A stretch of 64,000 bases of DNA from Methylocapsa sp. S129. GTDB lineage: Bacteria > Pseudomonadota > Alphaproteobacteria > Rhizobiales > Beijerinckiaceae. How positions within the stretch are numbered: position 1 is the stretch's first letter; each line of letters starts with the position of its first letter. The notes beneath the pieces are model-generated. The model had not been told where the DNA came from. It ran no database searches and saw nothing but the letters and a program-made list of their open reading frames with translations. Shown piece after piece: positions 1 to 64,000 of the stretch. The translations under genes were made by a program, and so were the position numbers. The DNA lies in the NCBI RefSeq assembly GCF_009765995.1, contig NZ_LMUI01000016.1, positions 186,001 to 250,000 of the forward strand, given 5' to 3'.

Positions 1-342
1 AACCGCGATCAGCGCGGCCAAGGCGACGGCGGTCACGACAATGCCGGCACTCACCCAGAACCGGTTGACAACCAAAGGAAGAACCGGCTCGCCTGTACGA
101 ATGGAAGCCCCAAGATCGCCTCGAAGAACATGTCCGAACCACCGGACGAATTGCGTCGCGATGTTCTGGTCGAGGCCGAGGCGGCGGTGCAAGTCCGCCA
201 GACTGGCGGGGTCCGTCCGATCCCCCAGCATCAGAGCCGCAGGGTCGCCGGGTATTAGACGGATCATGACGAAAACCAGCATCGCGACAATCAGCAGCGT
301 CGGCAATGCCGTTAAAAGCCTCTTCGAGATGAACCGGATCAT
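1..342 (-). CDS. Oligopeptide/dipeptide ABC transporter permease (DppB/GsiC type), 3' end outside window
   Basis: This is the inner-membrane channel subunit of a peptide-type ABC importer. Only the first 114 codons are inside the window. The protein starts MIRFISKRLL and has a hydrophobic helix at about residues 9-27, followed by the family motif VMIRLIPGDPA. After that come the DxNIATQFVRWF and GDLGASIRTGEPV segments that precede the transmembrane core in DppB-like permeases. The gene lies 36 bp downstream of its presumed binding-protein partner on the same strand, so the two are probably co-transcribed. The ligand cannot be inferred. The family call is firm from the N-terminal pattern alone. 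Confidence 0.9.
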   Translation of the reverse strand, partial: MIRFISKRLLTALPTLLIVAMLVFVMIRLIPGDPAALMLGDRTDPASLADLHRRLGLDQNIATQFVRWFGHVLRGDLGASIRTGEPVLPLVVNRFWVSAGIVVTAVALAALIAV

Positions 343-378
343 GACGCTCCGCTCCCGTCCTCTCGCCCGCCGCCGCTG

Positions 379-1926
379 TCAATCATCGACGCGCATGTTC
401 CACAGACGCGGCTTCCCCTCCCAGGGCTTAAAATCGGAGATAAGCTTGTTATGCACCCAAACCGTCAAGCCGTTATAAAGCGTCAACAAAGGCGCATCGT
501 TGAGCGCCATCAGATGCAGCGCATCAAAAATCTTGCGCCGCTCGTCTTGATTCGACACCAGTTCGGCGCGATCGATCAGCGCGAGGGCCTTCGGGTTGTC
601 CCAAACCTTGCGCAGTTGCTTGGTTTTGTCACCCGCGAATTGCTCATAGCTCATGGCCGGGTCCAATCGTCCTGAATAGGAGAAGGACATCATCTGATAA
701 TTGCCTGAATTGTAGCGGTCGAGCTGAGTGGCCCATTCCAGAACTTCGATCTCGACGTTGACGCCGATCGCCTGAAGCATCGCCTGCGTGGCCACCGCGA
801 CCTGGAAGCTAGGCATAGGCGAGCGTTTGTTGGCGATCAGCTTGATCGTCTGGCCTTTGTAACTGCTCTCCCGCAGCAATTTTTGCGCCTCGCTGAGGTC
901 CGTCTTGAAACCCTCGCGCTGCACGTCGTCGAAATAGATCGAACCCTGGAAGACCGCCGAATTGTTAGGACGCGACAACCCGTCGCCGGCCATGTCAACC
1001 AGCTGCTCGTAGTCGAGCGCCGCCGCGATCCCTCGCCGAAGTTTCTGATCCGCTAAAAGCGGGTCCTTGGTTTGGAAGAGAAGAACATTCTTGGATGAAT
1101 CCGGGATCGACAGCACGACGAGATTAGGGTCCGCCTTTAGCTCTTTCACATCCGAAGATAGCACCTGGGCGATGTTGATAGACTTTGTGGATAGTGCGAG
1201 TTTCACCGTCGCCGGGTCCGGCACGACCTGGAACTCAATGTTGTCGATATGTGGCGTCTTAAGGCCGACATAGCCGTCGAAGCCCGCACCTGCGGGAGAG
1301 ACGTAGGATTCGAAACGCGCTAGCGTAACGCTGCGACCGCGTTTCCAATCGACAAACTTGTAGGGCCCAGTTCCGATCGGGTGGTCCCAGGATCCATCGG
1401 CCTTGATCGACGCCTTGTTTAGAATCGCCGTCATGCCGCAATCGGTCCGCGCCATGGTGTCGAGAAACATCGCACTCGCGTGGTCGATGTGCATGATGAC
1501 GGTCTCAGCGTCTGGCGCCTCGACCGAAACAACCTTGAGCCCGTTGCGACCGTCGAAGTCCGCGAGGCAGCGCCATCCGGTCTTGGGGTCCATGTAGCGG
1601 TTCCAACTCCAGATTACGTCCGATGAGTTCAGCGTCTCGCCGTTGTGAAATCGGACGTCTGGCCGAAGCTTGAATGTATAGGCGAGTCCGTCCGGGGAAA
1701 CATCGACCGTCTTGGCGAGCAGAGGCTTTACATCCCCTCCTTCGCCGTAGCCGACGAGGCCTTCGACAATGTTCAGAATGACGCCGTCGGTGTTGTCGTC
1801 CCGGTTGACGCCGGGGTCCGTGCTCCGGATGTCCGCGGTCAGCGCCACCGTGACGCGCGTCGCAGCCTGGGCCACGCCAAACATTGAGAGAGCCACGACG
1901 ATCGCCGTCACAAGCATACGTTTCAT
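379..1926 (-). CDS. Peptide-type ABC transporter substrate-binding protein (SBP family 5)
   Basis: Periplasmic solute receptor of about 515 residues. I chose the internal ATG at 1926 because it gives a clean Sec signal peptide (MKRMLVTAIVVALSMFG, cleavage after AQA) directly before the mature ATRVTVAL start; an upstream start would add an arginine-rich tail. Family hallmarks are the early NIVEGLVGYGEGG segment, the YTFKLRPDVRFHNGE motif typical of SBP_bac_5, and GTGPYKFVDWKRG in the middle. It sits between an alpha/beta hydrolase (1986-2837) and the permease (1-342) on one strand. The operon therefore pairs import with a hydrolytic step. Substrate unknown: family 5 proteins bind peptides, opines, glycosides and nickel. 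Confidence 0.92.
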   Translation of the reverse strand: MKRMLVTAIVVALSMFGVAQAATRVTVALTADIRSTDPGVNRDDNTDGVILNIVEGLVGYGEGGDVKPLLAKTVDVSPDGLAYTFKLRPDVRFHNGETLNSSDVIWSWNRYMDPKTGWRCLADFDGRNGLKVVSVEAPDAETVIMHIDHASAMFLDTMARTDCGMTAILNKASIKADGSWDHPIGTGPYKFVDWKRGRSVTLARFESYVSPAGAGFDGYVGLKTPHIDNIEFQVVPDPATVKLALSTKSINIAQVLSSDVKELKADPNLVVLSIPDSSKNVLLFQTKDPLLADQKLRRGIAAALDYEQLVDMAGDGLSRPNNSAVFQGSIYFDDVQREGFKTDLSEAQKLLRESSYKGQTIKLIANKRSPMPSFQVAVATQAMLQAIGVNVEIEVLEWATQLDRYNSGNYQMMSFSYSGRLDPAMSYEQFAGDKTKQLRKVWDNPKALALIDRAELVSNQDERRKIFDALHLMALNDAPLLTLYNGLTVWVHNKLISDFKPWEGKPRLWNMRVDD

Positions 1927-1985
1927 TGTCGATCCATTGCGTAATGGCCGAAGCCTTAGGCGCGCGCGCCAAAGGGCCGCGACGT

Positions 1986-2837
1986 TCAAAGGCTGGAAGA
2001 CCTCTCTGTCGCAGCTTTGCGGCGAAGCTCTCCGAGCTGCGCAGCCAGAAATGGCTTGGCGCGTTCGATGACTGACGCGGCGTCATGGGATACGCCGAGG
2101 ATAACTTCGTGGGTGACGCCGACGCCGGCGGCGGAAAGGGTCTCGTGCAGCGCTCCGAGGCGCTCTGGCCTGGAAGCTCCTGCGTCGTTCGCGCCGGGCA
2201 TCCAATTCCGTCCGCCTTCGCGGTGGGTTATCTCGCTTGTGTCCAAATCAGCCGATCCGACGAGCAATTGGACTGGCACGCGTCGCAAGGCGTCGAGATT
2301 CGGCGTGACGCCGAACCGCTCTTCAAGATTGCGCGTGCCAACCCACCAATCTCGATTGTGGTCGAGCAGCGTGACGGAGCCCGGGGCCCCCAGAGAAGCG
2401 GCCCAGAGGCGTTCGGGCCTGACGAGAAGGAAGCGGTTCGCAAATTGAGCGCCGCCGGAAAAGCCGAACAGGGCGAACCGATCGAAAGAGCAGGTCCACC
2501 GCTTCGAGACCTCGGAGACGATATCGAGCAAGATCTGGTCGTAACGTAATTCCGGCTCGCTCAGATATTTGTATCCGTCGGGATTGCCGTCGCCGCCTGG
2601 GCCGACCGGAAACAGCGGGCTGAGGATCATGACGTTGTTCGCGAGACCGAAATCCTGGAAGCGATCCCTGAAATCCATGAACGTCCGTGGACTGCCGTGA
2701 ACGACGACGACCAATTCCGGCGGAACGGGGGCCGAGCGCAATTCCGGCGGCACGTATAGGCAATAGGAAAATCGAGGGTCTCGGCGCCCGGCATACACGG
2801 TCGTGCATCCGCTGTCATAGGGGCCGAAATTCGTCAT
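1986..2837 (-). CDS. Alpha/beta hydrolase, esterase/PHB-depolymerase-like
   Basis: Predicted soluble serine hydrolase of 283 residues with no signal peptide. The oxyanion-hole region VVVVHGSPRTF lies at about residues 43-53 and the nucleophile elbow GFSGGA at about 125. The acid is probably in VGSADLDTSE and the base histidine in GVSHDAAS near the C-terminus, which completes a Ser-Asp-His triad. It is the first gene of a likely three-gene unit with the binding protein and permease downstream, 59 bp from the binding protein's start. A divergent GntR regulator lies upstream. It probably processes an imported ester or peptide-like compound; the substrate is not deducible. Confidence 0.85.
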   Translation of the reverse strand: MTNFGPYDSGCTTVYAGRRDPRFSYCLYVPPELRSAPVPPELVVVVHGSPRTFMDFRDRFQDFGLANNVMILSPLFPVGPGGDGNPDGYKYLSEPELRYDQILLDIVSEVSKRWTCSFDRFALFGFSGGAQFANRFLLVRPERLWAASLGAPGSVTLLDHNRDWWVGTRNLEERFGVTPNLDALRRVPVQLLVGSADLDTSEITHREGGRNWMPGANDAGASRPERLGALHETLSAAGVGVTHEVILGVSHDAASVIERAKPFLAAQLGELRRKAATERSSSL

Positions 2838-2890
2838 CCGAATGCTTTCACGGCATCGCCTCGACTAGCCATTCGCGCTCGCTCTAATTA

Positions 2891-2910
2891 TGATCCAAAA
2901 TGTGATCCAA
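2891..2910. promoter_or_regulatory. Direct repeat in the divergent hydrolase/GntR promoter region
   Basis: The octamer TGATCCAA occurs twice with a 12-bp period (2891-2898 and 2903-2910), in the AT-richer gap between the hydrolase start (2837) and the GntR start (3045). About one helical turn separates the copies, which suits a dimeric regulator, and the adjacent FCD-type GntR protein is the obvious candidate. The element is not a perfect palindrome of the usual FadR kind, so the assignment is tentative. Confidence 0.3.
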
Positions 2911-3044
2911 TTTGCTAGCGCCTTTTTCCCGCCGATGCAAGCGTTGACCGTCCCACGCGCGCGTTATGAATTTGGGCTAACGATCGCTGACAGACCAGCG
3001 GCGCCTCACGATCGATGATGAGACCATGGCAGGGGAAATGAACG

Positions 3045-3725
3045 ATGGTCCGGACGAAAAAGGTGACCACTGGCAAAAAACGGGACTCCAAGGGAGCCGA
3101 CGCAATAGCCGCCGCGATCGCCAGGGACATCCATTCCGGCCAATTCGGCAACGGCGCCTGGCTCAAGCAGGTGGACATCGAAGGTCGCTATCGATGCACT
3201 CGCGCCGACGCCCGCCGCGCGCTGGAGGCGCTTGCCCTAAAAGGCGCTGTGCAGCGAATTCCACAACGGGGCTATTATGTCAGCGTCATCGACGAGCGGA
3301 GCCACCGCGAACTGGTGGAAGTTCGGGTAATTTTAGAAACGGCGACGATCCCAAGCATCGTCGAACAGGCCACGGAAACCGACGTCGCCGACCTCAAGCG
3401 ACTCGCGGAGCGATTCGCTGTATCGATCCGACATGGCGACGCGGCCGAAAAATATAACGCCAATCGGGCCTTCCATGTGCGTCTGACTCAGCTTTGCGAG
3501 AATCGCGAACTCGTTAAGCTCGCTCTGGATGTCCGCGGTCACTTGCCTGCTACCCCGATTGCTCAATGGCGATCCCAGGCTCGGATCGAGCGTTCTTGCG
3601 AGGAGCACTTCATGATGATCGACGCGCTCGCCGCTCGCGATATCGCGAGGCTCATGCATCTTATTGCCATTCACATTCGCCAGCCAGAGGGCGAAGACCG
3701 CTCAGTTCCACAGAGCCAATCATAG
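3045..3725 (+). CDS. GntR family transcriptional regulator, FCD subfamily
   Basis: DNA-binding regulator of 226 residues. The winged helix-turn-helix covers about residues 18-82 and ends with the typical wing ALKGAVQRIPQRGYYV. The rest is an all-helical FCD ligand-binding domain: the EVRVILETATIPSIVEQA helix is followed by the NRAFHVRLTQ metal/ligand segment and a late EEHFMMIDALAARD helix with conserved histidine. It is divergent from the hydrolase/ABC operon and probably controls it in response to the transported ligand or a metabolite. The basic, lysine-rich N-terminus of about 16 residues is unusual but harmless. Start is the ATG at 3045. Confidence 0.9.
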   Translation: MVRTKKVTTGKKRDSKGADAIAAAIARDIHSGQFGNGAWLKQVDIEGRYRCTRADARRALEALALKGAVQRIPQRGYYVSVIDERSHRELVEVRVILETATIPSIVEQATETDVADLKRLAERFAVSIRHGDAAEKYNANRAFHVRLTQLCENRELVKLALDVRGHLPATPIAQWRSQARIERSCEEHFMMIDALAARDIARLMHLIAIHIRQPEGEDRSVPQSQS

Positions 3726-4517
3726 CGGCGTCGACCTCAGCGGACGTCGTTGTGCAATTGTTCTGGGATCGACTTCCATTGGTCTATGTTCGTGAGCGGT
3801 CTCGTGGCTGCACCAATATGTGGCAGACGGCACTGTCAGATATGGAGCCGAGGCGCACCGCTCGACGGTTGGCGATGGCTGTCCGCGCGACCTGTGCTGT
3901 TCATTCCTCCTGTCCGATTCGCATAATGCTGTGTAAGGAACGGAGGATCTGTCGACATGAAGTAGGCCGCCCGCTCATTACCGAGTCCCGATCACGCTCA
4001 ATCATTGCCCGAGAATGACAATCCGTGATCGAGCGTGAAGTCGGATTTCGAGACGGATTGTTGTGGAGGACGATTATCGCCTGTTCGGCACAGGCCAGCG
4101 CATGAGACCAGAAGTTAGGTAATCTCGCCGCATGTTCGTCTTTTCACGACGCGGCCGCCGAATCTACGATCGAGGCGTCTTAAGTGTAGGCGAAAGCAGG
4201 GGGCCTTGCTATTCTATGCCTATCTTCGATCGGCTTTCCATTGCCTGCCAAGCGGATCGTAGCATAGGGAAATATCGCACGCTGGCGCGCAGCATCGTGT
4301 CCTGGCGTAGAAACGACCTCGGCCCCGCGCGCTGAACGAAACTGCGAACTTTGTGCGCACTATATGTGCAGTGTGAAACCTGATAGCAGCACGAGATTAC
4401 CGGGTCCTCTTCGCCCCCGCCGCGCGAATGGCGGCTTTCGCAAAGGCGCGGCGAGGTGGAAAACTCAATCGCTCCAATGGCGCATTGGACGGACGCGAAA
4501 ACAAATAACGTAATGAA
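3726..4517. other. Long non-coding gap between gntR-like gene and dusA
   Basis: This stretch of about 790 bp has no reading frame with convincing protein character on either strand. The short frames at 3726-4018 and 4132-4335 are arginine/serine rich and resemble no family I recognise. A short inverted repeat (TCACGCTC near 3992 and GAGCGTGA near 4032) and a TATATG-containing AT-rich patch near 4363 could belong to a promoter for dusA. I see no tRNA, riboswitch or mobile-element signature. It may be the remains of a lost gene. Confidence 0.5.
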
Positions 4518-5510
4518 ATGAATGAATTAGAAATAAAATTCTCGGTTGCCCCCATGATGGACTGGACGGACCGGCATTGTCGGTTTTTCCATCGCGTCAT
4601 GACGCGCCGCGCGCGGCTTTACACGGAAATGCTGACGGCCGATGCGGTGGTGTTTGGGCCGCGCGAGCGGTTGCTCGGCTTTGACGCGTTCGAACATCCG
4701 CTCGCCCTGCAGCTTGGCGGCGCCGATCCCGCGCGTCTCGCGCAAGCGGCCCGCATCGGCGCCGATTTTGGCTATGACGAGATCAACCTGAATTGCGGTT
4801 GCCCGTCGGACCGCGTGCAAAGCGGCCGCTTCGGCGCCTGTCTGATGCGCGAACCGGCGCTGGTGGGCGATTGCGTGGCGGCGATGCTCGGCGCGGTCGC
4901 CATTCCCATAACCGTCAAATGCCGCATCGGCGTCGATGCGCAAGAGCCGCGCGAGGCCCTGTTCGGACTGGTCGAGGCGGTCAAGGCGGCGGGCGCCTCC
5001 GCCGTCATCGTTCACGCCCGCAAGGCGTGGCTGGAGGGTCTGAGCCCCAAGGACAATCGCGACATTCCGCCGCTCGATTATCCCCTCGTTTACGCCTTGA
5101 AGGCGGCCCATCCCGATTTGCCAATCGCCATTAATGGCGGCGTCGTGGATTTGACCGCGGCGCCGGAGCATCTCAAGCACGTCGACGGCGTGATGTTCGG
5201 CCGCGCTGCCTATCAGTCGCCCGAATTGTTGCTCGGCGTCGATCCGCTGTTGTTTGGCGAGCCGGCGCCGGTCGCCGACGCTTTTGAGGCGATCGAAGCC
5301 TTTACGCCTTATATCGCGCGCGCCCTGGAGCGCGGCGTGCGCCTGCACGACATCACGCGTCATATGCTCGGCCTGTTCGCCGGGCGGCCCGGCGCTCGCG
5401 CCTATCGCCAGAAGCTCGCCATGCTGGCGCCGGCGCGGGGGGCGGGCCTGGAGGTGTTGCGCGAGGCGGTGGCGCAGGTCTCGCGCGAATTTGAAGCGAT
5501 GACCGTTTGA
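4518..5510 (+). CDS. dusA: tRNA-dihydrouridine(20/20a) synthase
   Basis: FMN enzyme that reduces uridines 20/20a in the tRNA D-loop using NADPH. The 330-residue protein matches DusA length. The N-terminal SVAPMMDWTDRHCRFFHR motif is diagnostic for the DusA branch. The substrate/FMN motif INLNCGCPSDRVQSGRFG carries the catalytic cysteine (NCGCPS), and the VIVHARKAWLEGLSPKDNR loop is also typical. The AINGGV and GVMFGRAAY segments bind FMN phosphate. It is convergent with the aspartic protease gene, whose stop lies 8 bp away. The start is the ATG at 4518, with only a weak ribosome-binding site. Confidence 0.97.
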   Translation: MNELEIKFSVAPMMDWTDRHCRFFHRVMTRRARLYTEMLTADAVVFGPRERLLGFDAFEHPLALQLGGADPARLAQAARIGADFGYDEINLNCGCPSDRVQSGRFGACLMREPALVGDCVAAMLGAVAIPITVKCRIGVDAQEPREALFGLVEAVKAAGASAVIVHARKAWLEGLSPKDNRDIPPLDYPLVYALKAAHPDLPIAINGGVVDLTAAPEHLKHVDGVMFGRAAYQSPELLLGVDPLLFGEPAPVADAFEAIEAFTPYIARALERGVRLHDITRHMLGLFAGRPGARAYRQKLAMLAPARGAGLEVLREAVAQVSREFEAMTV

Positions 5511-5517
5511 GCGGCGC

Positions 5518-6213
5518 CTATCGCGCCTTCAGCACAAGCCGTCCGCGCTCGACCGAATAGCTTTGCAGGCGTTCGAGGAAACTCATGCCGAGCAGGTTTT
5601 CGCTCAGGGCGCCGGGGCGCGCGATCAGCGCGCGGACATTGCGAACGACGATCGGCCCGACCGAAAGCTGATCGAGCCTCGTCTCGGCGGCCATGGCCGC
5701 GCCGTTGGCGGTGGTGACGCGCACGTCATAGTCGAGCGCGGCCGTCTCGATGCCCATTTTCTTGGCGTCCTGCGCGCGGATGACGACCGTCGACGCGCCG
5801 GTGTCGAACAGGAATGAAGCGGACGTATTGTTGACCTTGCCTGCGACGACGAATTCGCCGCCCAGACGCTGGCTGATGATCACCTCGCCGCCCTGGCCGA
5901 CCACCGGTTCGGCGGCGTTTAGCTCGGCCAGCACCCGGTCGGCGAACTCGGAAAATTCGAAACGATAGGCATAGAGGCCGGTCAAAGCGACCATCAGCAC
6001 GGCCCAGGTCAGGGCGCCGCTGAGCGCCCGCCCGATATTGGCGGGCCCGAGGCGCCAGGGTCCGCCGAGCAACAGCCACAGAACGAGCGCGCCGGCGAGC
6101 GCGGCTTGCGCGAAATGCCCGTGATCGAGGCCGAGGATGAGCGCATCCGCCGGCGTCAGGCATAGCGCGAGCGCGGCGAGCGCCAGCAGGCCGATGGGGA
6201 GGATCAGGCGCAT
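5518..6213 (-). CDS. Membrane-anchored retropepsin-like aspartic protease (TIGR02281 type)
   Basis: A 231-residue protein with about three hydrophobic helices in the first 90 residues (GLLALAALALCL, ALAGALVLWLLLGG, ALTWAVLMVALTGLYAY), then an extracytoplasmic single-lobe aspartic protease domain. The active site is FLFDTGASTVVI, with the flap region and a C-terminal NLLGMSFLERL matching the conserved hydrophobic-Leu-Gly motif of clan AA proteases. Like retropepsins, it must dimerise to be active. Family members are found next to cobalamin or DUF1289 genes in alphaproteobacteria. The next gene, a DUF1289 protein, ends 2 bp upstream of this start, so they are probably co-transcribed. Confidence 0.9.
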   Translation of the reverse strand: MRLILPIGLLALAALALCLTPADALILGLDHGHFAQAALAGALVLWLLLGGPWRLGPANIGRALSGALTWAVLMVALTGLYAYRFEFSEFADRVLAELNAAEPVVGQGGEVIISQRLGGEFVVAGKVNNTSASFLFDTGASTVVIRAQDAKKMGIETAALDYDVRVTTANGAAMAAETRLDQLSVGPIVVRNVRALIARPGALSENLLGMSFLERLQSYSVERGRLVLKAR

Positions 6214-6214
6214 T

Positions 6215-6448
6215 TCAGCTTCCCTCCTGCGCCTCCAGCTTGCGTCCGCGCGCCTTTCGCGATCGCATCGTGACGAGCCGCGCCGACAATCCGGCCATGA
6301 TTTCCAGCCGGGCCGGCTCGTCGAGGCCGCCCCAGGCGGCGATTTCGCTGAGCGTTCGGCCGCAGCCGATGCAAAGCGCGGCGCGCGGATCCACGACGCA
6401 GACCTGGATGCAGGGGGTCGAGGGCGGGTGGGTTAGCGGGGCGCTCAT
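6215..6448 (-). CDS. DUF1289 small cysteine-rich protein
   Basis: A 77-residue protein starting at the ATG at 6448, chosen because the longer form merely adds a composition-biased tail. It shows the full DUF1289 pattern: STPCIQVCVVDP, then ALCIGCGRTLSEIAAW and the following helix. The four cysteines (CxxxC...CxxC) probably bind metal or a cluster. The family's role is not established; members often lie beside tRNA modification or cobalamin genes, as here between cobS and an aspartic protease. The C-terminus is rich in arginine and lysine. Confidence 0.85.
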   Translation of the reverse strand: MSAPLTHPPSTPCIQVCVVDPRAALCIGCGRTLSEIAAWGGLDEPARLEIMAGLSARLVTMRSRKARGRKLEAQEGS

Positions 6449-6458
6449 AGGGCAATAT

Positions 6459-7280
6459 TTAGGCGGCCGAGCGCCCAATGAGAAGGCCGCACAGGCAGGC
6501 AATTTCGGCGAACTGCTGCGTTGCGCCGATGACGTCGCCGGTCTGGCCGCCGATCTGGCGTCGCGCGACCATCGTCATCGCTATGGCGGCGGCCAGCGCC
6601 AGGGCGAGCGCGAGGATCGCGCGGCCGAGACCGAGCGCGCTGAGGCCCAGCACGCCTGCGACGATCAGGGCGGTCATTCCTGCCGCCAGAGCGCTGCTCG
6701 CTTCAAGGGGTCCGGCGCTGGCGCCCAGGCCGTCCGCGCGGGCAGGGGGCAACAGCGCCAACGGCAGCAGCCCGAAGGCGCGTGACGCGGCGGCCGCCAG
6801 GATGAGCCCCGCGGCCGCGGCGGCCAAGCTGTGTTCAAGCAGCGCGCTCAACGCCGCGATGCGCAGCACGAGCGACAGCGCCAGAGCCGCCGCGCCATAG
6901 ACGCCAATGCGGCTATCGCGCATGATTTCGAGCTTCCGTTCGCGCGTTTTGCCGCCGCCAAAACCGTCGGCGACATCGGCGAGGCCGTCTTCATGCAAAG
7001 CGCCCGCGACGAGGACAAGCACGCTGATCGCGAGCGTCGCGCAGACGAGGGGCGGCAGGCCGAGCGCATGGCCGAGCCAAAGCGCCAGCGCGCCGATCGC
7101 GGCGATGACCGCTCCGGCGATCGGAACCATGCGCGCGAGGCGCGAAAGATCAGGCGCGGCGTGTGGGTTTTGGTCGAAGGGCGAAGCGGGCAGCGGCAGG
7201 CGCGAAAAGAACCGCAGGCAGGCGAGAAGATCGTGCGCGGCGTTGCGAAGTGAAGCGGGGACGGGAGCGAGATTGGGCAT
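6459..7280 (-). CDS. cobS: Adenosylcobinamide-GDP ribazoletransferase (cobalamin synthase)
   Basis: Inner-membrane enzyme that joins adenosylcobinamide-GDP to alpha-ribazole in the last assembly step of adenosylcobalamin. The 273-residue protein is mostly hydrophobic helices. It begins with the usual FFSRLPLPASPF segment, and the catalytic HEDGLADVADGFGGG motif lies at about residues 96-110, followed by RKLEIMRDSRIGVYGA. It starts 10 bp before the DUF1289 gene on the same strand. I found no cobalamin riboswitch in the gap upstream and no other cob gene in the window, so the rest of the pathway must be elsewhere. Confidence 0.96.
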   Translation of the reverse strand: MPNLAPVPASLRNAAHDLLACLRFFSRLPLPASPFDQNPHAAPDLSRLARMVPIAGAVIAAIGALALWLGHALGLPPLVCATLAISVLVLVAGALHEDGLADVADGFGGGKTRERKLEIMRDSRIGVYGAAALALSLVLRIAALSALLEHSLAAAAAGLILAAAASRAFGLLPLALLPPARADGLGASAGPLEASSALAAGMTALIVAGVLGLSALGLGRAILALALALAAAIAMTMVARRQIGGQTGDVIGATQQFAEIACLCGLLIGRSAA

Positions 7281-7390
7281 GGCGCGATCTTATCTGCTTC
7301 CGTCGACGCGTGACGAATCAACGCACCGGCGGGAGTTCACCCCTTGGGATCGCGGCCATACGGCCGCCTCTTGCACGGTGAGAGAGGCCC

Positions 7391-7525
7391 GCGCCGCCCC
7401 TCATCCGGGCGCCATCCGGCGCCCACCTTCTCCCGCTTCGCGAGAGAAGGAAGACGCGCGCCCCTTCGCCCCGCGTAGCGGGGAGAAGGTGGCCGGCGGA
7501 GCCGGCCGGATGCAAGGGGCGGCGC
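7391..7525. repeat. Nested palindromic repeat (REP/BIME-like) upstream of cobS
   Basis: The outer arms GCGCCGCCCC (7391-7400) and GGGGCGGCGC (7516-7525) are perfect complements, and both are followed inward by a CATCCGG/CCGGATG pair. Within lie GCGCC-ATCC-GGCGC, CCGGC-GGA-GCCGG and CCCCGC-GTA-GCGGGG hairpins, plus a pair CCACCTTCTCCC/GGGAGAAGGTGG. This GAGAAGGTGGC-type core is a common dispersed repeat in Hyphomicrobiales genomes. It fills most of the 274-bp gap between cobS and the helicase gene, both on the minus strand, and may act as a transcription boundary. Confidence 0.75.
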
Positions 7526-7554
7526 GGCGTTGGCGGCGCTTTCACTTGCGCCGG

Positions 7555-9312
7555 CTACGTCGCGAGCCGCTCTTTCTTGCCCAATGGCCTGGGGCCGCGC
7601 TTCCTGGCCGCGCCCTTGGCGCGCGGCTCAAAGCCCGCGCCGAAGGGCTGATCGTCCAGCGGTTCGATACGGATGTTTTCCGGCGACCGGCGGCGGATGT
7701 CGCTGGCGAATTGTTCGGCGGCCGAGGCCGCCACTTCGAATTTCGTTTCATTATCGAAAATGCGGATTGTGCCGATATCGGCTTTGGTGAGGCCGCCGGC
7801 GCGGCAGATCATCGGCAGCAGCCATTTGGGATCGGCGTTTTTCGAGCGCCCGATGTCGAGCCGGAACCATACGCCCTTGGCGGTGGGACCGAACGCATGC
7901 GGCTTGCCAAAATCCCGCGCCTTGCGCTCCGGCGGCCGATAGGATTCGGCGTTGCGCGGCGAAGCCGGGCGCTGGCGCGGCTCGCGGCGCTCTGGCTCAT
8001 GGCCGGGATCAGAAATCTCCTCGAGCGCCGGAAGGCGGGATCGGTAGATGCGGGCGAGGGCGGCGGCGACCTCTTCGGCGCTGCGGCGCGCCAACAGGAG
8101 CTTCGCCATCGCGATATCGTCGTCGTTTGGCGGTTCGGTCAGCAGCGGGTCTTGCAGCAGACGCTCCTGATCGAGCAGGCGGATTTCGTCCGCCGATGGC
8201 GGCCCGCTCCATTGCGGGGGAATGCCGGCATTGGCGAAGAGTTGCTCGGCGCGCCGGCGCCGCGCGATCGGAACCAGCAGCGCGCTGACGCCCTTGCGCC
8301 CGGCGCGTCCCGTTCTGCCGCTGCGATGCTGCAGCGTTTCGACGTCATGGGGAAGGTCGGCGTGAATGACGATGCCGACATTGGGCAGATCGATGCCGCG
8401 CGCGGCGACATCGGTCGCCACGCAGACCCGCGCGCGCCCGTTGCGCAACGCCTGCATCGCCTGATTGCGTTCATGCTGGCTGAGTTCGCCCGACAGCAAT
8501 ACCGCCGAAAAGCCGCGCTCCAGCAGTGTGGCGTGCAAATGGCGCACGGCTTCGCGCGTGTTGCAAAAGACGATCGCGGTCGGCGCCTCGATCAGCCGCA
8601 GCAGATTGACGACCGCATGTTCGGCTTCCTTGGGCGCGATGCGGATGGCGCGATATTCGATATCGACATGGCCGCGCTTGCCGCCCGCCACTTCGATGCG
8701 CAAGGCGTCGCGCTGATAACGTTTGGCGAGAGCTGCGATCGCCTTGGGCATGGTGGCGGAGAACAGCAGGCTGCGCTTGTCGGCGGGCGCGGCGTCGAGA
8801 ATGAATTCGAGATCCTCGCGAAAGCCGAGATCGAGCATTTCGTCCGCCTCGTCGAGAACGACCGCCTTCAGTCTGGAGAGATCGAGGCCGCCGCGCTCGA
8901 TATGATCGCGCAGCCGCCCCGGCGTGCCCACGACGATATGCACGCCCTCCGCGAGGCGCCGGCGCTCCTGTCGCGAGTCCATGCCGCCGACGCAGGCGGC
9001 GATGCGCGCCTGCGTATATTGATAGAGCCATGTCAGTTCGCGCTCCACCTGCATCGCCAGTTCGCGGGTCGGCGCGATGACAAGCGCCAGAGGCGCGGCG
9101 GCTTGTCCAAAGATCGCAGCTTCGCCAAGGATCGTCGGCGCCATGCCCAAACCATAGGCCACTGTCTTGCCCGAGCCGGTCTGGGCCGACACCAGGAGAT
9201 CGCGGCCCGCAGCTTCGGGCGCAAGAACCGCCGATTGAACGGGCGTCGGATCGGCATAGTTGCGCTCGGTCAATGCGCGCGACAGCGATGGGTTCGTCTG
9301 GAAAAAAGTCAC
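7555..9312 (-). CDS. DEAD-box ATP-dependent RNA helicase with DbpA-type RNA-binding C-terminus
   Basis: ATP-driven RNA remodeller, probably in ribosome assembly or RNA decay. Core motifs occur in order: Q-motif region (PTPVQSAVL), AQTGSGKT, APTRELA, TPGRL, LDEADEMLDLGF, FSATMP, then VATDVAARGIDLP and HRSGRTGRAG. After a charged linker, the last 110 residues contain a DbpA-like RNA-binding domain (VWFRLDIGRSKNADPKWLLP) and a basic KR tail. I prefer the GTG at 9312, which begins like family members (TFFQTNPSL) and follows a GAAGG box; an ATG at 9402 would add 30 residues. DbpA and CsdA are both possible relatives. Confidence 0.93.
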   Translation of the reverse strand: MTFFQTNPSLSRALTERNYADPTPVQSAVLAPEAAGRDLLVSAQTGSGKTVAYGLGMAPTILGEAAIFGQAAAPLALVIAPTRELAMQVERELTWLYQYTQARIAACVGGMDSRQERRRLAEGVHIVVGTPGRLRDHIERGGLDLSRLKAVVLDEADEMLDLGFREDLEFILDAAPADKRSLLFSATMPKAIAALAKRYQRDALRIEVAGGKRGHVDIEYRAIRIAPKEAEHAVVNLLRLIEAPTAIVFCNTREAVRHLHATLLERGFSAVLLSGELSQHERNQAMQALRNGRARVCVATDVAARGIDLPNVGIVIHADLPHDVETLQHRSGRTGRAGRKGVSALLVPIARRRRAEQLFANAGIPPQWSGPPSADEIRLLDQERLLQDPLLTEPPNDDDIAMAKLLLARRSAEEVAAALARIYRSRLPALEEISDPGHEPERREPRQRPASPRNAESYRPPERKARDFGKPHAFGPTAKGVWFRLDIGRSKNADPKWLLPMICRAGGLTKADIGTIRIFDNETKFEVAASAAEQFASDIRRRSPENIRIEPLDDQPFGAGFEPRAKGAARKRGPRPLGKKERLAT

Positions 9313-9434
9313 GGAATGAATTTGCCTTCGGGATAGGGGCGCCGGGAATTGGGCGCGCGCGGTATGGACCGGGGTTGTGTTGGAAATGCGCTCCGCGAGC
9401 ATAAGCTTATCACACCGACGGCGGCGGGTCTTAC

Positions 9435-9527
9435 CGAATAAGGAGCTGCTGCGAAGCCGAAGACGTCCGAGGTCTCGCCGAATATGGTCTTGAACGCCGC
9501 CGTGAAATAGGGCATCGCAGATAACGC
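9435..9527 (-). pseudogene. Possible remnant of an AraC-family regulator C-terminus
   Basis: On the minus strand, codons from about 9515 read MPYFTAAFKTIFGETSDVF. This resembles the last helix-turn-helix of AraC regulators (YFTRAFRRxFGxTPSxYR). No complete gene surrounds it, because the upstream part is occupied by the doxX-like gene on the other strand. AraC regulators commonly accompany DoxX/SDR pairs, so a deleted regulator is plausible. The match is short and by eye only. Confidence 0.25.
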
Positions 9528-9551
9528 ATTGCTAGGAACAGGGTTTATAGC

Positions 9552-9926
9552 ATGTCCAGTCTTTTTAGCGCCGTGGAGCCCTATGCGGTTTTGCGGGTCG
9601 CCTGCGGCGCTTTTCTCATCCCGCATATCTGGGGAAAACTTCAATTTCCGCCGCCGCTTGTCGTGTTCTTCGAACAGGCGGGTCTGAGGCCGGCGAGAGC
9701 TTTCATGATTCTGGCTTCGATCATCGAAGCCATCGCCGCCGCGGCGCTGATCTTGAACCTCTTCACGCCGATAGCGGCGTTGCTGGCCGCGATCATGCTG
9801 GTTATCGCAACGATCTGCCTGTATCGCGTGCGGGGCTTTCTCTGGATATGGAACAGCGGGGGCTTCGAATTCCCGCTGTTTTGGACAATCGTCAGCCTCG
9901 TCGTGGCGCGTATCTATTGGATTTGA
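9552..9926 (+). CDS. DoxX family membrane protein
   Basis: Small integral membrane protein of 124 residues with four predicted helices and the DoxX opening LRVACGAFLIPHIWGKL, where the pattern R-x(5)-Phe-x(2)-His-Gly is partly kept. It then carries the FFEQAGLRPARAFMILASIIE segment typical of the family. DoxX-like proteins have been linked to thiol/redox balance and quinone-associated functions, but their biochemistry is unsettled. The gene ends 42 bp before the SDR gene on the same strand, so the two are likely one unit. Confidence 0.85.
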   Translation: MSSLFSAVEPYAVLRVACGAFLIPHIWGKLQFPPPLVVFFEQAGLRPARAFMILASIIEAIAAAALILNLFTPIAALLAAIMLVIATICLYRVRGFLWIWNSGGFEFPLFWTIVSLVVARIYWI

Positions 9927-9968
9927 GTTCGTCCCATCGCAAGCAAGATTGGTTAGCGAGGTCTCATA

Positions 9969-10688
9969 ATGCCCGGTTCGACGGAACATCTTGTCGTAGT
10001 TGGCGGCACGTCGGGAATTGGATTGTCGGTCGCGCGGGCAGCTCATGCGCTCGGCTGCCAGGTCACGATCGCCGGCCGCGGAGCGCAGCGCGCCGCCGAC
10101 ATCGCCGGATCTATCGGACCCGGCGCGACCGGCCTCCACATTGACCTGGAAGACACGGCCTCGATCCGAGCGGCGTTGGCGGATGGGCCGGCGATCGACC
10201 ATCTCGTCCTGACGCCGATCCGTCGGTTGGCGACCAGCGTGAAGGATTTCAATATTGTCGAGGCCAACAGGCTCGCGCATATCAAGCTCACCGGCTATGT
10301 CGCGGCCGTCAGCGCCGCGCTGCCGCGCCTCAAACCGACGTCCTCGATCGTGCTGTTCGCGGGCCTCTCCAAGGCCAATCCCTATGTGGGCTCGACGATG
10401 ATTTCGATCGTCAATGGCGGCATTGTCGGCATGACGAAAACCATGGCGGTCGAACTGTCGCCGATCCGGGTGAATTGCCTGTCGCCAGGTCTTGTTCCGG
10501 ACTCGCCGACTTGGGAGCGCGCCATCCAGCAGGGCGCCACAGCCATTGTCGATGCGATGGCCGCGCGGACGCCGGCGCGGCGGCTGGCTTCGAGCGCCGA
10601 CATTGTCCACGCGGTCTTTTTCCTGCTCGACAATCGCGCCGTGAACGGCATCGATCTGGAAATCGACGGCGGCATCCAGTTGGTGTGA
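9969..10688 (+). CDS. SDR-fold protein lacking the catalytic Tyr/Lys pair
   Basis: A 239-residue Rossmann-fold protein of the short-chain dehydrogenase superfamily. The dinucleotide motif is intact (VVVGGTSGIGLSVA), and the C-terminal VNGIDLEIDGG is typical of classical SDRs. At the active site, where SDRs have Ser...YxxxK, this protein reads LFAGLSKANP then ISIVNGGIVGMTK. The tyrosine is therefore isoleucine, the lysine asparagine and the serine is displaced. The NNAG motif is also absent. It may bind NAD(P)H without classical reductase chemistry, or use another mechanism. It probably shares a transcript with doxX. Confidence 0.88.
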   Translation: MPGSTEHLVVVGGTSGIGLSVARAAHALGCQVTIAGRGAQRAADIAGSIGPGATGLHIDLEDTASIRAALADGPAIDHLVLTPIRRLATSVKDFNIVEANRLAHIKLTGYVAAVSAALPRLKPTSSIVLFAGLSKANPYVGSTMISIVNGGIVGMTKTMAVELSPIRVNCLSPGLVPDSPTWERAIQQGATAIVDAMAARTPARRLASSADIVHAVFFLLDNRAVNGIDLEIDGGIQLV

Positions 10689-10717
10689 CCTGTCTCGCGG
10701 TCCGGTCCGGAAGACCG

Positions 10718-11992
10718 TTACGCGAACAGGTTTCTCAAATGATCGTTGAGAAACCGGCCCTCCGCGTCGAGGCGGCGGCGGATGGCGCGAAAATCATCGA
10801 AACGCGGATAAAGCGTCGGCATGTCCTGCGCATTGTTGAAATGCAGCTTCCCCCAATGCGGCCGCGCTCCGTATTGTCTGAGGATCGCGTCGACGTCGAG
10901 AAGATAGTTCCAATAGTCGATCCCCGGGCCGCCCGAGACGGAGACCGTCACGCTGTCGCGCTTGTAGTAGGGGCTCAGCATGCCTGAATCGCCGCCGACG
11001 AAACGATATTCGACGGGATAGATGCAGTTCGTGTGTTTCGTCAGCATCAGGTCGCGGACCTGCCGCAGCGCCTCCTTGCCGTTTTCGACCGGAATCGCAT
11101 ATTCGAGCTCGTGGAAGTTCGGGACATATTCGATCGGATAGATTTCCGAGGAATAGGCGACGCGCTCGAAGCTCTTCTCGTCAGAGAACGGCGGCTCGTC
11201 GGTGATATCCATCACCTTCATTTCGCAGACGTCATGCTCGTGTTTTGTCGGCGAGACCGCGGCGACGTCGGGCAGACAATAGAGATGCCGGGATTCTGGA
11301 ACCGGACACCAGAAGAAGCTGAAATGGCGATGGCGCGCGGCCAGCTCATCGTGTTGCGCCATGCAGGTCTCGAAATCATCGCGCCACAGCTTCTCCTTCA
11401 GATTGTAGGCGTCGACCGTCTGCAATGTGACGGTGGACATCACGCCGAGCATGCCGATCGAGACCTGGGCGGCGGCCATCGTCTCAGGGTCCGTGTCGGC
11501 GTCGACGCTCAGCGCCGAACCGTCCGCCTGAATGAGGCGCATGCCGACCGCCTGCGACGACAGGCAGCCAAGGCTGATCCCGGTGCCATGCGTGCCGGTC
11601 GACAATGCGCCGGCGATCGCCTGGGTGTCGATGTCGCCCTGGTTGGCGAGCGACAGCCCGATCTGTTTGAGGGCTCTGCCGATGTCGCCGATTTTCGTGC
11701 CGGCGCGCACGACGACCCGCTTGCGGTCATGATCGGCGCTGACGATTCCCTGCATATTTTTGAGGCTGAGCAACAGGCCGCTGGTCGCCACCACCGGCGT
11801 GAAGGAATGGCCGGAGCCGGCGACGCGCACGCCGAGATTCCGGCGCGAAGCTTCATGCACCAGCGCGGCCAGTTCGTCCTCCGAACCCGGTTCGCTCATG
11901 TGGCGCGCGATAAAAGACTGGTTGCCGACCCAGTTGCGCCAATGACCGCCCGCTCCGAGTGGGACCGGCGGCGACGGCAAAGGCTCATTCAT
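10718..11992 (-). CDS. FAD-linked D-arabinono-1,4-lactone oxidase family protein
   Basis: VAO/PCMH-fold flavoenzyme of 424 residues related to gulono-, galactono- and arabinono-lactone oxidases. The FAD domain occupies about residues 20-190. It includes RVAGSGHSFTPVV, where the histidine is the usual covalent flavin site, and the STGTHGTGISLG loop. The C-terminal ALO domain ends with HWGKLH, the conserved substrate/flavin signature, and FLNDHLRNLF. No signal peptide is seen, so it is probably cytosolic or peripherally membrane-bound. It is convergent with the SDR gene. The actual sugar-lactone or polyol substrate is not readable. Confidence 0.92.
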   Translation of the reverse strand: MNEPLPSPPVPLGAGGHWRNWVGNQSFIARHMSEPGSEDELAALVHEASRRNLGVRVAGSGHSFTPVVATSGLLLSLKNMQGIVSADHDRKRVVVRAGTKIGDIGRALKQIGLSLANQGDIDTQAIAGALSTGTHGTGISLGCLSSQAVGMRLIQADGSALSVDADTDPETMAAAQVSIGMLGVMSTVTLQTVDAYNLKEKLWRDDFETCMAQHDELAARHRHFSFFWCPVPESRHLYCLPDVAAVSPTKHEHDVCEMKVMDITDEPPFSDEKSFERVAYSSEIYPIEYVPNFHELEYAIPVENGKEALRQVRDLMLTKHTNCIYPVEYRFVGGDSGMLSPYYKRDSVTVSVSGGPGIDYWNYLLDVDAILRQYGARPHWGKLHFNNAQDMPTLYPRFDDFRAIRRRLDAEGRFLNDHLRNLFA

Positions 11993-12147
11993 GGGGCGCT
12001 CCTGATGCGGCGATGAGGCGACAGCTTACCCAATGCGTTGCGATGGGGGAATGTGGCGGACGATTTCACAAACCATGACCTCGCAAGTCATCGACGCTTT
12101 CGCCGTATCCTGAGAGAATGGGCGCCGCCAAAGCCGGAGCCGCCGTC

Positions 12148-12546
12148 ATGTCCCCTCTCGAACGCATTCGCGCCAACCCGCTGCCTTTCGCCGATCACCT
12201 GCGCATCGAATTCGTCAGCGCCGATCTCGACCGGATCGTCGCGACAATGCGCGTCGCGCCGGAACATTGCACTTTGGGCGGAAGAGTTCACGGCGGCGCC
12301 TTGATGGCTTTAGCCGATACGATGGGCGGCGTCGGCGCTTTCATCAATCTCGACGCGAAAGCCGCGGGCACGACGACGATCGAAAGCAAGACCAATTTTC
12401 TCGGCGGCGCCCCCGCCGGCGCCGTCCTGGTCGCGACGGCGACGCCAATTCATCGGGGGCGGCGCACCCAGGTCTGGCAGACTCGCATCGAGACGGAAGA
12501 CGGAAAGCCGGTCGCCTGGGTGACGCAGACGCAGCTCGCGCTCTAG
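12148..12546 (+). CDS. PaaI-type hotdog-fold thioesterase
   Basis: Predicted acyl-CoA thioesterase of about 132 residues. The core motif RVHGGALMALADTMGGV contains the HGG...D/T signature of the PaaI/4HBT group. TTTIESKTNFLGGA forms the dimer-interface strand. I chose the ATG at 12148 because a GGAG box lies at the right distance; an ATG ten codons upstream (12118) is possible. The gene is followed 85 bp later by an aromatic-acid-type transporter and a dihydroxyphthalate-decarboxylase-like gene. A role in recycling CoA from aromatic or fatty acyl-CoA intermediates is possible but inferred. Confidence 0.88.
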   Translation: MSPLERIRANPLPFADHLRIEFVSADLDRIVATMRVAPEHCTLGGRVHGGALMALADTMGGVGAFINLDAKAAGTTTIESKTNFLGGAPAGAVLVATATPIHRGRRTQVWQTRIETEDGKPVAWVTQTQLAL

Positions 12547-12631
12547 CCCCCACCGCCAAGACGCGCGTTGGGAACAAAACATCCGTGCTATCCTGAACCC
12601 GTCAGGCGCAAGCGAAAGTCCGGAGGAGCTG

Positions 12632-13972
12632 ATGTCGGAGCCGCCCCTGGTGCAGGTGACCCAGATGATCGAGCAGCAAAAGCTCGGCGGCGCCCAGGGC
12701 CTCATCATCGCATTGTGCGGCCTCGTGGCTTTGCTGGACGGGATGGATCTGCAATCGATCGGTCTTGCCGCGCCGGTTATGGCCGACGCGCTGCATGTCG
12801 CGCCGCAAGCGTTCGGTCTTGTCTTCAGCGCGGCTCTGGCGGGATTGGCGCTCGGCGCCTTCGCGCTCGGACCGCTGGCGGACCGGCATGGCCGCAAGCG
12901 GGTGCTGATCGTCGCCACCGTCTGCTTTGGAATCTTCACCTTATGCACGGCCTTCGCCGACAGTTTTGGCGAACTGCTCGTCTGGCGGTTCCTGGCCGGC
13001 GTCGGTCTCGGCGGCGCGATGCCAAGCTTCATCAGTCTCGCCTCGGAATATGTTCCCGGCCGCATGCGCGCGGCCATCGTTAGTTTGCTCTGGGCCGGAT
13101 TTCCGTTGGGAGGCGTCGTCGGCGGCCTTCTCGCCTCCCGTCTCATTCCCGCCTTTGGCTGGCGGTCGGTTTTCTTCGTGGGGGGCGCGCCGCCGCTTCT
13201 GGTCGCCCTCGCTTTGATATGGGCGCTTCCGGAATCTCTCAGCTATCTCGTCAATTCGGGAGCGACGCACGAGCGCATTGCGCGAACGCTGAAGCAGATA
13301 TTCCCCGAGGTCTCCATTCCCGACAACGCCCGTTTCGTCGTCATCGAGAACGCGAAATCCGATGCGCGGATGAGCCAGTTGTTCGCCCTCGGCCGCGCCA
13401 GCGGCACCCTCCTTCTTTGGACGAGCTTCTTCTTCGCCTTCATGATCCTGGTCACCAATTCCGCCTGGAGCCCGACGCTGCTGGGCGCCGAAGGCGTGCC
13501 GATTGGCCATGCCGCGGTTGCATTGGCGACGTTCAATTTCGGTTCGCTGTTCGGGTCGGGCGTCGCCGGGCTGCTGCTGACGCGCTTTGGGATCATCGCG
13601 GTTCTGCCCGGCGCGCTCGCCGGCGGTGCGCTTGCCTACGCCCTGGTCGGCTATACCGCGCCTTCGGTCGCGGCGATCACGGTTTTTCAAGGCCTGTTCG
13701 GCCTGTTCACGGGTTGCGCCAGTTCCGGCCTCATCGCGCTCGCGGCGATCCTCTATCCCTCTGCGATCCGCGCCACCGGGATCGGCTGCGCCATGGCCGC
13801 CGGACGCTGCGGCTCCATCGCCGGCCCGCTCATCGTCGGCGCTCTCGTCGGCGCCCGCTGGGCGACTCCGAGCATTTTCTCCGTCATGGGCGCATCCGTT
13901 CTGGTGGGGACGCTCGCCGTCTTCGCGCTGGGCTTGCGCAGGCCCCTGTCCGGGCGCGCCGATGCGGCATAA
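12632..13972 (+). CDS. MFS transporter, aromatic acid:H+ symporter (AAHS) family
   Basis: A 446-residue inner-membrane carrier with twelve predicted helices. The first helix carries the AAHS hallmark ALLDGMDLQSIGLAAP, in which Asp residues are needed for aromatic-acid/proton coupling. The cytoplasmic loop 2-3 motif is GPLADRHGRKRVL and the second-half loop is reduced. A strong ribosome-binding site (GGAGGAG) precedes the ATG at 12632. Downstream by 46 bp is a protein resembling 4,5-dihydroxyphthalate decarboxylase, and upstream a thioesterase. The three genes could form an aromatic-acid uptake and conversion unit. PcaK- and BenK-like carriers are the closest characterised functions. Confidence 0.93.
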   Translation: MSEPPLVQVTQMIEQQKLGGAQGLIIALCGLVALLDGMDLQSIGLAAPVMADALHVAPQAFGLVFSAALAGLALGAFALGPLADRHGRKRVLIVATVCFGIFTLCTAFADSFGELLVWRFLAGVGLGGAMPSFISLASEYVPGRMRAAIVSLLWAGFPLGGVVGGLLASRLIPAFGWRSVFFVGGAPPLLVALALIWALPESLSYLVNSGATHERIARTLKQIFPEVSIPDNARFVVIENAKSDARMSQLFALGRASGTLLLWTSFFFAFMILVTNSAWSPTLLGAEGVPIGHAAVALATFNFGSLFGSGVAGLLLTRFGIIAVLPGALAGGALAYALVGYTAPSVAAITVFQGLFGLFTGCASSGLIALAAILYPSAIRATGIGCAMAAGRCGSIAGPLIVGALVGARWATPSIFSVMGASVLVGTLAVFALGLRRPLSGRADAA

Positions 13973-14018
13973 CCTGGAATGCGATGCATCATCAGTTTAG
14001 CAGACAAGGACAGCGGCG

Positions 14019-15011
14019 TTGACCAAACTCCAGCTTTCGGTCGCGATTGGCGATTACGACCGCATGCGCCCGCTCGTTGACGGCGCGGTTAAGATCGACG
14101 CCGTCGATCCTCAATTCATGCTGCTTGAGCCGGAGGAAATATTCTTTCGCGCCTTTCGCCGGGCTGAATTCGACATCTGCGAGCTCTCGCTCAGCAGCTA
14201 TTGCGTGCAGGTCGCGGCCGGCGGCTCCCCCTATATCGCGGCGCCCGTTTTCCCATCGCGGGCGTTTCGCCATTCCTCGGTCTACATCCGCGACGATCGC
14301 AACATTGCGAACCCAGCCGATCTCAAGGGAAAGCGGATCGGCCTGCCCGAATACCAACTGACGGCCAATGTTTGGGTGCGTCTATTTCTGAACGACGATC
14401 ACGGCGTTGCGCCGTCGGACATTTCCTGGGTGCGCGGGGGATACGACGATCCTCGCCGGGTCGAGAAAATCCCTCTCAGCCTGCCCGCCAATGTGCGGCT
14501 GGAGGACGCGCCCGAAGGCAAGACCATCTCGGGCATGCTGGCCGCGGGAGAGCTTGACGCGATTATCGGGCCGCGGGCGCCGTCCTGTTTCCGCGACAAT
14601 CATCCAAACATTCGCCGTCTGTTTGCCGACCCCCAGGCCGCCGGCGTGGACTGGTTCAAGCGGACGCGGATATTTCCGATCATGCACCTGATCGGAATCC
14701 GCCGCAGCCTCGCCGACGCGCATCCTTGGCTACCGTTCGCCATATTCAAGGCTTTCGAGCGTTCCAAAGCGATCGCGATCGTCCGTCTCGACGATTCCTC
14801 CGCCGCCAAGGCGACCCTGCCTTTCATCGAGGAGCAGCTTCAGGCGGCGCGCGCGTTGATGGGCGATGACTTCTGGTCCTACGGCCTCGCGCCCAACCGC
14901 CACGTGTTGGAGCGCTTCCTGCGACAGCATCACGAGGAAGGCCTTTCCGCGCGTCTGCTCGCCGCCGAGGAGCTGTTCCATCCCTCGACGCTCGAAGCGC
15001 ATCGGATCTGA
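14019..15011 (+). CDS. 4,5-dihydroxyphthalate decarboxylase-like / NMT1-fold protein
   Basis: Cytosolic 330-residue protein with a periplasmic-binding-protein-like fold but no signal peptide. This is the pattern of the 4,5-dihydroxyphthalate decarboxylase (Pht5) family. Family-type segments include LSVAIGDYDRMRPLVDG at the N-terminus, FRRAEFDICELSLSSY, ADLKGKRIGLPEYQLTANVW and GDDFWSYGLAPNRHVLERF near the end. The start is a TTG at 14019 preceded by AAGGA nine bases upstream. It follows the AAHS transporter closely. The substrate could be another aromatic carboxylate: only the pairing supports aromatic catabolism, since no ring-cleavage gene is in the window. Confidence 0.8.
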   Translation: MTKLQLSVAIGDYDRMRPLVDGAVKIDAVDPQFMLLEPEEIFFRAFRRAEFDICELSLSSYCVQVAAGGSPYIAAPVFPSRAFRHSSVYIRDDRNIANPADLKGKRIGLPEYQLTANVWVRLFLNDDHGVAPSDISWVRGGYDDPRRVEKIPLSLPANVRLEDAPEGKTISGMLAAGELDAIIGPRAPSCFRDNHPNIRRLFADPQAAGVDWFKRTRIFPIMHLIGIRRSLADAHPWLPFAIFKAFERSKAIAIVRLDDSSAAKATLPFIEEQLQAARALMGDDFWSYGLAPNRHVLERFLRQHHEEGLSARLLAAEELFHPSTLEAHRI

Positions 15012-15128
15012 ATCCGCCGGGCCTGCATCATGATGCTCATTCCCTCGTTGCTTGAATGGACGAGATTTGACGGATTCCGACGCCGTCGCTAACACAGAAT
15101 CCATTGGGGTCTAAGGGACTGACCACAG

Positions 15129-15158
15129 AGCCGCGCCTTGCTGGAGCGCGGCTTTTTT
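15129..15158 (+). terminator. Rho-independent terminator just upstream of thrB
   Basis: A perfect 8-bp stem AGCCGCGC/GCGCGGCT with a nine-base loop runs directly into six thymines (15153-15158). It could end the transcript of the preceding decarboxylase-like gene, 118 bp away. It could also act as an attenuator for thrB, whose ATG begins 38 bp later. A weak promoter-like TTGACG (15067) lies between the two genes. Confidence 0.8.
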
Positions 15159-15195
15159 GCCGTCCGTAGGCCGCGTACCTCAAGCCGGACAGAAG

Positions 15196-16161
15196 ATGGC
15201 CGTCTATACGGAAGTCACGGACGAAGCCCTTGGGGCGTTCCTCGCCGATTATGATCTTGGCTCTGTCTCGTCCTTCAAGGGCATCGCCGAGGGAGTCGAG
15301 AATTCGAACTTTCTCATGCACACCGAGACCGGCCGTTTCATCCTGACGCTCTATGAAAAGCGCGTCAAAGAAGCGGATCTGCCCTTTTTCATTGGCTTGA
15401 TGGAGCATCTTGCGAAGAAAGGCGTCACTTGTCCGCAGCCGGTGCGCAGCAACAAAGGCGAGGCGCTCGGCCGGCTTGTCGGCCGGCCGGCGGCGATCGT
15501 CACGTTTCTCGACGGGCTATGGATTCGCCGCCCCAGCGCGCGCCATTGCGCGAGCGTCGGCGAAGCTTTGGGCCGAATGCATAAAGCCGGCGCCGATTTC
15601 AACCTCCAGCGACCTAATGCTCTTTCGATCGGCGGTTGGCCCGCCTTGTTCGAGGCCGCGCAGGCCCGCGCGGATGAAGTGGCGCCCGGCCTCGCCAGCG
15701 AGGCGGCGAATGAGTTGGCCGCGCTCCAGCAGATATGGCCGACCGGCTTGCCAGCCGGCGTGATCCACGCCGATCTCTTTCCCGACAACGTCTTTTTTCT
15801 CGGCGACCGGCTGTCCGGCCTGATCGATTTTTATTTCGCCTGCAATGACGCGCTTGTCTACGATCTCGCCATCGCCTTGAACGCTTGGTGCTTCGAGCCT
15901 GATGCATCGTTCAACATCACCAAGGGCATGGCGCTGATCAATGGCTATGAGCGGGTGCGTCGCCTGACCGATCGGGAGGTCGCGGCTCTGCCGATCATGG
16001 CGCGCGGCGCGGCGTTGCGCTTCATGCTGACGCGTCTCGTTGACTGGTTGAACGTGCCGCCGGGAGCCAAAGTCGTGCCCAAAGATCCGATCGAATATCT
16101 CAAGAAGATGCGCTTTCATCGAGCCGTGGCGAGCGCGCGCGACTATGGCTTACTGCGATGA
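15196..16161 (+). CDS. thrB: Homoserine kinase (aminoglycoside-phosphotransferase-fold type)
   Basis: Phosphorylates L-homoserine in threonine biosynthesis. The 321-residue protein belongs to the APH-like homoserine kinases of alphaproteobacteria rather than the GHMP type. It starts [16 protein letters not shown] at the ATG at 15196, preceded by AGAAG. Kinase features include [20 protein letters not shown] (nucleotide loop and lysine-equivalent strand), the Brenner motif [13 protein letters not shown] with catalytic Asp and Asn, and [10 protein letters not shown] in place of the DFG-like metal site. The last four bases overlap rnhA (ATGA), a conserved arrangement in this order. Confidence 0.96.
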
Positions 16162-16622
16162 GTGGGCGCGTTGCGATCTGGACCGACGGCGCCTGTTCGG
16201 GCAATCCGGGCCCTGGAGGCTGGGGCGCAGTGCTTTGCTACGACGGGCGTGAAAAGGAGCTTTGCGGCGGCGAGGCGCTGACGACCAACAACCGTATGGA
16301 GCTTCTGGCCGCGATCAGCGCGATCGAAGCGCTAACCCGTCCCTGCGCGATCGACCTGCATACGGATTCGCAATATTTGCGCGGCGGCGTCACCGGCTGG
16401 ATCAACAATTGGAAGCGCAACGGCTGGCGCACCGCCGACAAGAAGCCCGTCAAGAACGAGGATCTCTGGCGCCGCCTCGACGAAGCGACGACGCGGCACG
16501 AGATCGCCTGGAAATGGGTCAAGGGCCATGCCGGCGACGCGATGAATGAGCGCGCCGACGAGCTTGCGCGGCGGGGCATGAGCCCGTTCATGCCGAAGTC
16601 CCGCAAGGCGGCCGAGGCTTAG
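16158..16622 (+). CDS. rnhA: Ribonuclease HI
   Basis: Degrades the RNA strand of RNA-DNA hybrids during replication. At 154 residues it has the normal length. All four catalytic carboxylates are in place: Asp in [16 protein letters not shown], Glu in NNRMELLA, Asp in LHTDSQYL and Asp in MNERADELA. The basic handle [19 protein letters not shown] is present, so this is the E. coli-like HI class. Translation is probably coupled to thrB through the ATGA overlap. Confidence 0.98.
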
Positions 16623-16769
16623 GGGCCAAATCTGACGTTTGGCGCCCACCAGCCTCTCGGGCTCTCAGTCTCATCGAGACGATCCGCGTGACGCAATCGG
16701 CGCCGGCGCGTTTGCCAAGGAAGCGACGAAAAATCTATCTTGGCTGTCTCTGAATTTGTGAGGCATGTT

Positions 16770-17372
16770 ATGGTCGGCGCCCTCCCGGATATCATCGCCG
16801 AACGTCTTGCTGTGGTCTTCTGCGGCATCAATCCTGGAATGGCCGCGGCCGCCGCGGGTCGCCATTTTGCAGGAAGGGGCAATCGCTTCTGGCGCGCCAT
16901 CCATCTCGCCGGCTTCACGCCTGAGGAAATCCTTCCCGACAACGACCGCACGATCCTGCAGTACCGATGCGGCCTGACGACCGTGGTCGAACGGCCGACA
17001 GCGCGGGCCGATCAACTGTCGGTGCAAGAATTCATCGCAGCCGCCGCGCATTTTGAACGAAAGATCGCGCGCTATTCGCCACGCTTCGTCGGCTTCCTCG
17101 GTAAGGCGGCCTATTCCGCATTATCCGGACAGCGAGAAATCGCGTGGGGGTCTCAGCCGGTCGCCTTGGCCGGCGCCGTTGTATGGGTTCTGCCCAATCC
17201 CAGCGGGCGCAATCGCGCGTTTCCCCTCGATCAATTGGTCAGCGCCTACCGTCAACTTTATCTCGCGGCAGGCCTGAGCCAACTTCCGGCGCAAATCGCC
17301 GAAAGAATGTGCGGCCCATGCTCAGAGCGAACGCGACCTCGCGCCGGCGAATTCACTTGGCGCGTGGAATAA
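16770..17372 (+). CDS. mug: G/U mismatch-specific DNA glycosylase
   Basis: Removes uracil or ethenocytosine opposite guanine. The catalytic region FCGINPGMAAAAAGRHFAG contains the asparagine of the NPG motif that activates water in Mug/TDG enzymes. NPSGRNR near residue 155 is the matching DNA-intercalation motif. I chose the ATG at 16770, preceded by GAGG six bases away; a TTG ten codons upstream is possible. The protein runs about 30 residues past the usual Mug end with a basic extension. Its 3' end overlaps the convergent aldo/keto reductase gene by 20 bp. Confidence 0.93.
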   Translation: MVGALPDIIAERLAVVFCGINPGMAAAAAGRHFAGRGNRFWRAIHLAGFTPEEILPDNDRTILQYRCGLTTVVERPTARADQLSVQEFIAAAAHFERKIARYSPRFVGFLGKAAYSALSGQREIAWGSQPVALAGAVVWVLPNPSGRNRAFPLDQLVSAYRQLYLAAGLSQLPAQIAERMCGPCSERTRPRAGEFTWRVE

Positions 17373-18294
17373 AGCCAGGCACGCCAGTCTGCACCACCGT
17401 ATTGAACCTGATGTTCGCCGTGATGCCCTCCCGCATCTCCCGCATGGCGTCTTCGGGCAACGCCGATATGTCAAAGCTTGCTTGGATATTGTGGGGCTTG
17501 GTCGAGGTGGTCAGGAAAGCCGTGCCGCGCTGCACAGCCCAGGCCAACGCAACTTGCGCCGGCGTTTTATGGACGCGCTGCGCAATGCTTGTGATCACGG
17601 GATCATCCAGCACTTTGGGACTCATGCCGTGTCCCAATGCTGCAAACGCCAGCAGCACGATCCCGTGCTCCCGACAGAATTCGAGCAACTCCCATTCAGG
17701 GAGATACGGGTGGGATTCGACCTGCACCACAGCAGGCTTGATCCGCGCGGCTGCAACGACCTCTCGCACCTTTTCCAAGGTCACATCGGATAGGCCGATC
17801 GCCTTGCACTGACCCTCGTCCACGAGGCGCTCGAGCGCATGCCACGTCTCGACTAACGTCACCCCGGAATCATAGATGACCTGACCGCGTTCGTCCCGCG
17901 GATCCTGCTCGTCGCCCGGCCGAAACGCAAAGGGGGTGTGGATGAGATAGCAATCGATCGTGTCGATTTGCAATCGCCGGCGGCTGGCGTCGAAGGCGGG
18001 CTTGACCCGCTCAGGGCGATGATTGGTGTTCCAGAGCTTCGTAGTGACAAAGACGTCCTCGCGCCGAAGCGTACCGGCCCTGAACGCCGCCTGCATCGCA
18101 TCGCCGACCGCTTCTTCGTTGCGATAGCGTTCGGCGCAATCGAGATGCCGAAATCCCGCCTCAAGCGCGGTCTCAGTCGCTTGTTTCGTTGCAAGAGGAT
18201 CGGGTATCAGCGTGCCAAACCCGACGGCGGGGATGGCGCCAGATCCATGCGTAAGAGGAATTCTCGTATAGCGAAGCGCATCGGGGGTCGCCAT
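17353..18294 (-). CDS. Aldo/keto reductase
   Basis: NADPH-dependent carbonyl reductase of 313 residues with a TIM-barrel fold. The catalytic tetrad is present: Asp and Tyr in HLDCAERYRNEEAVG, Lys in VTTKLWN and His in YLIHTPF. LAWAVQRGT and the following KPHNIQAS form the NADP phosphate site, where the usual IPKS is replaced by TTSTKPHN. I chose the ATG at 18294 because AGGAGG sits six bases upstream; longer starts would lack a ribosome-binding site. The substrate is unknown. Confidence 0.95.
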   Translation of the reverse strand: MATPDALRYTRIPLTHGSGAIPAVGFGTLIPDPLATKQATETALEAGFRHLDCAERYRNEEAVGDAMQAAFRAGTLRREDVFVTTKLWNTNHRPERVKPAFDASRRRLQIDTIDCYLIHTPFAFRPGDEQDPRDERGQVIYDSGVTLVETWHALERLVDEGQCKAIGLSDVTLEKVREVVAAARIKPAVVQVESHPYLPEWELLEFCREHGIVLLAFAALGHGMSPKVLDDPVITSIAQRVHKTPAQVALAWAVQRGTAFLTTSTKPHNIQASFDISALPEDAMREMREGITANIRFNTVVQTGVPGFIPRAK

Positions 18295-18420
18295 GGTCAT
18301 CCTCCTTTGTTCCAGGCCGGCCGCCGCGTAAGCAGCAGACGGATTGCCGGCGAATTTCGGCAATCCATCTGAGCCAAGCCATGGACTGGCCGCCAAATGT
18401 CAGATTTTGACCGCAAGCCC

Positions 18421-18906
18421 TTACAATTGCGCGAGCAGATGTTCCGCGCTGGAAACGTCGGCTTTACCTGGCGAATCCTCGATATTGAGGGTCTTGACGA
18501 CGCCGTCTTCGACCAGCATCGAATAGCGCTTCGAACGTATCCCGAGGCCGCCCGCCGACGCGTCGAAATCGAGCCCCGCCGCCTTGGCGAAATCGGCGTT
18601 GCCGTCCGACAGGAAGCTGATCTTGTCCTCGACGCCGGAAGCCTTGGCCCAGGCCGTGAGGACATGGGGATCATTGACCGAGGTCATCGCAATCACAGCG
18701 ACGCCTTTGGCCTTGATCGCCGCTTCATTGGCGACAAAGCCGGGCAGATGATTCTTGTGGCAAGTCGGCGTGAAGGCGCCGGGCAGGCCGAACAGCACGA
18801 TTTTTTTGCCTTTGAAGAACTCTCCCGTCGTCACCGGCCGCGGTCCGTCGCCGGTGATGAGGCGAAACGTGGCTTCGGGCAGATGGTCGCCGACCTTGAT
18901 CGTCAT
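18421..18906 (-). CDS. Peroxiredoxin (Prx5/glutaredoxin-type thioredoxin-fold peroxidase)
   Basis: Thiol peroxidase of 161 residues that reduces hydrogen peroxide and alkyl hydroperoxides. The peroxidatic site PGAFTPTCHKNHLPGF holds the TxxC motif with the preceding proline. GLGIRSKRYSMLVEDG and the late SSAEHLLAQL helix are also typical of Prx5. A second cysteine for an intramolecular disulfide is not evident, so it probably works as a one-Cys or atypical enzyme reduced by glutathione or glutaredoxin. The ATG at 18906 starts the family-typical MTIKVGDHLPEATF. A terminator-like hairpin separates it from the DsbD-alpha-like gene. Confidence 0.96.
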   Translation of the reverse strand: MTIKVGDHLPEATFRLITGDGPRPVTTGEFFKGKKIVLFGLPGAFTPTCHKNHLPGFVANEAAIKAKGVAVIAMTSVNDPHVLTAWAKASGVEDKISFLSDGNADFAKAAGLDFDASAGGLGIRSKRYSMLVEDGVVKTLNIEDSPGKADVSSAEHLLAQL

Positions 18907-18928
18907 GGATTTTTCCCTGGGCTCAGAA

Positions 18929-18951
18929 AGAGAGCGGCAGCCCCGCTCTCT
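18929..18951 (-). terminator. Hairpin between the DsbD-alpha-like and peroxiredoxin genes
   Basis: Perfect 9-bp stem AGAGAGCGG/CCGCTCTCT with a five-base loop, 45 bp past the stop of the gene at 18996-19829 and 22 bp before the peroxiredoxin start. Read on the minus strand it is followed by only three thymines, so it is a weak intrinsic terminator or an mRNA-end stabiliser. Confidence 0.5.
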
Positions 18952-18995
18952 ACATCTTTGTATCGCGAACCGGCTGGCGCGCAAACCCTGTGCGA

Positions 18996-19829
18996 TTAGG
19001 GTTTGGCGCCGGCCTTCAGGGCGATCGTCGTTTCGATCGGCCCCTGGCCGCCGGTGATCGTGAGCCGCGCGACGACCGGAAGCTCGGCGTCGGGCGGCTT
19101 TTGCATCAGGCTCAGACCAAAACATTCCGTTCCGGCGGACCCGCTCGCATCCGGCTTGATGTCGAACCACCAGGCCTCCGGCGGCTCGATGAAGAGATCG
19201 CGCTTGGGGCCCGCTTGCGGCGCCAGACAAACGCGCCAGCTCCGCTCGCCTGTGGCGGTCAGAGCGGCGGCGAGATCGCTCCATTCGATGGGCCGCGGGG
19301 TCAGCGCCTTGGCTTTGGCGATGGCTTCGGCGAATGGCGAAGGCGACCCCTCGCTGGTTGCCAGGACCAGGCGCAAGCTTGCCTCGGCCGGCACGCAGAT
19401 TGTCTCGCAAACCGCATAATTCAACTTCAGCGCGAGTTCCACGGGCTTGGACGGGTCGATCACTTCAACGTCGATCGGCAGGATCAACGCCCGATCATAA
19501 CCAAAGGCCTCGCCGCCGCCGCCCTCCGGCAAGCGCCGCGGCGCGGGAAAAGAGGTGCGGGCCTGCGCCAGATTGGCGGAGCCTTCGAAGGACAGCGTCG
19601 GGGGCAAGCCCGCATCGCCCGGATTGCGCCAATAAGTGATGGCGCCAGGGGCGAGCTTGATCTCGACGCCGGCCTGCAAAATGCCGTCCCTCGGCCCGGC
19701 GGCGATCAGACGCGCCGAGGATTTAAGCCCTTCGGCCCAGTCCGACGAATAGGCGTCGGCAGCCAAGGTCGGCCGTGCAATGCCGAAAAGCGCGGCCAGA
19801 ACAATGAGAAGAGGACGGCGTCTAAACAT
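18996..19829 (-). CDS. Secreted DsbD N-terminal-domain-like protein
   Basis: Periplasmic protein of 277 residues. The ATG at 19829 gives a signal peptide (RRRPLLIVLAALFGIA, cleavage after TLA). The mature part resembles the immunoglobulin-like alpha domain of DsbD. The ITYWRNPGDAGLPPTL and LPIDVEV segments precede NYAVCETICVPAEA, which carries the CxxxC pair that would exchange disulfides. It lacks the membrane domain and thioredoxin domain of full DsbD, as do stand-alone relatives in Hyphomicrobiales. It could pass electrons from a CcdA-like partner to periplasmic thiols. Divergent from yqgE. Confidence 0.85.
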   Translation of the reverse strand: MFRRRPLLIVLAALFGIARPTLAADAYSSDWAEGLKSSARLIAAGPRDGILQAGVEIKLAPGAITYWRNPGDAGLPPTLSFEGSANLAQARTSFPAPRRLPEGGGGEAFGYDRALILPIDVEVIDPSKPVELALKLNYAVCETICVPAEASLRLVLATSEGSPSPFAEAIAKAKALTPRPIEWSDLAAALTATGERSWRVCLAPQAGPKRDLFIEPPEAWWFDIKPDASGSAGTECFGLSLMQKPPDAELPVVARLTITGGQGPIETTIALKAGAKP

Positions 19830-19944
19830 GCTTTCCTCTAAAGCGATCGGCTTGACGGCGCCAGCAACATTCGCGTGAGGCGCGGCCCGGCCGGCTACAA
19901 AAAGCCTGCTTTGACAGAAACAAGCGGATGCGTAGCATAGGGCC

Positions 19945-20553
19945 ATGAAAAGCGCTCCGAAAAAGCCGGGCGGCTCCGCCAGCCTCGAAGGTCAGATGCT
20001 GATCGCCATGCCGACCTTGCGGGAGGGGCCGTTCGCGCGCGCCGTCGTTTACCTCTGCGCCCACCGCGAGGACGGCGCGATGGGGATCATCGTCAATCAA
20101 AAGGCCGAGACGATCAACTTTCCTGAATTGCTGGTCCAGCTTGACGTCGTGAAAGCGGCCGATTCGATTGTCCTGCCGCCGCGCGCCGGCGACGTCCGCG
20201 TCTTGCGCGGCGGACCCGTGGAGAAGGGCCGCGGCTTCGTGCTGCATTCGAGCGATTATCTCAGCAATGATTCCACAGTCTCGATCGGCGACGGCATTTG
20301 CCTGACCGCGACGCTCGACATCCTGCGCGCCATCGCGACCGGCAAGGGCCCGGAAAAGGCGGTTCTGGCGCTCGGCTACGCCGGCTGGTCGTCCGGCCAG
20401 CTCGAGAGCGAGATCCTCGCCAATGGCTGGCTCAATTGCCCCGCCGATCCGAGCCTCGTCTTCGACGCCGACCTCGCCTCAAAATACGATCGCGCTCTGG
20501 CCAAGATCGGCGTCAACGCCGCTATGCTGTCCTCCGAAGCGGGCCACGCTTAG
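19945..20553 (+). CDS. YqgE/AlgH family protein (DUF179)
   Basis: Conserved 202-residue soluble protein of unproven biochemical function. The hallmark segments are all present: [20 protein letters not shown], then MGIIVNQ, the [16 protein letters not shown] loop and [15 protein letters not shown] with a following NGWL. In other bacteria the family has been tied to alginate regulation and peroxide or envelope stress, with no agreed activity. It is divergent from the DsbD-alpha-like gene and transcribed towards the cruciform repeat at 20610. Confidence 0.95.
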
Positions 20554-20609
20554 AGCGAGATGAGAATTGATTGAATCGAACTGATATCGGCGACAGCTTC
20601 GTTATTGAG

Positions 20610-20752
20610 CCATTGTTCGCATGGAGGCATTTTTTTTCACCCTTGAGGACCTGTCAATGACGCGCAAAGCGCGCCGCCTTCGGCGGTGGCCCGAAGGGCC
20701 ATCATTGACAGGTCCTCAAGGGTGAAACACGCTCCGCCATGCGAAACGATGG
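20610..20752. repeat. Cloverleaf-forming inverted repeat, element 1
   Basis: A perfect 26-bp inverted repeat (20635-20660 with 20702-20727) encloses exactly three contiguous 13-nt hairpins with triloops. These are CGCGC-AAA-GCGCG (20661-20673), CCGCC-TTC-GGCGG (20674-20686) and GGCCC-GAA-GGGCC (20688-20700). Outside it, imperfect terminal repeats CCATTGTTCGCATGGAGGC (20610-20628) and GCTCCGCCATGCG...GATGG (20731-20752) extend the palindrome. The same terminal sequence recurs at 21417-21600 on the other side of the cytochrome gene. No reading frame lies inside. It sits 3' of yqgE and 3' of the cytochrome c gene, so it could also end both transcripts. Confidence 0.9.
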
Positions 20753-20796
20753 ATCACCCTCGACCGTTTCGATCAAAAGTCATCAGGCTCCAGCGC

Positions 20797-21315
20797 CTAT
20801 GGCGGCGGTTGCGGCATCGCGGCATAGGCGTCGCCCGAGACGATGACGGAGACAGAGACGCTTGGCTTGTCTTTGGGACCGAGGGGTCCCGGGATCGCAT
20901 TTTTCACGGGCGGCAGGCTCTTCAGATAGGCCGCGATCGCCTGCGCGTCGGCGCCCGTCAAATGGGACAATTCCTGCCATGGCATGACGCCCGACAGAAG
21001 CCGTCCATCCGGGCGTTTCCCCGTCGTGATCGCCGCGATGATCTGGTCGGACGTCCAGGCGCCAAGGCCGGTCTCCTTGTCCGGCGTGAGGTTGGGGCCG
21101 ATGAAGACGCCAACCCCTGGGATGCCGAAACCCACATCAGCGCCGCCGAGCATCCGCGTCATGTCCGGACTTCCGAGCATGCCGCCGGGCGTGTGGCAGT
21201 CCGAACAGCCCGAGATCGTCACGAGATATTTGCCCCGTTCGATCTGGTCTTCAGCGGCGGCTGGCGTGACGAGGCCGGCGATGGCGAGAAGGGCAAGCGA
21301 GCAGCGGCGCCACAT
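20797..21315 (-). CDS. Secreted mono-haem c-type cytochrome
   Basis: Periplasmic electron carrier of 172 residues. It opens with a signal peptide (MWRRCSLALLAIAGLVTPAAA). A single haem site CSDCH lies near residue 37, in the context KYLVTISGCSDCH that is typical of the cytochrome c of gluconate/aldehyde-dehydrogenase type. The axial methionine is probably in SGVMPWQELSHL, before the last helix AIAAYLKSLPPV. It has no obvious dehydrogenase partner nearby. Both flanks are occupied by related cruciform repeats (20610-20752 and 21417-21600), which is unusual. Confidence 0.93.
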   Translation of the reverse strand: MWRRCSLALLAIAGLVTPAAAEDQIERGKYLVTISGCSDCHTPGGMLGSPDMTRMLGGADVGFGIPGVGVFIGPNLTPDKETGLGAWTSDQIIAAITTGKRPDGRLLSGVMPWQELSHLTGADAQAIAAYLKSLPPVKNAIPGPLGPKDKPSVSVSVIVSGDAYAAMPQPPP

Positions 21316-21416
21316 AGATTTTCTCCCGGCGATGTCCGTCAGCCTGCCTCGATTTGATCATCCGGGCAAGCATCCGAGTTCACCTCATTTGAGACGATCA
21401 ACTGAGGCGGAATTGT

Positions 21417-21600
21417 CCATTGTTTGCATGGCGGAGCGGCGCGCGGGAGGAATTCGAAGTCAAGGACGGCCGCGAAGCGGTCGCCGCCATTGCTGACAAG
21501 TTTTCGCAGTCAGCAAGCTGACTGCTATGGGCGGTCGCCTGAAAGGCGATCCTTGAGTTCGAATTCCTCCCACGCATAATCGCCTCCATGCAATCAATGG
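21417..21600. repeat. Cruciform inverted repeat, element 2 (same terminal sequence as element 1)
   Basis: The terminal repeats CCATTGTTTGCATGGCGGAG (from 21417) and CGCCTCCATGCAATCAATGG (to 21600) match those of the element at 20610-20752, in inverted orientation. An inner 26-bp stem with two mismatches (21441-21466 with 21550-21575) has a different sequence from element 1. It encloses small hairpins CCGC-GAA-GCGG (21470-21480), CAGTCAG-CAAG-CTGACTG (21507-21524) and TCGCC-TGAAA-GGCGA (21535-21549). No gene fits inside. It fills most of the 352-bp gap between the cytochrome start and the recF end. Confidence 0.85.
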
Positions 21601-21602
21601 AT

Positions 21603-21628
21603 AGGCGGCGCTGAGATCAGCGCCGCCT
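21603..21628 (-). terminator. GC-rich hairpin downstream of recF
   Basis: AGGCGGCGCTGA and TCAGCGCCGCCT form a perfect 12-bp palindrome with a two-base centre, 40 bp beyond the recF stop codon. There is no thymine run, so it would act as an mRNA 3' stabiliser or Rho-assisted stop rather than a classical intrinsic terminator. Confidence 0.4.
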
Positions 21629-21667
21629 CACGTGTGTCGAACCCGCGCAGCGCGGAACGCCGGCCCT

Positions 21668-22837
21668 CTATGGACGGCGCGTGACGCGTCCTGACGCGAC
21701 ATCGAGGAGCTGCGCGCGCCCGGCAAGACCCGCGAAGGCGGCGGGATCGGCGCCGGTCAGGAACACCTGGCCGCCGATCCGCTCCAGCGCCTCGAACAGA
21801 GCCGCGCGACGGCGCGGGTCGAAATGCGCGGCGACCTCGTCGAGCAGCGCGAGCGGCGCCATGCCGCTCATATCCGCGACGAGGCGCGCATGGGCGAGCA
21901 CGAGGCCGACGAGGAGCGCCTTTTGCTCGCCGGTCGAGGCCTGGGCGGCGGGGACGCCCTTGGGCCCATGCCAGGCGCGGAGATCGCCGACATGGGGGCC
22001 GATCAACGTGCGCCCGGCGGCGGCGTCGCGGCCGCGATTGTCGCGCAGGACCACGCGATAGCGCTCTTCGGCGGCGAGCGCCGGCATTTCGGCCACAAGG
22101 CGTTCGACGTCGCCTTCCAGCGCGAGATCGGCCCAGGGGAATGGCGAGGCATCGTCGCGCTCCAGCGCGATCATGGCTTTGAGCCGGCTCACGCATTCGC
22201 TGCGCGCCGCCGCCATTGCGACGGCGAGTTCGGCCGCCTCGCGTTCGATCGCATCGAGCCACTGGAAATTGCGCGCGCCGTCTTCCAGCAGGCGGTTGCG
22301 GCCGCGCAATGCGCGCTCGAACTGGTTGACGCGCGCGCCGTGATTGGGATCGATGGCGAGCACCAGCCGGTCGAGAAAGCGCCGCCGCTCGCCCGCCGAA
22401 TCGGTGAACAGCCCGTCCATCGCCGGCGTCAGCCAGACGATGCGCAAATGGTCGGCGAAGGCGCGCGCCGAAGCGACGGGCGTCCTGTCGATGCGGTTGA
22501 CGCGCGCGGCCGCGTCGGGCCCCGGCTCGAGGCCCGTGCCGAGCTGGCGCGGCTCGCCCTGGTCCTCGATGAAGATCGACACGGCAAAGCCGCCGGAGCC
22601 GCCGTCGCGGGCGCATTCGCCGATTGGCGCGCGGCGCAATCCTCGCCCAGGCGCAAACAGCGACAAAGCCTCCAGCAGATTGGTCTTGCCGGCGCCGTTC
22701 TCGCCGACCAGCGCAATGACGGATCCCTCCAAGGCGAGATCGAGCGTCGCATAGGAGCGAAAATCCTGAAGGATGATGCGCCGCACGAGGGGGCGGCGAT
22801 TTGTCGCGAGAACGGCTGCGCTGGGCATGAAAGGCAT
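21668..22837 (-). CDS. recF: DNA replication and repair protein RecF
   Basis: SMC-like ATPase that loads RecA at single-strand gaps with RecO and RecR. The 389-residue protein shows the RecF opening RRIILQDFRSYATLDL, Walker A GENGAGKTNLLEAL, the mid-region FLDRLVLAIDPNH, signature STGEQKALLVGLVLAHA and Walker B LALLDEVAAHFD. Two starts are close, ATG 22837 and 22828; I list the longer. Here it is not followed by gyrB, and dnaA/dnaN are not in the window, so it lies apart from a dnaA-type cluster. The 2-hydroxyacid dehydrogenase gene is divergent, 102 bp away. Confidence 0.97.
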   Translation of the reverse strand: MPFMPSAAVLATNRRPLVRRIILQDFRSYATLDLALEGSVIALVGENGAGKTNLLEALSLFAPGRGLRRAPIGECARDGGSGGFAVSIFIEDQGEPRQLGTGLEPGPDAAARVNRIDRTPVASARAFADHLRIVWLTPAMDGLFTDSAGERRRFLDRLVLAIDPNHGARVNQFERALRGRNRLLEDGARNFQWLDAIEREAAELAVAMAAARSECVSRLKAMIALERDDASPFPWADLALEGDVERLVAEMPALAAEERYRVVLRDNRGRDAAAGRTLIGPHVGDLRAWHGPKGVPAAQASTGEQKALLVGLVLAHARLVADMSGMAPLALLDEVAAHFDPRRRAALFEALERIGGQVFLTGADPAAFAGLAGRAQLLDVASGRVTRRP

Positions 22838-22939
22838 GTGCCACGTCCCGCGCCCGGGCGAAAGGCTCAGCGCTGGCCAAACGTTCGGTCTTGGCGGCGG
22901 CGGCGTCTCGGGGCATGGTGCGCCCGGGGATTGACGACG

Positions 22940-23920
22940 ATGGCAAGGAATCAAAAGGTGGCGGAATTTGACGTTCTGGTCCCGGTCGAGGGCATCGCGA
23001 AAATCGGCGGCGAAATCGAGCAGCGCGTGACTCTGCATCGGCTCTGGCAAGTCCCCGATCGCGAAGAGGCGCTGGCGCGGCTCGCGCCGAAAATCAAGGC
23101 GGTCATCGCAACCTCGCATCACGCGATCGTCGATGCCGCGCTGATGCGCCGCCTGCCCAATCTGCAGATCGTCGCGAGCTTTGGCGTCGGCTATGATCAT
23201 ATCGATGCGGCCTGGGCGGGCGAGCACGGGATTATGGTCACCCATACGCCGGGCGTTCTCGACGACGAGGTCGCCGACATCGCGATGGCGCTGACGCTCG
23301 CCGCCGTGCGCCAATTGCCGCAGGCCGAACGCTATTTGCGCGAGGGGCGATGGCCCGGCGGCGCCTATCCGCTGACGGCCTCGCTGCGCGGCCGCACCAT
23401 GGGCATCCTGGGGTTCGGGCGGATCGGCAAAGCGATCGCGCGCCGCGCCGCCGCTTTCGGGCTCGACGTCGTCTACCACGGCCGCGCCCAGCAGACGGGC
23501 GCGCCCTTTCTCTACTACCCCTCCCTGATCGGCATGGCCAAGGCCTGCGACATTCTGATGGTCGCAGCGCCGGGCGGCGCCGGCACGCGCCATATCGTCA
23601 ACCGCGAAATCATCGAGGCGGTCGGCCCCGAGGGAATCATCGTCAATATCTCGCGCGGATCGCTGATCGACGAGGAGGCGCTGATCGTGGCATTGCGGGA
23701 GGGCAAGCTTTTGAGCGCCGGCCTCGATGTCTTCGAGAACGAACCGAATGTCCCGCCGGCGCTGCTGGCGCTCGACAATGCGGTGCTGCTGCCCCATGTC
23801 GGCTCCGCCTCACGCCACACCCGCCAGGCGATGGCCGACCTGATGATCGACAATCTCAATTCCTGGCTCGACGGCAAAGGCCCGCTGACCCCCGTGCCGG
23901 AGACGCCGTGGAAGGGGTGA
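22940..23920 (+). CDS. D-isomer-specific 2-hydroxyacid dehydrogenase
   Basis: NAD(P)H-dependent reductase of 326 residues, probably acting on glyoxylate or hydroxypyruvate-like 2-oxoacids. The catalytic domain halves flank a Rossmann domain with LGFGRIGKAIARRAAAFG. NISRGSLIDEEALIVAL contains the catalytic arginine and DVFENEP the glutamate; PHVGSASRHT supplies the histidine. The arginine after the GxGxxG motif region (YHGRAQQ) suggests NADP preference. The start is the ATG at 22940; a TTG three codons upstream is possible. Paralogues are numerous, so the exact substrate is open. Confidence 0.94.
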   Translation: MARNQKVAEFDVLVPVEGIAKIGGEIEQRVTLHRLWQVPDREEALARLAPKIKAVIATSHHAIVDAALMRRLPNLQIVASFGVGYDHIDAAWAGEHGIMVTHTPGVLDDEVADIAMALTLAAVRQLPQAERYLREGRWPGGAYPLTASLRGRTMGILGFGRIGKAIARRAAAFGLDVVYHGRAQQTGAPFLYYPSLIGMAKACDILMVAAPGGAGTRHIVNREIIEAVGPEGIIVNISRGSLIDEEALIVALREGKLLSAGLDVFENEPNVPPALLALDNAVLLPHVGSASRHTRQAMADLMIDNLNSWLDGKGPLTPVPETPWKG

Positions 23921-23954
23921 GGGCGGTTGGAAGAGGGGCCGTTCCCAACCACCC

Positions 23955-24090
23955 CGTCATGGCCGGGCTTGTCCCGGCCATCCCCATGCGAATGAGGTGC
24001 GTTCATCTGCACGCGGCACGGTTGTAAATCACCGTCGACGTTAGCGCCGGCGACCCGGCGTGGATGGCCGGGACAAGCCCGGCCATGACG
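23955..24090. repeat. Long perfect inverted repeat (dispersed alphaproteobacterial palindrome)
   Basis: A 29-bp arm at 23955-23983 (CGTCATGGCCGGGCTTGTCC onwards) is perfectly complementary to 24062-24090. Each arm is itself nearly palindromic (GGCCGGG...CCCGGCC). The 78-bp loop between them shows no gene. This sequence type is widespread between genes in alphaproteobacterial genomes. It lies 3' of the 2-hydroxyacid dehydrogenase. The remaining gap to 24274 is markedly AT-rich with repeated AATATTC/AAATAT words and no recognisable gene. Confidence 0.85.
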
Positions 24091-24274
24091 ATGGAGGGTC
24101 AGTCGACAACGCGAGTTTTGTCCCGCGAAACGTGGAATATCAAAGCGTTGCAGGGTGGTTTAGTTTCCTCTTGCTCTCCCGCTCGATGCCCGGCCGTGCA
24201 CAAATTTGGATTTCCGAGGAATATTCAAATATTCACAAATATCTATTTGATCGAAGCTAAATATATCAATAGAA

Positions 24275-25387
24275 TCAATATGTTGCTGCGTGATCAGCGA
24301 GTGGCCGCACTCGCGCAACCAGTTCCGACAGAAACTCGTCGGGACGATCAAACGGAATGAAATGATCCCCGCCATGGATCCGTACAAAATCCTTGCGCGG
24401 CGCCACGATCCGATTGAAATAATCTTCGGCTGGCGCACTTGGCGTGTTGTAGTCCTCATCGCCTTCGATGAAAATTATCGGTATCGCAAAGTCGAAACCC
24501 AATGAAGCCAGGTCTCGCTGAAACATAGGCCCTCCGCGGCCACGTAGATACTGTGCTGAGAATGTCATTCCCCTATACCAGTTATACCAGTCAAGCAGAG
24601 TGAAACCTGGCATGAAAGGCGGCGGAATCGGGCCGACCAATGTGAAGCTCTCGATCGATGGGAGCTTCAATGCCGTGCTCCACTTTTCTGCGACGAGCCG
24701 ATTGCTTGGACTCATGACAGGTAGAGCCGCGATGGGTTCCAGCTCCGTCAACGCTTCTTTGTTGTCAGCCGCTCGCGCCAGAGCTTGCAACTGCGCGATG
24801 GAAATCTGAAACGACGTTTCGAACGTCACCCTGCCAACGACTTGCCCGGCGCCGACATAGGCGTAGAACAGGTCTGGACGTTGCTTGACAATGTGGATTC
24901 CCAGGAACGAGCCCCACGAATGGCCAACGAGGATAATCTTGTCCTTGTGCAAATAAGTTCTGAGATATTCTGCTAGCTCGATCCCGTCCTGCGTCATCCT
25001 TTCTATGGTCATGGTCGGTGCGACCGCGGTCCCGGTGGCGCCATAGGTCCGGCCCGTTCCGCGCTGGTCCCACTGCACAACGGTGAAGTATTTTTCCCAG
25101 GGGCGCCAACCCGACGAGATCGGGATCGTGGAGCCGCCGGGACCACCGTGGACGAACAGAAGCACCGGGTTGTTGCGATCTTCGCCACGGATTTGAATCC
25201 ACTGGCTGATGTCGCCGATGGTGACGAACCTCCCCTCGTCGATTCCGTCCGGGGATTGGATCGAAAGGGCTTGTGCGGCGATATGCTGGCGATAGGCGCG
25301 AAAACTTAGCCCGGCAGCCGCCGCTAAAACGACGGCGCCGACAATGCAATAAAGAATGACTACAACAACCCGTGCGAGTTTGCGCAT
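24275..25387 (-). CDS. Membrane-anchored alpha/beta hydrolase, proline-iminopeptidase-like
   Basis: A 370-residue protein with one N-terminal membrane helix (VVVVILYCIVGAVVLAAAA), so the hydrolase domain probably faces the periplasm. The oxyanion motif is LLFVHGGPGGST, as in proline iminopeptidases. The nucleophile elbow is LVGHSWGSFLG, the acid is likely in FIEGDEDYNTP and the base in RIHGGDHFIP. The tripeptide-binding cap lies between. The gene looks less GC-rich than its neighbours and abuts an AT-rich gap, which may mark acquired DNA. Its substrate could be a peptide or an ester. Confidence 0.9.
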   Translation of the reverse strand: MRKLARVVVVILYCIVGAVVLAAAAGLSFRAYRQHIAAQALSIQSPDGIDEGRFVTIGDISQWIQIRGEDRNNPVLLFVHGGPGGSTIPISSGWRPWEKYFTVVQWDQRGTGRTYGATGTAVAPTMTIERMTQDGIELAEYLRTYLHKDKIILVGHSWGSFLGIHIVKQRPDLFYAYVGAGQVVGRVTFETSFQISIAQLQALARAADNKEALTELEPIAALPVMSPSNRLVAEKWSTALKLPSIESFTLVGPIPPPFMPGFTLLDWYNWYRGMTFSAQYLRGRGGPMFQRDLASLGFDFAIPIIFIEGDEDYNTPSAPAEDYFNRIVAPRKDFVRIHGGDHFIPFDRPDEFLSELVARVRPLADHAATY

Positions 25388-25530
25388 CGGCGCCTCAAGT
25401 CGTCTGCTGTGGCGTGGCGTCAGCTTAACACGGCGTCAAGATGGTTGCTGACTGCTTCCGACACGCAATGGACTGCAATTCACGGAACGCGCTTTTCGTG
25501 TGGCGACCCCGAATTCCGATGACGCGGAAT

Positions 25531-25556
25531 GTCGATTGGGCGCATCGCCAATCGAC
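25531..25556. promoter_or_regulatory. Perfect 9-bp inverted repeat upstream of the yciI-sigma pair
   Basis: GTCGATTGG (25531-25539) and CCAATCGAC (25548-25556) are exact complements with an 8-bp spacer. They lie 38 bp upstream of the YciI start and 144 bp from the divergent hydrolase start. The position and symmetry suit a repressor operator, although an RNA hairpin in the leader is equally possible. Confidence 0.4.
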
Positions 25557-25593
25557 TATGATGCGTCCCATCCCTCTGAAGAAGGAGCCTCCC

Positions 25594-25944
25594 ATGAAAT
25601 ATCTATGCCTCGTCTATTTCGAGCCCCATGTCTTCAGCACGCTGTCCGACAGCGACAAGGCGGCTTTGGACCGCGATTCGCTGAATTACGACAAGGAGCT
25701 CGAAAAGAACGGTCATTACATCCTCGCGGCCGCGCTCCAGTCGGTTGCGACGGCGACGACGGTCCGCATGCGCGGCGGCAAGATTTCGATGACCGATGGC
25801 CCGTTCGCCGAGACCCGGGAGGTCTTGGGCGGATTCATCTTCATTGAGGCGCGCGACCTGAATGAAGCGCTCCGCATCGCCGGCAATATCCCGATGGCTA
25901 GATATGGAAGCATCGAGGTGCGGCCGGAACTGAACATTGGCTAG
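25594..25944 (+). CDS. YciI/DGPF-domain protein
   Basis: Small soluble protein of 116 residues. GAAGGAG lies eight bases before the ATG at 25594. The ferredoxin-like fold of the YCII family is indicated by MKYLCLVYFEP, the DGPFAETREVLGGFIFIEA signature and the terminal IEVRPELNIG. Such DGPF proteins are nearly always encoded beside a large ECF sigma factor with a C-terminal SnoaL/TPR-like extension, exactly as here. They are thought to act with it, but the mechanism is not settled. Its stop overlaps the sigma gene start by 8 bp, which implies coupled translation. Confidence 0.92.
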   Translation: MKYLCLVYFEPHVFSTLSDSDKAALDRDSLNYDKELEKNGHYILAAALQSVATATTVRMRGGKISMTDGPFAETREVLGGFIFIEARDLNEALRIAGNIPMARYGSIEVRPELNIG

Positions 25945-27064
25945 GCGAGCGCCCCCGCCCGAACTGGCGGCCGGCGATGCGAAGGCCGCGCGCGCAGACA
26001 TCGAGGCGATCTACTGCGGCGAGGCGCGCCGCGTCTTCGCCTCGCTGGTGCGCCTGCTCGGCGACTTCGACCTGGCGGAGGAGGCGTTGCACGACGCCTT
26101 CATCGCCGCGTCGGAGCAATGGCCGCGCGAGGGCGTTCCCGCCCATCCGCGCGCCTGGCTCACCTCCGTCGGCCGGTTCCGCGCCATCGACCGGTTGCGC
26201 CGAAAGACGCGCTTCGACGCGGCGCAGGCGGACATCGCGGAGACGCTTTATGGCGAGTCCGGAGAAGACATCGAAACTGGCGACGCCATGGCGGATGATC
26301 GTCTCGGCCTCGTCTTCATCTGCTGTCATCCAGCGATTTCCGCCGACGCGCAGGTCGCGCTGACGCTGCGAGAAGTCTGCGGATTGACCACCGAAGAGAT
26401 CGCGCGCGCCTTCCTGACCGCGCCCGCGGCGATCGCGCAGCGCATCGTACGCGCCAAGACGAAGATCCGGGAAGCCCGCATTCCCTTTGAGGCGCCGGCC
26501 CCGTCGGAACTCGGCGAGAGATTGGCCGCCGTGTTGCGCGTGATTTATCTCGTGTTCAACGAGGGCTATTTCGCGACATCGGGCGCATCCGTGACGCGCG
26601 CCGACCTTTCAGGCGAAGCCATCCGGCTGGCGCGATTATTGGCGAAACTGCTGCCCGAGCCGGAGGCGAAAGGCCTGTTGGCCCTGATGCTGTTTCATGA
26701 ATCGCGCCGCGCCGCCCGCACATCGCCGTCCGGAGAGCTGATCCTCATGGACGAGCAGGATCGCTCGCTCTGGGACCGCGAACTCATTAGCGAAGGCTTG
26801 GCGCTGCTCGACAGCGCGCTCCTATCGCGCCGGTTCGGCGCCTATACGCTCCAGGCCGCCATCGCAGCGCTGCACGCGCAGGCGACGCGCGCATCGGAGA
26901 CCGACTGGCTCGAGATCGTCGGTCTCTATGACGTGCTCATGCAAACGGACGGCTCGCCGCTGATCGCGCTGAACCGCGCCGCGGCCGTCGCGATGCGCGA
27001 CGGTCCCGCGGCTGGCCTGACGCTGATCGACGCCATCCTTGAGCGGGGCGACTTGCGCGACTAG
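25937..27064 (+). CDS. ECF-type sigma factor (DUF6596/ECF42-like), ended by a premature TAG
   Basis: RNA polymerase sigma factor with region 2 at about residues 20-90 (EEALHDAFIAASEQWPREG, AWLTSVGRFRAIDRLRR) and region 4 at about 130-185 (LTLREVCGLTTEEIARAFL). The long C-terminal DUF6596 extension starts with LRVIYLVFNEGYFATSG. The frame opens with a TTG at 25937 overlapping the YciI gene. The reading frame stops at a TAG (27062-27064) exactly where relatives have Tyr in GDLxDYHL, and the same frame continues with family-like sequence to a TGA at 27217. The product therefore lacks about 50 residues of the C-terminal repeat region. Truncation, pseudogene or sequence error are all possible. Confidence 0.9.
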   Translation: MARRAPPPELAAGDAKAARADIEAIYCGEARRVFASLVRLLGDFDLAEEALHDAFIAASEQWPREGVPAHPRAWLTSVGRFRAIDRLRRKTRFDAAQADIAETLYGESGEDIETGDAMADDRLGLVFICCHPAISADAQVALTLREVCGLTTEEIARAFLTAPAAIAQRIVRAKTKIREARIPFEAPAPSELGERLAAVLRVIYLVFNEGYFATSGASVTRADLSGEAIRLARLLAKLLPEPEAKGLLALMLFHESRRAARTSPSGELILMDEQDRSLWDRELISEGLALLDSALLSRRFGAYTLQAAIAALHAQATRASETDWLEIVGLYDVLMQTDGSPLIALNRAAAVAMRDGPAAGLTLIDAILERGDLRD

Positions 27065-27217
27065 CACCTCGCTCATTCGGCGCGCGCCGACCTTTGCCGG
27101 CGTCTCGGACGCAACGAAGACGCGCGCGAATCCTATGAGAAGGCTCTTATGCTGGCCCGGCAGAATCCCGAGCGCCGGTTTCTCTCCCGTCGTCTGGCGG
27201 AGATGCGGGGGCTGTGA
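27065..27217 (+). pseudogene. Detached C-terminus of the ECF sigma factor, in frame after the TAG
   Basis: Codons immediately after the TAG read HLAHSARADLCRRLGRNE, then YEKALMLARQNPERRFLSRR and LAEMRGL before a TGA at 27215-27217. This is the typical TPR-like ending of ECF42 sigma factors. The frame is unbroken, so one base (TAC or TAT changed to TAG) separates an intact 426-codon gene from this state. Confidence 0.85.
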
Positions 27218-27281
27218 CGAGGCAGCGATCGAGGCGGCGCTATGACCGCTCGTCGTTTTAAATGGCTCCCGTCGACAATCT

Positions 27282-27968
27282 TTATTCGAGCGGCGCCACC
27301 GGCACATCGTTGAGCTTGGTCGATGGGGCTTTTTGCGCTGGCGCGCCTGGCGCGGCGGCGGCGGTTTCGGGCGTCGGCTTGGCGACCGCCGCAGCCGGCG
27401 GCGGCGCCCCCGATCCCGCGGGCGGCGTCGCGGCCTGCCCCGCCGCCGGCGGCGCCGATGTCGCCGGATTGTCGCTTGGGGCCGTGACCGCCGGCTGGAC
27501 GACGGGTTTGGGACGCCTGGCCTGCGCCTTGGGCTTGGGCGTTTCCAAAAAGTCGGAATCCGGCGGGGGCGACAGCGGCGCGGCGTCCTCCGGACTGCCA
27601 AACAAACGGTCGAAAAAATTGGTCAGCGGCGATTCCTCGGGAACGGCGGCCTGACGGCGAAGCAGGGACGCCCTGCCGGGATAGCGCTGCAGAACGCGCC
27701 CGTTGCGCGCATCGACGACCAGCCGCAGCGGATCGTCCCCCTGTCCCAGGACATTGGCGAGGTAGACCCGGCCGTGGCGGGCGACCGGACCAGTCAACCG
27801 ATAGCCGCTGTCCGAAATGATGCGCTCGATCTGGGCCGGCGACAGCGCCGAATCCGGATTGAACGATTGCGCATGAGCGGGAGACGGACCCATCCACATC
27901 ACGCAGGCGGCCAACGCGAGCGCGGCAAGCGTTGGGCGCGGGAAAGACGACTTCGAACGCATGTTCAT
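27282..27968 (-). CDS. Secreted Pro/Ala-rich protein with a PepSY-like N-terminal domain
   Basis: Hypothetical exported protein of 228 residues. The ATG at 27968 gives a signal peptide ending AHAQS. The mature start LSPAQIERIISDSGYRL continues into YLANVLGQGDDPLRLVVDA and NGRVLQRYPG, which resembles the PepSY-like fold seen in many Hyphomicrobiales periplasmic proteins. The second half is disordered and dominated by Pro, Ala and Gly with KPKAQARRPKPV. Nothing indicates catalysis. The gene is convergent with the sigma gene and lies 64 bp past its relic end. Confidence 0.75.
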   Translation of the reverse strand: MNMRSKSSFPRPTLAALALAACVMWMGPSPAHAQSFNPDSALSPAQIERIISDSGYRLTGPVARHGRVYLANVLGQGDDPLRLVVDARNGRVLQRYPGRASLLRRQAAVPEESPLTNFFDRLFGSPEDAAPLSPPPDSDFLETPKPKAQARRPKPVVQPAVTAPSDNPATSAPPAAGQAATPPAGSGAPPPAAAVAKPTPETAAAAPGAPAQKAPSTKLNDVPVAPLE

Positions 27969-28290
27969 CGCACGCACCTTCCTCAGGCCTGAAGACCTCC
28001 CGCCCATTCTTCTGCGATAATTGCGGCATGCTCGCGACGCAGAGTCAATCCGGCATGCGCGGCGCGGCGCCTCTGGATTGCGAAAGGATGACGGGCGGGC
28101 GTGAAAGGAACGCGCCCGAAGCGGCCTTTGCACGCTTCAGGGATTCTATCTTTGCAGGCGGCGTAGCGAGAGAAAGGCCGCCCTCAATCGGGGGACGCGC
28201 GGCGCAAAAATCGGCGATAGCGCGGAGAAGACAGCGCCTCGCCGAAGCCGGTCCAGTTGGAAAAATGCGTCCCGTTTCCCGCGACGCGCT

Positions 28291-28749
28291 CTAATTATGT
28301 TGTCCCATCAAAGGTCTGTGATAGGCGACCGATGCGGCGAGAGCGCCGCCGGGCTTGTTGAGATTGGCGGAGGCCCCGCCCGGCGCGGGCGTCACGGGCT
28401 TTGGCGTCGTATCCGCGAAGCGGGAATCAGAGCGCGCATTGGCCATGGCGCCGCCGCCCAGCAAGCCCTTGAGACCGCTGGCGCCAACCGTCGCGCGATC
28501 GGGGACGGTGCCGGTGCATTTGCCTTTGGAGTTGCAGGAAATAGAGGCGTTGGCCGTCACGCAACCGTACCCGCCCTTGCCTGTGCCGTTTGTGAACTGC
28601 CCGTCCATGTGAACGCAAGCCATTTCGACCGCCTCGACGCTAACCGTCCCCTTGACCACGACGGGTTTGGAGAAGGCGCCATGCGGCGCGAGGCTGACGA
28701 GAGATATCGCGAATGCCGCCGCGAGAGATAAATATGCCGCTTTCCTCAT
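28291..28749 (-). CDS. Hypothetical secreted small protein with four cysteines
   Basis: A 152-residue protein with a clear signal peptide (RKAAYLSLAAAFAISLVSLA, cleavage after AFS). The mature part has four cysteines in MACVHMDGQF, GGYGCVTAN and SISCNSKGKCTGTVP, probably two disulfides. A glycine-rich segment GLKGLLGGGAM and a proline-rich tail follow. I do not recognise the family. The ATG at 28749 follows a GAGAG box. It stands alone between two other exported-protein genes on the same strand. Confidence 0.7.
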   Translation of the reverse strand: MRKAAYLSLAAAFAISLVSLAPHGAFSKPVVVKGTVSVEAVEMACVHMDGQFTNGTGKGGYGCVTANASISCNSKGKCTGTVPDRATVGASGLKGLLGGGAMANARSDSRFADTTPKPVTPAPGGASANLNKPGGALAASVAYHRPLMGQHN

Positions 28750-29198
28750 GAGACTCTCCTTGCGTTGCAGGCGCTTGGCGCCCGTCCGGACTTTCGGATG
28801 GCGGCGAGAATAACAACCGCATCTCCCCACCGCGTCCGCCGATCGGTGGACCCGCGAGCCGATGGCGACGGACAGGGCGTCGGCGTGAGTCACGGAGCCG
28901 TCGCCGCCATATTCGCGCAAGGCGTCGCTGGAAGCGCTAGCGCCATCTGAAATCATCGCCGGGAATTACGAGCTAACGCCGATGGAGCGGCGCGCGCTGC
29001 TCGCCATCGTCGAGATCGGCGGGTCGCGGCCGCATCGACGAGAAGACCGGCGCCAACCGCCAAGCCGATTTCGTCAAGGTCGTCGCCGCATTCGTCAGTC
29101 CGCTCGGCCGGACGAATGCGGATCGAACTGCGGACTACGGCGATGGCGCTCTAACGCAACCCCCTTCAGCCTTGTTCCGTGCTTCAGGCCTCCGCGCC
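28750..29198. other. Gap with possible decayed gene fragment
   Basis: The 449 bp hold no intact gene. Around 28963-29030 a plus-strand frame reads SEIIAGNYELTPMERRALLA then IVEIGG. After a shift of frame, 29030-29158 reads GRIDEKTGANRQADFVKVVA then AFVSPLGRTNAD. Both pieces look like real protein rather than noise and appear to be parts of one gene broken by a frameshift. I cannot name the family. Confidence 0.35.
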
Positions 29199-30482
29199 TC
29201 ACCCCGCCTCGTTCCCCGCAATCGTCAGCAGCGGATATTTCGCCGCGTCCTTCGCTAGGTCCGCCGAGACGACCGCATCCCAGGCCATGCCGACGATCGC
29301 GCCTCGCCTCGCGCGAATGCGGTTGTCGCGGATCGTCGCGCCGCCGGCGCCGGGCGCGACCGACACGGCGATGCCGAAGCCGCAATCGCTGAGGACATTG
29401 TCGGCGGCGATGACGTCGCGCAAGCCGACGCCATAGCCAAGATGCAACCCGGCGAAGTTCACGCTGTCGACGGCGTTGCCGCTGACGATCGTGTCCGCCT
29501 CGACATGAATGCCGATGCCGTAAATGTCGCCGCCTTGGGGGAGGCGCTTGACGCAATTGCGCATCACATTGCCGGTGACCGCGGCGAGCCTACCGCCGGA
29601 ATCGAAATTGGTGACCGAGATTCCGGTGGAGGCGCCGTCGACGACATTCGCCGAAACGATCGCGCCCTGAAAGCCGAATTCGACATAGATCGCCGTCTCG
29701 CCGCTCTCGAAGCAGCTATTGCCCGAGATCAGCGCGTCCGAGCCGGAATTGTAGCGGATCGCCGAGAAGGCGGCGTCGCGGATGACATTGCCCGCACAGG
29801 AGACGCCGCCGGCGCGAAAAACGCTGATCGCATTGCCATAGGGCCCGTCGCCGCCGGGGTCGGCGCGGATGCGCGCGATGCGGTTGCCACGCACGATCGC
29901 GCCATCATAGCCGGGCGCCGAGCGCCAGACCTGCACGCCGTTGGCGCCGCAATCTTCGACGCTGTTGTCAATGATGGCGAGCCCCGTGGCGTCGAGACTG
30001 TGGATCGCCGATTGCGCGAGATTTCGGAACGAGGAGCGCGCGATGCGGCCGCCGCAACGCTCGGCTCTGAGGCCATAGCCCGCGCGTTCGACGCTGCAAT
30101 CGACGAAATTAAGATCGGCGACATCGCGCGCCTCGATCAGACCCGCTTCGCCGCCGGACGCATGGCCGCCGCCATCGAAGGCGACGTTCTCGATCGCGAC
30201 GCTATCCGCATGCGCGATCGCCAGCATGGGTCCGGGCCCGATCGCCACCAGACGGCTGGAGCGTCCCGCGCCCACCAGCCGGATATTGCCCGCTATGCGC
30301 AGATGCGAAACGGCGCGCACGCCCGGTGGAATCGTGACGATTCCATCGCCGCGCTGCGCGACATCGATGGCGTGCTGCAGCAGCGGCGCGCCATCGCCCG
30401 ACGCCTGCGCCCATGCGCCGCGCGTCCGCCACGCCGCGGCAAGCGCGGGCGCGGCGGCGATAAAATCTCGTCGATTGATCAT
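29199..30482 (-). CDS. Tat-exported right-handed beta-helix protein (TIGR03808 type)
   Basis: A 427-residue protein exported by the Tat pathway: the N-terminus is MINRRDFIAAAPALAAAW with a twin-arginine motif. The mature chain is a pectate-lyase-like beta-helix built of repeats such as GNRIARI, GNVIRDA, GNSCFES, ANVVDGA and GNVMRN. Each turn has Asn after Gly and a hydrophobic step. The family is almost confined to Hyphomicrobiales and has no assigned function; no catalytic Asp/Lys cluster of pectate lyases is evident. It is divergent from the small secreted-protein gene at 30619. Confidence 0.9.
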   Translation of the reverse strand: MINRRDFIAAAPALAAAWRTRGAWAQASGDGAPLLQHAIDVAQRGDGIVTIPPGVRAVSHLRIAGNIRLVGAGRSSRLVAIGPGPMLAIAHADSVAIENVAFDGGGHASGGEAGLIEARDVADLNFVDCSVERAGYGLRAERCGGRIARSSFRNLAQSAIHSLDATGLAIIDNSVEDCGANGVQVWRSAPGYDGAIVRGNRIARIRADPGGDGPYGNAISVFRAGGVSCAGNVIRDAAFSAIRYNSGSDALISGNSCFESGETAIYVEFGFQGAIVSANVVDGASTGISVTNFDSGGRLAAVTGNVMRNCVKRLPQGGDIYGIGIHVEADTIVSGNAVDSVNFAGLHLGYGVGLRDVIAADNVLSDCGFGIAVSVAPGAGGATIRDNRIRARRGAIVGMAWDAVVSADLAKDAAKYPLLTIAGNEAG

Positions 30483-30618
30483 CGGGCGCCGTTCAACCGC
30501 TTGCTGGGAGGGGCGAACATATCATGGCGCCCCCTTTTTGTGCGGAACTGGAATGAACCCATTGGTCGTTGGTGCGTTGCAACATGCTGGGGGCGCCCGG
30601 ATTTGAAAGGAAAGCGCC

Positions 30619-31017
30619 ATGTTTACGATATATCGCGCCAGCGTGGTTGCATTTGCCGCTTTGACGTCGCTCGGCCTAGGCCCGCTTCCAGCGCATGCGC
30701 ATGAGGCCGCGCTTTCGGTCGGCCGCGGTTTCATTTGCGATACGGCAACGGAAGTCGCGGCGGTCGTCACGTCTGACGACAACGCCATCCGCGCACGGGT
30801 GGCGAGCGTCAACAACCAATTCGGAAAAGACGCCTGCACCTTCGCGACCACCATCTTTTACAGCGATGCCGACGCCAAAACAGTAACGACGCCCGAGGGC
30901 GTCGCGAGCATCGAAAAAGTGGAGATGGTCGGCTATCTCGTTGGCGACGAATTGCAGAAGATCGCCAAGCCGAAGGAACAATATTTTGGCGTGATCGCCG
31001 CGGCGCCCGCGGTTTGA
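30619..31017 (+). CDS. Hypothetical secreted protein
   Basis: A 132-residue protein with a signal peptide (ending PLPAHAHEA). The mature part has two cysteines (GFICDTATE and KDACTFATT) likely to be disulfide-bonded and a simple alpha/beta pattern ending QYFGVIAAAPAV. A ribosome-binding site (GGAAAG) precedes the ATG. No family recognised; similar short proteins with VGRGFICDT openings are common orphan periplasmic proteins. The 205 bp downstream contain no gene. Confidence 0.7.
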   Translation: MFTIYRASVVAFAALTSLGLGPLPAHAHEAALSVGRGFICDTATEVAAVVTSDDNAIRARVASVNNQFGKDACTFATTIFYSDADAKTVTTPEGVASIEKVEMVGYLVGDELQKIAKPKEQYFGVIAAAPAV

Positions 31018-31222
31018 CGCCTTCCGACGGGAGCAGCGGCGAGACGTTCGCGGCGCGTTCGCGCGAAGCGGCCTGAGCGCCCCATCGTGACAGTCGAGGC
31101 GGCAAAGATTCAAAAAAGCTAGCGGCGCCGGGACTCTTCAAACCGGCGTCCCGTAACCGTCTTGGCGCCGCCGCAATCGACGGCGATCGTGCGCCCCTCC
31201 TCGATTGCCCGGAGTTCGCCCC

Positions 31223-31933
31223 ATGCTCGCTCACCCTGTCCCGCGTTCGTTCCTTATTGCCTTGATGCTCGCCTGCTCCCTCGGCGTCGCGCAAGCCGAT
31301 GAGGCGGCGCGCCCGACGATCGAAACGACGGGCGAAAGCACGGTCGGCGCGCGGCCCGATTTCGCGACGATCACGATCGGCGAGCAAAGCGCCGCCAAGA
31401 CGGCGCAGGCCGCGCTGGCGGACAATTCCAAGGCGACGGCCGCATTGATCGAAGCGTTGAAAGGCGCCGGCGTCGAGGCGAAGGACATCCAGACATCCGA
31501 TTTCTCGATCCGGCCGCAGATGTCGAACGTCGGCCGGAGCGGCGGCGAGCCGACGACGATCGTCGGCTATTCCGTCTCCAATCGCGTCAGGGCGACGCTC
31601 CATGACCTGACGCGCCTTGGCGACGTGCTCGACAAAGCGGTGGCGGCGGGCGCCAATTCGGTCAACGGCATTCAATTCGGCGTCGCCAACGCCTCCATCC
31701 TGCTCGACGAGGCGCGCAAGGCCGCTTTCGCCGACGCGCGGCGCAAGGCCGAACTTTATGCGGGCGAAGCGGGCGTCAAGCTCGGCGCCCTCGCGAGCCT
31801 CGAGGAGACGGGCGCCGCCATGCCGGTCTACGCCAACGCGGCTGGCATGCCGGCCGCGATGGCGGCGCCGATCGAGTCCGGCCAAAGCACATTGAGCGTC
31901 GGCGTCCGCGCCCGCTTCGAGATCGCGCGATAG
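31223..31933 (+). CDS. SIMPL-domain (DUF541) periplasmic protein
   Basis: Exported protein of 236 residues. The ATG at 31223 yields a signal peptide (LIALMLACSLGVAQA). The mature sequence starts IETTGESTVGARPDFATITI, the classic SIMPL opening, followed by KAKDIQTSDFSI-like and NSVNGIQFGVAN segments and the repeated helix ARKAAFADARRKAELYA. Family members include the envelope-stress protein BP26/OMP28 of Brucella and E. coli YggE, which form ring-like oligomers. A TTG six codons upstream is an unlikely alternative start. Convergent with the MAPEG gene, 5 bp apart. Confidence 0.93.
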   Translation: MLAHPVPRSFLIALMLACSLGVAQADEAARPTIETTGESTVGARPDFATITIGEQSAAKTAQAALADNSKATAALIEALKGAGVEAKDIQTSDFSIRPQMSNVGRSGGEPTTIVGYSVSNRVRATLHDLTRLGDVLDKAVAAGANSVNGIQFGVANASILLDEARKAAFADARRKAELYAGEAGVKLGALASLEETGAAMPVYANAAGMPAAMAAPIESGQSTLSVGVRARFEIAR

Positions 31934-31938
31934 CGCGC

Positions 31939-32313
31939 TTAATGAAAGGCCGGCGTGACGAAGATCGCGATCGCGACCAGCAGGCCGAGGAAGAACGAGG
32001 CAGAGCGCAGCGGCTGGCGATCCGTCAGATACATCGCGGTGTAAAAGAGCCGGATCACGATATAGGCGACCGCCAGCCAATTCACTGTGGCGCTCGCGCC
32101 TTCCAGCATATGCGCGACAATCACCGCCGCGGCGAAAAACGGAAACGTCTCGAAATGGTTGAGATGCGCGCCATAGGCGCGCGCCGGCAGGCCTTCGAGC
32201 TGCTGAGCCGACGAGCCCCGCGGCAACTTGATATTGAGCTTCGCCGACGCGGGACCAAAGACCAGATAGGGTAGGAGCGCGGCGATCAGAATGCACCAGA
32301 TGGCGATTGTCAT
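31939..32313 (-). CDS. MAPEG family membrane protein
   Basis: Integral membrane protein of 124 residues with four helices. MAPEG hallmarks are the RAYGAHLNHFETFPFFAAAV segment, where Asn-x-x-Glu lies at the glutathione site, and AVAYIVIRLFYTAMYL on the third helix. Prokaryotic MAPEG proteins resemble glutathione transferases or eicosanoid enzymes, but most have no known substrate. The ATG at 32313 starts a hydrophobic first helix (IAIWCILIAALLPYLVF). Confidence 0.92.
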   Translation of the reverse strand: MTIAIWCILIAALLPYLVFGPASAKLNIKLPRGSSAQQLEGLPARAYGAHLNHFETFPFFAAAVIVAHMLEGASATVNWLAVAYIVIRLFYTAMYLTDRQPLRSASFFLGLLVAIAIFVTPAFH

Positions 32314-32499
32314 GCGATATCCCCCCGTGAAGCCTTGGTCCTGACTTAACGCATGTGGCCTTCTTTTGACAGGAGTGCGCGCCGATCGCCGGCGCAGCCG
32401 CATCCCAATGTCCGACTTTGCTCTTGACGCTCGAACGCCGGCCATCGCACTTGGCGGGCGTGAATGTCGACGCGCCGGCGCCGGCAGGGAGAGAGCGAA

Positions 32500-33411
32500 G
32501 TGCAGGCGATGCGCACGCGCAGATCGATATTGCAATCGGCGGCAGCGGCCGCGGCCGGATCATTCCTAGGCGCGCGCGCATCGGCGCGGCCGAAGGAAAT
32601 CGTGCGGGAATCGGCTTACAATTACATCATCGTGTCGCAGGACGGTCCCGTCGTCTCTTTCCGGCGGATGGAGAACGGCGCCGCCATTTCTGCGATCGAT
32701 ATGAGTCGGCCGAGCTATCAGGTCATCCCCTATACGAAATTCCTGTTCGCGCCTGCCCTCATCAACCCGAATCCGGCGGCGGTTTTGAGCATCGGCCTGG
32801 GCGCCGGGTCCTTCAACCGGCTCTTTAATGTGATCTATCCGGACGCGACGCTGACAAGCGTCGAAATCGACCCGATGATTCGCGATCTGGCGTTGGAATT
32901 TACCAACTTCCAGGAATCGGAACGCAACAAAGTCGTTATCGAGGACGGCCGGCGGTTCTTGCGGCGCAGCCGCGACCGCTGGGACTGGATCATCATCGAC
33001 GCGTTCGTGCGCAACAGCCAATATCCTCCGCATCTGGCGACGCATGAATTTTTCACGCTCGTTGCGGACCATCTCAGCGATGATGGACTTCTCGCGATCA
33101 ATGTCATCAGCGGCAACAAACTGGTCGATTGCCTGGTCGGCGCCATTATGGCGGCCTTCCCGAGCGTTGTTTTATTCGCCGTGCCAGGCACGGCGAATGT
33201 CGTCGTCGTCGCTGCCAAGAGCGCAAGTCCCCCGCTGGAAGAAAAATTCAAGACGGCCTCGGCGCCATTTTCGTCGCCGATGAAGGACAACGGCGTCGAC
33301 CCCTTCGCGATCAGCGCATTGGGCAAGGCGCCGGGCTCCCTGGCTTGCGCCAATCCGCTCACCGATGATTTCGCGCCGACCGAGTTTCTGGGTGCCCAAT
33401 GGCAGAAGTAG
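32500..33411 (+). CDS. Exported spermidine-synthase-like (aminopropyltransferase-fold) protein
   Basis: A 303-residue protein with a Rossmann-like SpeE fold but an export signal. The GTG at 32500, preceded by GGGAGAG, starts MQAMRTRRSILQSAAAAAAG, a twin-arginine-like signal ending ARASA. The nucleotide motif is SIGLGAGSFNRLF, the acidic strand SVEIDPMIRDLA, and the catalytic-aspartate strand WIIIDAFVRNSQYP. The usual polyamine-binding residues are not obvious. The next gene, overlapping by 13 bp, encodes the membrane half that is normally fused in front of such domains. It may work outside the cytoplasm on an unknown amine or lipid. Whether export is by Tat or Sec is unproven. Confidence 0.8.
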   Translation: MQAMRTRRSILQSAAAAAAGSFLGARASARPKEIVRESAYNYIIVSQDGPVVSFRRMENGAAISAIDMSRPSYQVIPYTKFLFAPALINPNPAAVLSIGLGAGSFNRLFNVIYPDATLTSVEIDPMIRDLALEFTNFQESERNKVVIEDGRRFLRRSRDRWDWIIIDAFVRNSQYPPHLATHEFFTLVADHLSDDGLLAINVISGNKLVDCLVGAIMAAFPSVVLFAVPGTANVVVVAAKSASPPLEEKFKTASAPFSSPMKDNGVDPFAISALGKAPGSLACANPLTDDFAPTEFLGAQWQK

Positions 33412-34064
33412 CGGGCGGCCGGACAATGGGGATCAGCCTGCTGGTTGGCGTTTGCGCCTTCTTCCAGGGCTTTCTCAGCATGGGATTTCAACTGGTCGCG
33501 ACGCGTCTGCTGGCGCCCTTTTTCGGATCGACCCTGTTCGTCTGGTCTTTCGTCATCTCGACCTTCCTGGCGGCTTTCAGCATCGGCGCCATTGTTGGCG
33601 GCTTGTTCTCGCAGCTTGCCGCCAGACGCTTGATGACCAACCTCGTCGCGCTCGTCGCCATCGGTCTTGCCGGCTATCTCGTCACCGCGACGCAAGGACA
33701 TGTCATCCTGCAAAGCATCGATGCGAGCTTCGATAATTCCTTCCTCGCGCTCGGCCTGTCGTGCTTTGCGCTGTTTTTCTTCCCGGTCGTTTGCTTGTCG
33801 GCGCTGCTGCCGATTTTCACCGAGGCCTTGATGAGCTCGGGTTTCCGAGGTGGCATGTCGACCGGCGTCGTTTACGGGATCAGCACGCTGGGCAATATCA
33901 CCGGCGTGATGGTCACCGCCTTTGTCCTGATCCCGTCGTTTCCGACATCGACGATTTTGCAGGGCTGGACGGCGGCGGCGGCGATCTGCTTCGCCTTGTT
34001 CATCGGGCTGATTGGCCGGGCGGCGCCGCATATGGCGGCGCAGAGGGGTTCGTCAAATTCATGA
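33399..34064 (+). CDS. Membrane domain of the split MFS/spermidine-synthase family
   Basis: A 221-residue membrane protein with about six helices. GFLSMGFQLVATRLLAPFFG is the characteristic opening of the fused MFS/spermidine synthases of bacteria, followed by SIGAIVGGLFSQLAARRL and GVVYGISTLGNITGVMVTAF. In those proteins this region is followed by the aminopropyltransferase-like domain; here that domain is encoded by the preceding gene instead, in reverse order. Overlap of 13 bp implies translational coupling and a two-protein complex. Its end overlaps the convergent SecY-like gene by 65 bp. Confidence 0.85.
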   Translation: MAEVAGGRTMGISLLVGVCAFFQGFLSMGFQLVATRLLAPFFGSTLFVWSFVISTFLAAFSIGAIVGGLFSQLAARRLMTNLVALVAIGLAGYLVTATQGHVILQSIDASFDNSFLALGLSCFALFFFPVVCLSALLPIFTEALMSSGFRGGMSTGVVYGISTLGNITGVMVTAFVLIPSFPTSTILQGWTAAAAICFALFIGLIGRAAPHMAAQRGSSNS

Positions 34065-35163
34065 AGCTTCGGGCGACGTTCAGCGCAGTCGCGACGATGA
34101 CGATCAGCGAGGCGCCGTCGAGCAGGAAGGGAAGACGCAAGCCCGTCAACAGCCATTCTCCGCCGCAGCAAATCACGATCTGCGCGAGCGCCGTCAGTCC
34201 CACTGGGCGCGTCGCGCCGCCCGGAGCGGCCCCGGTGCGCATGATAGCGAATCCGGCGATCAGCACGGCGGTGACGAGAATATGGACGGGCTTGCCAACG
34301 GCGAGGAAAGACGTGTTCATCGATTTGTCGAGGCTCAAAATCAGGGCGCCGAGTAAGAGGCCGCCGACATATTTGGCGAGCAGCGGCGGCCAGACATCGA
34401 AGAGGCTCGCCTCGTTCGCGCCGCTTTCCGCAGCTTCGCCCGCGACCGAAATATTGGAATTTCGACCCGGCGCGCCACGCGCCATGGCGAGCGAGACAAT
34501 GAGAGCGACCGCCGCCAGGGAACAACCGATAACGACAAGAATATCGCCCTGGCTCACCACGCCCTGACGCAAAAGCTCGACGATCGCCGCGGCCGCGTGC
34601 GGAAGTTTCGTGAGATAGGGCGCGACCAGCAGCAGCCAGAAGCCGTGGCCCAGACCGCGAAGCGTGATCCGCTCGCCGAGCCAGCCGAGCAGCGCGGTCG
34701 CCGCCACAAACGTCGCGACGATGCCCGCCTGAAACGTCCAGTCGGGATCGTCGACAAGACCGGGGGCCAGCTCCAACGCATGGGCTATGCCTAAACCCTG
34801 AAACGCGGCCACGACCAGAGCGGCGATTTGCGTCGCGCGATGCAGCCGCGCCGCTTTTCTCTCGTCGGCCGCCTCCCATCGCGCGAGCGCCGGAAAAGCG
34901 AGTTTCACGACCTCGACGATCAGCAAAACGGAAAGAATCGGCGTGACGCCAAGCGCGAAAATCGAGAGGCGCTCGAGCGACATCCAAGGCGCGCCCAGAA
35001 AGCGGCTTATGGCTTGCGGATCAAGACCGGGAAGCGGAATCTGGCATCCCAGGCGATAGAGCAAGAGGACGCCGATCGTGATGAATAATCGACGCCATAT
35101 CCCACTCTTCAAAGCAGGCTCGCCGATCGCCATCCTGGCATTCACCTGAGGTTCGACGCGCAT
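34000..35163 (-). CDS. Divergent SecY-family paralogue
   Basis: A 387-residue polytopic protein resembling SecY in order and spacing of motifs. The first helix carries LYRLGCQIPLPGLDPQAI, matching the RxGxxIPxPG hallmark. It continues with IFALGVTPILSVLLIVEVVK, a cytoplasmic helix RLHRATQIAALVVAAFQGLG, and WLGERITLRGLGHGFWLLL, all in SecY order. The later part is shortened: the large cytosolic loops that contact SecA and the ribosome are reduced, and total length is well under the usual 430-450 residues. It lies far from any ribosomal-protein operon, so it is probably an accessory translocon-like protein. The start is ATG 35163 or 35133. Confidence 0.8.
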   Translation of the reverse strand: MRVEPQVNARMAIGEPALKSGIWRRLFITIGVLLLYRLGCQIPLPGLDPQAISRFLGAPWMSLERLSIFALGVTPILSVLLIVEVVKLAFPALARWEAADERKAARLHRATQIAALVVAAFQGLGIAHALELAPGLVDDPDWTFQAGIVATFVAATALLGWLGERITLRGLGHGFWLLLVAPYLTKLPHAAAAIVELLRQGVVSQGDILVVIGCSLAAVALIVSLAMARGAPGRNSNISVAGEAAESGANEASLFDVWPPLLAKYVGGLLLGALILSLDKSMNTSFLAVGKPVHILVTAVLIAGFAIMRTGAAPGGATRPVGLTALAQIVICCGGEWLLTGLRLPFLLDGASLIVIVATALNVARSFMNLTNPSAPPYAAPPGQSAR

Positions 35164-35279
35164 AACAGCGAGTCACGGTTGGCCTTGCCTCGCCCTGTCG
35201 AGACAGCCTCCCATTCGCGCGCGGATGATGCGCCCGTGCGAACGGGTCTGGCAAGCCCGGCTTACGGGACGCGAGGCGA

Positions 35280-35636
35280 ATGAACTTGTTGAACGCTGCG
35301 GCCCTTGCCTCCTTTGCGCCGATGCGTCAGATTCGGTCCGCGGAGGATGGGGCCATGCGGATGGAATTCAGACGGATGACGGGCGTTCTCATTCTTGAAA
35401 GGGCGTGGCCGGCGCACGGGCGTCCGGTCGAGGAGATTGCCGCGGAAGCGAAAGACGCGCTTGCGAGCTGTTATGAGGGCGACACATTCTCGTTCTGGCC
35501 CAAGAAGGAATTCGCCTCCAATGCGCCAGAAGAGGTTCGGGTCGTCGACGGCGAAGGCCGGGTGATTGCGCAATATGATCTCTGCAGCTTTCTTGCAGAG
35601 ACGCAGCGCTCGATGACGGCGAGGCCCAACGCCTAG
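35280..35636 (+). CDS. Hypothetical protein
   Basis: A 118-residue soluble protein without signal peptide. A central region around RRMTGVLILERAWPAHGR and EEIAAEAKDALASCYEGD suggests a small alpha/beta domain. I recognise no family. A later ATG (codon 15 or 26) may be the true start. A palindrome CCAACGCCT-AG-AGGCGTTGG (35626-35645) spans its stop codon and could form an RNA hairpin at the end of the message. Divergent from the SecY-like gene with a 116-bp gap. Confidence 0.6.
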   Translation: MNLLNAAALASFAPMRQIRSAEDGAMRMEFRRMTGVLILERAWPAHGRPVEEIAAEAKDALASCYEGDTFSFWPKKEFASNAPEEVRVVDGEGRVIAQYDLCSFLAETQRSMTARPNA

Positions 35637-35770
35637 AGGCGTTGGACGCACGCGACGCGCGATGTCCTTGGGGGTTCATGTCGCGCTCGCCGTTGGCGGC
35701 GCCTGACGGCCGCCTTACCGCGACGACCCGATGAAGCGCCGGCTAATCGATTATCGACAGAGCTAAAGCG

Positions 35771-36811
35771 CTAGCTGTTTGATCCTAGGCTTTGATGGCG
35801 GCGGGCTTCAACGAATGATTCCGTTGAAGAAGTTTCTGGTGAAATTGCTCGCCCATAACTGCGCAGGCCAACAGCGCGCGAAGTCCTTCCGGCATAGCCC
35901 AGTTCGCGCCGTGCGGCAGCATCATTGACGCTGAACTCCCGGCCGATCATGCGCATCATCGAACGAGACACCGGCGGGTCGCCCGCTTTGCGCGCGATGG
36001 CCCAGACAGCGTCCATCAAACGACCCAGAGTCATGGCGAGCCAGTAGGGGATCGAGCGCAATTTCTCGATGGACAGGCCCTGAACGTTTGCGAGCGAGGC
36101 GACGAATTCGCGGAAAGTCTGCTTTTCCGGATCGGCGATGAAGTAGGCGCGGCCGCCCTCGCCGCGTTCCAATGCGCATTGAATGGCTTCGATGACATTG
36201 TCCACATGGCAGGTGGCGAAGGCATAGTCTCCTCGGTCGACGAATGCGAACTGCCCAGAGTTGATTGCCTGTGGGAGCGCCCGGCTGAATGGGTCGCCTG
36301 GGCCCCAAAGCGCCGGTGGGCGAAGTGCGAGCGTGCGGAAACCAAGCTTGTTGGCCGCCAACACGATTGTCTCGGCCCGCGCCTTGCTTGCCAGGTAGGC
36401 GGAAAAGTGGTTCGGGAACGTCGGCGCGCTCTCGTCTGCATTACGGACAGGGGCGCCTGGATTGTCCATGACGATTCCCGCCGCGCTGATGTGGACGAAA
36501 GTCGTCGCCCCGGCTTTCTCGGCCGACGCCAGAAGCCTGGCCGTACCCTCTACATTCGTTTTGAAGAACGGCTCCCGGGGGCCAGAGAACCGGAACAGCG
36601 CCGCTGCGTGCACGACGGCGTCCACCGAGGGCAACGATAGCGGCGCTTCGCTTTCCAGATCCCCTTCGACGGGGAATGCGCCCAATGCTCGAAGTTTCGC
36701 GTGGGAGGACGCCGAGCGCGCGAGGGCAAACACTTGATCGCCATTCTCCACTGGTTTCGGGATCAGGCGGCCTCCGAGAAGACCTGTGCCTCCGGTGACC
36801 AGAATTCTCAT
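35771..36811 (-). CDS. NAD-dependent epimerase/dehydratase (extended SDR)
   Basis: A 346-residue Rossmann-fold enzyme of the 3-beta-hydroxysteroid-dehydrogenase/dihydroflavonol-reductase-like group. The NAD motif is MRILVTGGTGLLGGRLI, followed by VDAVVHAAALF and HISAAGIVMDN (catalytic Ser). In the active-site helix, YLASKARAE carries the YxxxK pair. LRPPALWGPGDPFSRALP is the typical substrate-side loop. The C-terminal 30 residues look irregular and may be read-through of a decayed end. It begins 5 bp after a TetR gene on the same strand, so it is probably its co-regulated target. Confidence 0.92.
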   Translation of the reverse strand: MRILVTGGTGLLGGRLIPKPVENGDQVFALARSASSHAKLRALGAFPVEGDLESEAPLSLPSVDAVVHAAALFRFSGPREPFFKTNVEGTARLLASAEKAGATTFVHISAAGIVMDNPGAPVRNADESAPTFPNHFSAYLASKARAETIVLAANKLGFRTLALRPPALWGPGDPFSRALPQAINSGQFAFVDRGDYAFATCHVDNVIEAIQCALERGEGGRAYFIADPEKQTFREFVASLANVQGLSIEKLRSIPYWLAMTLGRLMDAVWAIARKAGDPPVSRSMMRMIGREFSVNDAAARRELGYAGRTSRAVGLRSYGRAISPETSSTESFVEARRHQSLGSNS

Positions 36812-36816
36812 GATGA

Positions 36817-37383
36817 TCAGCCTTTCGATTCAGGGGTGAGGATGGCTTGCATAGCGTTCTCGCGGATGTCTTTTAGGACGGCCGGACTAGGCATTGCCGT
36901 CTTGCGTAGTTGAGCCGTCACGTAGAGCAGAGAAGCGGCGTTCGCAGAGGCCCATGCCAGATCGGCCGCCGCCGCTACGGCGAGCGCGAGCCGTCCATCG
37001 GCAGCGATGGCCGCAATGCGTTCGATCAACAGCGCGAAAGCTTGTTCGGCAGCGGGTATCTGGGCGCCATTGAGGACGCGACTCATCATTGCCGCATAGA
37101 GTCGGGGCCGCGCCGCGGCGAAGCGCACATAGTCGTCCCAGCCCTCGCGCAGGGCCGTTACAGGGTCGGGGGATTGCTCTGCCGCCTTCTTGCCTTCGAG
37201 GAACTGCGAGAACGCCTCAGTCATGGCCGCGCTCAACAGGCCGTCGGCGCTACCGTAGTGGTGGCAGAGCGTGGGCGCGGTGACGTTCGCCAGGGCGCAT
37301 ACGGCGCGCGTCGAAAACTGAGCCTCTCCTTCGTCCTCAAGAACTTTCAGAGCGGCGGTGAGCAAGGTTGCGCGTGTATTCAT
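36817..37383 (-). CDS. TetR family transcriptional regulator
   Basis: A 188-residue repressor. The N-terminal HTH (residues 1-50) reads TRATLLTAALKVLEDEGEAQ and ANVTAPTLCHHYGSADGLL, the usual TetR recognition helix region. The C-terminal helical ligand domain is of the WHG/TetR_C type (EGWDDYVRFAAARPRLYAAM). It is transcribed ahead of the epimerase gene, and its own promoter contains a small dyad at 37392-37408. The ligand is unknown. Confidence 0.93.
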   Translation of the reverse strand: MNTRATLLTAALKVLEDEGEAQFSTRAVCALANVTAPTLCHHYGSADGLLSAAMTEAFSQFLEGKKAAEQSPDPVTALREGWDDYVRFAAARPRLYAAMMSRVLNGAQIPAAEQAFALLIERIAAIAADGRLALAVAAAADLAWASANAASLLYVTAQLRKTAMPSPAVLKDIRENAMQAILTPESKG

Positions 37384-37391
37384 ACTCCCGA

Positions 37392-37408
37392 CTATAGCGC
37401 CGATATAG
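37392..37408. promoter_or_regulatory. Dyad in the promoter of the TetR-epimerase unit
   Basis: CTATA and TATAG flank a 7-bp GC-rich core (GCGCCGA), 9 bp upstream of the TetR start codon. The size and place fit an auto-repressor site, but the arms are short. Confidence 0.3.
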
Positions 37409-37593
37409 GACTCTTGCGGAACGGCTCCCGCTGGCGCCGGAATACCGCATCCGGGGCGGCGCAGGTCATGTCAGCCACGCGTTCCCCGTCGACCGCCTAA
37501 GCCCGTCAGCGCGTCATGTCTTGAGCCGCCGGCGCGTCACGCTATAGTGTGCGGCCGGTCAACCCTATCGTCGGCGACCGAGGAGCGCAGAAG

Positions 37594-38361
37594 TTGATCG
37601 ATTCGGCTGAAGCGCGGCGCACGAATATCGCTTTGCTGATCGATGAGCTCGTCGACGCCAATCATATTCTGTTCCACCAGAACGTGGTTGATGGCTTCGG
37701 CCATGTCAGCGCGCGCCACCCCGAACGCGCGGATCGCTTTTTTCTCTCGCGCAGCATGGCGCCGGCTTTGGTGCGGTCGGCGGACATCCTGGAGTTCGAT
37801 CTCGACGGCGCAGTCGCGGAGCCGGATGGGCGAGCCGTCTATCTCGAGCGTTTCATCCATAGCGAGATTTATCGGGCCCGGCCGGATGTCGCCGCCGTTG
37901 TGCATAGCCATTCGGCCTCGGTGATCCCGTTTGGCGTGGTGCGCAATGCGCCTCTGCGAGCCATCTCTCACATGTGCGGGTTCCTCGGGGAAGGCGCGCC
38001 GGTGTTTGAGATCCGCGACGCGGCAGGCGATGGAACCGACCTTCTCATTCGCAACCGCGCGCTTGGCGCCGCATTGGCCAAGTCGCTTCAGGGCGCCGCG
38101 GCGGTGCTGATGCGGGGCCATGGCGCGACAATGGTGGGGACCAGCCTGCGCCAGGCGGTCTTCAGGGCCGTCTATACCGAGACGGGCGCCCGGCTGCAGG
38201 CGGAGGCGCTGCGACTCGGTCCGGTCACATTCCTGACGGCGGCGGAAGCCGCCGCCGCCGCGCAGACCAACGATGCGCAGATCAATCGGGCGTGGGATCT
38301 CTGGCGCGTTCAAGCGCGCGCGCATGCAGGAACCCCACAAAAAGATTACTTGCGCGAATGA
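37594..38361 (+). CDS. Class II aldolase/adducin-domain protein
   Basis: Zinc-dependent aldolase-fold protein of about 255 residues. The start is probably the TTG at 37594, preceded by GAGGAG; a GTG at 37549 would add 15 residues. The zinc ligands appear in VVHSHSASVIPF (two His) and MRGHGATMVG (His). The glutamate base lies in ERFIHSEIYRARPDV. ILFHQNVVDGFGHVSARHP is the phosphate-binding start of this family. Many such orphans have dicarbonyl or hydroxyacid substrates that are uncharacterised. A secreted YbhB-like gene follows 83 bp downstream. Confidence 0.92.
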   Translation: MIDSAEARRTNIALLIDELVDANHILFHQNVVDGFGHVSARHPERADRFFLSRSMAPALVRSADILEFDLDGAVAEPDGRAVYLERFIHSEIYRARPDVAAVVHSHSASVIPFGVVRNAPLRAISHMCGFLGEGAPVFEIRDAAGDGTDLLIRNRALGAALAKSLQGAAAVLMRGHGATMVGTSLRQAVFRAVYTETGARLQAEALRLGPVTFLTAAEAAAAAQTNDAQINRAWDLWRVQARAHAGTPQKDYLRE

Positions 38362-38444
38362 TGACATTTGTTCGAGAAATAGCGTCGCCGGCCGCTCGAC
38401 CGAGCCAAAAGGCTGCGGGGCGCGTTACAGGGAGGGATCAGGCG

Positions 38445-38999
38445 ATGCGTAAATTAGCTTTCGCGACTTCGTTGTTGTTAGCGGGATTGGCGAGCGCCGG
38501 CGCGGCGCGCGCGCTCACGCTGACAAGCCCGGACATCAAGCCGGGCGCCAGAATATCCGACGAGCAGGTGGCCAACAGCATGGGCTGCCCTGGAAAGAAC
38601 CTCTCGCCGGCGCTGAGCTGGTCGGGCGCGCCCAAGGGCACCAAGAGCTTCGCGTTGAGCGTCTATGATCCAGATGCGCCGACGGGCAGCGGCTTCTGGC
38701 ACTGGGTGATCATCAACATTCCGCCGGACGCGACCTCGCTGCCCAAGAACGCCGGCGATCCCGCGGCCAATCTGTTGCCGGCCGGGGCGGTGATGAGCCG
38801 CACCGATATCGGCTCGCCCGGCTATACCGGCCCGTGCCCGCCCAAGGGCGACAAGCCGCACCATTACCACTTCCAGCTTTTCGCGGTGGATGTCGACAAG
38901 CTCGACGCCGATGCGAACGCCACGCCGGCCTATGTCGGCTTCAACCTGCATTTCCATACGCTGGCCAAGGCGACTCTGACTGGAGTCTGGAGCCGTTGA
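38445..38999 (+). CDS. Secreted YbhB/YbcL (PEBP/Raf-kinase-inhibitor-like) protein
   Basis: A 184-residue periplasmic protein of the phosphatidylethanolamine-binding superfamily. GGGAGGGA precedes the ATG at 38445, and a signal peptide ends AGAARA. The ligand-pocket signatures are present: SVYDPDAPTGSGFWHWVI (the DPDAP and HW box) and YTGPCPPKGDKPHHYHFQLF (GPCPP box plus His cluster). Bacterial members bind small anions, and no enzyme activity is established. It probably shares transcription with the aldolase gene upstream. Confidence 0.95.
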   Translation: MRKLAFATSLLLAGLASAGAARALTLTSPDIKPGARISDEQVANSMGCPGKNLSPALSWSGAPKGTKSFALSVYDPDAPTGSGFWHWVIINIPPDATSLPKNAGDPAANLLPAGAVMSRTDIGSPGYTGPCPPKGDKPHHYHFQLFAVDVDKLDADANATPAYVGFNLHFHTLAKATLTGVWSR

Positions 39000-39084
39000 A
39001 ACCACGGAGCAGGCTCGGTCCGGGTTTGCGGATCGAGCCGGCTTCGGTAGGCGCCGCGCCGATCAAAGGCTGAAACGGTCGGCG

Positions 39085-40299
39085 CTACTCCGTCGCAAAA
39101 TAGAGGAGCGCTGCGATCGGAAGGGCGAATCCGATCCAGGACGTCAGCGCCCAGCCGCCTCGCGCATAGGCCCATCCTCCGAGCGCGGAGCCGATCGCGC
39201 CGCCGACAAAAAACGTCGCCATATAGAGGCCATTGAGGCGGCTTCGATATTCGGCCCCGAGCGCAAAGATGGCGCGCTGCCCGAGCACGAGATTGGCCGA
39301 CACGCCGAAATCGAGCAGGATCGCGGCGGCCACCAGAAGCGTCAGAGCGAGATTTGAACCGGTCGCGCTGATATGCGTCATCAGGAAAGCGGCGGCGACG
39401 GCCAGCATGGCGGGCGCGGTCGCCAGGCGGATCCATCCGCGATCGGCGATTCTGCCGGCGATCGGCGCGGCGATCGCGCCTGCGACGCCAGCGAGCGCGA
39501 ACAGCGCGACACCGGTTTGCGATAGACCGAAATCAGCGCCGGTCAGCAACAGAGGCGTCGTGGTCCAGAACAGGCTGAAGGCGGCGAACAGGCAGGCGTG
39601 ATAGAGCGCTCTCCTTTGCAGGGTTGGGGTTGTCAGCGCAAGACGCGCCATGGAAGCCAGGAGTTCGCCGTAGCGGAGCCTGGAGGTCGGCATACGCGGG
39701 GGCAGCGCCCAGCCCAGGACGATGGCGAGCACAACCATGACGACCGTCGAGAGAATGAAAACCACGTGCCAGGACGAGACGTGGGTGATGAAGCTCGCAA
39801 CGGGACGGGCGAGCATGATCCCGAGCAGGAGTCCGCTCATGACGTTGCCGACCACTTGTCCGCGCATGGCGTCGGGCGCCAGATGCGCGGCGTAGGGCAC
39901 GAGAATCTGCACCGAGACGGAACCAATGCCGATGAACAGGGCCGCGGCCAGGAACGGCAGCGGCTGGGTGCAAAGCGCCGCCGCCAGCAAGGCGAGGCCG
40001 CCGACCGCCATCACGCAAAGGACAAGCCGACGATTCTCGATGAGATCGCCGAGCGGCACGATCAGCAGCAGGCCGATGACGTAGCCAATCTGCGTCATGG
40101 TCACGATCAGGCCCGCTGCTTGTGGCGGCAGGCCGAGCGCCGCGCTGATCGGCCCGACAAGCGGTTGCGCATAATAGATGTTGGCGACGATCAGACCGCA
40201 GGCCGCGGCAAGAAGAAACGTCATCCATGCCGGGACAATGCGTCGATCAGGCGTCGCGTCGGCGGATAGGGCGGCAACATTGTTCACTGGGGACTCCAT
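39085..40299 (-). CDS. MFS efflux-type transporter under TetR control
   Basis: A 404-residue carrier with twelve helices and no N-terminal tag. Typical features are [19 protein letters not shown] after the first helix, [20 protein letters not shown] (motif A region) and [18 protein letters not shown]. These match the YgaY-like DHA/arabinose-efflux-type group. It lies 35 bp downstream of a TetR gene on the same strand, and an operator-like sequence sits 4 bp before its start codon. An exporter of a toxic small molecule is likely; its substrate is unknown. Confidence 0.93.
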
Positions 40300-40302
40300 A
40301 AA

Positions 40303-40323
40303 GGGAATATATGTTTCCTAAAT
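40303..40323. promoter_or_regulatory. TetR operator copy 2, at the MFS start
   Basis: The 21-bp sequence GGGAATATATGTTTCCTAAA (plus T) matches the site at 40970-40990 in 18 of 21 positions, the three differences being central. Each is an imperfect dyad with GGGAA and TTTCC arms. It lies between the TetR stop and the MFS start codon, where a bound repressor would block internal initiation of the transporter message. Confidence 0.75.
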
Positions 40324-40334
40324 AGGCGAAAAAA

Positions 40335-40958
40335 TCAGGCGAGCACTTTCATCGCGATATCGACAGTCCCAGCCATCTCCGCGCGGGTCCGCCCCGTCTT
40401 GCCGAGGATACGCAATCCCTGCGTCAGGCAGACCATCACGCGGGCCGTAGCTTCGGCGTCGATATGCGGCGGAATTGAGCCGTCCTCCCGGCCTTGCCGG
40501 ATCAGATCGGCCAGAAACGCTTCGTTCTTTCTGAGTGCGCCCGTCACGTGCTCTGCGATCTCAGGATCAAAGGTCGCCAGTTCGGCGGCGCAGCCGACGA
40601 CAAGACATCCCCGCCGTCCTTCCGCGCCGTGCGACGCCTCGACGTAGAAGGACAAAGCCTTGCATATCCGGTCCCGCCCAGTCTTGCCCGCGCGGATCGC
40701 GTTCCGAAGCTTTTCGTCCCGCGCGACCTTGTAGCGATCGAACGCCGCCAGGAAGACCGCCCGCTTATCCCTGAACGCCTTGTAGATGCTGCCCGAGGCA
40801 AGCTCCATCGCGCCCGTGAGGTCGTTGACCGATGTCGCGTGGTAGCCCCGCTCCCGGAAGACGCGGATCGCCTTGTCCAGCGCTTCGTCCATGTCGAACT
40901 CGCGTGGTCGGCCGCGGCTTCGGGGCGTCATGGCGGATGAAGGCGCGGCATTCAGCAT
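40335..40958 (-). CDS. TetR family regulator of the MFS exporter
   Basis: A 207-residue repressor. The HTH covers residues 15-65 (RGRPREFDMDEALDKAIRVF then ASGSIYKAFRDKRAVF). The C-terminal domain resembles the TetR_C of the AcrR/NemR-type group with a CLVVGCAAELA cysteine pair, which could sense electrophiles. It is flanked by two near-identical dyads, one in its own promoter and one before the downstream MFS gene, consistent with joint autoregulation. Confidence 0.94.
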   Translation of the reverse strand: MLNAAPSSAMTPRSRGRPREFDMDEALDKAIRVFRERGYHATSVNDLTGAMELASGSIYKAFRDKRAVFLAAFDRYKVARDEKLRNAIRAGKTGRDRICKALSFYVEASHGAEGRRGCLVVGCAAELATFDPEIAEHVTGALRKNEAFLADLIRQGREDGSIPPHIDAEATARVMVCLTQGLRILGKTGRTRAEMAGTVDIAMKVLA

Positions 40959-40969
40959 AGGTTATTATA

Positions 40970-40990
40970 GGGAATAATCGTTTCCTAAAT
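40970..40990. promoter_or_regulatory. TetR operator copy 1, upstream of tetR
   Basis: The 21-bp sequence GGGAATAATCGTTTCCTAAA (plus T) is an imperfect dyad, 12 bp upstream of the TetR start codon and embedded in a locally AT-rich promoter (TTATTATAG). It recurs at 40303-40323. Confidence 0.78.
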
Positions 40991-41051
40991 CAAGCCCCTT
41001 AAATTCGTAATGAAAGCGGCGCTTCGGCGCGCGTTGCTTATGAGGCCTGAT

Positions 41052-42032
41052 TCAGCCCAACGCGGCTTTCTCGCGCAGCGCCCGGGGTAATGGAAAGAAC
41101 ACCGTCTCATCCGTTGTCGTCAGCGTCTCGACAGCGATGTCATAGCGTTCGGCAAAAGCGTCGATGACCTGTTCGACAAGAATCTCCGGCGCCGAGGCGC
41201 CGGCGGTTATGGCCAGCGAGCCGATGGCGCCAAACATCTGCCAGTCGATCTCCGAGGCGCTCGGCAGAAGGCGTGAAATCTTACATCCGGCCCGCTGCGC
41301 GACCTCCGCCAATCTTTGCGAATTGGAAGAATTGGGCGAGCCGACGACGATCACCGCCTCGACGGATGGCGCGGCGCGCTTGATCGCCTCCTGACGATTG
41401 GTCGTTGCGTAACAAATATCTTCCAGCGCGGGTACGATAATTTTGGGGAAACGCCGCACCAGCGAATCCACGATCCCACGCGTATCGTCGACGGATAGAG
41501 TCGTTTGCGTGACATAGGCGAGATTGCTTTCATCTTCAAAGGTCAGCGCGGCGACCTCCTCGATCGTGCTGACCAGCACGATGGCGCCGGCCGGCAATTG
41601 GCCCATCGTGCCGATCACTTCCGGATGGCCGGCATGGCCAATCAGAATGATCTTGCGGCCGCGCTTGAAATGAACCTGCGCTTCGCGGTGAACCTTGGTG
41701 ACAAGCGGGCAGGTCGCGTCGATCGTGAACAGGCGCCGCGCCAGAGCCTCTTCCGGCACGCTTTTGGCGACGCCATGAGCGGAGAAAATCACCGGCGCCG
41801 AACCCGCCGGCGCCTCGCTCAGCTCTTCGATGAACACCGCGCCCTTGGCCTTCAAGGATTCGACGACATATTTGTTATGGACGATTTCATGCCGCACGTA
41901 GACCGGCGGCCCATAGATTTGCAGGGCGCGCTCGACGACGTCGATCGCCCGCACGACGCCCGCGCAAAAACCGCGCGGGGCGCATAGGATGATTCGAAGT
42001 TTTGGTTTTTGCGACGTCGGAGAACGGGTCAT
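41052..42032 (-). CDS. ispH: 4-hydroxy-3-methylbut-2-enyl diphosphate reductase
   Basis: Iron-sulfur enzyme of the last step of the MEP isoprenoid pathway, producing IPP and DMAPP. Start is the ATG at 42032 (MTRSPTSQ); the open frame continues upstream without family sequence. The three [4Fe-4S] cysteines are in CAPRGFCAGVVRAID, IDATCPLVTKVHREA and LEDICYATTNRQEA. Substrate histidines lie in YVRHEIVHNKYVVE and IGHAGHPEVIG. The EIDWQMFGAIGSLAITAGAS region is also conserved. At 326 residues it matches the family. The usual thrB neighbour is separated in this genome (15196). Confidence 0.98.
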   Translation of the reverse strand: MTRSPTSQKPKLRIILCAPRGFCAGVVRAIDVVERALQIYGPPVYVRHEIVHNKYVVESLKAKGAVFIEELSEAPAGSAPVIFSAHGVAKSVPEEALARRLFTIDATCPLVTKVHREAQVHFKRGRKIILIGHAGHPEVIGTMGQLPAGAIVLVSTIEEVAALTFEDESNLAYVTQTTLSVDDTRGIVDSLVRRFPKIIVPALEDICYATTNRQEAIKRAAPSVEAVIVVGSPNSSNSQRLAEVAQRAGCKISRLLPSASEIDWQMFGAIGSLAITAGASAPEILVEQVIDAFAERYDIAVETLTTTDETVFFPLPRALREKAALG

Positions 42033-42200
42033 GATGGCGAAGGTTTTCGGGAAGCTGCGGCCGTAAGTCAATAGGGTTGTCGTTGCGCGAGCTTTGCGGC
42101 GGCCCGTCAGGAGATCCGCGCAAGATGCCGTGATCGGGGCTGGCGCGAGCGCTTCATTGGCTCTAAGAGCGCCTTGCTTTCGCTCCGCGAGGATCCTCTT

Positions 42201-43583
42201 TTGACCGCTGCATCCGCCGCCGTTCTTGTCAAGCCGCGCGCCGTTTTTACGGAAGGCTCGACGATGCGCCACGTCGCGGTGATGACGGCGACCGGCTCCA
42301 TCGGCCTGATGGCGATCTTCTTCGTCGATCTTTTGTCGCTGCTTTATGTCTCGCGTTTGGGCGATCAATCGCTGAAGGCGGCGGTTGGTTATTCCAGTCA
42401 AGTGCTGTTTCTCGCCATGTCGATCAATATCGGTCTGACGATCGCCGTCACCGCCACAGTTTCGCGCGCGCTGGGCGCGGGCGATCGGCCCCGGGCGAGA
42501 CGTCTGGCGGCTTCGGGGCTGGCGATCGCCGGAATATTTGCGACGATCATCGCCGCGGCGCTGCTTGTCTTTCGCGGTCCGATTCTTGAGCACGCTTTGC
42601 ATGCGCAGGGCCATGCGGGCGAAGTCGCCTATCAATTTCTCGCCATCACCTTGCCAGCCAATATCCCGATGGCTCTGGGCATGTGCCTTTCCGGCGTGCT
42701 GCGCGCCACGGGCGACGCCCGGCGCGCGATGTATGTGACGCTGGCGGGCGGGGCCGTCACGGCGTTCACGGACCCGCTGCTGATTTTCGGATTTGGGCTG
42801 GGCGTCTATGGCGCGGCCTGGGCGACGGTGATTTCGCGGTTGGTGTTTCTTGGCGTCGGCGCCTATGGCGCGATCTTTATTCACGACCTTGTCGGGCGCC
42901 CTGACTGGCGATCGATCCGGCGCGATCTGCGGCCCATCATGGGGATCGGCCTGCCATCCATTCTGGCCAATCTGGCGACGCCCGTCGCCGCCGTCTACGT
43001 CACGCGCGTGATCTCGGATTTCGGCGAAGCGGCGGTCGCGGCGGTCGCCACGACGGACCGCGTCATCCCCGTCGCCTTCGGCGTCATTTTCGCGCTGACC
43101 GGCGCCGTCGGACCGATCCTCGGCCAGAATCTCGGCGCGAAACTGATGCATCGGGTGCGCCGCGCGTTAACCGATTCATTCCTGCTGTCCGTCGGCTATG
43201 TCTTGATCGCGTGGGCGGTGTTGTTCGTCGTTAGCCCCTGGATCAATTGGGCGTTCGACGCGCAAGGGGAAAACGCCCGTCTCGTCACGTTTTTCTGCAC
43301 CTATGGCGTGTCGGCGTGGGTGTTCGTCACTTGTCTTTTCGTCGCCAATACGGCGTTCAACAATCTTGGCTTTCCGCTGCTGGCGACCGTCTTCAACTGG
43401 GGCCGCGCCACTTTGGGGACCATTCCGTTCGTGACGATCGGCGCGAGGATTGGCGGGCGCGAACACGGCGTGGAGGGCGCGATGTTAGGAGTGGCCGCCG
43501 GCGCCGCCATATTTGGAATAAGCGCAGTGATCGCGGCTTATTGGGTGACGGGGCGGCTCGCAAAACGCATCGAAAAGCTCTAG
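42201..43583 (+). CDS. MATE family multidrug/toxin efflux transporter
   Basis: A 460-residue protein with twelve helices in two bundles. The start is probably the TTG at 42201, preceded by GAGG. MATE features include FFVDLLSLLYVSRLGDQSL in the first helix, LGAGDRPRARRLAASGL in the loop after helix 2, and the matching half-repeat with GAVGPILGQNLGAKLMHRVR. These proteins exchange cationic drugs or organic acids for Na+ or H+. Divergent from ispH with a 168-bp gap. Confidence 0.92.
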   Translation: MTAASAAVLVKPRAVFTEGSTMRHVAVMTATGSIGLMAIFFVDLLSLLYVSRLGDQSLKAAVGYSSQVLFLAMSINIGLTIAVTATVSRALGAGDRPRARRLAASGLAIAGIFATIIAAALLVFRGPILEHALHAQGHAGEVAYQFLAITLPANIPMALGMCLSGVLRATGDARRAMYVTLAGGAVTAFTDPLLIFGFGLGVYGAAWATVISRLVFLGVGAYGAIFIHDLVGRPDWRSIRRDLRPIMGIGLPSILANLATPVAAVYVTRVISDFGEAAVAAVATTDRVIPVAFGVIFALTGAVGPILGQNLGAKLMHRVRRALTDSFLLSVGYVLIAWAVLFVVSPWINWAFDAQGENARLVTFFCTYGVSAWVFVTCLFVANTAFNNLGFPLLATVFNWGRATLGTIPFVTIGARIGGREHGVEGAMLGVAAGAAIFGISAVIAAYWVTGRLAKRIEKL

Positions 43584-43629
43584 GGTCGTTTACGCCCCGG
43601 CGGGGCGCCTCACAGGGGGATGCTTCTCC

Positions 43630-44352
43630 ATGAATCTCAACGACATCATTCAAGCAGCCCAAGGCGGGCAGGGCGTCAATAATCTGGCGAGCCAGTTCGG
43701 CCTGACGCCCGAGCAGACCCAGGCGGCCATCCAGGCGATGATCCCCGCCTTTTCGACAGGCTTGCAGAGAACGGCGCAGGATCCGACCGGTCTTGGCGGC
43801 ATTCTCTCGCAACTCACCAGCGGCGTGCATCAGGGTTCGTTCACCGACCCGAGCCAGGCGGGCGCGGCTGCCGGAGCGGGCGGCGGCGTGCTCGGCCAGA
43901 TCTTTGGTTCGCCGCAGATTACCACGCAGATCAGCCAGCAGGCTTCGCAGATTTCGGGCATCAGCCCGCAGATCGTTCAGCAGATGATGCCGATCGTTGC
44001 TTCGATGCTGATGGGCGGCCTGTTCCATTCGATGACCTCTCAGGGGCTCGGCGGCATTCTTGGCCAACTCGCCGGCGCCGCAAATAGCCCGGGCGGCCTG
44101 GGTTCGGCCGTCAATCCGTCAGGCGCCGCTCAACCGGCTGGCGGCCTGTTCGGCGGTCTTCTGAGCAACGTGCTCGGCGGGCTCTTCGGCGGCGGCGGCG
44201 CGTCGGGCGCGGCTGCTCCTCAATCGGCGGCGTTGCAGGCCGGGCTCAATACGCTGAGCAGTATGTTTCAGGCCGGCGTGCAGGTCTCCCAGACGCATCA
44301 GCAGGGCCTGAGCGATATTCTCAACTCGCTGACCACCCCAAACCGCAGCTAG
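43630..44352 (+). CDS. DUF937 (YidB-like) Gln/Gly-rich protein
   Basis: A 240-residue protein of unknown role. It starts MNLNDIIQAAQGGQGVNNLA, the DUF937 opening, and has two helical hydrophobic modules (TPEQTQAAIQAMIPAFSTGL and SPQIVQQMMPIVASMLMGGL) separated by Gln- and Gly-rich segments. A low-complexity tail contains GGLFGGLLSNVLGG. No signal peptide or clear transmembrane helix. Start ATG with GGGGGA upstream. It lies 46 bp past the MATE gene and may be co-transcribed with it. Confidence 0.9.
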   Translation: MNLNDIIQAAQGGQGVNNLASQFGLTPEQTQAAIQAMIPAFSTGLQRTAQDPTGLGGILSQLTSGVHQGSFTDPSQAGAAAGAGGGVLGQIFGSPQITTQISQQASQISGISPQIVQQMMPIVASMLMGGLFHSMTSQGLGGILGQLAGAANSPGGLGSAVNPSGAAQPAGGLFGGLLSNVLGGLFGGGGASGAAAPQSAALQAGLNTLSSMFQAGVQVSQTHQQGLSDILNSLTTPNRS

Positions 44353-45123
44353 GCGGCGGCGTCCGCTATCGCCGCGACGGCCTTGAGCCGTCACCGCGTC
44401 TTGAACGCGATGGCTTTTGGCCAAATTGCCGGTCGCCGTGGCGATGGACGGGCGGGGATGGCGATGCGACTTGTCCCGTTCTGGAGAATAGCCGCGATCG
44501 AGGGCGATCGGCTTTGGCGCGCGCTATGCGAAGGGGCTGGATGGCGCAGGCGTCATCTCCGGCCGTCAACCGCTCGCTTCCTGCTTGGGCGATGGATTGA
44601 AGGCCGCGGCGCTCGCCAAAAGCCACGGCGGCGCACAATGTTATTTCTGGAAATAAGAATTAATGCTAAGGTTTAAATTTAGTTTTCCAGAAGACGATCT
44701 TCAGGGAGACCCGCCTTTGACGCCCTCATTCTCTGCGCCCGAAAGTTCGATCGCTTGGCCAAGGCGCCGGCGGGCGGGGCGGTTTGGCCGTCGGAGACGA
44801 ACCGGGCGCCGAAAGGCCGCGGGCGCTATTTCCTGCCCGAAAATTTCGATGTGGAAGCTCGGAGGGGGTCAAGTCCTTGATATCGCCTGTTTCGCGGATG
44901 CCCGCGCTTTTCCGGGCGGGCGAGAATCAAGGACTTAGCGTGAGTTTTGACGCGCCATGCCGGGTCATTCGGGCGCTCCGGCTATTCCCGGGCTATTCCA
45001 CCGCTGATCGCCGTTCTCGACTTTCCCTTCGCCTGGGGCGCTTCGTTGCGTTGTCGCCTGGGGCCGACTATCTAACCGCGGTCTCTCACGGGCTTGCCCG
45101 CTCACCCTCTTCCGGAATCTTTC
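44353..45123. other. Gap without a supported gene between DUF937 and gshA
   Basis: This span of about 770 bp contains only short frames of arginine-rich, non-family character, such as 44383-44676. An AT-rich patch at 44640-44690 (GGAAATAAGAATTAATGC) resembles a promoter. A structured inverted repeat lies at 44871-44936. No tRNA or riboswitch pattern was recognised. Confidence 0.5.
44871..44936. repeat. Inverted repeat with GC-rich inner dyad upstream of gshA
   Basis: AAGTCCTTGAT (44871-44881) and ATCAAGGACTT (44926-44936) are perfect complements. The 44-bp interior includes a CCCG...CGGG dyad. It resembles a minimal version of the nested repeats elsewhere in the window, though without their shared terminal sequence. 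Confidence 0.55.
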
Positions 45124-46494
45124 ATGGCCCGCGATATCATTGACGCCCATTCTGTGGAGTCGCGCGACGCGCTCGTCTCCTGGCTGGAGGCGGGGTGTAA
45201 GCCCGCCGCGTCATTCCGGGTCGGGACCGAACACGAAAAGATTCCCTTCTATCGCGCGGATTTGACGCCGGTCCCCTACGAGGGCGCGCGCGGCATTCGG
45301 GCGCTGCTTGAGGGCATGCAAAGCTTGCTCGGCTGGGAGGCGATCGTCGACGGGGACAATCTCATCGGCCTGTTCGACGCCGCCGGGGGAGGGGCCATCT
45401 CCCTGGAGCCGGGCGGTCAATTCGAACTGTCGGGCGCGCCGCTGGAAACCGTGCACCAGACCGCGGCGGAGATCGACGCCCACTTGCGTCAGGTCAGCGA
45501 AATTGGGGCGCCGCTCGGCATCGGTTTTCTGGCGCTGGGCATGAGCCCGAAATGGACCCTGGCGCAAACGCCTATTATGCCGAAGGGTCGCTACCAGATC
45601 ATGGCGCGCTATATGCCGAAGGTGGGAACGCGCGGCCTGGATATGATGTTTCGCACCGCGACCGTGCAATCCAATCTGGATTTTTCCGATGAAGCCGACA
45701 TGGTCAAAAAGCTGCGCGTCGGGCTCGCATTGCAGCCTTTGTTGACGGCGCTCTTCGCCAATTCGCCTTTCACCGACGGCAAGCTCAATGGTTTTCTTTC
45801 CGCGCGTTCGGAAATCTGGCGCCACACCGACAATCATCGCGCGGGAATGCTGCCTTTCGCCTTCGAGCCGGGCATGGGTTTTGAACGCTATGTCGATTAT
45901 GCGCTCGATGTGCCGATGTATTTTGTCAAAAGGGGCGCCCAATATCACGATGTTGCAGGCGCGAGCTTCCGCGATCTGCTGGCTGGCCGGCTTGAAGCCC
46001 TGCCGGGCGAGCGTGCGACGATATCCGATTGGGCCAATCACCTTTCAACGATTTTTCCGGAAGTGCGCCTGAAGCGTTATCTCGAAATGCGCGGCGCGGA
46101 TGTCGGGCCGGCGGCGCGGATATGCGCGCTGTCGGCTTTGATGGTCGGTCTCTATTACGATTCAGCCGCGCTCGACTCCGCTTTCGATCTTGTCCGGGAC
46201 TGGAGCGCCGCCGAGCGCCAAAAGCTGCGTGACGACGTCCCGCGTCTTGCGCTTGGCGCGACGATCGCCGGCCGGCGCCTGACCGAGATCGGGCGTGAAA
46301 TATTGGCGCTCGCACGCGCGGGTCTTGGGAGGCGCGCGCGGCTTGACGAGAGCGGGCGCAATGAAGCGGTCTATCTCGATCCGCTTGACGAATTCATTGA
46401 GACGGGCCGTGTCGCGGCTCAGGATTGGATTGCTCGTTTTGAAGGCGAATGGAACGGCGCGGTCGATCCAGCCTTCACTGAGGCCTGCTACTGA
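45124..46494 (+). CDS. gshA: Glutamate-cysteine ligase (plant/alphaproteobacterial type)
   Basis: First enzyme of glutathione synthesis, forming gamma-glutamylcysteine with ATP. The 456-residue protein starts MARDIIDAHSVESRDAL at the ATG at 45124 and belongs to the GCS2 class. Characteristic segments include FRVGTEHEKIPFYRADLTPV (ATP/metal glutamates), SLEPGGQFELSGAPLETVHQ, TATVQSNLDFSDEADMVKKL and SARSEIWRHTDNHRAGMLPF. Several glutathione-using proteins occur in the window (MAPEG and possibly the peroxiredoxin). The rsmE gene is nearby as in many relatives. The 3' end overlaps the convergent porin-like stub by 7 bp. Confidence 0.97.
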   Translation: MARDIIDAHSVESRDALVSWLEAGCKPAASFRVGTEHEKIPFYRADLTPVPYEGARGIRALLEGMQSLLGWEAIVDGDNLIGLFDAAGGGAISLEPGGQFELSGAPLETVHQTAAEIDAHLRQVSEIGAPLGIGFLALGMSPKWTLAQTPIMPKGRYQIMARYMPKVGTRGLDMMFRTATVQSNLDFSDEADMVKKLRVGLALQPLLTALFANSPFTDGKLNGFLSARSEIWRHTDNHRAGMLPFAFEPGMGFERYVDYALDVPMYFVKRGAQYHDVAGASFRDLLAGRLEALPGERATISDWANHLSTIFPEVRLKRYLEMRGADVGPAARICALSALMVGLYYDSAALDSAFDLVRDWSAAERQKLRDDVPRLALGATIAGRRLTEIGREILALARAGLGRRARLDESGRNEAVYLDPLDEFIETGRVAAQDWIARFEGEWNGAVDPAFTEACY

Positions 46495-46868
46495 CCGTTG
46501 ATGATCCAGCGTGGGTTCGTGTCTTTCCGGACGCCGACGTAAACGCGGCCTGGCCCGGCCGCCGTATCAAATCGCAAATCGCCGGACGCCGCCGCCTCGG
46601 TGTCGAACCCCTTGTTGGCGGGATTGCCGCCAAAATGCGGACCGAAAGCATTCGTCGATCCGCCGCCCGCCGATCCAAATCCCGCCCCGGCGCTGATCCG
46701 GCCGCTGATCTTGATGCAGGCGTTCGATCCGGCGACCGGGAAGAAGCCTTCGCCCAGCGTGGCGCAATGCGTATCGGCTTTGGCGGCTTGCGGCGGCTGG
46801 ATATCGTTGGCGCTAGCCGCCTGAACGGCCGCCGACGCCAAGACCAAGCCCAAACTCAAACGAATCAT
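46488..46868 (-). CDS. Short porin-like protein (N-terminal porin motif only)
   Basis: A 126-residue exported protein. The ATG at 46868 gives a signal peptide (LGLVLASAAVQAASAND). The mature start contains HCATLGEGFFPVAGSNACIK then ISGRISAGAGFG, which is the conserved opening of Hyphomicrobiales porins (Cys...Gly-Phe-Phe-x-x-Pro-Gly...Cys-x-Lys-x-Gly-Arg). These are normally 350-500 residues long, but here the chain ends after about three strands. It may be a truncated porin gene that kept its start and stop, or a genuine small outer-membrane or periplasmic protein. Both disulfide cysteines are kept. Confidence 0.75.
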   Translation of the reverse strand: MIRLSLGLVLASAAVQAASANDIQPPQAAKADTHCATLGEGFFPVAGSNACIKISGRISAGAGFGSAGGGSTNAFGPHFGGNPANKGFDTEAAASGDLRFDTAAGPGRVYVGVRKDTNPRWIINGQ

Positions 46869-47009
46869 CCAACAAGCTCCCGGCGTCATGACGATTCTCA
46901 CGCCTCCCTAGCGTCACATTTGGATCGACTTCGTGGCGGCTTCGGGGCGGGGGAGACAATTTTCTGTCTTTATGCGCCCTGCGTTGCCGAGGCGCCACAG
47001 CGATTTTGC

Positions 47010-47753
47010 CTAGCGCCAGTCGCCAAGCTGCGCCTGGATCAGCGCCAGGGCGGCGACCGCGGCGGTGTCGGCGCGCAAAATGCGCGGGCCCAGCGAGAGC
47101 CGCAGGACATTAGGCAAGCGCAAAATGGCCGCCCGCTCCGCCTCGTCAAAACCGCCCTCAGGCCCAATCAGCAAGGCGACGCCGCCCGGCGCCGCCCGGC
47201 CGGCGAGCGCCGCAACGGGATTAGCTTGCGGCGCGTCCTCATCGCAAAAGATCAGCAATCTTTGCGCCGGCCAAGCGTCGAGCGCTTTATCGAGCGTCTC
47301 CTCGGCCAATATTTCGGGCAGCCAGATGATCCCGCATTGCTCGGCCGCTTCTTGCGCATTGGCGCGAAGCCGATCGAGATTGATACGGCTGGCTTGCGTT
47401 CGACGCGTCATCACGGGCCTGAGCCGGCGCGCGCCCATTTCCACCGCCTTTTGCGCCATATAATCCAGGCGCGCATGTTTGAGCGGCGCGAAGAGATAGT
47501 CGAGATCGGGCGCAAATTCCTGCGCTCGCAAGCGTGCGCCGATGGCGAGCGCGGCGCTCTTACGGGTCGCGCCTTCGATGCTGGCGACAAATTCGCCCTC
47601 GCGGCCGTTGAAGACCAGAACGCGCGCGCCCTCGCGCAGGCGCAGCACGTTGAGAAGATAGTTCGCCTGTTCCGGCGTGAGGACGATTTTGCCGCCTTCA
47701 TTCAAAGGCGCATCGACATATAAGCGCGGGCTTGAAAAATCTGTGCGCGCCAT
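47010..47753 (-). CDS. rsmE: 16S rRNA (uracil(1498)-N(3))-methyltransferase
   Basis: SPOUT methyltransferase that modifies U1498 in the decoding centre of 16S rRNA. The 247-residue protein has the N-terminal PUA-like domain (TPEQANYLLNVLRLREGARV) and a trefoil-knot catalytic domain. The latter carries KAVEMGARRLRPVMTRRTQA, ALLIGPEGGFDEAERAAI and LRLSLGPRILRADTAAVAAL, all diagnostic. The ATG at 47753 begins MARTDFSSPRLYVD. It lies downstream of nothing on its strand for 165 bp. Confidence 0.97.
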   Translation of the reverse strand: MARTDFSSPRLYVDAPLNEGGKIVLTPEQANYLLNVLRLREGARVLVFNGREGEFVASIEGATRKSAALAIGARLRAQEFAPDLDYLFAPLKHARLDYMAQKAVEMGARRLRPVMTRRTQASRINLDRLRANAQEAAEQCGIIWLPEILAEETLDKALDAWPAQRLLIFCDEDAPQANPVAALAGRAAPGGVALLIGPEGGFDEAERAAILRLPNVLRLSLGPRILRADTAAVAALALIQAQLGDWR

Positions 47754-47918
47754 CAAGGCCTCCGCGAGGGGCTGGAATCGGGAGCCTCCCTATAGCATCC
47801 CGGCAGAATGCCGGGCGCCAGCGACGTCTGGAAAAACGCGCCGGTTCCGTCCTGTTGTTTCAGCGGATTGGGTTTGAGGACAATCGGGCGCTACGCCGTC
47901 AGCGTCTTTACGCCGACG

Positions 47919-49061
47919 CTACGCGGCCTGGGAGGTTGGCCGTGCCGCCAATGTCGGGTCGAGCACGATGCGATCGCGTCCGGATTCCTTGCCAAGATAG
48001 AGCGCCAAGTCCGCGCGCCTTGTCAGTTCCTCGACGGGTTCGCCCGGTGTGTATTGGGTGACGCCGATGGTGATTGTCACATGCAGATCCGGATCGATGG
48101 CCGTCCAGTCGTATCCGGCGAGCCGTTCGCGCAGGCGCTCCAGAGATGCTTCCGCGGCGTGAAGCGTCGTCGCCGTGAGTATGACCAGGAATTCCTCGCC
48201 GCCATAGCGGCCGATCCGGTCGGTCGCGCGGATCGCGCCAGAGGCGATCTCCGAAAAGATTTGCAACGCCCGATCGCCGGCCAGGTGCCCATAGGCGTCG
48301 TTGATCCGTTTGAAATGATCGATGTCGACCAACGCAACCGACAGCGCCAGGCTCGTGCGCCCGCATGACGCAATCTGCTCGTCGAGCCATTTCGTGATCG
48401 ATCGCCGATTTGGCAGGCCGGTCAGTTCGTCCCTGTTCGCCAGGACTTCGATGCGGTTGATGGCGGCCTTCAGGGCTTTGTTCTTTTCGCCGAGGCGTCG
48501 CTGCAGCTTTCGGAAGAAAGTGGCGATCCAGACGCAGCGCGCCAGCAATCCGACGACGACGCCCCCGGTCAACGCCTGCCCTGCGAGCGACGAGGTCGGC
48601 ATCGCCAGCCGTGGTCCGACGAAGAATATCACCGCCACAGCCCCGATGGAGGCGCCGGCCCAGCAAATGGCGAGACTTCTGGTGTTGGGCGCCATGAAGC
48701 TGAAGGCGCCGATGGCGAAGAGCGTCGCGAAAGGCTGAAAGCCGATCTGCGGAGCGACGAGCGCGACGCCGAGCGCGACCGATATGGCGTAAAGTTGCTG
48801 CGGCAGAAAGAGGGTGGGGTCCTTTTGCCTGTGGCTCCATCCGCTGCTGTGCGCCCAGTGCACGGCGCCGACAAGAAGCGCAAAGAGCGCGATGACGGTC
48901 AGCGGAACGCGCACGTCGACAAAGCCGACCGCAGAATAGCCAAACAGCATGAGGGAATCGTAGAGATAGGCGAAAGCGATCGTGATTTGAGTCCGCTTCA
49001 GACTGCGCAGCAACCTTGCGGCCTCGGCGCCATTGTCCGATTGCAGTTTGACCTGAGACAT
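47919..49061 (-). CDS. Membrane-bound diguanylate cyclase (GGDEF)
   Basis: A 380-residue c-di-GMP synthase. The first 190 residues contain about five or six transmembrane helices of MASE-like character (IALFALLVGAVHWAHSSG, GVALVAPQIGF). A short coil (LGEKNKALKAAINRIEVLAN) links to the GGDEF domain with RDELTGLPNRRSI, DIDHFKRINDAYGHLAGD and the active site RYGGEEFLVIL. GGEEF is a functional variant. An inhibitory RxxD site four residues before is not obvious. No EAL domain. Divergent from yifB across an AT-rich 285-bp promoter region. Confidence 0.95.
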   Translation of the reverse strand: MSQVKLQSDNGAEAARLLRSLKRTQITIAFAYLYDSLMLFGYSAVGFVDVRVPLTVIALFALLVGAVHWAHSSGWSHRQKDPTLFLPQQLYAISVALGVALVAPQIGFQPFATLFAIGAFSFMAPNTRSLAICWAGASIGAVAVIFFVGPRLAMPTSSLAGQALTGGVVVGLLARCVWIATFFRKLQRRLGEKNKALKAAINRIEVLANRDELTGLPNRRSITKWLDEQIASCGRTSLALSVALVDIDHFKRINDAYGHLAGDRALQIFSEIASGAIRATDRIGRYGGEEFLVILTATTLHAAEASLERLRERLAGYDWTAIDPDLHVTITIGVTQYTPGEPVEELTRRADLALYLGKESGRDRIVLDPTLAARPTSQAA

Positions 49062-49346
49062 TCAGATTTCCCGCCCGACAACCTTGCCTCTTTTGAGAAC
49101 TCAACAATAAGAAAATCAAAACTTTCATAATAAGATTGAAGTCTTGTTGAAGGGCGGGTCCAACTATCGATAAAATCTTATGATTTATTGGCCTGTCTTG
49201 GTCGCGCCGCCGCGGCGGGCCGTTGTGCGCCGAATCGATTTGCTCTGAGATTCTCGCGCAATTTCGCTTGCCTTGTCTCGTTTGTTCTGCAAATGTTCCT
49301 GTCATCGCCGTCGGGAATGGCGGGCTGGCTTTTGAGCGGGGGCGCT

Positions 49347-50885
49347 ATGGTCGCGCGCGTATCGACGGTGGCTTTTGAGGGCGTCGAGGCGCGCCCGATC
49401 GACGTTCAGGTGCAGATCGCGAGCGGCAATGTCCTGTTCATGATCGTCGGCCTCGGCGACAAGGCGGTCGCCGAATCGCGCGAGCGGGTGCGCGCGGCGC
49501 TGATCGCCTCGGGTCTCGCCTTGCCCGCCAGGCGCATCACCGTCAATCTTGCGCCCGCCGATATGCCCAAGGAAGGCAGTCATTACGATCTGCCGATCGC
49601 GCTTGGGGTGATGGCGGCGATCGGCGCGATCCCGCCCGATGCGCTGCAGGGCTATACGGTGATCGGCGAATTGGCGCTCGACGGAGCGATCAGCGCGGTC
49701 GCTGGCGTTTTGCCGGCGGCGATCGCCGCCAATGCGCGAGGGCAGGGCCTTATCTGTCCGGCCGCCTGCGGCCCTGAGGCGGCGTGGGCCTCCGCCGATC
49801 TCGATATATTGGCGCCGCGCTCGCTCATCCAATTGGCCAATCATTTCAAGGGAACGCAAGTTTTGAGCCGGCCGGAGCCCGCCATGCGCGCCGCCGGCGG
49901 GCCTCTGCCTGACATGCGCGATATCAGGGGCCAGGAAAGCGCCAAGCGCGCCCTCGAAGTCGCGGCGGCGGGCGGCCACAATCTCTTGATGAGTGGTTCG
50001 CCGGGGGCCGGCAAGTCGATGCTGGCGCAACGATTGCCTTCGATTCTGCCTCGCCTGACCCCACGCGAATTGCTGGAAGTCTCGATGATCCATTCGGTCG
50101 CCGGCCATTTGGCGGGCGGCGCGCTGACGGACCGGCGCCCGTTTCGCGCGCCTCATCATTCCGCGTCGATGGCCGCGCTGGTCGGCGGCGGCATTCACGC
50201 CAAGCCCGGCGAGATTTCGCTTGCCCATCAAGGCGTGCTTTTTCTCGACGAATTGCCCGAATTCCAGCCGCAGGCGCTGGACAGCCTGCGCCAGCCGATC
50301 GAGAGCGGGGAAGTCGCGATCGCCAGGGCTAATCATCGCATCGTTTATCCCGCGCGCTTTCAGCTTGTCGCGGCGATGAACCCGTGCCGCTGCGGTCACG
50401 CCAGCGAGCCGGGCTATGCCTGCAGCAGGGCGCCCAATATTCGCTGCATGGCGCAATATCAGGGGCGTTTGTCGGGCCCGCTGCTCGACCGGTTCGATTT
50501 GACGATCGACGTGCCGCCCGTGACGGCCGCCGATCTTCTGCTGCCGGCGCCGAAAGAGGGGTCTGCCGAAGTGGCGGCGCGAGTCGCGGCGGCGCGTGAA
50601 ATCCAGATTGAACGATATCGGGCGCTGGGTCTCGACGGAATCGGTTGCAACGCCGCGGCGCCCGCCGGAATCGTTGAGCAGGTCGCCGAGCCCGACGGCT
50701 CCGCGATGGCTTTGCTGCGCGACGCGGCCGAACGTATGCGAATTTCCGCGCGCGGCTATCATCGCGTGCTGAAGCTGGCGCGAACGCTCAGCGATCTCGA
50801 TGGCGGCGGCCCTGTGCGCCGCCCGCATCTGGCCGAAGCTTTGTCTTATCGCGGCGCCCAGGACAGAGCGGCGGCGGCCGCGTGA
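49347..50885 (+). CDS. YifB family Mg-chelatase-like AAA+ ATPase (ComM-like)
   Basis: A 512-residue ATPase. The ATG at 49347 gives the family start MVARVSTVAFEGVEARPIDV. The N-terminal Lon-like chelatase subdomain (VGLGDKAVAESRERVRAAL) precedes the AAA+ core with Walker A GSPGAGKSM, RPFRAPHHSASMAALVGG, Walker B VLFLDELPEF and the Cys-rich loop NPCRCGHASEPGYAC. In naturally competent bacteria ComM is a branch-migration helicase for incoming DNA. Whether this organism is competent cannot be told from the window. No antisense or operon partner. Confidence 0.95.
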   Translation: MVARVSTVAFEGVEARPIDVQVQIASGNVLFMIVGLGDKAVAESRERVRAALIASGLALPARRITVNLAPADMPKEGSHYDLPIALGVMAAIGAIPPDALQGYTVIGELALDGAISAVAGVLPAAIAANARGQGLICPAACGPEAAWASADLDILAPRSLIQLANHFKGTQVLSRPEPAMRAAGGPLPDMRDIRGQESAKRALEVAAAGGHNLLMSGSPGAGKSMLAQRLPSILPRLTPRELLEVSMIHSVAGHLAGGALTDRRPFRAPHHSASMAALVGGGIHAKPGEISLAHQGVLFLDELPEFQPQALDSLRQPIESGEVAIARANHRIVYPARFQLVAAMNPCRCGHASEPGYACSRAPNIRCMAQYQGRLSGPLLDRFDLTIDVPPVTAADLLLPAPKEGSAEVAARVAAAREIQIERYRALGLDGIGCNAAAPAGIVEQVAEPDGSAMALLRDAAERMRISARGYHRVLKLARTLSDLDGGGPVRRPHLAEALSYRGAQDRAAAAA

Positions 50886-51042
50886 GCTGGCGCCTGTAGC
50901 CGGCCCAATCGGGAGCCCCGATAGGCCAAGCCTGCCGCAACGTTAGTTGACCCTCGACTGCCCGGTCTCGCACTTCGCGCAAATCTGGCCTTTATCGCAA
51001 CGGTTTCTCAATGGGGCTCTGCCAATCTCCTGGCGCGCGACA

Positions 51043-52899
51043 ATGGGGTTTGCGGAAGGACGAACGCTGGTCATGGACGCAAATGGCATTTTGACGCTGC
51101 TCTCGGGCCACCTCTTGTTGATTGAGGCGGCGCCCTGTCTCGTACTGGCTTTGGGATTGGCGCTTGGCCTCGCCCGCTTGCACCGGCTCGCAGTGGCGCG
51201 GGCGACAGGCGCTGAAGCGGCGAACGAAACGCTGCGCGACGAGCTGTGGCGCCTGAAAGAGGGCGTTGCGGCGCGCGAACGGGCCGAGGCGGCCAGCGAG
51301 GCCAAATCCCGTTTTCTCGCGACGATGAGTCATGAGATCCGCACGCCGCTCAGCGGCATTCTGGGCATGGCCGATTTGTTGCGCGAGGCCCGTTTGGATG
51401 CGGAAAACGCCAGCTATGTCGAGGCCATTCGCAGCTCCGGCTCCGCGCTCGTCAGCCTGATCGATCAGATCCTGGATTTCTCGAAAATCGAAGCCGGCCG
51501 CCTCAATCTGGTTTGTGAATCCTTCGATCTGCACCGGCTGGTCGAGGGAATCGTCGAACTTATGGCGCCGCGCGCGCAGAGCAAAGGACTGGAAATCGCC
51601 GTCTCCATCGCCACCAATGTGCCGCTCCGTGTTATGGGCGACGGCCTGCGGCTGCGTCAGGTGCTGACCAATCTGGCGGGCAACGCCGTGAAGTTCACCA
51701 ATAGCGGCGGCATCGGAGTCAGCGTCGAGCGGCTGGACGACCGGCGCTTATTGTTCAAGGTGGTCGATACGGGGCCCGGCGTCGCCCCCGACCGGCGCGC
51801 CACGATATTTGAAGATTTCGAGCAGGGCGACGGCTCGAATGCGCGCCATTACGAGGGTGCCGGACTTGGCCTCGCTATATCGAAGCGCATCGTTTCATTG
51901 ATGGGGGGCGATCTTACATTGGCCGACAACGCCGGCGACGGCGCATGCTTTTCTTTCGCCATTTCACTGCCCGAGGATTTAGCGGCGCGGCCGACGGTCG
52001 CTAGCGACCCGGCATCTCCTAGACTTATCGGCCGGCGCGCGCTGATCATCGCGCATTCGCCATTTGAAGCCCCGGCCATGGCCGCGCGCCTGAGCGAGGC
52101 GGGCGCGGCGGTCAGCCGGGCCGAAGGGCTGGAGGAGGGGTTGCGGGCGCTCAGCTTGGGGCCGCAGCCCGACGTCGTCATCGTCGATTGCGCGCTGGGC
52201 GTAGAGGCGACCAACCGCCTGGCGCTCGCGGCGCGCGCGGCCGGAGCGCCCAGGAGCCTTGTCCTGTTTTCGCCGTTTGAGCGGCGCGCTTTCGGGCAGA
52301 CCTCGCTCCAGGGGTTCGATGGCTGGCTCGTCAAACCGGTTCGCGCGCGCTCTCTTTTCGAGCGCCTCGCCGGCGAATTTCCAACGTCCCCGGCGCCAGT
52401 CGCGCCGCGCGCGCCGATTGCGGCGAACCGACGCCTGGCGCGCGCGCTTCTCGCAGAAGACAATGAAATCAACGCGACAATCGCTCAAAAGGCCCTGCGA
52501 AGGCTGGGCTTTGACGTCGTGCGCGCGCATGACGGTCGAGAAGCGGCGACGCTTGGCGAGGCGGCGGCGCGTGGCGAGTCGCCCAGATTCGAGATCATCT
52601 TGATGGACATCAAAATGCCGGGCCTCGACGGTTTTGAAGCCTCGCGCGGCATCCGCGGCGTCGAGCGGGAAACGGGCGCGCGGCCGATGCCGATCATCGC
52701 GCTGACCGCCAATGCGATGGAGGAAGACCGGCGCGCGTGCCTCAGCGCCGGCATTGACGACTTCCTGACCAAACCCGTCGATCTCGCGCGTCTTGCGGAG
52801 GCCATCGACGGCGCCCGGCGCAAGAACGCGCCGAATCAGGGGGTTAGGAATCACGCCCCCAACGAACAATCGGCCGGCAATCAATCCGCATTGTCATAA
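51043..52899 (+). CDS. Hybrid sensor histidine kinase with one degenerate and one intact receiver
   Basis: A 618-residue signalling protein. After one membrane helix ([17 protein letters not shown]) and a coiled coil comes a dimerisation domain with [18 protein letters not shown] (phospho-His). The ATPase domain follows ([30 protein letters not shown]). A first receiver-like domain (about residues 340-450) keeps the VIVDCALG aspartate and a lysine in LVKPVRAR but lacks the acidic pair (RALIIAHSP). The second is intact ([40 protein letters not shown]). BarA/LuxQ-like architecture without HPt. The start is ATG 51043, or 51073. Confidence 0.94.
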
Positions 52900-52956
52900 T
52901 TGATTGGGATGGAGATGCTCTGACATTCGCTTGATCAGCGAATCGGAGGGCATTCG

Positions 52957-53856
52957 ATGACATTGCGAGCGATTGAAGGTTCGGGCGTCGTCGCCAGACG
53001 AGCGTTTGCCCGCGTTGGGCGCCGCGTTCGCGATCTGCGAGGCCTCGGGCCCAGTCTTGGCGCGATCGGCTCGCTGGAGCTTCGTCTGGCGACGACGAAG
53101 AAGGAAATCCGCAAGGCGCAGAAACTGCGCTATCGCGTTTTCTTTGAGGAGGGCGGGGCGACGCCCGATCAGACCGCGCGTCTGATTCGCCGCGACATAT
53201 GCGCTTTCGATCGGGTTTGCGATCATCTGATCGTGCTTGATCATGCGACGGCGTTGCGTCGCAGCGCCCCCAAGGTCGTCGGCGCCTACCGGCTTTTGCG
53301 TCAGGATGTCGCGGAAGCGAATTTTGGCTTCTATAGCGCCGGCGAATTCGACATCGCGCCGCTCATCGCGCGCCATCGCGGCAAGCGCTTTCTCGAGCTT
53401 GGCCGGTCCTGCGTCGCCAAGGGCTATCGCGGCAAGCCGACGCTGGAGCTCTTGTGGCGCGGCATTTGGGCCTATGTCCAGCACCACCGCATCGACGCGA
53501 TGTTCGGCTGCGCGAGCTTGGAGGGCGCCCGGCCCGCCGATCACGCTCTGGCGTTGAGCTACCTCAACCGCAACGCGTCGGCGGATGCGGAATGGAGCGC
53601 CGAGGCCGCCAATGGCCGCGGCGTCGATATGGCGTTCTTGCCAGCCGGCGCGATCGATGCGCGCGCGGCCATTCACGCGCTGCCGCCGCTGATCAAAGGC
53701 TATTGGCGCGTTGGCGCGAAATTTGGCGCGCAAGCGGTCGTCGATCCGAAATTCGGCACGACCGACGTGTTCGTCATCATGCCGATTGCAGAAATCGAGG
53801 AACGCTACATCCGCTATTTTGCGCCGCGAAATGAGGCTGCCCCCCTTGCGGCGTGA
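52957..53856 (+). CDS. OlsB-like L-ornithine N-alpha-acyltransferase (GNAT fold)
   Basis: A 299-residue acyl-ACP-dependent acyltransferase that, in the family, starts ornithine-lipid synthesis by acylating ornithine. Hallmarks are [20 protein letters not shown] then VFFEEGG, FELGRSCV-type segment [20 protein letters not shown], and [20 protein letters not shown] with TTDVFVIMP. It matches OlsB and hemolysin-like acyltransferases. No olsA is adjacent. Ornithine lipids replace phospholipids under phosphate limitation, and no pho box was identified upstream. It follows the hybrid kinase by 57 bp. Confidence 0.92.
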
Positions 53857-53990
53857 CGCTCCGGTAGCGCCTCAGCGGGAACAGACGCGTGCGCCACGGC
53901 CCGGTCTTCGAACCGCATTTGAGAAAACGTAATTCCCCTTTGCGCGAAAATGCGATATTCAGCCCTCGTCGTCCATTGCGGCGCCATCGC

Positions 53991-54067
<77 letters not shown>

Positions 54068-54154
54068 AAATTTTAATTGAAATCAAGGGTTTGAAATTGG
54101 TTGTCGCCGCGATGAGCGTCCACATCTTGTCATGATGTCGACGCGTCGGTTTGG

Positions 54155-54754
54155 TTACGGCTTGCTCCGTCCTTTGTCCTTGGCGGAAGCGCTTTTCGTC
54201 CGGTCGGGGACAACTACGACGAAAGCCCTGGCTGGATCGCCGTCCATTGCGACGCCGTGATGTTCGATATTGGCCTGGAAGTGGATGCAATCCCCTGGGC
54301 CGAGGATGATTTCGGCTCCTCCATATTCGAACTTCATCCGGCCTTCGAGCATCACGATGATCTCTTCGCCGGAATGTTTAAATTGCGGCGGCTCCTGCTC
54401 GTGACCAAGAACCGGCAGCGTCAAGAAAAACGCCTCGGCGCGTGGATTGAGCATGCGTCGCGAAGCCAATTCATAGGTGTAGCCGAGTTCGGTTCCATTC
54501 CGGTTGATTGGCGCGCGTTCGTCAGCCCGGACAATTGACAGCGATGTTCGCTCGCCCTGCGTTATGAAAATGTCGGAGACCCCGATCCCATAGACATCCG
54601 CGAGTCGACTGACGACTGCTATCGAGGGGACAGCGCTGCCGAGCTCGACCTTGGACAAATAGCCCTTTGTGACGTCAGCCCTTTTCGCCGCAAGGGAAAG
54701 CGTGAGGCCGGCTGTTTCGCGGAGCCGTCTGAGGGTTGCTCCCAGCTCAATCAT
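54155..54754 (-). CDS. XRE family regulator with C-terminal cupin domain
   Basis: A 199-residue transcription factor. The N-terminal HTH (residues 1-62) reads [20 protein letters not shown] with [20 protein letters not shown]. The C-terminal cupin sensor contains [20 protein letters not shown] and [13 protein letters not shown], giving metal- or ligand-binding histidines. Proteins of this layout control import and breakdown of small molecules and bind pathway metabolites. It faces away from the acyl-CoA ligase/ABC transporter/propeller operon across a 452-bp region with a strong dyad (54949-54966), so it is the likely regulator of that operon. Confidence 0.94.
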
Positions 54755-54948
54755 CGCCGCGCCATCGGCAAAACATCGTTACGCGCCCGAAATACGCTCA
54801 CGGTGAGCCTCCTTCCCCATCCCCGAAATCCCGGCCGAAACCTGCGACGACGGCCCTGTGAGGCGACGTTTCGCGCTCTTGGCATGGCGTCCTGAGGCCA
54901 ACAGCCAACCCCGACGGCATTTCCGGCACATTCGCATAGTTGCTGTTG

Positions 54949-54966
54949 ACAAGAAAGTATTCTTGT
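54949..54966. promoter_or_regulatory. Dyad operator candidate for the XRE-cupin regulator
   Basis: ACAAGAA-AGTA-TTCTTGT is a perfect 7-bp inverted repeat with a 4-bp spacer. A TTGACA hexamer (54946-54951) overlaps its left arm, which is a good -35 box reading towards the ligase operon, so a bound repressor would block RNA polymerase. This is the only strong dyad in the intergenic region. Confidence 0.7.
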
Positions 54967-55030
54967 AGGAAACATTCATGAAACATATCGATCGGATCAA
55001 CCGTTCGTCGGCCTCAGGGAGAGATCATTC

Positions 55031-55165
55031 ATGATTATCCGCCATTCGTTTGCGATCCCCGTCATCACCGACGGTGCCCGCTCCGAGATTGGGGAAAATC
55101 GTCGTCCGCCCGCTCTTTGTCTCGGCTGGATCGGAGCCGGTCTCGCCCCTCTCAAATCGATCTGA
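55031..55165 (+). CDS. Short reading frame in the operon leader (44 residues)
   Basis: An ATG at 55031 preceded by a strong AGGGAGAG box opens a frame starting MIIRHSFAIPVITDGARSEI and ending with TGA at 55163-55165. The product has no signal peptide or known motif. It could be a leader peptide that couples translation to the ligase gene (42 bp away), or the start of a deleted gene that kept its ribosome-binding site. I do not recognise it. Confidence 0.35.
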   Translation: MIIRHSFAIPVITDGARSEIGENRRPPALCLGWIGAGLAPLKSI

Positions 55166-55206
55166 GCGGTAGGCTTGTGCGAGCAGACTTTCGATCAGCG
55201 GATCCA

Positions 55207-56760
55207 GTGAGCTTGATCAACGCAGCGGCTACTCAAGGACCTACGGTATGGTCCCTGTTCGCCGACGCGACACTGGTCCATCGCGACGCGTATGCCGTCG
55301 AGGACAAGCGCGTCCGCCTGACCTATCGCGCGTTCCGCGAGCGGGTCGAAAGGCTTGCAGGCGCGCTCCTCGCGCGGGGCGCTCGGCACGGCGACCGCGT
55401 CGCAATCCTTTCGGAGAACCGTTGCGAATATCTGGAAGTTCAATTGGCTTGCGCGAAGCTTGGCCTTATCGCCGCTTGCCCGAACTGGCGTCAGACCGGC
55501 GAGGAATTGGCGCGCTGCATCGCTCTCGTCTCGCCCATCCTGATCTTTGCGTCGCCGCGGTTCGAAGCCACGCTCGAAGATGTCGACCAAAGCACTCTAG
55601 ACAGACTCGTCTTTGAGGACAGTTATGAAAAGGCTCTTGCGGACGCCCCCGGCCTCTCCGACAGCCCCGTCGGTCTGGTGGCGCCGGAAGACGGATTGCT
55701 CATCCTCTATACGAGTGGGACGACCGGCTCCGCCAAGGGAGCGCTCATCAGTCATCGGGCCATGATCGCTCGCGCAATGACGATGATGGCCGACTGGTCC
55801 ATCGACGCCAGCAGGGGTTTCATCGCCTGGGCGCCCTTGTTCCACATGGCGTCAGCCGACCCTTCGCTTTCGACCCTGTGCCAGGGAGCCAAGGTCACCA
55901 TCATCGACGGCTTCGACGCCGAGGCGATCGCGGCGACCCTGGCGCGGGAGTCGGTCGGCTGGTTCGTCTTGATGCCGGGGATGATCGAGCGGATGTCCGA
56001 GGCGCTGCGGCGCCTGGGGACTGCGGCCAAAGGCGTCGCCGCCGCCGGCTGCATGGCGAACCTGATTCCCGGCCATCAGATTGCAGAGATCACGCGTCTG
56101 GTCGGGGCGCCTTTTCTTAATAGTTTCGGCTCGACCGAAACTGGAATTGCACCGGCCAGCCGGTCGAAGATTCCGATCGGCGTCGTCTTGCCGCCGCAGC
56201 CCAAGCTGCAAAGCTCCTTCTGCCAGATCCGGCTGGTGAACGATGAGGATGAAGAGGTGGCGGTCGGCGAAGTTGGCGAGATGAGCCTGCGCTCTCCAAC
56301 TTTGTTCAGCGGCTACTGGAATGCTCCGGAGGTTAATGCGCGCGAATTTCGCGGCGGTTGGTTCCACATGGGCGACGATTTCGTCCGCAACCCAGACGGC
56401 ACGCTCGATTTCGTCGATCGACGCAAATACCTCATAAAATCGGGCGGAGAGAACATCTATCCGGCGGAGATCGAGCGGATATTGCTTGCCTCGGACCGCG
56501 TCTCGGAAGCCGTTGTCGTCCGCAAGCGCGATGAGAAATGGGGCGAGATTCCGGTCCTGCTGATTGTGGCGCGCGATCCGACGCTCCGCGGCGCCGACGT
56601 CATGGACCTCCTGAACGGGCGGATCGCCCGCTTCAAGCTGCCCAAAGACGTCCTCTTTATCGCCGACGAGGAATTGTCGAGGAACGCCACCGGCAAAATC
56701 CGGCGCGATCTTCTTGAGCGACGAGTCGCCGACCGAGACTTCGGGGGGACAAAGCCGTGA
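55207..56760 (+). CDS. AMP-forming acyl-CoA ligase (class I adenylate-forming enzyme)
   Basis: Activates a carboxylic acid to its CoA thioester by way of an acyl-adenylate. Of about 517 residues from the GTG at 55207; a TTG at 55117 would add 30 residues. Motifs: A3 LLILYTSGTTGSAKGALISH, A5 FLNSFGSTETGIAP, A7 GGWFHMGDDFVRNPDG, A8 DRRKYLIKSGGENIYPAEIE and A10 RNATGKIRRDLLE with the catalytic lysine. It is the first large gene of the operon; the permease gene starts inside its stop codon (GTGA overlap). The substrate is likely the acid taken up or made by the transporter and propeller proteins. Acid identity is unknown. Confidence 0.95.
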   Translation: MSLINAAATQGPTVWSLFADATLVHRDAYAVEDKRVRLTYRAFRERVERLAGALLARGARHGDRVAILSENRCEYLEVQLACAKLGLIAACPNWRQTGEELARCIALVSPILIFASPRFEATLEDVDQSTLDRLVFEDSYEKALADAPGLSDSPVGLVAPEDGLLILYTSGTTGSAKGALISHRAMIARAMTMMADWSIDASRGFIAWAPLFHMASADPSLSTLCQGAKVTIIDGFDAEAIAATLARESVGWFVLMPGMIERMSEALRRLGTAAKGVAAAGCMANLIPGHQIAEITRLVGAPFLNSFGSTETGIAPASRSKIPIGVVLPPQPKLQSSFCQIRLVNDEDEEVAVGEVGEMSLRSPTLFSGYWNAPEVNAREFRGGWFHMGDDFVRNPDGTLDFVDRRKYLIKSGGENIYPAEIERILLASDRVSEAVVVRKRDEKWGEIPVLLIVARDPTLRGADVMDLLNGRIARFKLPKDVLFIADEELSRNATGKIRRDLLERRVADRDFGGTKP

Positions 56761-57758
56761 GTCTGTTCGCCGCCTCTGGGAAGCCGGCCTGGCGCTATGT
56801 CCAGCAGGAGAACATTGTGATCGCCATCACGGCGATCGTCTTTCTCGGCTTCTCCGTGACGTTGAATAATTTCCTCACGACCTCGAATGTATTGTCGCTG
56901 ATCCAGAACGTTGCGATTCTGGGCATCCTCGGTCTCGCTATGGCCCAGGCGATCATCGGCCGCGGCATCGATTTGTCGATCGTCGCCAATATGGCTGTTT
57001 CGGTTGCTGCGACCCTTCAATTGGCCAATGGCGGAATGCCGATCGCGCTCGCGATCGCCCTGGGGCTGGCGCTCGCTCTTGTCATCGGCCTGATCAACGG
57101 CATGCTGATCGCCTATGTCGAGATACCGGCAATCTTCGCAACGCTCGCTATGGGGACGGCGGCCTATGGCTTCGTTCGCGCTGCGTTGCTCAACGACAAC
57201 CTCATTTACTTGAAGGCTGGCGGGGACGGCTGGTTCAAATGGATTGGGAGCGGCCAGATCGTCGGCATCCCGAGCTCCGTCGTGCTTTTCGGGATCGTCG
57301 CGGCGCTGATGCATGTCTTCCTGCACCATTCGCTGCCCGGCCGTTTCATCTACGCCATGGGCGACAATCCGTTGGCGGCGCGCACGACCGGCGTGCCGGT
57401 CCGTCCGACGATCGTCCTGCAATATGTACTGTCCGCTGGCGTGGCGTTCCTCGCCGGCATTGTCATGGCGACCTCGGTCGACAGCATGGAGACGCGCATT
57501 GCGCGCTCGAACCTCGTTTACGACGTCATCCTGGTCGTAGTCATCGGCGGCATCGGACTTAGCGGCGGCAAGGGCAAGATTCGCAGCGTGCTTGTGGGCA
57601 CGCTGCTGATCGGGACGCTTCTAAACGGCATGACCATCATGGATGTCCAATACACGCTGCAAAGCATCATCAAGAGCCTCATTCTGCTCGTCGCGATCAT
57701 CGTGGATTCCCTCGTCAATCCGCGCGACGAACAGACATCTCAGCAAGGCGACATCTAG
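56757..57758 (+). CDS. Ribose/autoinducer-type ABC transporter permease (first of two)
   Basis: A 333-residue inner-membrane subunit of the RbsC/LsrC class with about nine or ten helices. Typical segments are IIGRGIDLSIVANMAVSVAA, GLINGMLIAYVEIPAIFATL and the late GKGKIRSVLVGTLLIGTLLN. It begins at a GTG overlapping the ligase stop (GTGA). A second, larger permease is encoded downstream (58961), so the pore is probably a heterodimer. Confidence 0.95.
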   Translation: MSLFAASGKPAWRYVQQENIVIAITAIVFLGFSVTLNNFLTTSNVLSLIQNVAILGILGLAMAQAIIGRGIDLSIVANMAVSVAATLQLANGGMPIALAIALGLALALVIGLINGMLIAYVEIPAIFATLAMGTAAYGFVRAALLNDNLIYLKAGGDGWFKWIGSGQIVGIPSSVVLFGIVAALMHVFLHHSLPGRFIYAMGDNPLAARTTGVPVRPTIVLQYVLSAGVAFLAGIVMATSVDSMETRIARSNLVYDVILVVVIGGIGLSGGKGKIRSVLVGTLLIGTLLNGMTIMDVQYTLQSIIKSLILLVAIIVDSLVNPRDEQTSQQGDI

Positions 57759-57851
57759 ATCGCATTCAATACCCGCCTGGAAAAGGTCATCGCGGGAAAG
57801 AAGGAGGAAACGACAGTGCAAACGGCATGCAATCAACGGGAGGACTTCACG

Positions 57852-58886
57852 ATGAAATCGACATTGAAAAAGCTTGGATTCGCCTTGTTGCTCGCAGCGG
57901 CGACAGCAAGCTTCGCGTCGTTCGCGACGGCTGATGAGCCCGACGACGGCCTCGTCAAAGGCGCCAACGCCGCCTTGAAAGGCAAGAAGGTCGCCTTTGT
58001 TCCGATCGCGATGGGGTTCGATCTGACCGAAGCCTGGGCGGCGGGGCTGAAGCAGGATGCGGCGCTCTATGGTTACGAGCTCACGATCCGCGATCCAAAC
58101 TGGAGCGTTGACGCTGGCGCCCAGGCGATCACGCAGCTCATTGCCGAGAAACCCGACGTCCTCGTGATTCATCCGCCTGAAATCCAGGCCTATACGCGGC
58201 TCGTGCAGCGCGCCAATGCGGCGGGCATTCCAGTCGTGACCATGAACCTCAAATCAGGAGCCAACGGAGACGCCTTTATCGGCGCCGATTGGTACGACAT
58301 CGCCGTGAAGCAGACGAACGCCGTCGTCAAACTCTGCGGAAAGGACAGCGGAAAATCGGGCAAGATCGCGGTCATGCAGGGCGTGCTCACCAACCCCACA
58401 TCCCAATATGGCATCCAGGCCATCCAGGACGTGCTCAAAAACCATCCCGATGTGCAGATCGTCTCTAATCAGGCGGCGGACTGGGATGCGAGCAAAGCGC
58501 ACGCGATCGCAACGACCGTGCTGAAGGCGAACCCCGACCTCTGCGCCTTCATCGGCATGTGGGACAATATGGACGTCGGCGTCGCCGCGGCCATCAAGGA
58601 AGCGGGCAAGACCGGCCAAGTCTACGTCGTGAGTTCAGGCGGCGGAAACCAAGCTTCGGCCTGCGACAACATCGCCAGCGGCGCTTTCACCACTTACATC
58701 AGCTATGACGCCAAGGGGCAGGCGCGCGACCTGATGATGACGGTCAGGAGCCTCCTCGAGGTCAAACCTGAAAGCGCCGGCGTTCATACCGAAGCGCTCT
58801 ATACGCCGCTCAAAACGATAACCAAGGACACGCTCTACACCGGCGCGTGCTGGAGCCTCCCGGACGTTCAGAAATACGGGCCTTGA
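57852..58886 (+). CDS. Periplasmic sugar-type substrate-binding protein
   Basis: A 344-residue periplasmic-binding protein of the RbsB/LsrB class (Peripla_BP_4). The ATG at 57852 follows GGGAGGA. A signal peptide covers about residues 1-28 (LGFALLLAAATASFASFATA). The mature domain opens KGKKVAFVPIAMGFDLTEAW and has DPNWSVDAGAQAITQLIAEK, then PEIQAYTRLVQRANAAGIPV for the hinge. ADWDASKAHAIATTVLKANP and GAFTTYISYDAKGQARDLMM form the second lobe. Ligand unknown; sugars, autoinducers and other small polar compounds use this fold. The following permease gene starts 75 bp on. Confidence 0.95.
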   Translation: MKSTLKKLGFALLLAAATASFASFATADEPDDGLVKGANAALKGKKVAFVPIAMGFDLTEAWAAGLKQDAALYGYELTIRDPNWSVDAGAQAITQLIAEKPDVLVIHPPEIQAYTRLVQRANAAGIPVVTMNLKSGANGDAFIGADWYDIAVKQTNAVVKLCGKDSGKSGKIAVMQGVLTNPTSQYGIQAIQDVLKNHPDVQIVSNQAADWDASKAHAIATTVLKANPDLCAFIGMWDNMDVGVAAAIKEAGKTGQVYVVSSGGGNQASACDNIASGAFTTYISYDAKGQARDLMMTVRSLLEVKPESAGVHTEALYTPLKTITKDTLYTGACWSLPDVQKYGP

Positions 58887-58960
58887 GCTTGTCCACGCCG
58901 TCGGCGATCCGACCCCGGACCGCCGACGGCGCCGCGCGGCGTTCGTGGGTTTCCCCAATC

Positions 58961-61081
58961 ATGTTGTCCGAGTTCCTGACCCGCTGGCGATATCGCCTCG
59001 TTCCCGATCACGTCCTGGGCGAAATCCTGTCCAAGACGTGGATCGACAACGCGATACCGTTCGCGATCCTTCTGCTCACCCTCGCTGTTTTCGGGACATT
59101 GATTCCCGGGCTCGTAACGTTGACAGGCTTCGCCGCTCTCTATGCCGAGCTCGGGGAGCTCATCTTCGTTGTGCTTGGCATGTCGCTCGTGATGCTCGCG
59201 GGCGGCATCGATCTCAGTGTTGGTTCGGTCTTCGCGCTCGCCAATTTCCTCACGCTCTTGCTGTTCAACATGCTAGGATGGCCGATCCCCGTTGTCATCG
59301 CGCTCGCGCTGCTATGCGGCGGACTTGTCGGGCTCGTGAACGGCTTCCTCGTCGGCTATCTCCGGCTCAGGGCTTTTCTGACGACCCTTGTGACCTTGAT
59401 CATCGTTCGCTCGATCGTCGACATGCTGATTCTCGCCTATGCGGTGAAGGTCGCGAACCCCGTCGCCACGTCGCCAATCTGGGATTTCATCTCGTTTGAT
59501 ACGTTTCATGGGTTACCCGTCGCGCTCATTGTCGCGCTGGTCGTCGCGGCGGCAGCTCACCTTTTTCTTACCCGTCTGCGGCCGGGATGGCGCATCCTGG
59601 CTGTCGGCGGCTCGCGGCGCTCGGCTTACAATGCGGGTCTGCCGGTTCGCCGCACGATCGCGACGACCTACGTCATGAGCGGCGTTCTCGCGGCGGCGGG
59701 GGGCGTCTTTTATGCGGCGCGGCTCAACGCCGCCGGTTCGGACACCGGCGTCGGTCTTGAGGTGCTCGCGCTCACCGCGGCGGTGTTGGGCGGCAACAGC
59801 CTGGGCGGCGGGCGCGGCTCGGTCGCAAAGGCGCTGCTAGGCGCGATCACCGTGCTCATCGTTTCGAGCAGCCTCATCCGCTTGAGCCTCCCAACCGGCG
59901 CTACGTCTTTCGCCCTCGGCGTGGTCCTGCTCGCCGCTGTGGCGATCGATGTGCGATGGGTCAAGAATCGATCGAAGCTTCTCTCGCGCGTCTATGTTTC
60001 GCCCACCTATCTCAAGCTTCCTCCTGCGCCCTCGACCGAGGCGGGCTCGGCCTCTCTCTATGCGGTGAACGACCGGTTGCATGAGGTCGAGCTTATCGGC
60101 CTTGGAGAACTGGACGGGCCGGAGGACACGATCCTCGATGCTGCGGACCATCTCTATACCGGCAGCCGGCATGGCGACGTCGTGCGCTTCATTGCGCCGG
60201 ACTATCGCAGACAGGAAATATTCGCCCATATCGGCGGCCATCCGCTCGGCATGGCCTTCGACAGCGAGGGAAACCTCATTGTCTGCGTCGCTGGCATGGG
60301 GCTTTACAAGATCGCGCCTGACCGGGTCGTCAGCAAGTTGTCCGACCAAACCAACCGCAGCCTGCTGTCGGTGATCGACGATTCCAGGATGCGTCTTGCC
60401 GACGATCTCGATATCGCGCCGGACGGGCGGATTTTCTTCAGCGAAGCGACGATCCGCTTCGATATGTCCGAATGGATGGTCGATGCGCTGGAGGCGCGCG
60501 GCAACGGGCGGATCATCTGCTACGATCCGCGCGACCGGTCGTCCCGCACGGTGATTTCCAAACTCCTGTTCGCCAATGGAATCTGCATGGCGAATGATGG
60601 CGAATCCTTCTTCTTCGCCGAGACCTGGGGATGCCGGATCTCCCGTTACTGGTTCACCGGCGGCAAGGCCGGCCGCCGCGAGATTGTCATCGAAAATCTC
60701 CCAGGCTATCCCGACAACATCAATCGCGCGTCCGACGGCAATTACTGGCTGGCGCTGGTCGGCATGCGCACTCCGGCCTTCGATCTTGGACTCGCCATGC
60801 CGAATTTTCGACGGCGGATGGCGCAACGGATCGCATCCGACGAATGGCTCTTCCCGAACATGAATACCGGCTGCGTCGTGAAGTTCAACGAAGCCGGCGT
60901 GATTGTCGATTGCCTCTGGGACGGGCGCGGAATCAACCACCCCATGATCACGTCGATGCGCGAACATAAGGGTTATCTCTATCTCGGCGGCGTCTCCAAC
61001 AACAGGATCGGACGCTACAGGATTCCCGGCGCCGACCCCGACTGGACTGGCGTCGGGTCCTATTGGGGGGCCCGGACATGA
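58961..61081 (+). CDS. ABC permease fused to a strictosidine-synthase/SMP-30-like beta-propeller
   Basis: A 706-residue fusion. Residues 1 to about 330 are an RbsC-like permease (GMSLVMLAGGIDLSVGSVFA, LCGGLVGLVNGFLVGYLRLR, GGNSLGGGRGSVAKALLGAI). A linker (VSPTYLKLPPAPSTEAGS) leads to about 330 residues of a six-bladed propeller of the strictosidine-synthase/gluconolactonase type. It carries LDAADHLYTGSRHGDVVRF, GHPLGMAFDSEGNLIVC, FANGICMANDGESFFFAETW and LPGYPDNINRASDGNYWLAL. The RbsC fold ends inside the cell, so the propeller should be cytosolic. Calcium or metal ligands (Glu, Asn, Asp) are plausible but unverified. Overlaps the next propeller gene by ATGA. Confidence 0.93.
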   Translation: MLSEFLTRWRYRLVPDHVLGEILSKTWIDNAIPFAILLLTLAVFGTLIPGLVTLTGFAALYAELGELIFVVLGMSLVMLAGGIDLSVGSVFALANFLTLLLFNMLGWPIPVVIALALLCGGLVGLVNGFLVGYLRLRAFLTTLVTLIIVRSIVDMLILAYAVKVANPVATSPIWDFISFDTFHGLPVALIVALVVAAAAHLFLTRLRPGWRILAVGGSRRSAYNAGLPVRRTIATTYVMSGVLAAAGGVFYAARLNAAGSDTGVGLEVLALTAAVLGGNSLGGGRGSVAKALLGAITVLIVSSSLIRLSLPTGATSFALGVVLLAAVAIDVRWVKNRSKLLSRVYVSPTYLKLPPAPSTEAGSASLYAVNDRLHEVELIGLGELDGPEDTILDAADHLYTGSRHGDVVRFIAPDYRRQEIFAHIGGHPLGMAFDSEGNLIVCVAGMGLYKIAPDRVVSKLSDQTNRSLLSVIDDSRMRLADDLDIAPDGRIFFSEATIRFDMSEWMVDALEARGNGRIICYDPRDRSSRTVISKLLFANGICMANDGESFFFAETWGCRISRYWFTGGKAGRREIVIENLPGYPDNINRASDGNYWLALVGMRTPAFDLGLAMPNFRRRMAQRIASDEWLFPNMNTGCVVKFNEAGVIVDCLWDGRGINHPMITSMREHKGYLYLGGVSNNRIGRYRIPGADPDWTGVGSYWGART

Positions 61082-62181
61082 GTTCGCTTCTGTCCCGTCT
61101 CGCCGATCGGTGGCGCGGCAGCGGGGCTTACTCGCTCACAACCCCGCCGATGGATGGCGCGTTGCGGCCGAATCAGCTCATCGAGAGCGCCGATCTGGCC
61201 ACTGCCGCCGGGGCGCCGGACAACCTTGTTGTTCAAGGCGATCGCGTGTTGTTCACGAGCGGTCGGGCCATTCTCGCATTGGGCGATGCGTGCGGCTCGC
61301 CCGTTCCGGCCGGCGAAGCGCCCGCCGAGATTGCCTGTATGGCGGCCGCCGTCGATGGAAGTCTGGCGCTCGGCCTTGTCGATGGCCGGATCCTTTTGCG
61401 CGGCGGCGTCCATGATGGCCTTGAGCTGCGAACATGCGGAGACCGGCCGGTTCTCTGTCCGACCGCGCTGCTCTTCGAGGACACGGATACATTGCTCGTG
61501 TGCCTTGGCAGCCAGGACAATCGGCCAGATGCTTGGAAGGCCGACCTCATGGAGCGGCGCGCCACAGGCTCCATCTGGCGCGTTCATCTGGGACGGCGCG
61601 AGGCCAGTTGCCTCGCCGATGCGCTCGCCTTTCCTTATGGCGTCATGCGCGTCGGCAACGGCGACCTGGTGGTCAGCGAAAGCTGGCGCAGCCAGCTCGT
61701 CGCCATTGCGCCGAATGGAGGCTCGAGACCGGCGCTCCTGGATCTGCCGGGCTATCCCGCGCGCATCGTCGTGCGCCCGGATGGCGCGGGCGCCTGGATC
61801 GCCATCTTCGCTCCGCGCAGCCAATTGATCGAGTTCGTGCTCAGAGAGCGCCGCTATTGCGAGCGGATGATGCGCGAAATGCCGCCAGATCTTTGGGTGG
61901 CGCCGTCTCTGCACGCCCCCGAATCCTTCCTGGAGCCGCTCCAGGGGGGCGCCCTCAAACAACTCGGCATTCTCAAGCCGTGGGCGCCGACGCGCTCCTA
62001 TGGCCTCGTGGTCCAACTCGACGCAAACCTCCGGCCGGTATCGAGTTTCCACAGTCGCGCGGACGGTCGGCGGCATGGCGTCACGAGCTGCGTCGAAGTC
62101 GGCGGTCGCCTCATAGCCACAAGCAAGGGCGGTGACGCGATCGTCGCAATAGCGCTCCCTCCGTCAGGAGCCCAGACATGA
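61078..62181 (+). CDS. Free-standing strictosidine-synthase/SMP-30-like propeller protein
   Basis: A 367-residue soluble protein without signal peptide, in the same superfamily as the domain fused to the preceding permease. Recognisable blade motifs are GAPDNLVVQGDRVLFTSG, PTALLFEDTDTLLVCLGS, DALAFPYGVMRVGNGDLVVS and LPGYPARIVVRPDGAGAWIA, and it ends with EVGGRLIATSKGGDAIVAIA. It is more divergent than the fused domain. Translation is coupled on both sides (ATGA overlaps at 61078 and 62178). It probably works with the fused propeller on the imported compound; hydrolase and lactonase activities are known in the family, and strictosidine synthase itself makes a C-C bond. No substrate is inferred. 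Confidence 0.88.
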   Translation: MSSLLSRLADRWRGSGAYSLTTPPMDGALRPNQLIESADLATAAGAPDNLVVQGDRVLFTSGRAILALGDACGSPVPAGEAPAEIACMAAAVDGSLALGLVDGRILLRGGVHDGLELRTCGDRPVLCPTALLFEDTDTLLVCLGSQDNRPDAWKADLMERRATGSIWRVHLGRREASCLADALAFPYGVMRVGNGDLVVSESWRSQLVAIAPNGGSRPALLDLPGYPARIVVRPDGAGAWIAIFAPRSQLIEFVLRERRYCERMMREMPPDLWVAPSLHAPESFLEPLQGGALKQLGILKPWAPTRSYGLVVQLDANLRPVSSFHSRADGRRHGVTSCVEVGGRLIATSKGGDAIVAIALPPSGAQT

Positions 62182-63680
62182 CGCCAGCTCCCCTCGTTGA
62201 GATGCGGTCGGTGACCAAACGCTATGCGGGCGTCGCGGCGGTCGAGGATGTCGACTTCTCGGTGCGCGCGGGCGAAGTCCATGCTCTGCTCGGTGAAAAC
62301 GGCGCCGGCAAGTCGACGCTGACCAAAGTGCTCGCCGGCGTCACGGCGCCAACCAGCGGCGAAGTGCTTGTGGACGGGACGGCGGTTTCCTTTGCAACCC
62401 CCGCCGACGCGTTGGCGCGCGGCATCAACATGGTCTTTCAGGAGAACAGTCTTGTACCCTCGATGACCGTCGCGCAAAATCTCTTCCTCGGCGACGAGAA
62501 ATTTTTCAACCGCCTGCGCAACCTCTACATCGCCGCGCAGCAATTCCTGCAATCGCTCAACTTCAACGTCGACCCCTGGGCGACTGTCGCTTCGCTGGGC
62601 GTCGCCAAGAAGCAGATGGTCGAGATCGCCCGCGCAGTCCGCCACAACGCTCGCCTGATTGTTTTCGACGAACCGACGGCCTCGCTCACGCCGGAAGAGA
62701 AGCGCCACTTCTTTGCGCTGGTCCGCCGCCTGACGGCCAAAGGCGTCGCGATCGTCTTCATTTCGCATGCGCTCGAGGAGGCGCTGGAGATATCGGAACG
62801 GATCACCGTCCTGCGCGACGGTCGTCTGATAGCAACCGGGCCGACGCGAGAGTTCGACCGGAATCGAATCGTGAGCGCCATGGTCGGGCGTTCGCTTGTC
62901 AACGAGGGGCTGGACCCCCGGACCCGGCGAAGTGCGCGCGCGCCAGGGCGAAAGCTCCTGAGCGTGCAGAATCTTTCGATGGGCGATGCGGTCCGGAATA
63001 CCTCGTTCAGCGTTTATGCCGGACAGATTACGGGGCTGTTTGGCCTCATCGGCTCCGGGAGGACGGAAACCGCCAAGATCGTCGCCGGCATCGCCAAGCG
63101 CAACATCTTCTACGGCGGTGAAATTCGCCTGGAAGACAGGGCGGTGCGTTATCGAATCCCGCGACAAGCGGTGCGCGACGGCATCGTCTATGTGACGGAG
63201 GATCGGAAGGTCGAAGGATTCTTCGAGACGATGTCGATCGCTGAGAACATTGCGATCGGCGTCCTTTCGGCGCGAAAGAGACCGCCTTTGATTGTCTCGA
63301 TGGCCGACATGGCGGCGCTGGCGCAAGAATGGACGGCCAAGCTCTCCATCAAGGCGATCAGCGCGGAAGCGCGGGTCATTGAACTCTCAGGCGGCAACCA
63401 GCAAAAAGTCGTTATCGCCAAATCGCTGGCGCAGACGCCGGCGGTCGTCATCTTCGATGAGCCGACCCGGGGCGTTGACGTCGGCGCGATCGCCGAGATT
63501 CATCAGATGATCAACGGCCTCGCCGATCAAGGGCTCGGCGTCGTTGTGATCTCCTCCTACCTTCCAGAAATATTGTCGCTCTCCGATCGCATTCTTGTGT
63601 CGCAGAAGGGACGCATCGTCGAGGAGTTCACACCAGGAAACGTAACCGAGGAAGAAATCATGTTCGCAGCGGTACATTGA
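62178..63680 (+). CDS. Twin-ATPase subunit of sugar-type ABC importer (RbsA/MglA-like)
   Basis: A 500-residue protein with two nucleotide-binding domains that powers the importer. Domain 1 has Walker A LLGENGAGKSTLTKVLAG and Walker B RLIVFDEPTASLTPEE, with the signature SLGVAKKQMVEIARAV. Domain 2 has the degenerate Walker A FGLIGSGRTETAKIVAG usual for the second half, ELSGGNQQKVVIAKSLAQ and VVIFDEPTRGVDVGAIAE. It overlaps the propeller gene by 4 bp. With two permeases and one binding protein the transporter set is complete. Confidence 0.97.
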   Translation: MTPAPLVEMRSVTKRYAGVAAVEDVDFSVRAGEVHALLGENGAGKSTLTKVLAGVTAPTSGEVLVDGTAVSFATPADALARGINMVFQENSLVPSMTVAQNLFLGDEKFFNRLRNLYIAAQQFLQSLNFNVDPWATVASLGVAKKQMVEIARAVRHNARLIVFDEPTASLTPEEKRHFFALVRRLTAKGVAIVFISHALEEALEISERITVLRDGRLIATGPTREFDRNRIVSAMVGRSLVNEGLDPRTRRSARAPGRKLLSVQNLSMGDAVRNTSFSVYAGQITGLFGLIGSGRTETAKIVAGIAKRNIFYGGEIRLEDRAVRYRIPRQAVRDGIVYVTEDRKVEGFFETMSIAENIAIGVLSARKRPPLIVSMADMAALAQEWTAKLSIKAISAEARVIELSGGNQQKVVIAKSLAQTPAVVIFDEPTRGVDVGAIAEIHQMINGLADQGLGVVVISSYLPEILSLSDRILVSQKGRIVEEFTPGNVTEEEIMFAAVH

Positions 63681-63770
63681 ATTGATGGACGTTCGGCAGT
63701 TTGGACGGGATGGTTTCTTGAGACGCACGCCGGCGATTTCGACACAGACAGCGATAAGCGAGGGAACATA

Positions 63771-64000
63771 ATGCGAAGAGCGACGGCCGCCGTGGTGGGA
63801 ATAGGGGAAGTGCCATCGGGGCGTTTCCCCGACCGATCTGAACTCGAAGCGGCGGTTTTGGCCTGCAAGGGCGCAATTCTGGATGCGGGCCTTGGTCCGC
63901 GCGACATTGACGTCGTCATGCCGACCGGCGCTCTGGCGTCGCGGCATTTCAACGTCGATCTGATATTCTCAAGGTTGTGCGAAGAGCTCGGCATGCTGCG
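63771..64000 (+). CDS. Thiolase-family protein (acetyl-CoA acetyltransferase-like), cut by window end
   Basis: Only the first 76 codons are present. The start MRRATAAVVGIGEVPSGRFP and the later CKGAILDAGLGPRDIDVVMP match the N-terminal beta-alpha segment of SCP-x/thiolase-like proteins. The catalytic cysteine would lie outside the window. A GAGGGAA box precedes the ATG at 63771. It follows the ATPase gene by 90 bp and may complete a pathway with the acyl-CoA ligase: thiolysis after CoA activation. Confidence 0.8.
   Translation, partial: MRRATAAVVGIGEVPSGRFPDRSELEAAVLACKGAILDAGLGPRDIDVVMPTGALASRHFNVDLIFSRLCEELGML

Follow-up and report, generated by a model that had tools for sequence, protein, structure and literature searches.

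The locus examined here poses the question of why one permease subunit of a sugar-type ABC importer should end in a propeller domain, and why a second propeller should be encoded directly behind it. The window, meaning the whole stretch of DNA analysed, comprises 64,000 nt of Methylocapsa sp. S129 (GCF_009765995.1, contig NZ_LMUI01000016.1, 186,001-250,000, forward strand). On its plus strand, an AMP-binding acyl-CoA ligase (55207..56760; Pfam AMP-binding, 205 bits, and AMP-binding_C), whose start is the gene caller's uncertain choice in a frame open from 55117, is followed by an unfused RbsC-type permease subunit (56757..57758), a periplasmic binding protein (57852..58886; Peripla_BP_4, 160 bits), the permease-propeller fusion (58961..61081), the second, free propeller PROP2 (61078..62181) and an RbsA-type tandem ATPase (62178..63680; ABC_tran in two stretches, 180 bits). 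A thiolase gene (63771..64000; Thiolase_C_1, 167 bits in L011) continues beyond the end of the window, and genes for a DUF35 protein (ChsH2-like; OB_ChsH2_C, 73 bits) and an SDR (adh_short_C2, 165 bits) come after it in L011. Divergent from the operon lies an HTH-cupin regulator (54155..54754, minus strand; Pfam HTH_31 and Cupin_2), which has a homologue at the same place in five relatives of the window's clade. The ATGA overlaps reported in the sequence-only reading on both sides of the PROP2 gene were confirmed at 61078-61081 (fusion/PROP2) and 62178-62181 (PROP2/ATPase). In its BPD_transp_2 permeases, Peripla_BP_4 binding protein and tandem ATPase, the system resembles the CUT2/RbsABC sugar importers, but departs from them in the propeller at the C-terminus of one permease subunit and in the further propeller gene embedded among its genes.

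The fusion is genuine and not a sequencing artefact. The gene is a single open frame of 706 codons, made up of an RbsC-type permease (residues ~1-343) and a six-bladed Str_synth/SMP-30-like propeller (~365-706), and the Pfam search that had been suggested for it matched both halves: BPD_transp_2 at residues 67-326 (117 bits, cut-off 26.8, which the unfused permease also passes with 103 bits), and SSL_N at 367-410, Str_synth at 481-566 (71.8 bits) and SGL at 425-601. A sequencing error is excluded because a paralogue in the same genome (G000:C40:14789-16891) is full length, with 57% identity over residues 2-704 and no stop, and because copies from two further families in the order are 63-64% identical over the whole length. 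The permease part had no match in a PDB sequence search at E 0.01, and the fusion reached no cut-off among the curated NCBIfam models. Since the AF2 model of the whole fusion has a pTM of 0.53, the placement of the two domains relative to each other is unsure. Among the frames longer than 800 aa in the same genome, the one that was read (C6:250405, 852 aa) was a permease-ATPase fusion of ordinary design.

RbsC has about ten TM helices, with both the N- and C-termini in the cytosol. An RbsC-like topology of the fusion is suggested alike by hydropathy, the AF2 helices and the positive-inside counts, all of this being prediction with hand-set segment limits. The K+R counts averaged 15.8 summed over the 'in' loops vs 0.4 for the 'out' loops, and 3.9 for the segment past the last TM helix (residues 333-348; 59957..60004, plus strand), which is read as cytosolic. 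From this charge distribution the fused propeller is predicted to lie on the cytosolic side, where it had been placed earlier by analogy with RbsC.

The arrangement is common to many Proteobacteria. Scanning genomes turned up 381 related stretches, and the 79 best-scoring of them were analysed as loci, so that conservation is measured here among nearer relatives. The order permease, binding protein, fusion, PROP2 and ATPase was complete in 68 of 84 called fusions, and most of the remaining 16 cassettes are cut by contig or locus ends. The codon-model gene caller sets the start of some genes wrongly (PROP2 of the window is begun at 61150), and it overlooks PROP2 in two loci (L032 and L101) and the majority of genes in two others (L078 and L102), all of which were recovered by tblastn; in the second cassette of L087 the locus ends and PROP2 was not called. 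Within the order, 397 genomes were sampled, and a hand count of matches scoring 495 bits or more gave 51 with the fusion.

The fused domain has a six-bladed propeller fold, and its structure-search matches, in listings filled by propellers, included strictosidine synthase, TGW6, DFPase, the RPA3624 lactonase, Drp35, SMP30 and PON1; all of these except PON1 recurred in a second structure search. Five putative calcium ligands are found on the plus strand. E388 (60122..60124), D481 (60401..60403) and N539 (60575..60577) are each kept in 83/83 usable fused rows, and in the pair D585-N586 (60713..60718) the residues are kept in 81/83 and 83/83, respectively; all five occur together in 81/83 rows, which come from several proteobacterial classes. 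Two Acidisoma fusions lack D585, and the L023 fusion lacks N539 and D585. By sequence alignment, E388, D481, N539 and N586 fall on TGW6 E59, N167, N226 and N272, which are named as calcium-chelating positions in the TGW6 passages of PMC10958001. According to the same passages, calcium-binding relatives of TGW6 have at least two acidic ligands, and TGW6 itself showed no calcium; the fusion has three putative acidic ligands (E388, D481 and D585). A motif reading of the Ca1 ligands of PON1, given as E53/N168/N224/D269/N270 in the relevant part of PMC7766523, sets E388, D481, N539 and D585-N586 against these in order, with the H115/H134 dyad outside the comparison. Judged by these residues, the fused propeller looks like a working calcium-dependent enzyme that would bind the metal and split lactones or esters.

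The PROP2 gene product lies below the Pfam threshold (Str_synth, 16.1 bits vs a cut-off of 25). Its AlphaFold2 model is a propeller (pLDDT 90.8, pTM 0.89), hhalign relates it to the fused propeller with 99.9% probability over 313 columns, and its best Foldseek matches are strictosidine synthase and TGW6. Among 77 homologues, none keeps all five site residues, 63 keep none and 14 keep one, so that PROP2, contrary to what had been proposed, does not count as another enzyme of the fused propeller's type; the expected conservation of metal-site residues held for the fused propeller but not for its neighbour. Other positions are conserved within PROP2 itself. It is a strictly linked, presumably cytosolic partner that has lost the metal site, and most likely it serves as a pseudoenzyme, either by pairing with the fused propeller or by passing on substrate or product. 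A triple fusion of permease, propeller and PROP2 (1046 aa) in L089 was dropped because its junction consists of unknown bases (an X run), and for this reason the fused-propeller count is 83 and not 84; if real, it would have suggested contact between the two propellers.

Genes that deliver acids to central metabolism are often neighbours of the cassette, and in some cases these are genes of mevalonate breakdown. CoA-thioester genes were found near 30 of 57 fusion loci vs 1 of 20 control CUT2 loci (Fisher 1.3e-4, a value that ignores shared ancestry among loci, with queries drawn from fusion loci and controls being 20 other CUT2 loci, all from the window's genome), which bears out the suggested link of the transporter to CoA activation. 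None of the sought CoA genes was nearby at the other 27 fusion loci, and SDR genes were not enriched near fusions (23/57 vs 6/20 control loci). The idea that ligase and thiolase genes always co-occur did not survive the survey of 57 long loci, in which an AMP ligase was nearby in 23 and a thiolase of the window's kind in 2. The thiolase/DUF35 type forms one clade with 6 of 83 rows (labelled 100) on a quick tree with several long branches, and the label LIG_up did not cluster on this tree (6 changes; 500/500 shuffles as low). Taken together, the gene neighbourhoods suggest acids, lactones or esters as cargo, and in the window's clade this may be a lactone or ester whose acid would be broken down by the ligase, SDR and thiolase/DUF35 enzymes.

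A more specific candidate comes from one subgroup. Mevalonate catabolism of the Pseudomonas mevalonii type uses a degradative HMG-CoA reductase (HMGR) and HMG-CoA lyase (HMGL), and in L115 and L117 the cassette sits directly between these genes (HMGR-PERM-SBP-FUS-PROP2-ATP-HMGL); 4 nt separate HMGR from the cassette, whose other end overlaps HMGL. The survey of the order gave 4 genomes with both HMGR and the fusion, and the genes were <5 kb apart in 4/4; in one of them (G615) the reductase is broken by contig ends into pieces that each score below the cut-off. Co-occurrence by genome was not above chance (4 of 38 HMGR genomes, ~4.9 expected from the 51 fusion genomes among 397), and HMGR was therefore rejected as a general marker of the fusion. 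Unlike the cassette subgroup, 34 of the 38 HMGR genomes lack the fusion, and for HMGR only the physical linkage in the 4 double-positive genomes stands out. Mevalonolactone would be the leading substrate of this subgroup, and it is directly testable.

Building on what is directly observed, namely gene structure, conservation, metal-site pattern and neighbourhoods, we consider the system to be probably a conserved CUT2 importer in which one permease subunit carries a cytosolic, C-terminal, calcium-dependent hydrolase of the paraoxonase/SMP-30 type that converts a lactone or ester to its acid. The binding protein would hand over a small hydroxy-acid lactone or ester, and the pair of permease and fusion, with the tandem ATPase, would bring it in. 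Anchored at the inner mouth, the fused propeller would then open it to the free acid, which would be trapped as an anion, with PROP2 paired to it or passing on substrate or product. From there the acid could enter CoA-thioester metabolism through an acyl-CoA ligase or CoA-transferase, or, in the mevalonate case, go directly to the degradative HMG-CoA reductase. Transport and hydrolysis may thereby be channelled. Weighing against this reading are TGW6, which showed no calcium, and the plant strictosidine synthases, which have the same fold but an incomplete site. A different role as a sensor, in which the propeller binds the incoming substrate or the corresponding acid and thereby gates the transporter, seems rather unlikely to us. 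Regulatory C-terminal domains gate some other ABC importers by trans-inhibition, and the attachment to the permease on the side where the ATPase is predicted to lie, the linked PROP2 without a metal site (as expected for a binding-only protein) and the rigid cassette order would all suit this role, but a sensor does not need the full hydrolase metal site kept across several proteobacterial classes.

The fused propeller could also be an enzyme of another kind, such as an isomerase, a sugar-acyl esterase or a strictosidine synthase-like condensing enzyme, since its closest solved relative by sequence, TGW6, is an IAA-glucose hydrolase and the family includes strictosidine synthase, which in plants has a catalytic glutamate (Glu309). 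We find this improbable, because two plant strictosidine synthase alignments have no equivalents of N539 and D585, whereas the fusion has both residues; an ester hydrolase, in turn, would be near the favoured reading anyway. Propellers commonly mediate protein contacts, and together with PROP2's own conserved positions this would fit propellers that merely dock downstream CoA enzymes at the transporter, with neither catalysis nor sensing. Such a scaffold is very unlikely, as the neighbouring enzymes vary between clades while the fused-propeller site stays constant. The hydrolase reading can be extended to widespread hydrolase-coupled importers that take up and open lactones in one complex and release them only as trapped acids, with the dead sister propeller as gate or hand-over subunit and one subgroup as a dedicated mevalonolactone uptake-and-catabolism operon; we offer this extension tentatively, as a possibility that may well fail in some part.

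Compared with known propellers of the SMP-30/paraoxonase/strictosidine synthase-like group (TGW6, RPA3624, DFPase and PON1), the fused domain shares the fold and the calcium-site residues, but here it is part of a transporter subunit and PROP2 lacks the site. Peptidase-containing ABC transporters (PCATs) are exporters whose C39 peptidase processes the cargo on the cytosolic side. The likeness is one of analogy only and lies in a fused hydrolase, putative in the present case, that faces the cytosol and acts on the cargo; the present system differs in being an importer with a propeller, and neither the fusion nor the ATPase had a Pfam match to a C39 peptidase at E 1. If the favoured reading is true, import and the first catabolic step would be physically coupled in an ABC importer, as a mirror image of the peptidase-carrying exporters, and the paired live and dead propellers raise a clear structural question. 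No description of such a permease-propeller fusion was found in titles and abstract starts of open-licence papers, among the matches listed, in agreement with the earlier remark that no transporter of this design had been characterised. Despite its presence in so many genomes of the order, annotated plasmid records name the fusion just an SMP-30-family protein or a permease.

The fusion gene of the window (58961-61081, + strand) encodes 706 residues in a single uninterrupted frame. Pfam assigns residues 67-326 to a BPD_transp_2 permease domain and recognises strictosidine-synthase/SMP-30 propeller signatures across residues 367-601. The domain search thus confirms the permease-propeller fusion proposed in the sequence-only reading, and a sequencing error is not behind it, since the same genome carries a second full-length copy without a stop (C40:14789-16891, 57% identity). 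The second, free propeller gene (PROP2, 61078-62181, + strand) and the ATPase gene behind it, which had been described with ATGA overlaps on both sides, were also found as such, with overlaps at 61078-61081 (fusion/PROP2) and 62178-62181 (PROP2/ATPase). The operon comprises a divergent HTH-cupin regulator, an acyl-CoA ligase, a permease, a Peripla_BP_4 binding protein, the fusion, PROP2, a tandem ATPase and a thiolase that runs past the window end, where a DUF35/ChsH2-like protein and an SDR follow. Downstream of the operon (L011:6075-17714) lies more CUT2 importer equipment, with genes for one binding protein, two permeases and one ATPase; an enolase-superfamily enzyme and another ATPase come next. 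The genome has 76 matches to the fusion, mostly to its permease part, which reflects a large repertoire of RbsC-type importers; it also encodes a protein of about 850 aa that joins a permease to an ATPase (L134:6355-8910), and further frames of that size exist there.

The fusion architecture and its conservation are solid. The full order permease, binding protein, fusion, PROP2 and ATPase was found for 68 of 84 called fusions; 11 of the other 16 are cut off by contig or locus ends, and no PROP2 was assigned in the second cassette of L087, also among the 16, where the locus ends. A 4-nt overlap between the fusion and PROP2 was present in at least 57 of 77 called pairs, a lower bound because the start choice of the gene caller is imperfect. 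The remaining four of the 16 are L032 and L101, where the caller overlooked PROP2 and tblastn recovered it, L044, which has two binding-protein genes, and the second cassette of L089, which is interrupted by an N run. At L063 (a MAG labelled Dongia), three fusion cassettes stand in tandem; the first is truncated where the locus begins and has a gene for HMG-CoA lyase (HMGL) behind it. Where the fusion is named in 16 matched plasmid records, it is called 'SMP-30/gluconolactonase/LRE family protein', 'ABC transporter permease' or 'Ribose transport system permease protein RbsC', and PROP2 is a 'hypothetical protein' in all three plasmid records inspected. No published description of the fusion was found in titles or abstract openings among the open-licence papers listed.

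Among the window's own genome and 40 relatives, matches at E<=1e-60 occurred in 8 of 41 genomes and 3 of 31 genera. A propeller-alignment scan of one genome per species (84,980 species) gave 404 stretches, of which 381 were confirmed as relatives; the best 80 of these 381, kept as 79 loci, form the locus set, and the other 302 lie outside it. By record title, the 79 loci belong nearly all to Alpha-, Beta- and Gammaproteobacteria, and one is labelled as a Mycobacteriaceae MAG. That cassette (L096) reflects either gene transfer or a binning error. For 77 of the 79 loci, the open frame extends at least 343 codons ahead of the propeller match; the exceptions (L078 and L096) both lie near a contig start. 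In a phylum sample, every one of the 18 matches of at least 544 bits belongs to an open frame no shorter than 707 aa, whereas the 25 matches of at most 294 bits sit in frames of 354-438 aa, save two (620 and 627). Of the 61 matches scoring at least 495 bits in a sample of the order, 60 belong to frames no shorter than 707 aa (hand count; one with an inner TGA), the exception being a partial match in G766 (frame 338). The split between bit score and frame length marks the fused propeller as a distinct clade, of which no clear unfused member turned up in these two samples.

The fused propeller had been expected on the cytosolic side. With ten transmembrane segments placed by hand from AF2 helices and family hydropathy, the mean number of K+R was 4.4, 0, 1.9, 4.6, 1.0 and 3.9 in the loops alternating to the inside, and 0, 0, 0.3, 0 and 0.1 in the outside loops, and 75 of 77 PROP2 proteins have no strongly hydrophobic N-terminal stretch. 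From these two patterns both propellers are predicted to be cytosolic, a sidedness well supported by charge and hydropathy. The AF2 model of the fusion (pTM 0.53) does not fix the position of the propeller relative to the pore.

Conserved metal residues in both propellers would have been in line with two enzymes, and they were found in the fused one only. In residue sets that represent the top-scoring fifth of all relatives, the joint alignment showed E388, D481, N539, D585 and N586 together in 81 of 83 fused propellers (one artefact row, from L089, removed) and in 0 of 77 PROP2 proteins, 63 of which have none of the five. The two deviating fused propellers are Acidisoma loci with D585 substituted, and L023, outside the 83 rows, has lost N539 and D585. 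Three fusions with a partly lost site (L023 at G005:C8, L052 and L094) are possible binding-only members. In a profile alignment, E388, D481, N539 and N586 correspond to E59, N167, N226 and N272 of rice TGW6, with the numbering offset anchored on residues named in the TGW6 paper (PMC10958001). That paper gives these four as Ca-chelating positions and notes that relatives which bind Ca have two or more acidic ligands, although TGW6 itself showed no Ca. By our own reading of the motif, the site also appears to match the Ca1 ligands named for PON1 (N224, N270, N168, D269 and E53; PMC7766523), and three of the putative ligands (E388, D481 and D585) are acidic. Equivalents of N539 and D585 are absent from profile alignments of two plant strictosidine synthases. 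On these correspondences, the fused propeller likely has a working Ca-hydrolase site. PROP2 (AF2 model, pLDDT 90.8) matches the same propeller fold and mostly has D at alignment position 388 (68/77), T at 481 (67/77), R at 586 (70/77) and H at 661 (76/77). Its invariant residues in a 40-row alignment include N32, S145, W153, D156, R247, E257, K300, W302, S307, S326, R327 and H333, and such residues of its own argue that PROP2 is selected for something other than the site of the fused propeller.

We infer both the coupling of import to hydrolysis and the substrate from this architecture and its neighbours. The supposed co-occurrence with CoA genes held as an enrichment, not as a constant association. 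In slices of about 16 kb around the 57 of 79 fusion loci with enough flank, an AMP ligase was found near 23 and an enoyl-CoA hydratase (ECH) near 24, compared with 0 of 20 control regions in both cases; the controls are regions of the window's genome around CUT2 permeases outside the fusion loci, 20 out of more than 70 matches there. Any of the CoA genes sought was present near 30/57 loci and 1/20 controls (Fisher 1.3e-4, a value that ignores shared ancestry and depends on a single control genome and on query genes taken from fusion loci). No enrichment was seen for SDR (23/57 versus 6/20) or CoA-transferase (5/57 versus 1/20). Neighbour types track the fusion tree, with 23 label changes where shuffled labels gave a mean of 50.8 (near-copies contribute to this), a pattern that substrate differences between clades would produce. 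The window falls in a clade of six with ligase, thiolase, DUF35 and SDR (support 100).

HMG-CoA reductase (HMGR) occurs at five called loci (L009 in the window's own genome, L036, L043, L046 and L085), which fall at three places of the fusion tree. The degradative model TIGR00532 (cut-off 260) is passed by the enzymes of L046 (436 bits) and the own genome (445 bits), and the L046 lyase passes the cut-off of its own model; the remaining HMGR and HMGL assignments were made by BLAST only. At L115 the order is HMGR, permease, binding protein, fusion, PROP2, ATPase and HMGL, with a 4-nt gap behind HMGR and a one-base overlap ahead of HMGL; L117 shares this order and is truncated on either side, and in L116 two more genes, for a CoA-transferase and an ECH, separate HMGR from the permease. 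HMGR (E<=1e-20) was found in 38 of 397 genomes of the order, four of which also have the fusion, in all four cases less than 5 kb away. Genome-level co-occurrence did not exceed chance (4 observed versus 4.9 expected among the 397 genomes). HMGR acts on free mevalonate and the importer carries a putative lactonase, which together point to mevalonolactone as a candidate substrate of the HMGR-linked importers. Mevalonate uptake as such is already known, since systems that import it are on record for several bacterial species (PMC12405511). The second cassette of the window's genome (L009:3279-15373) adjoins, besides degradative HMGR and HMGL, a MocR-like-clustering gene and a Leu/Ile/Val-type binding protein.

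For the cassette of Pantoea sp. At-9b, the neighbouring genes (dihydroxyacetone kinase, a triose-phosphate-isomerase-like gene and a phosphogluconate-dehydrogenase-like gene) suggest a sugar acid as substrate. At L083 (13667-16339), L119 and L120, the gene directly behind the ATPase encodes an acyl-CoA ligase fused to an enoyl-CoA hydratase (about 870-890 aa). In relatives (e.g. L082 and L095) two separate genes take this position, one for a ligase of about 620 aa and one for a hydratase, and an AraC regulator is located upstream.
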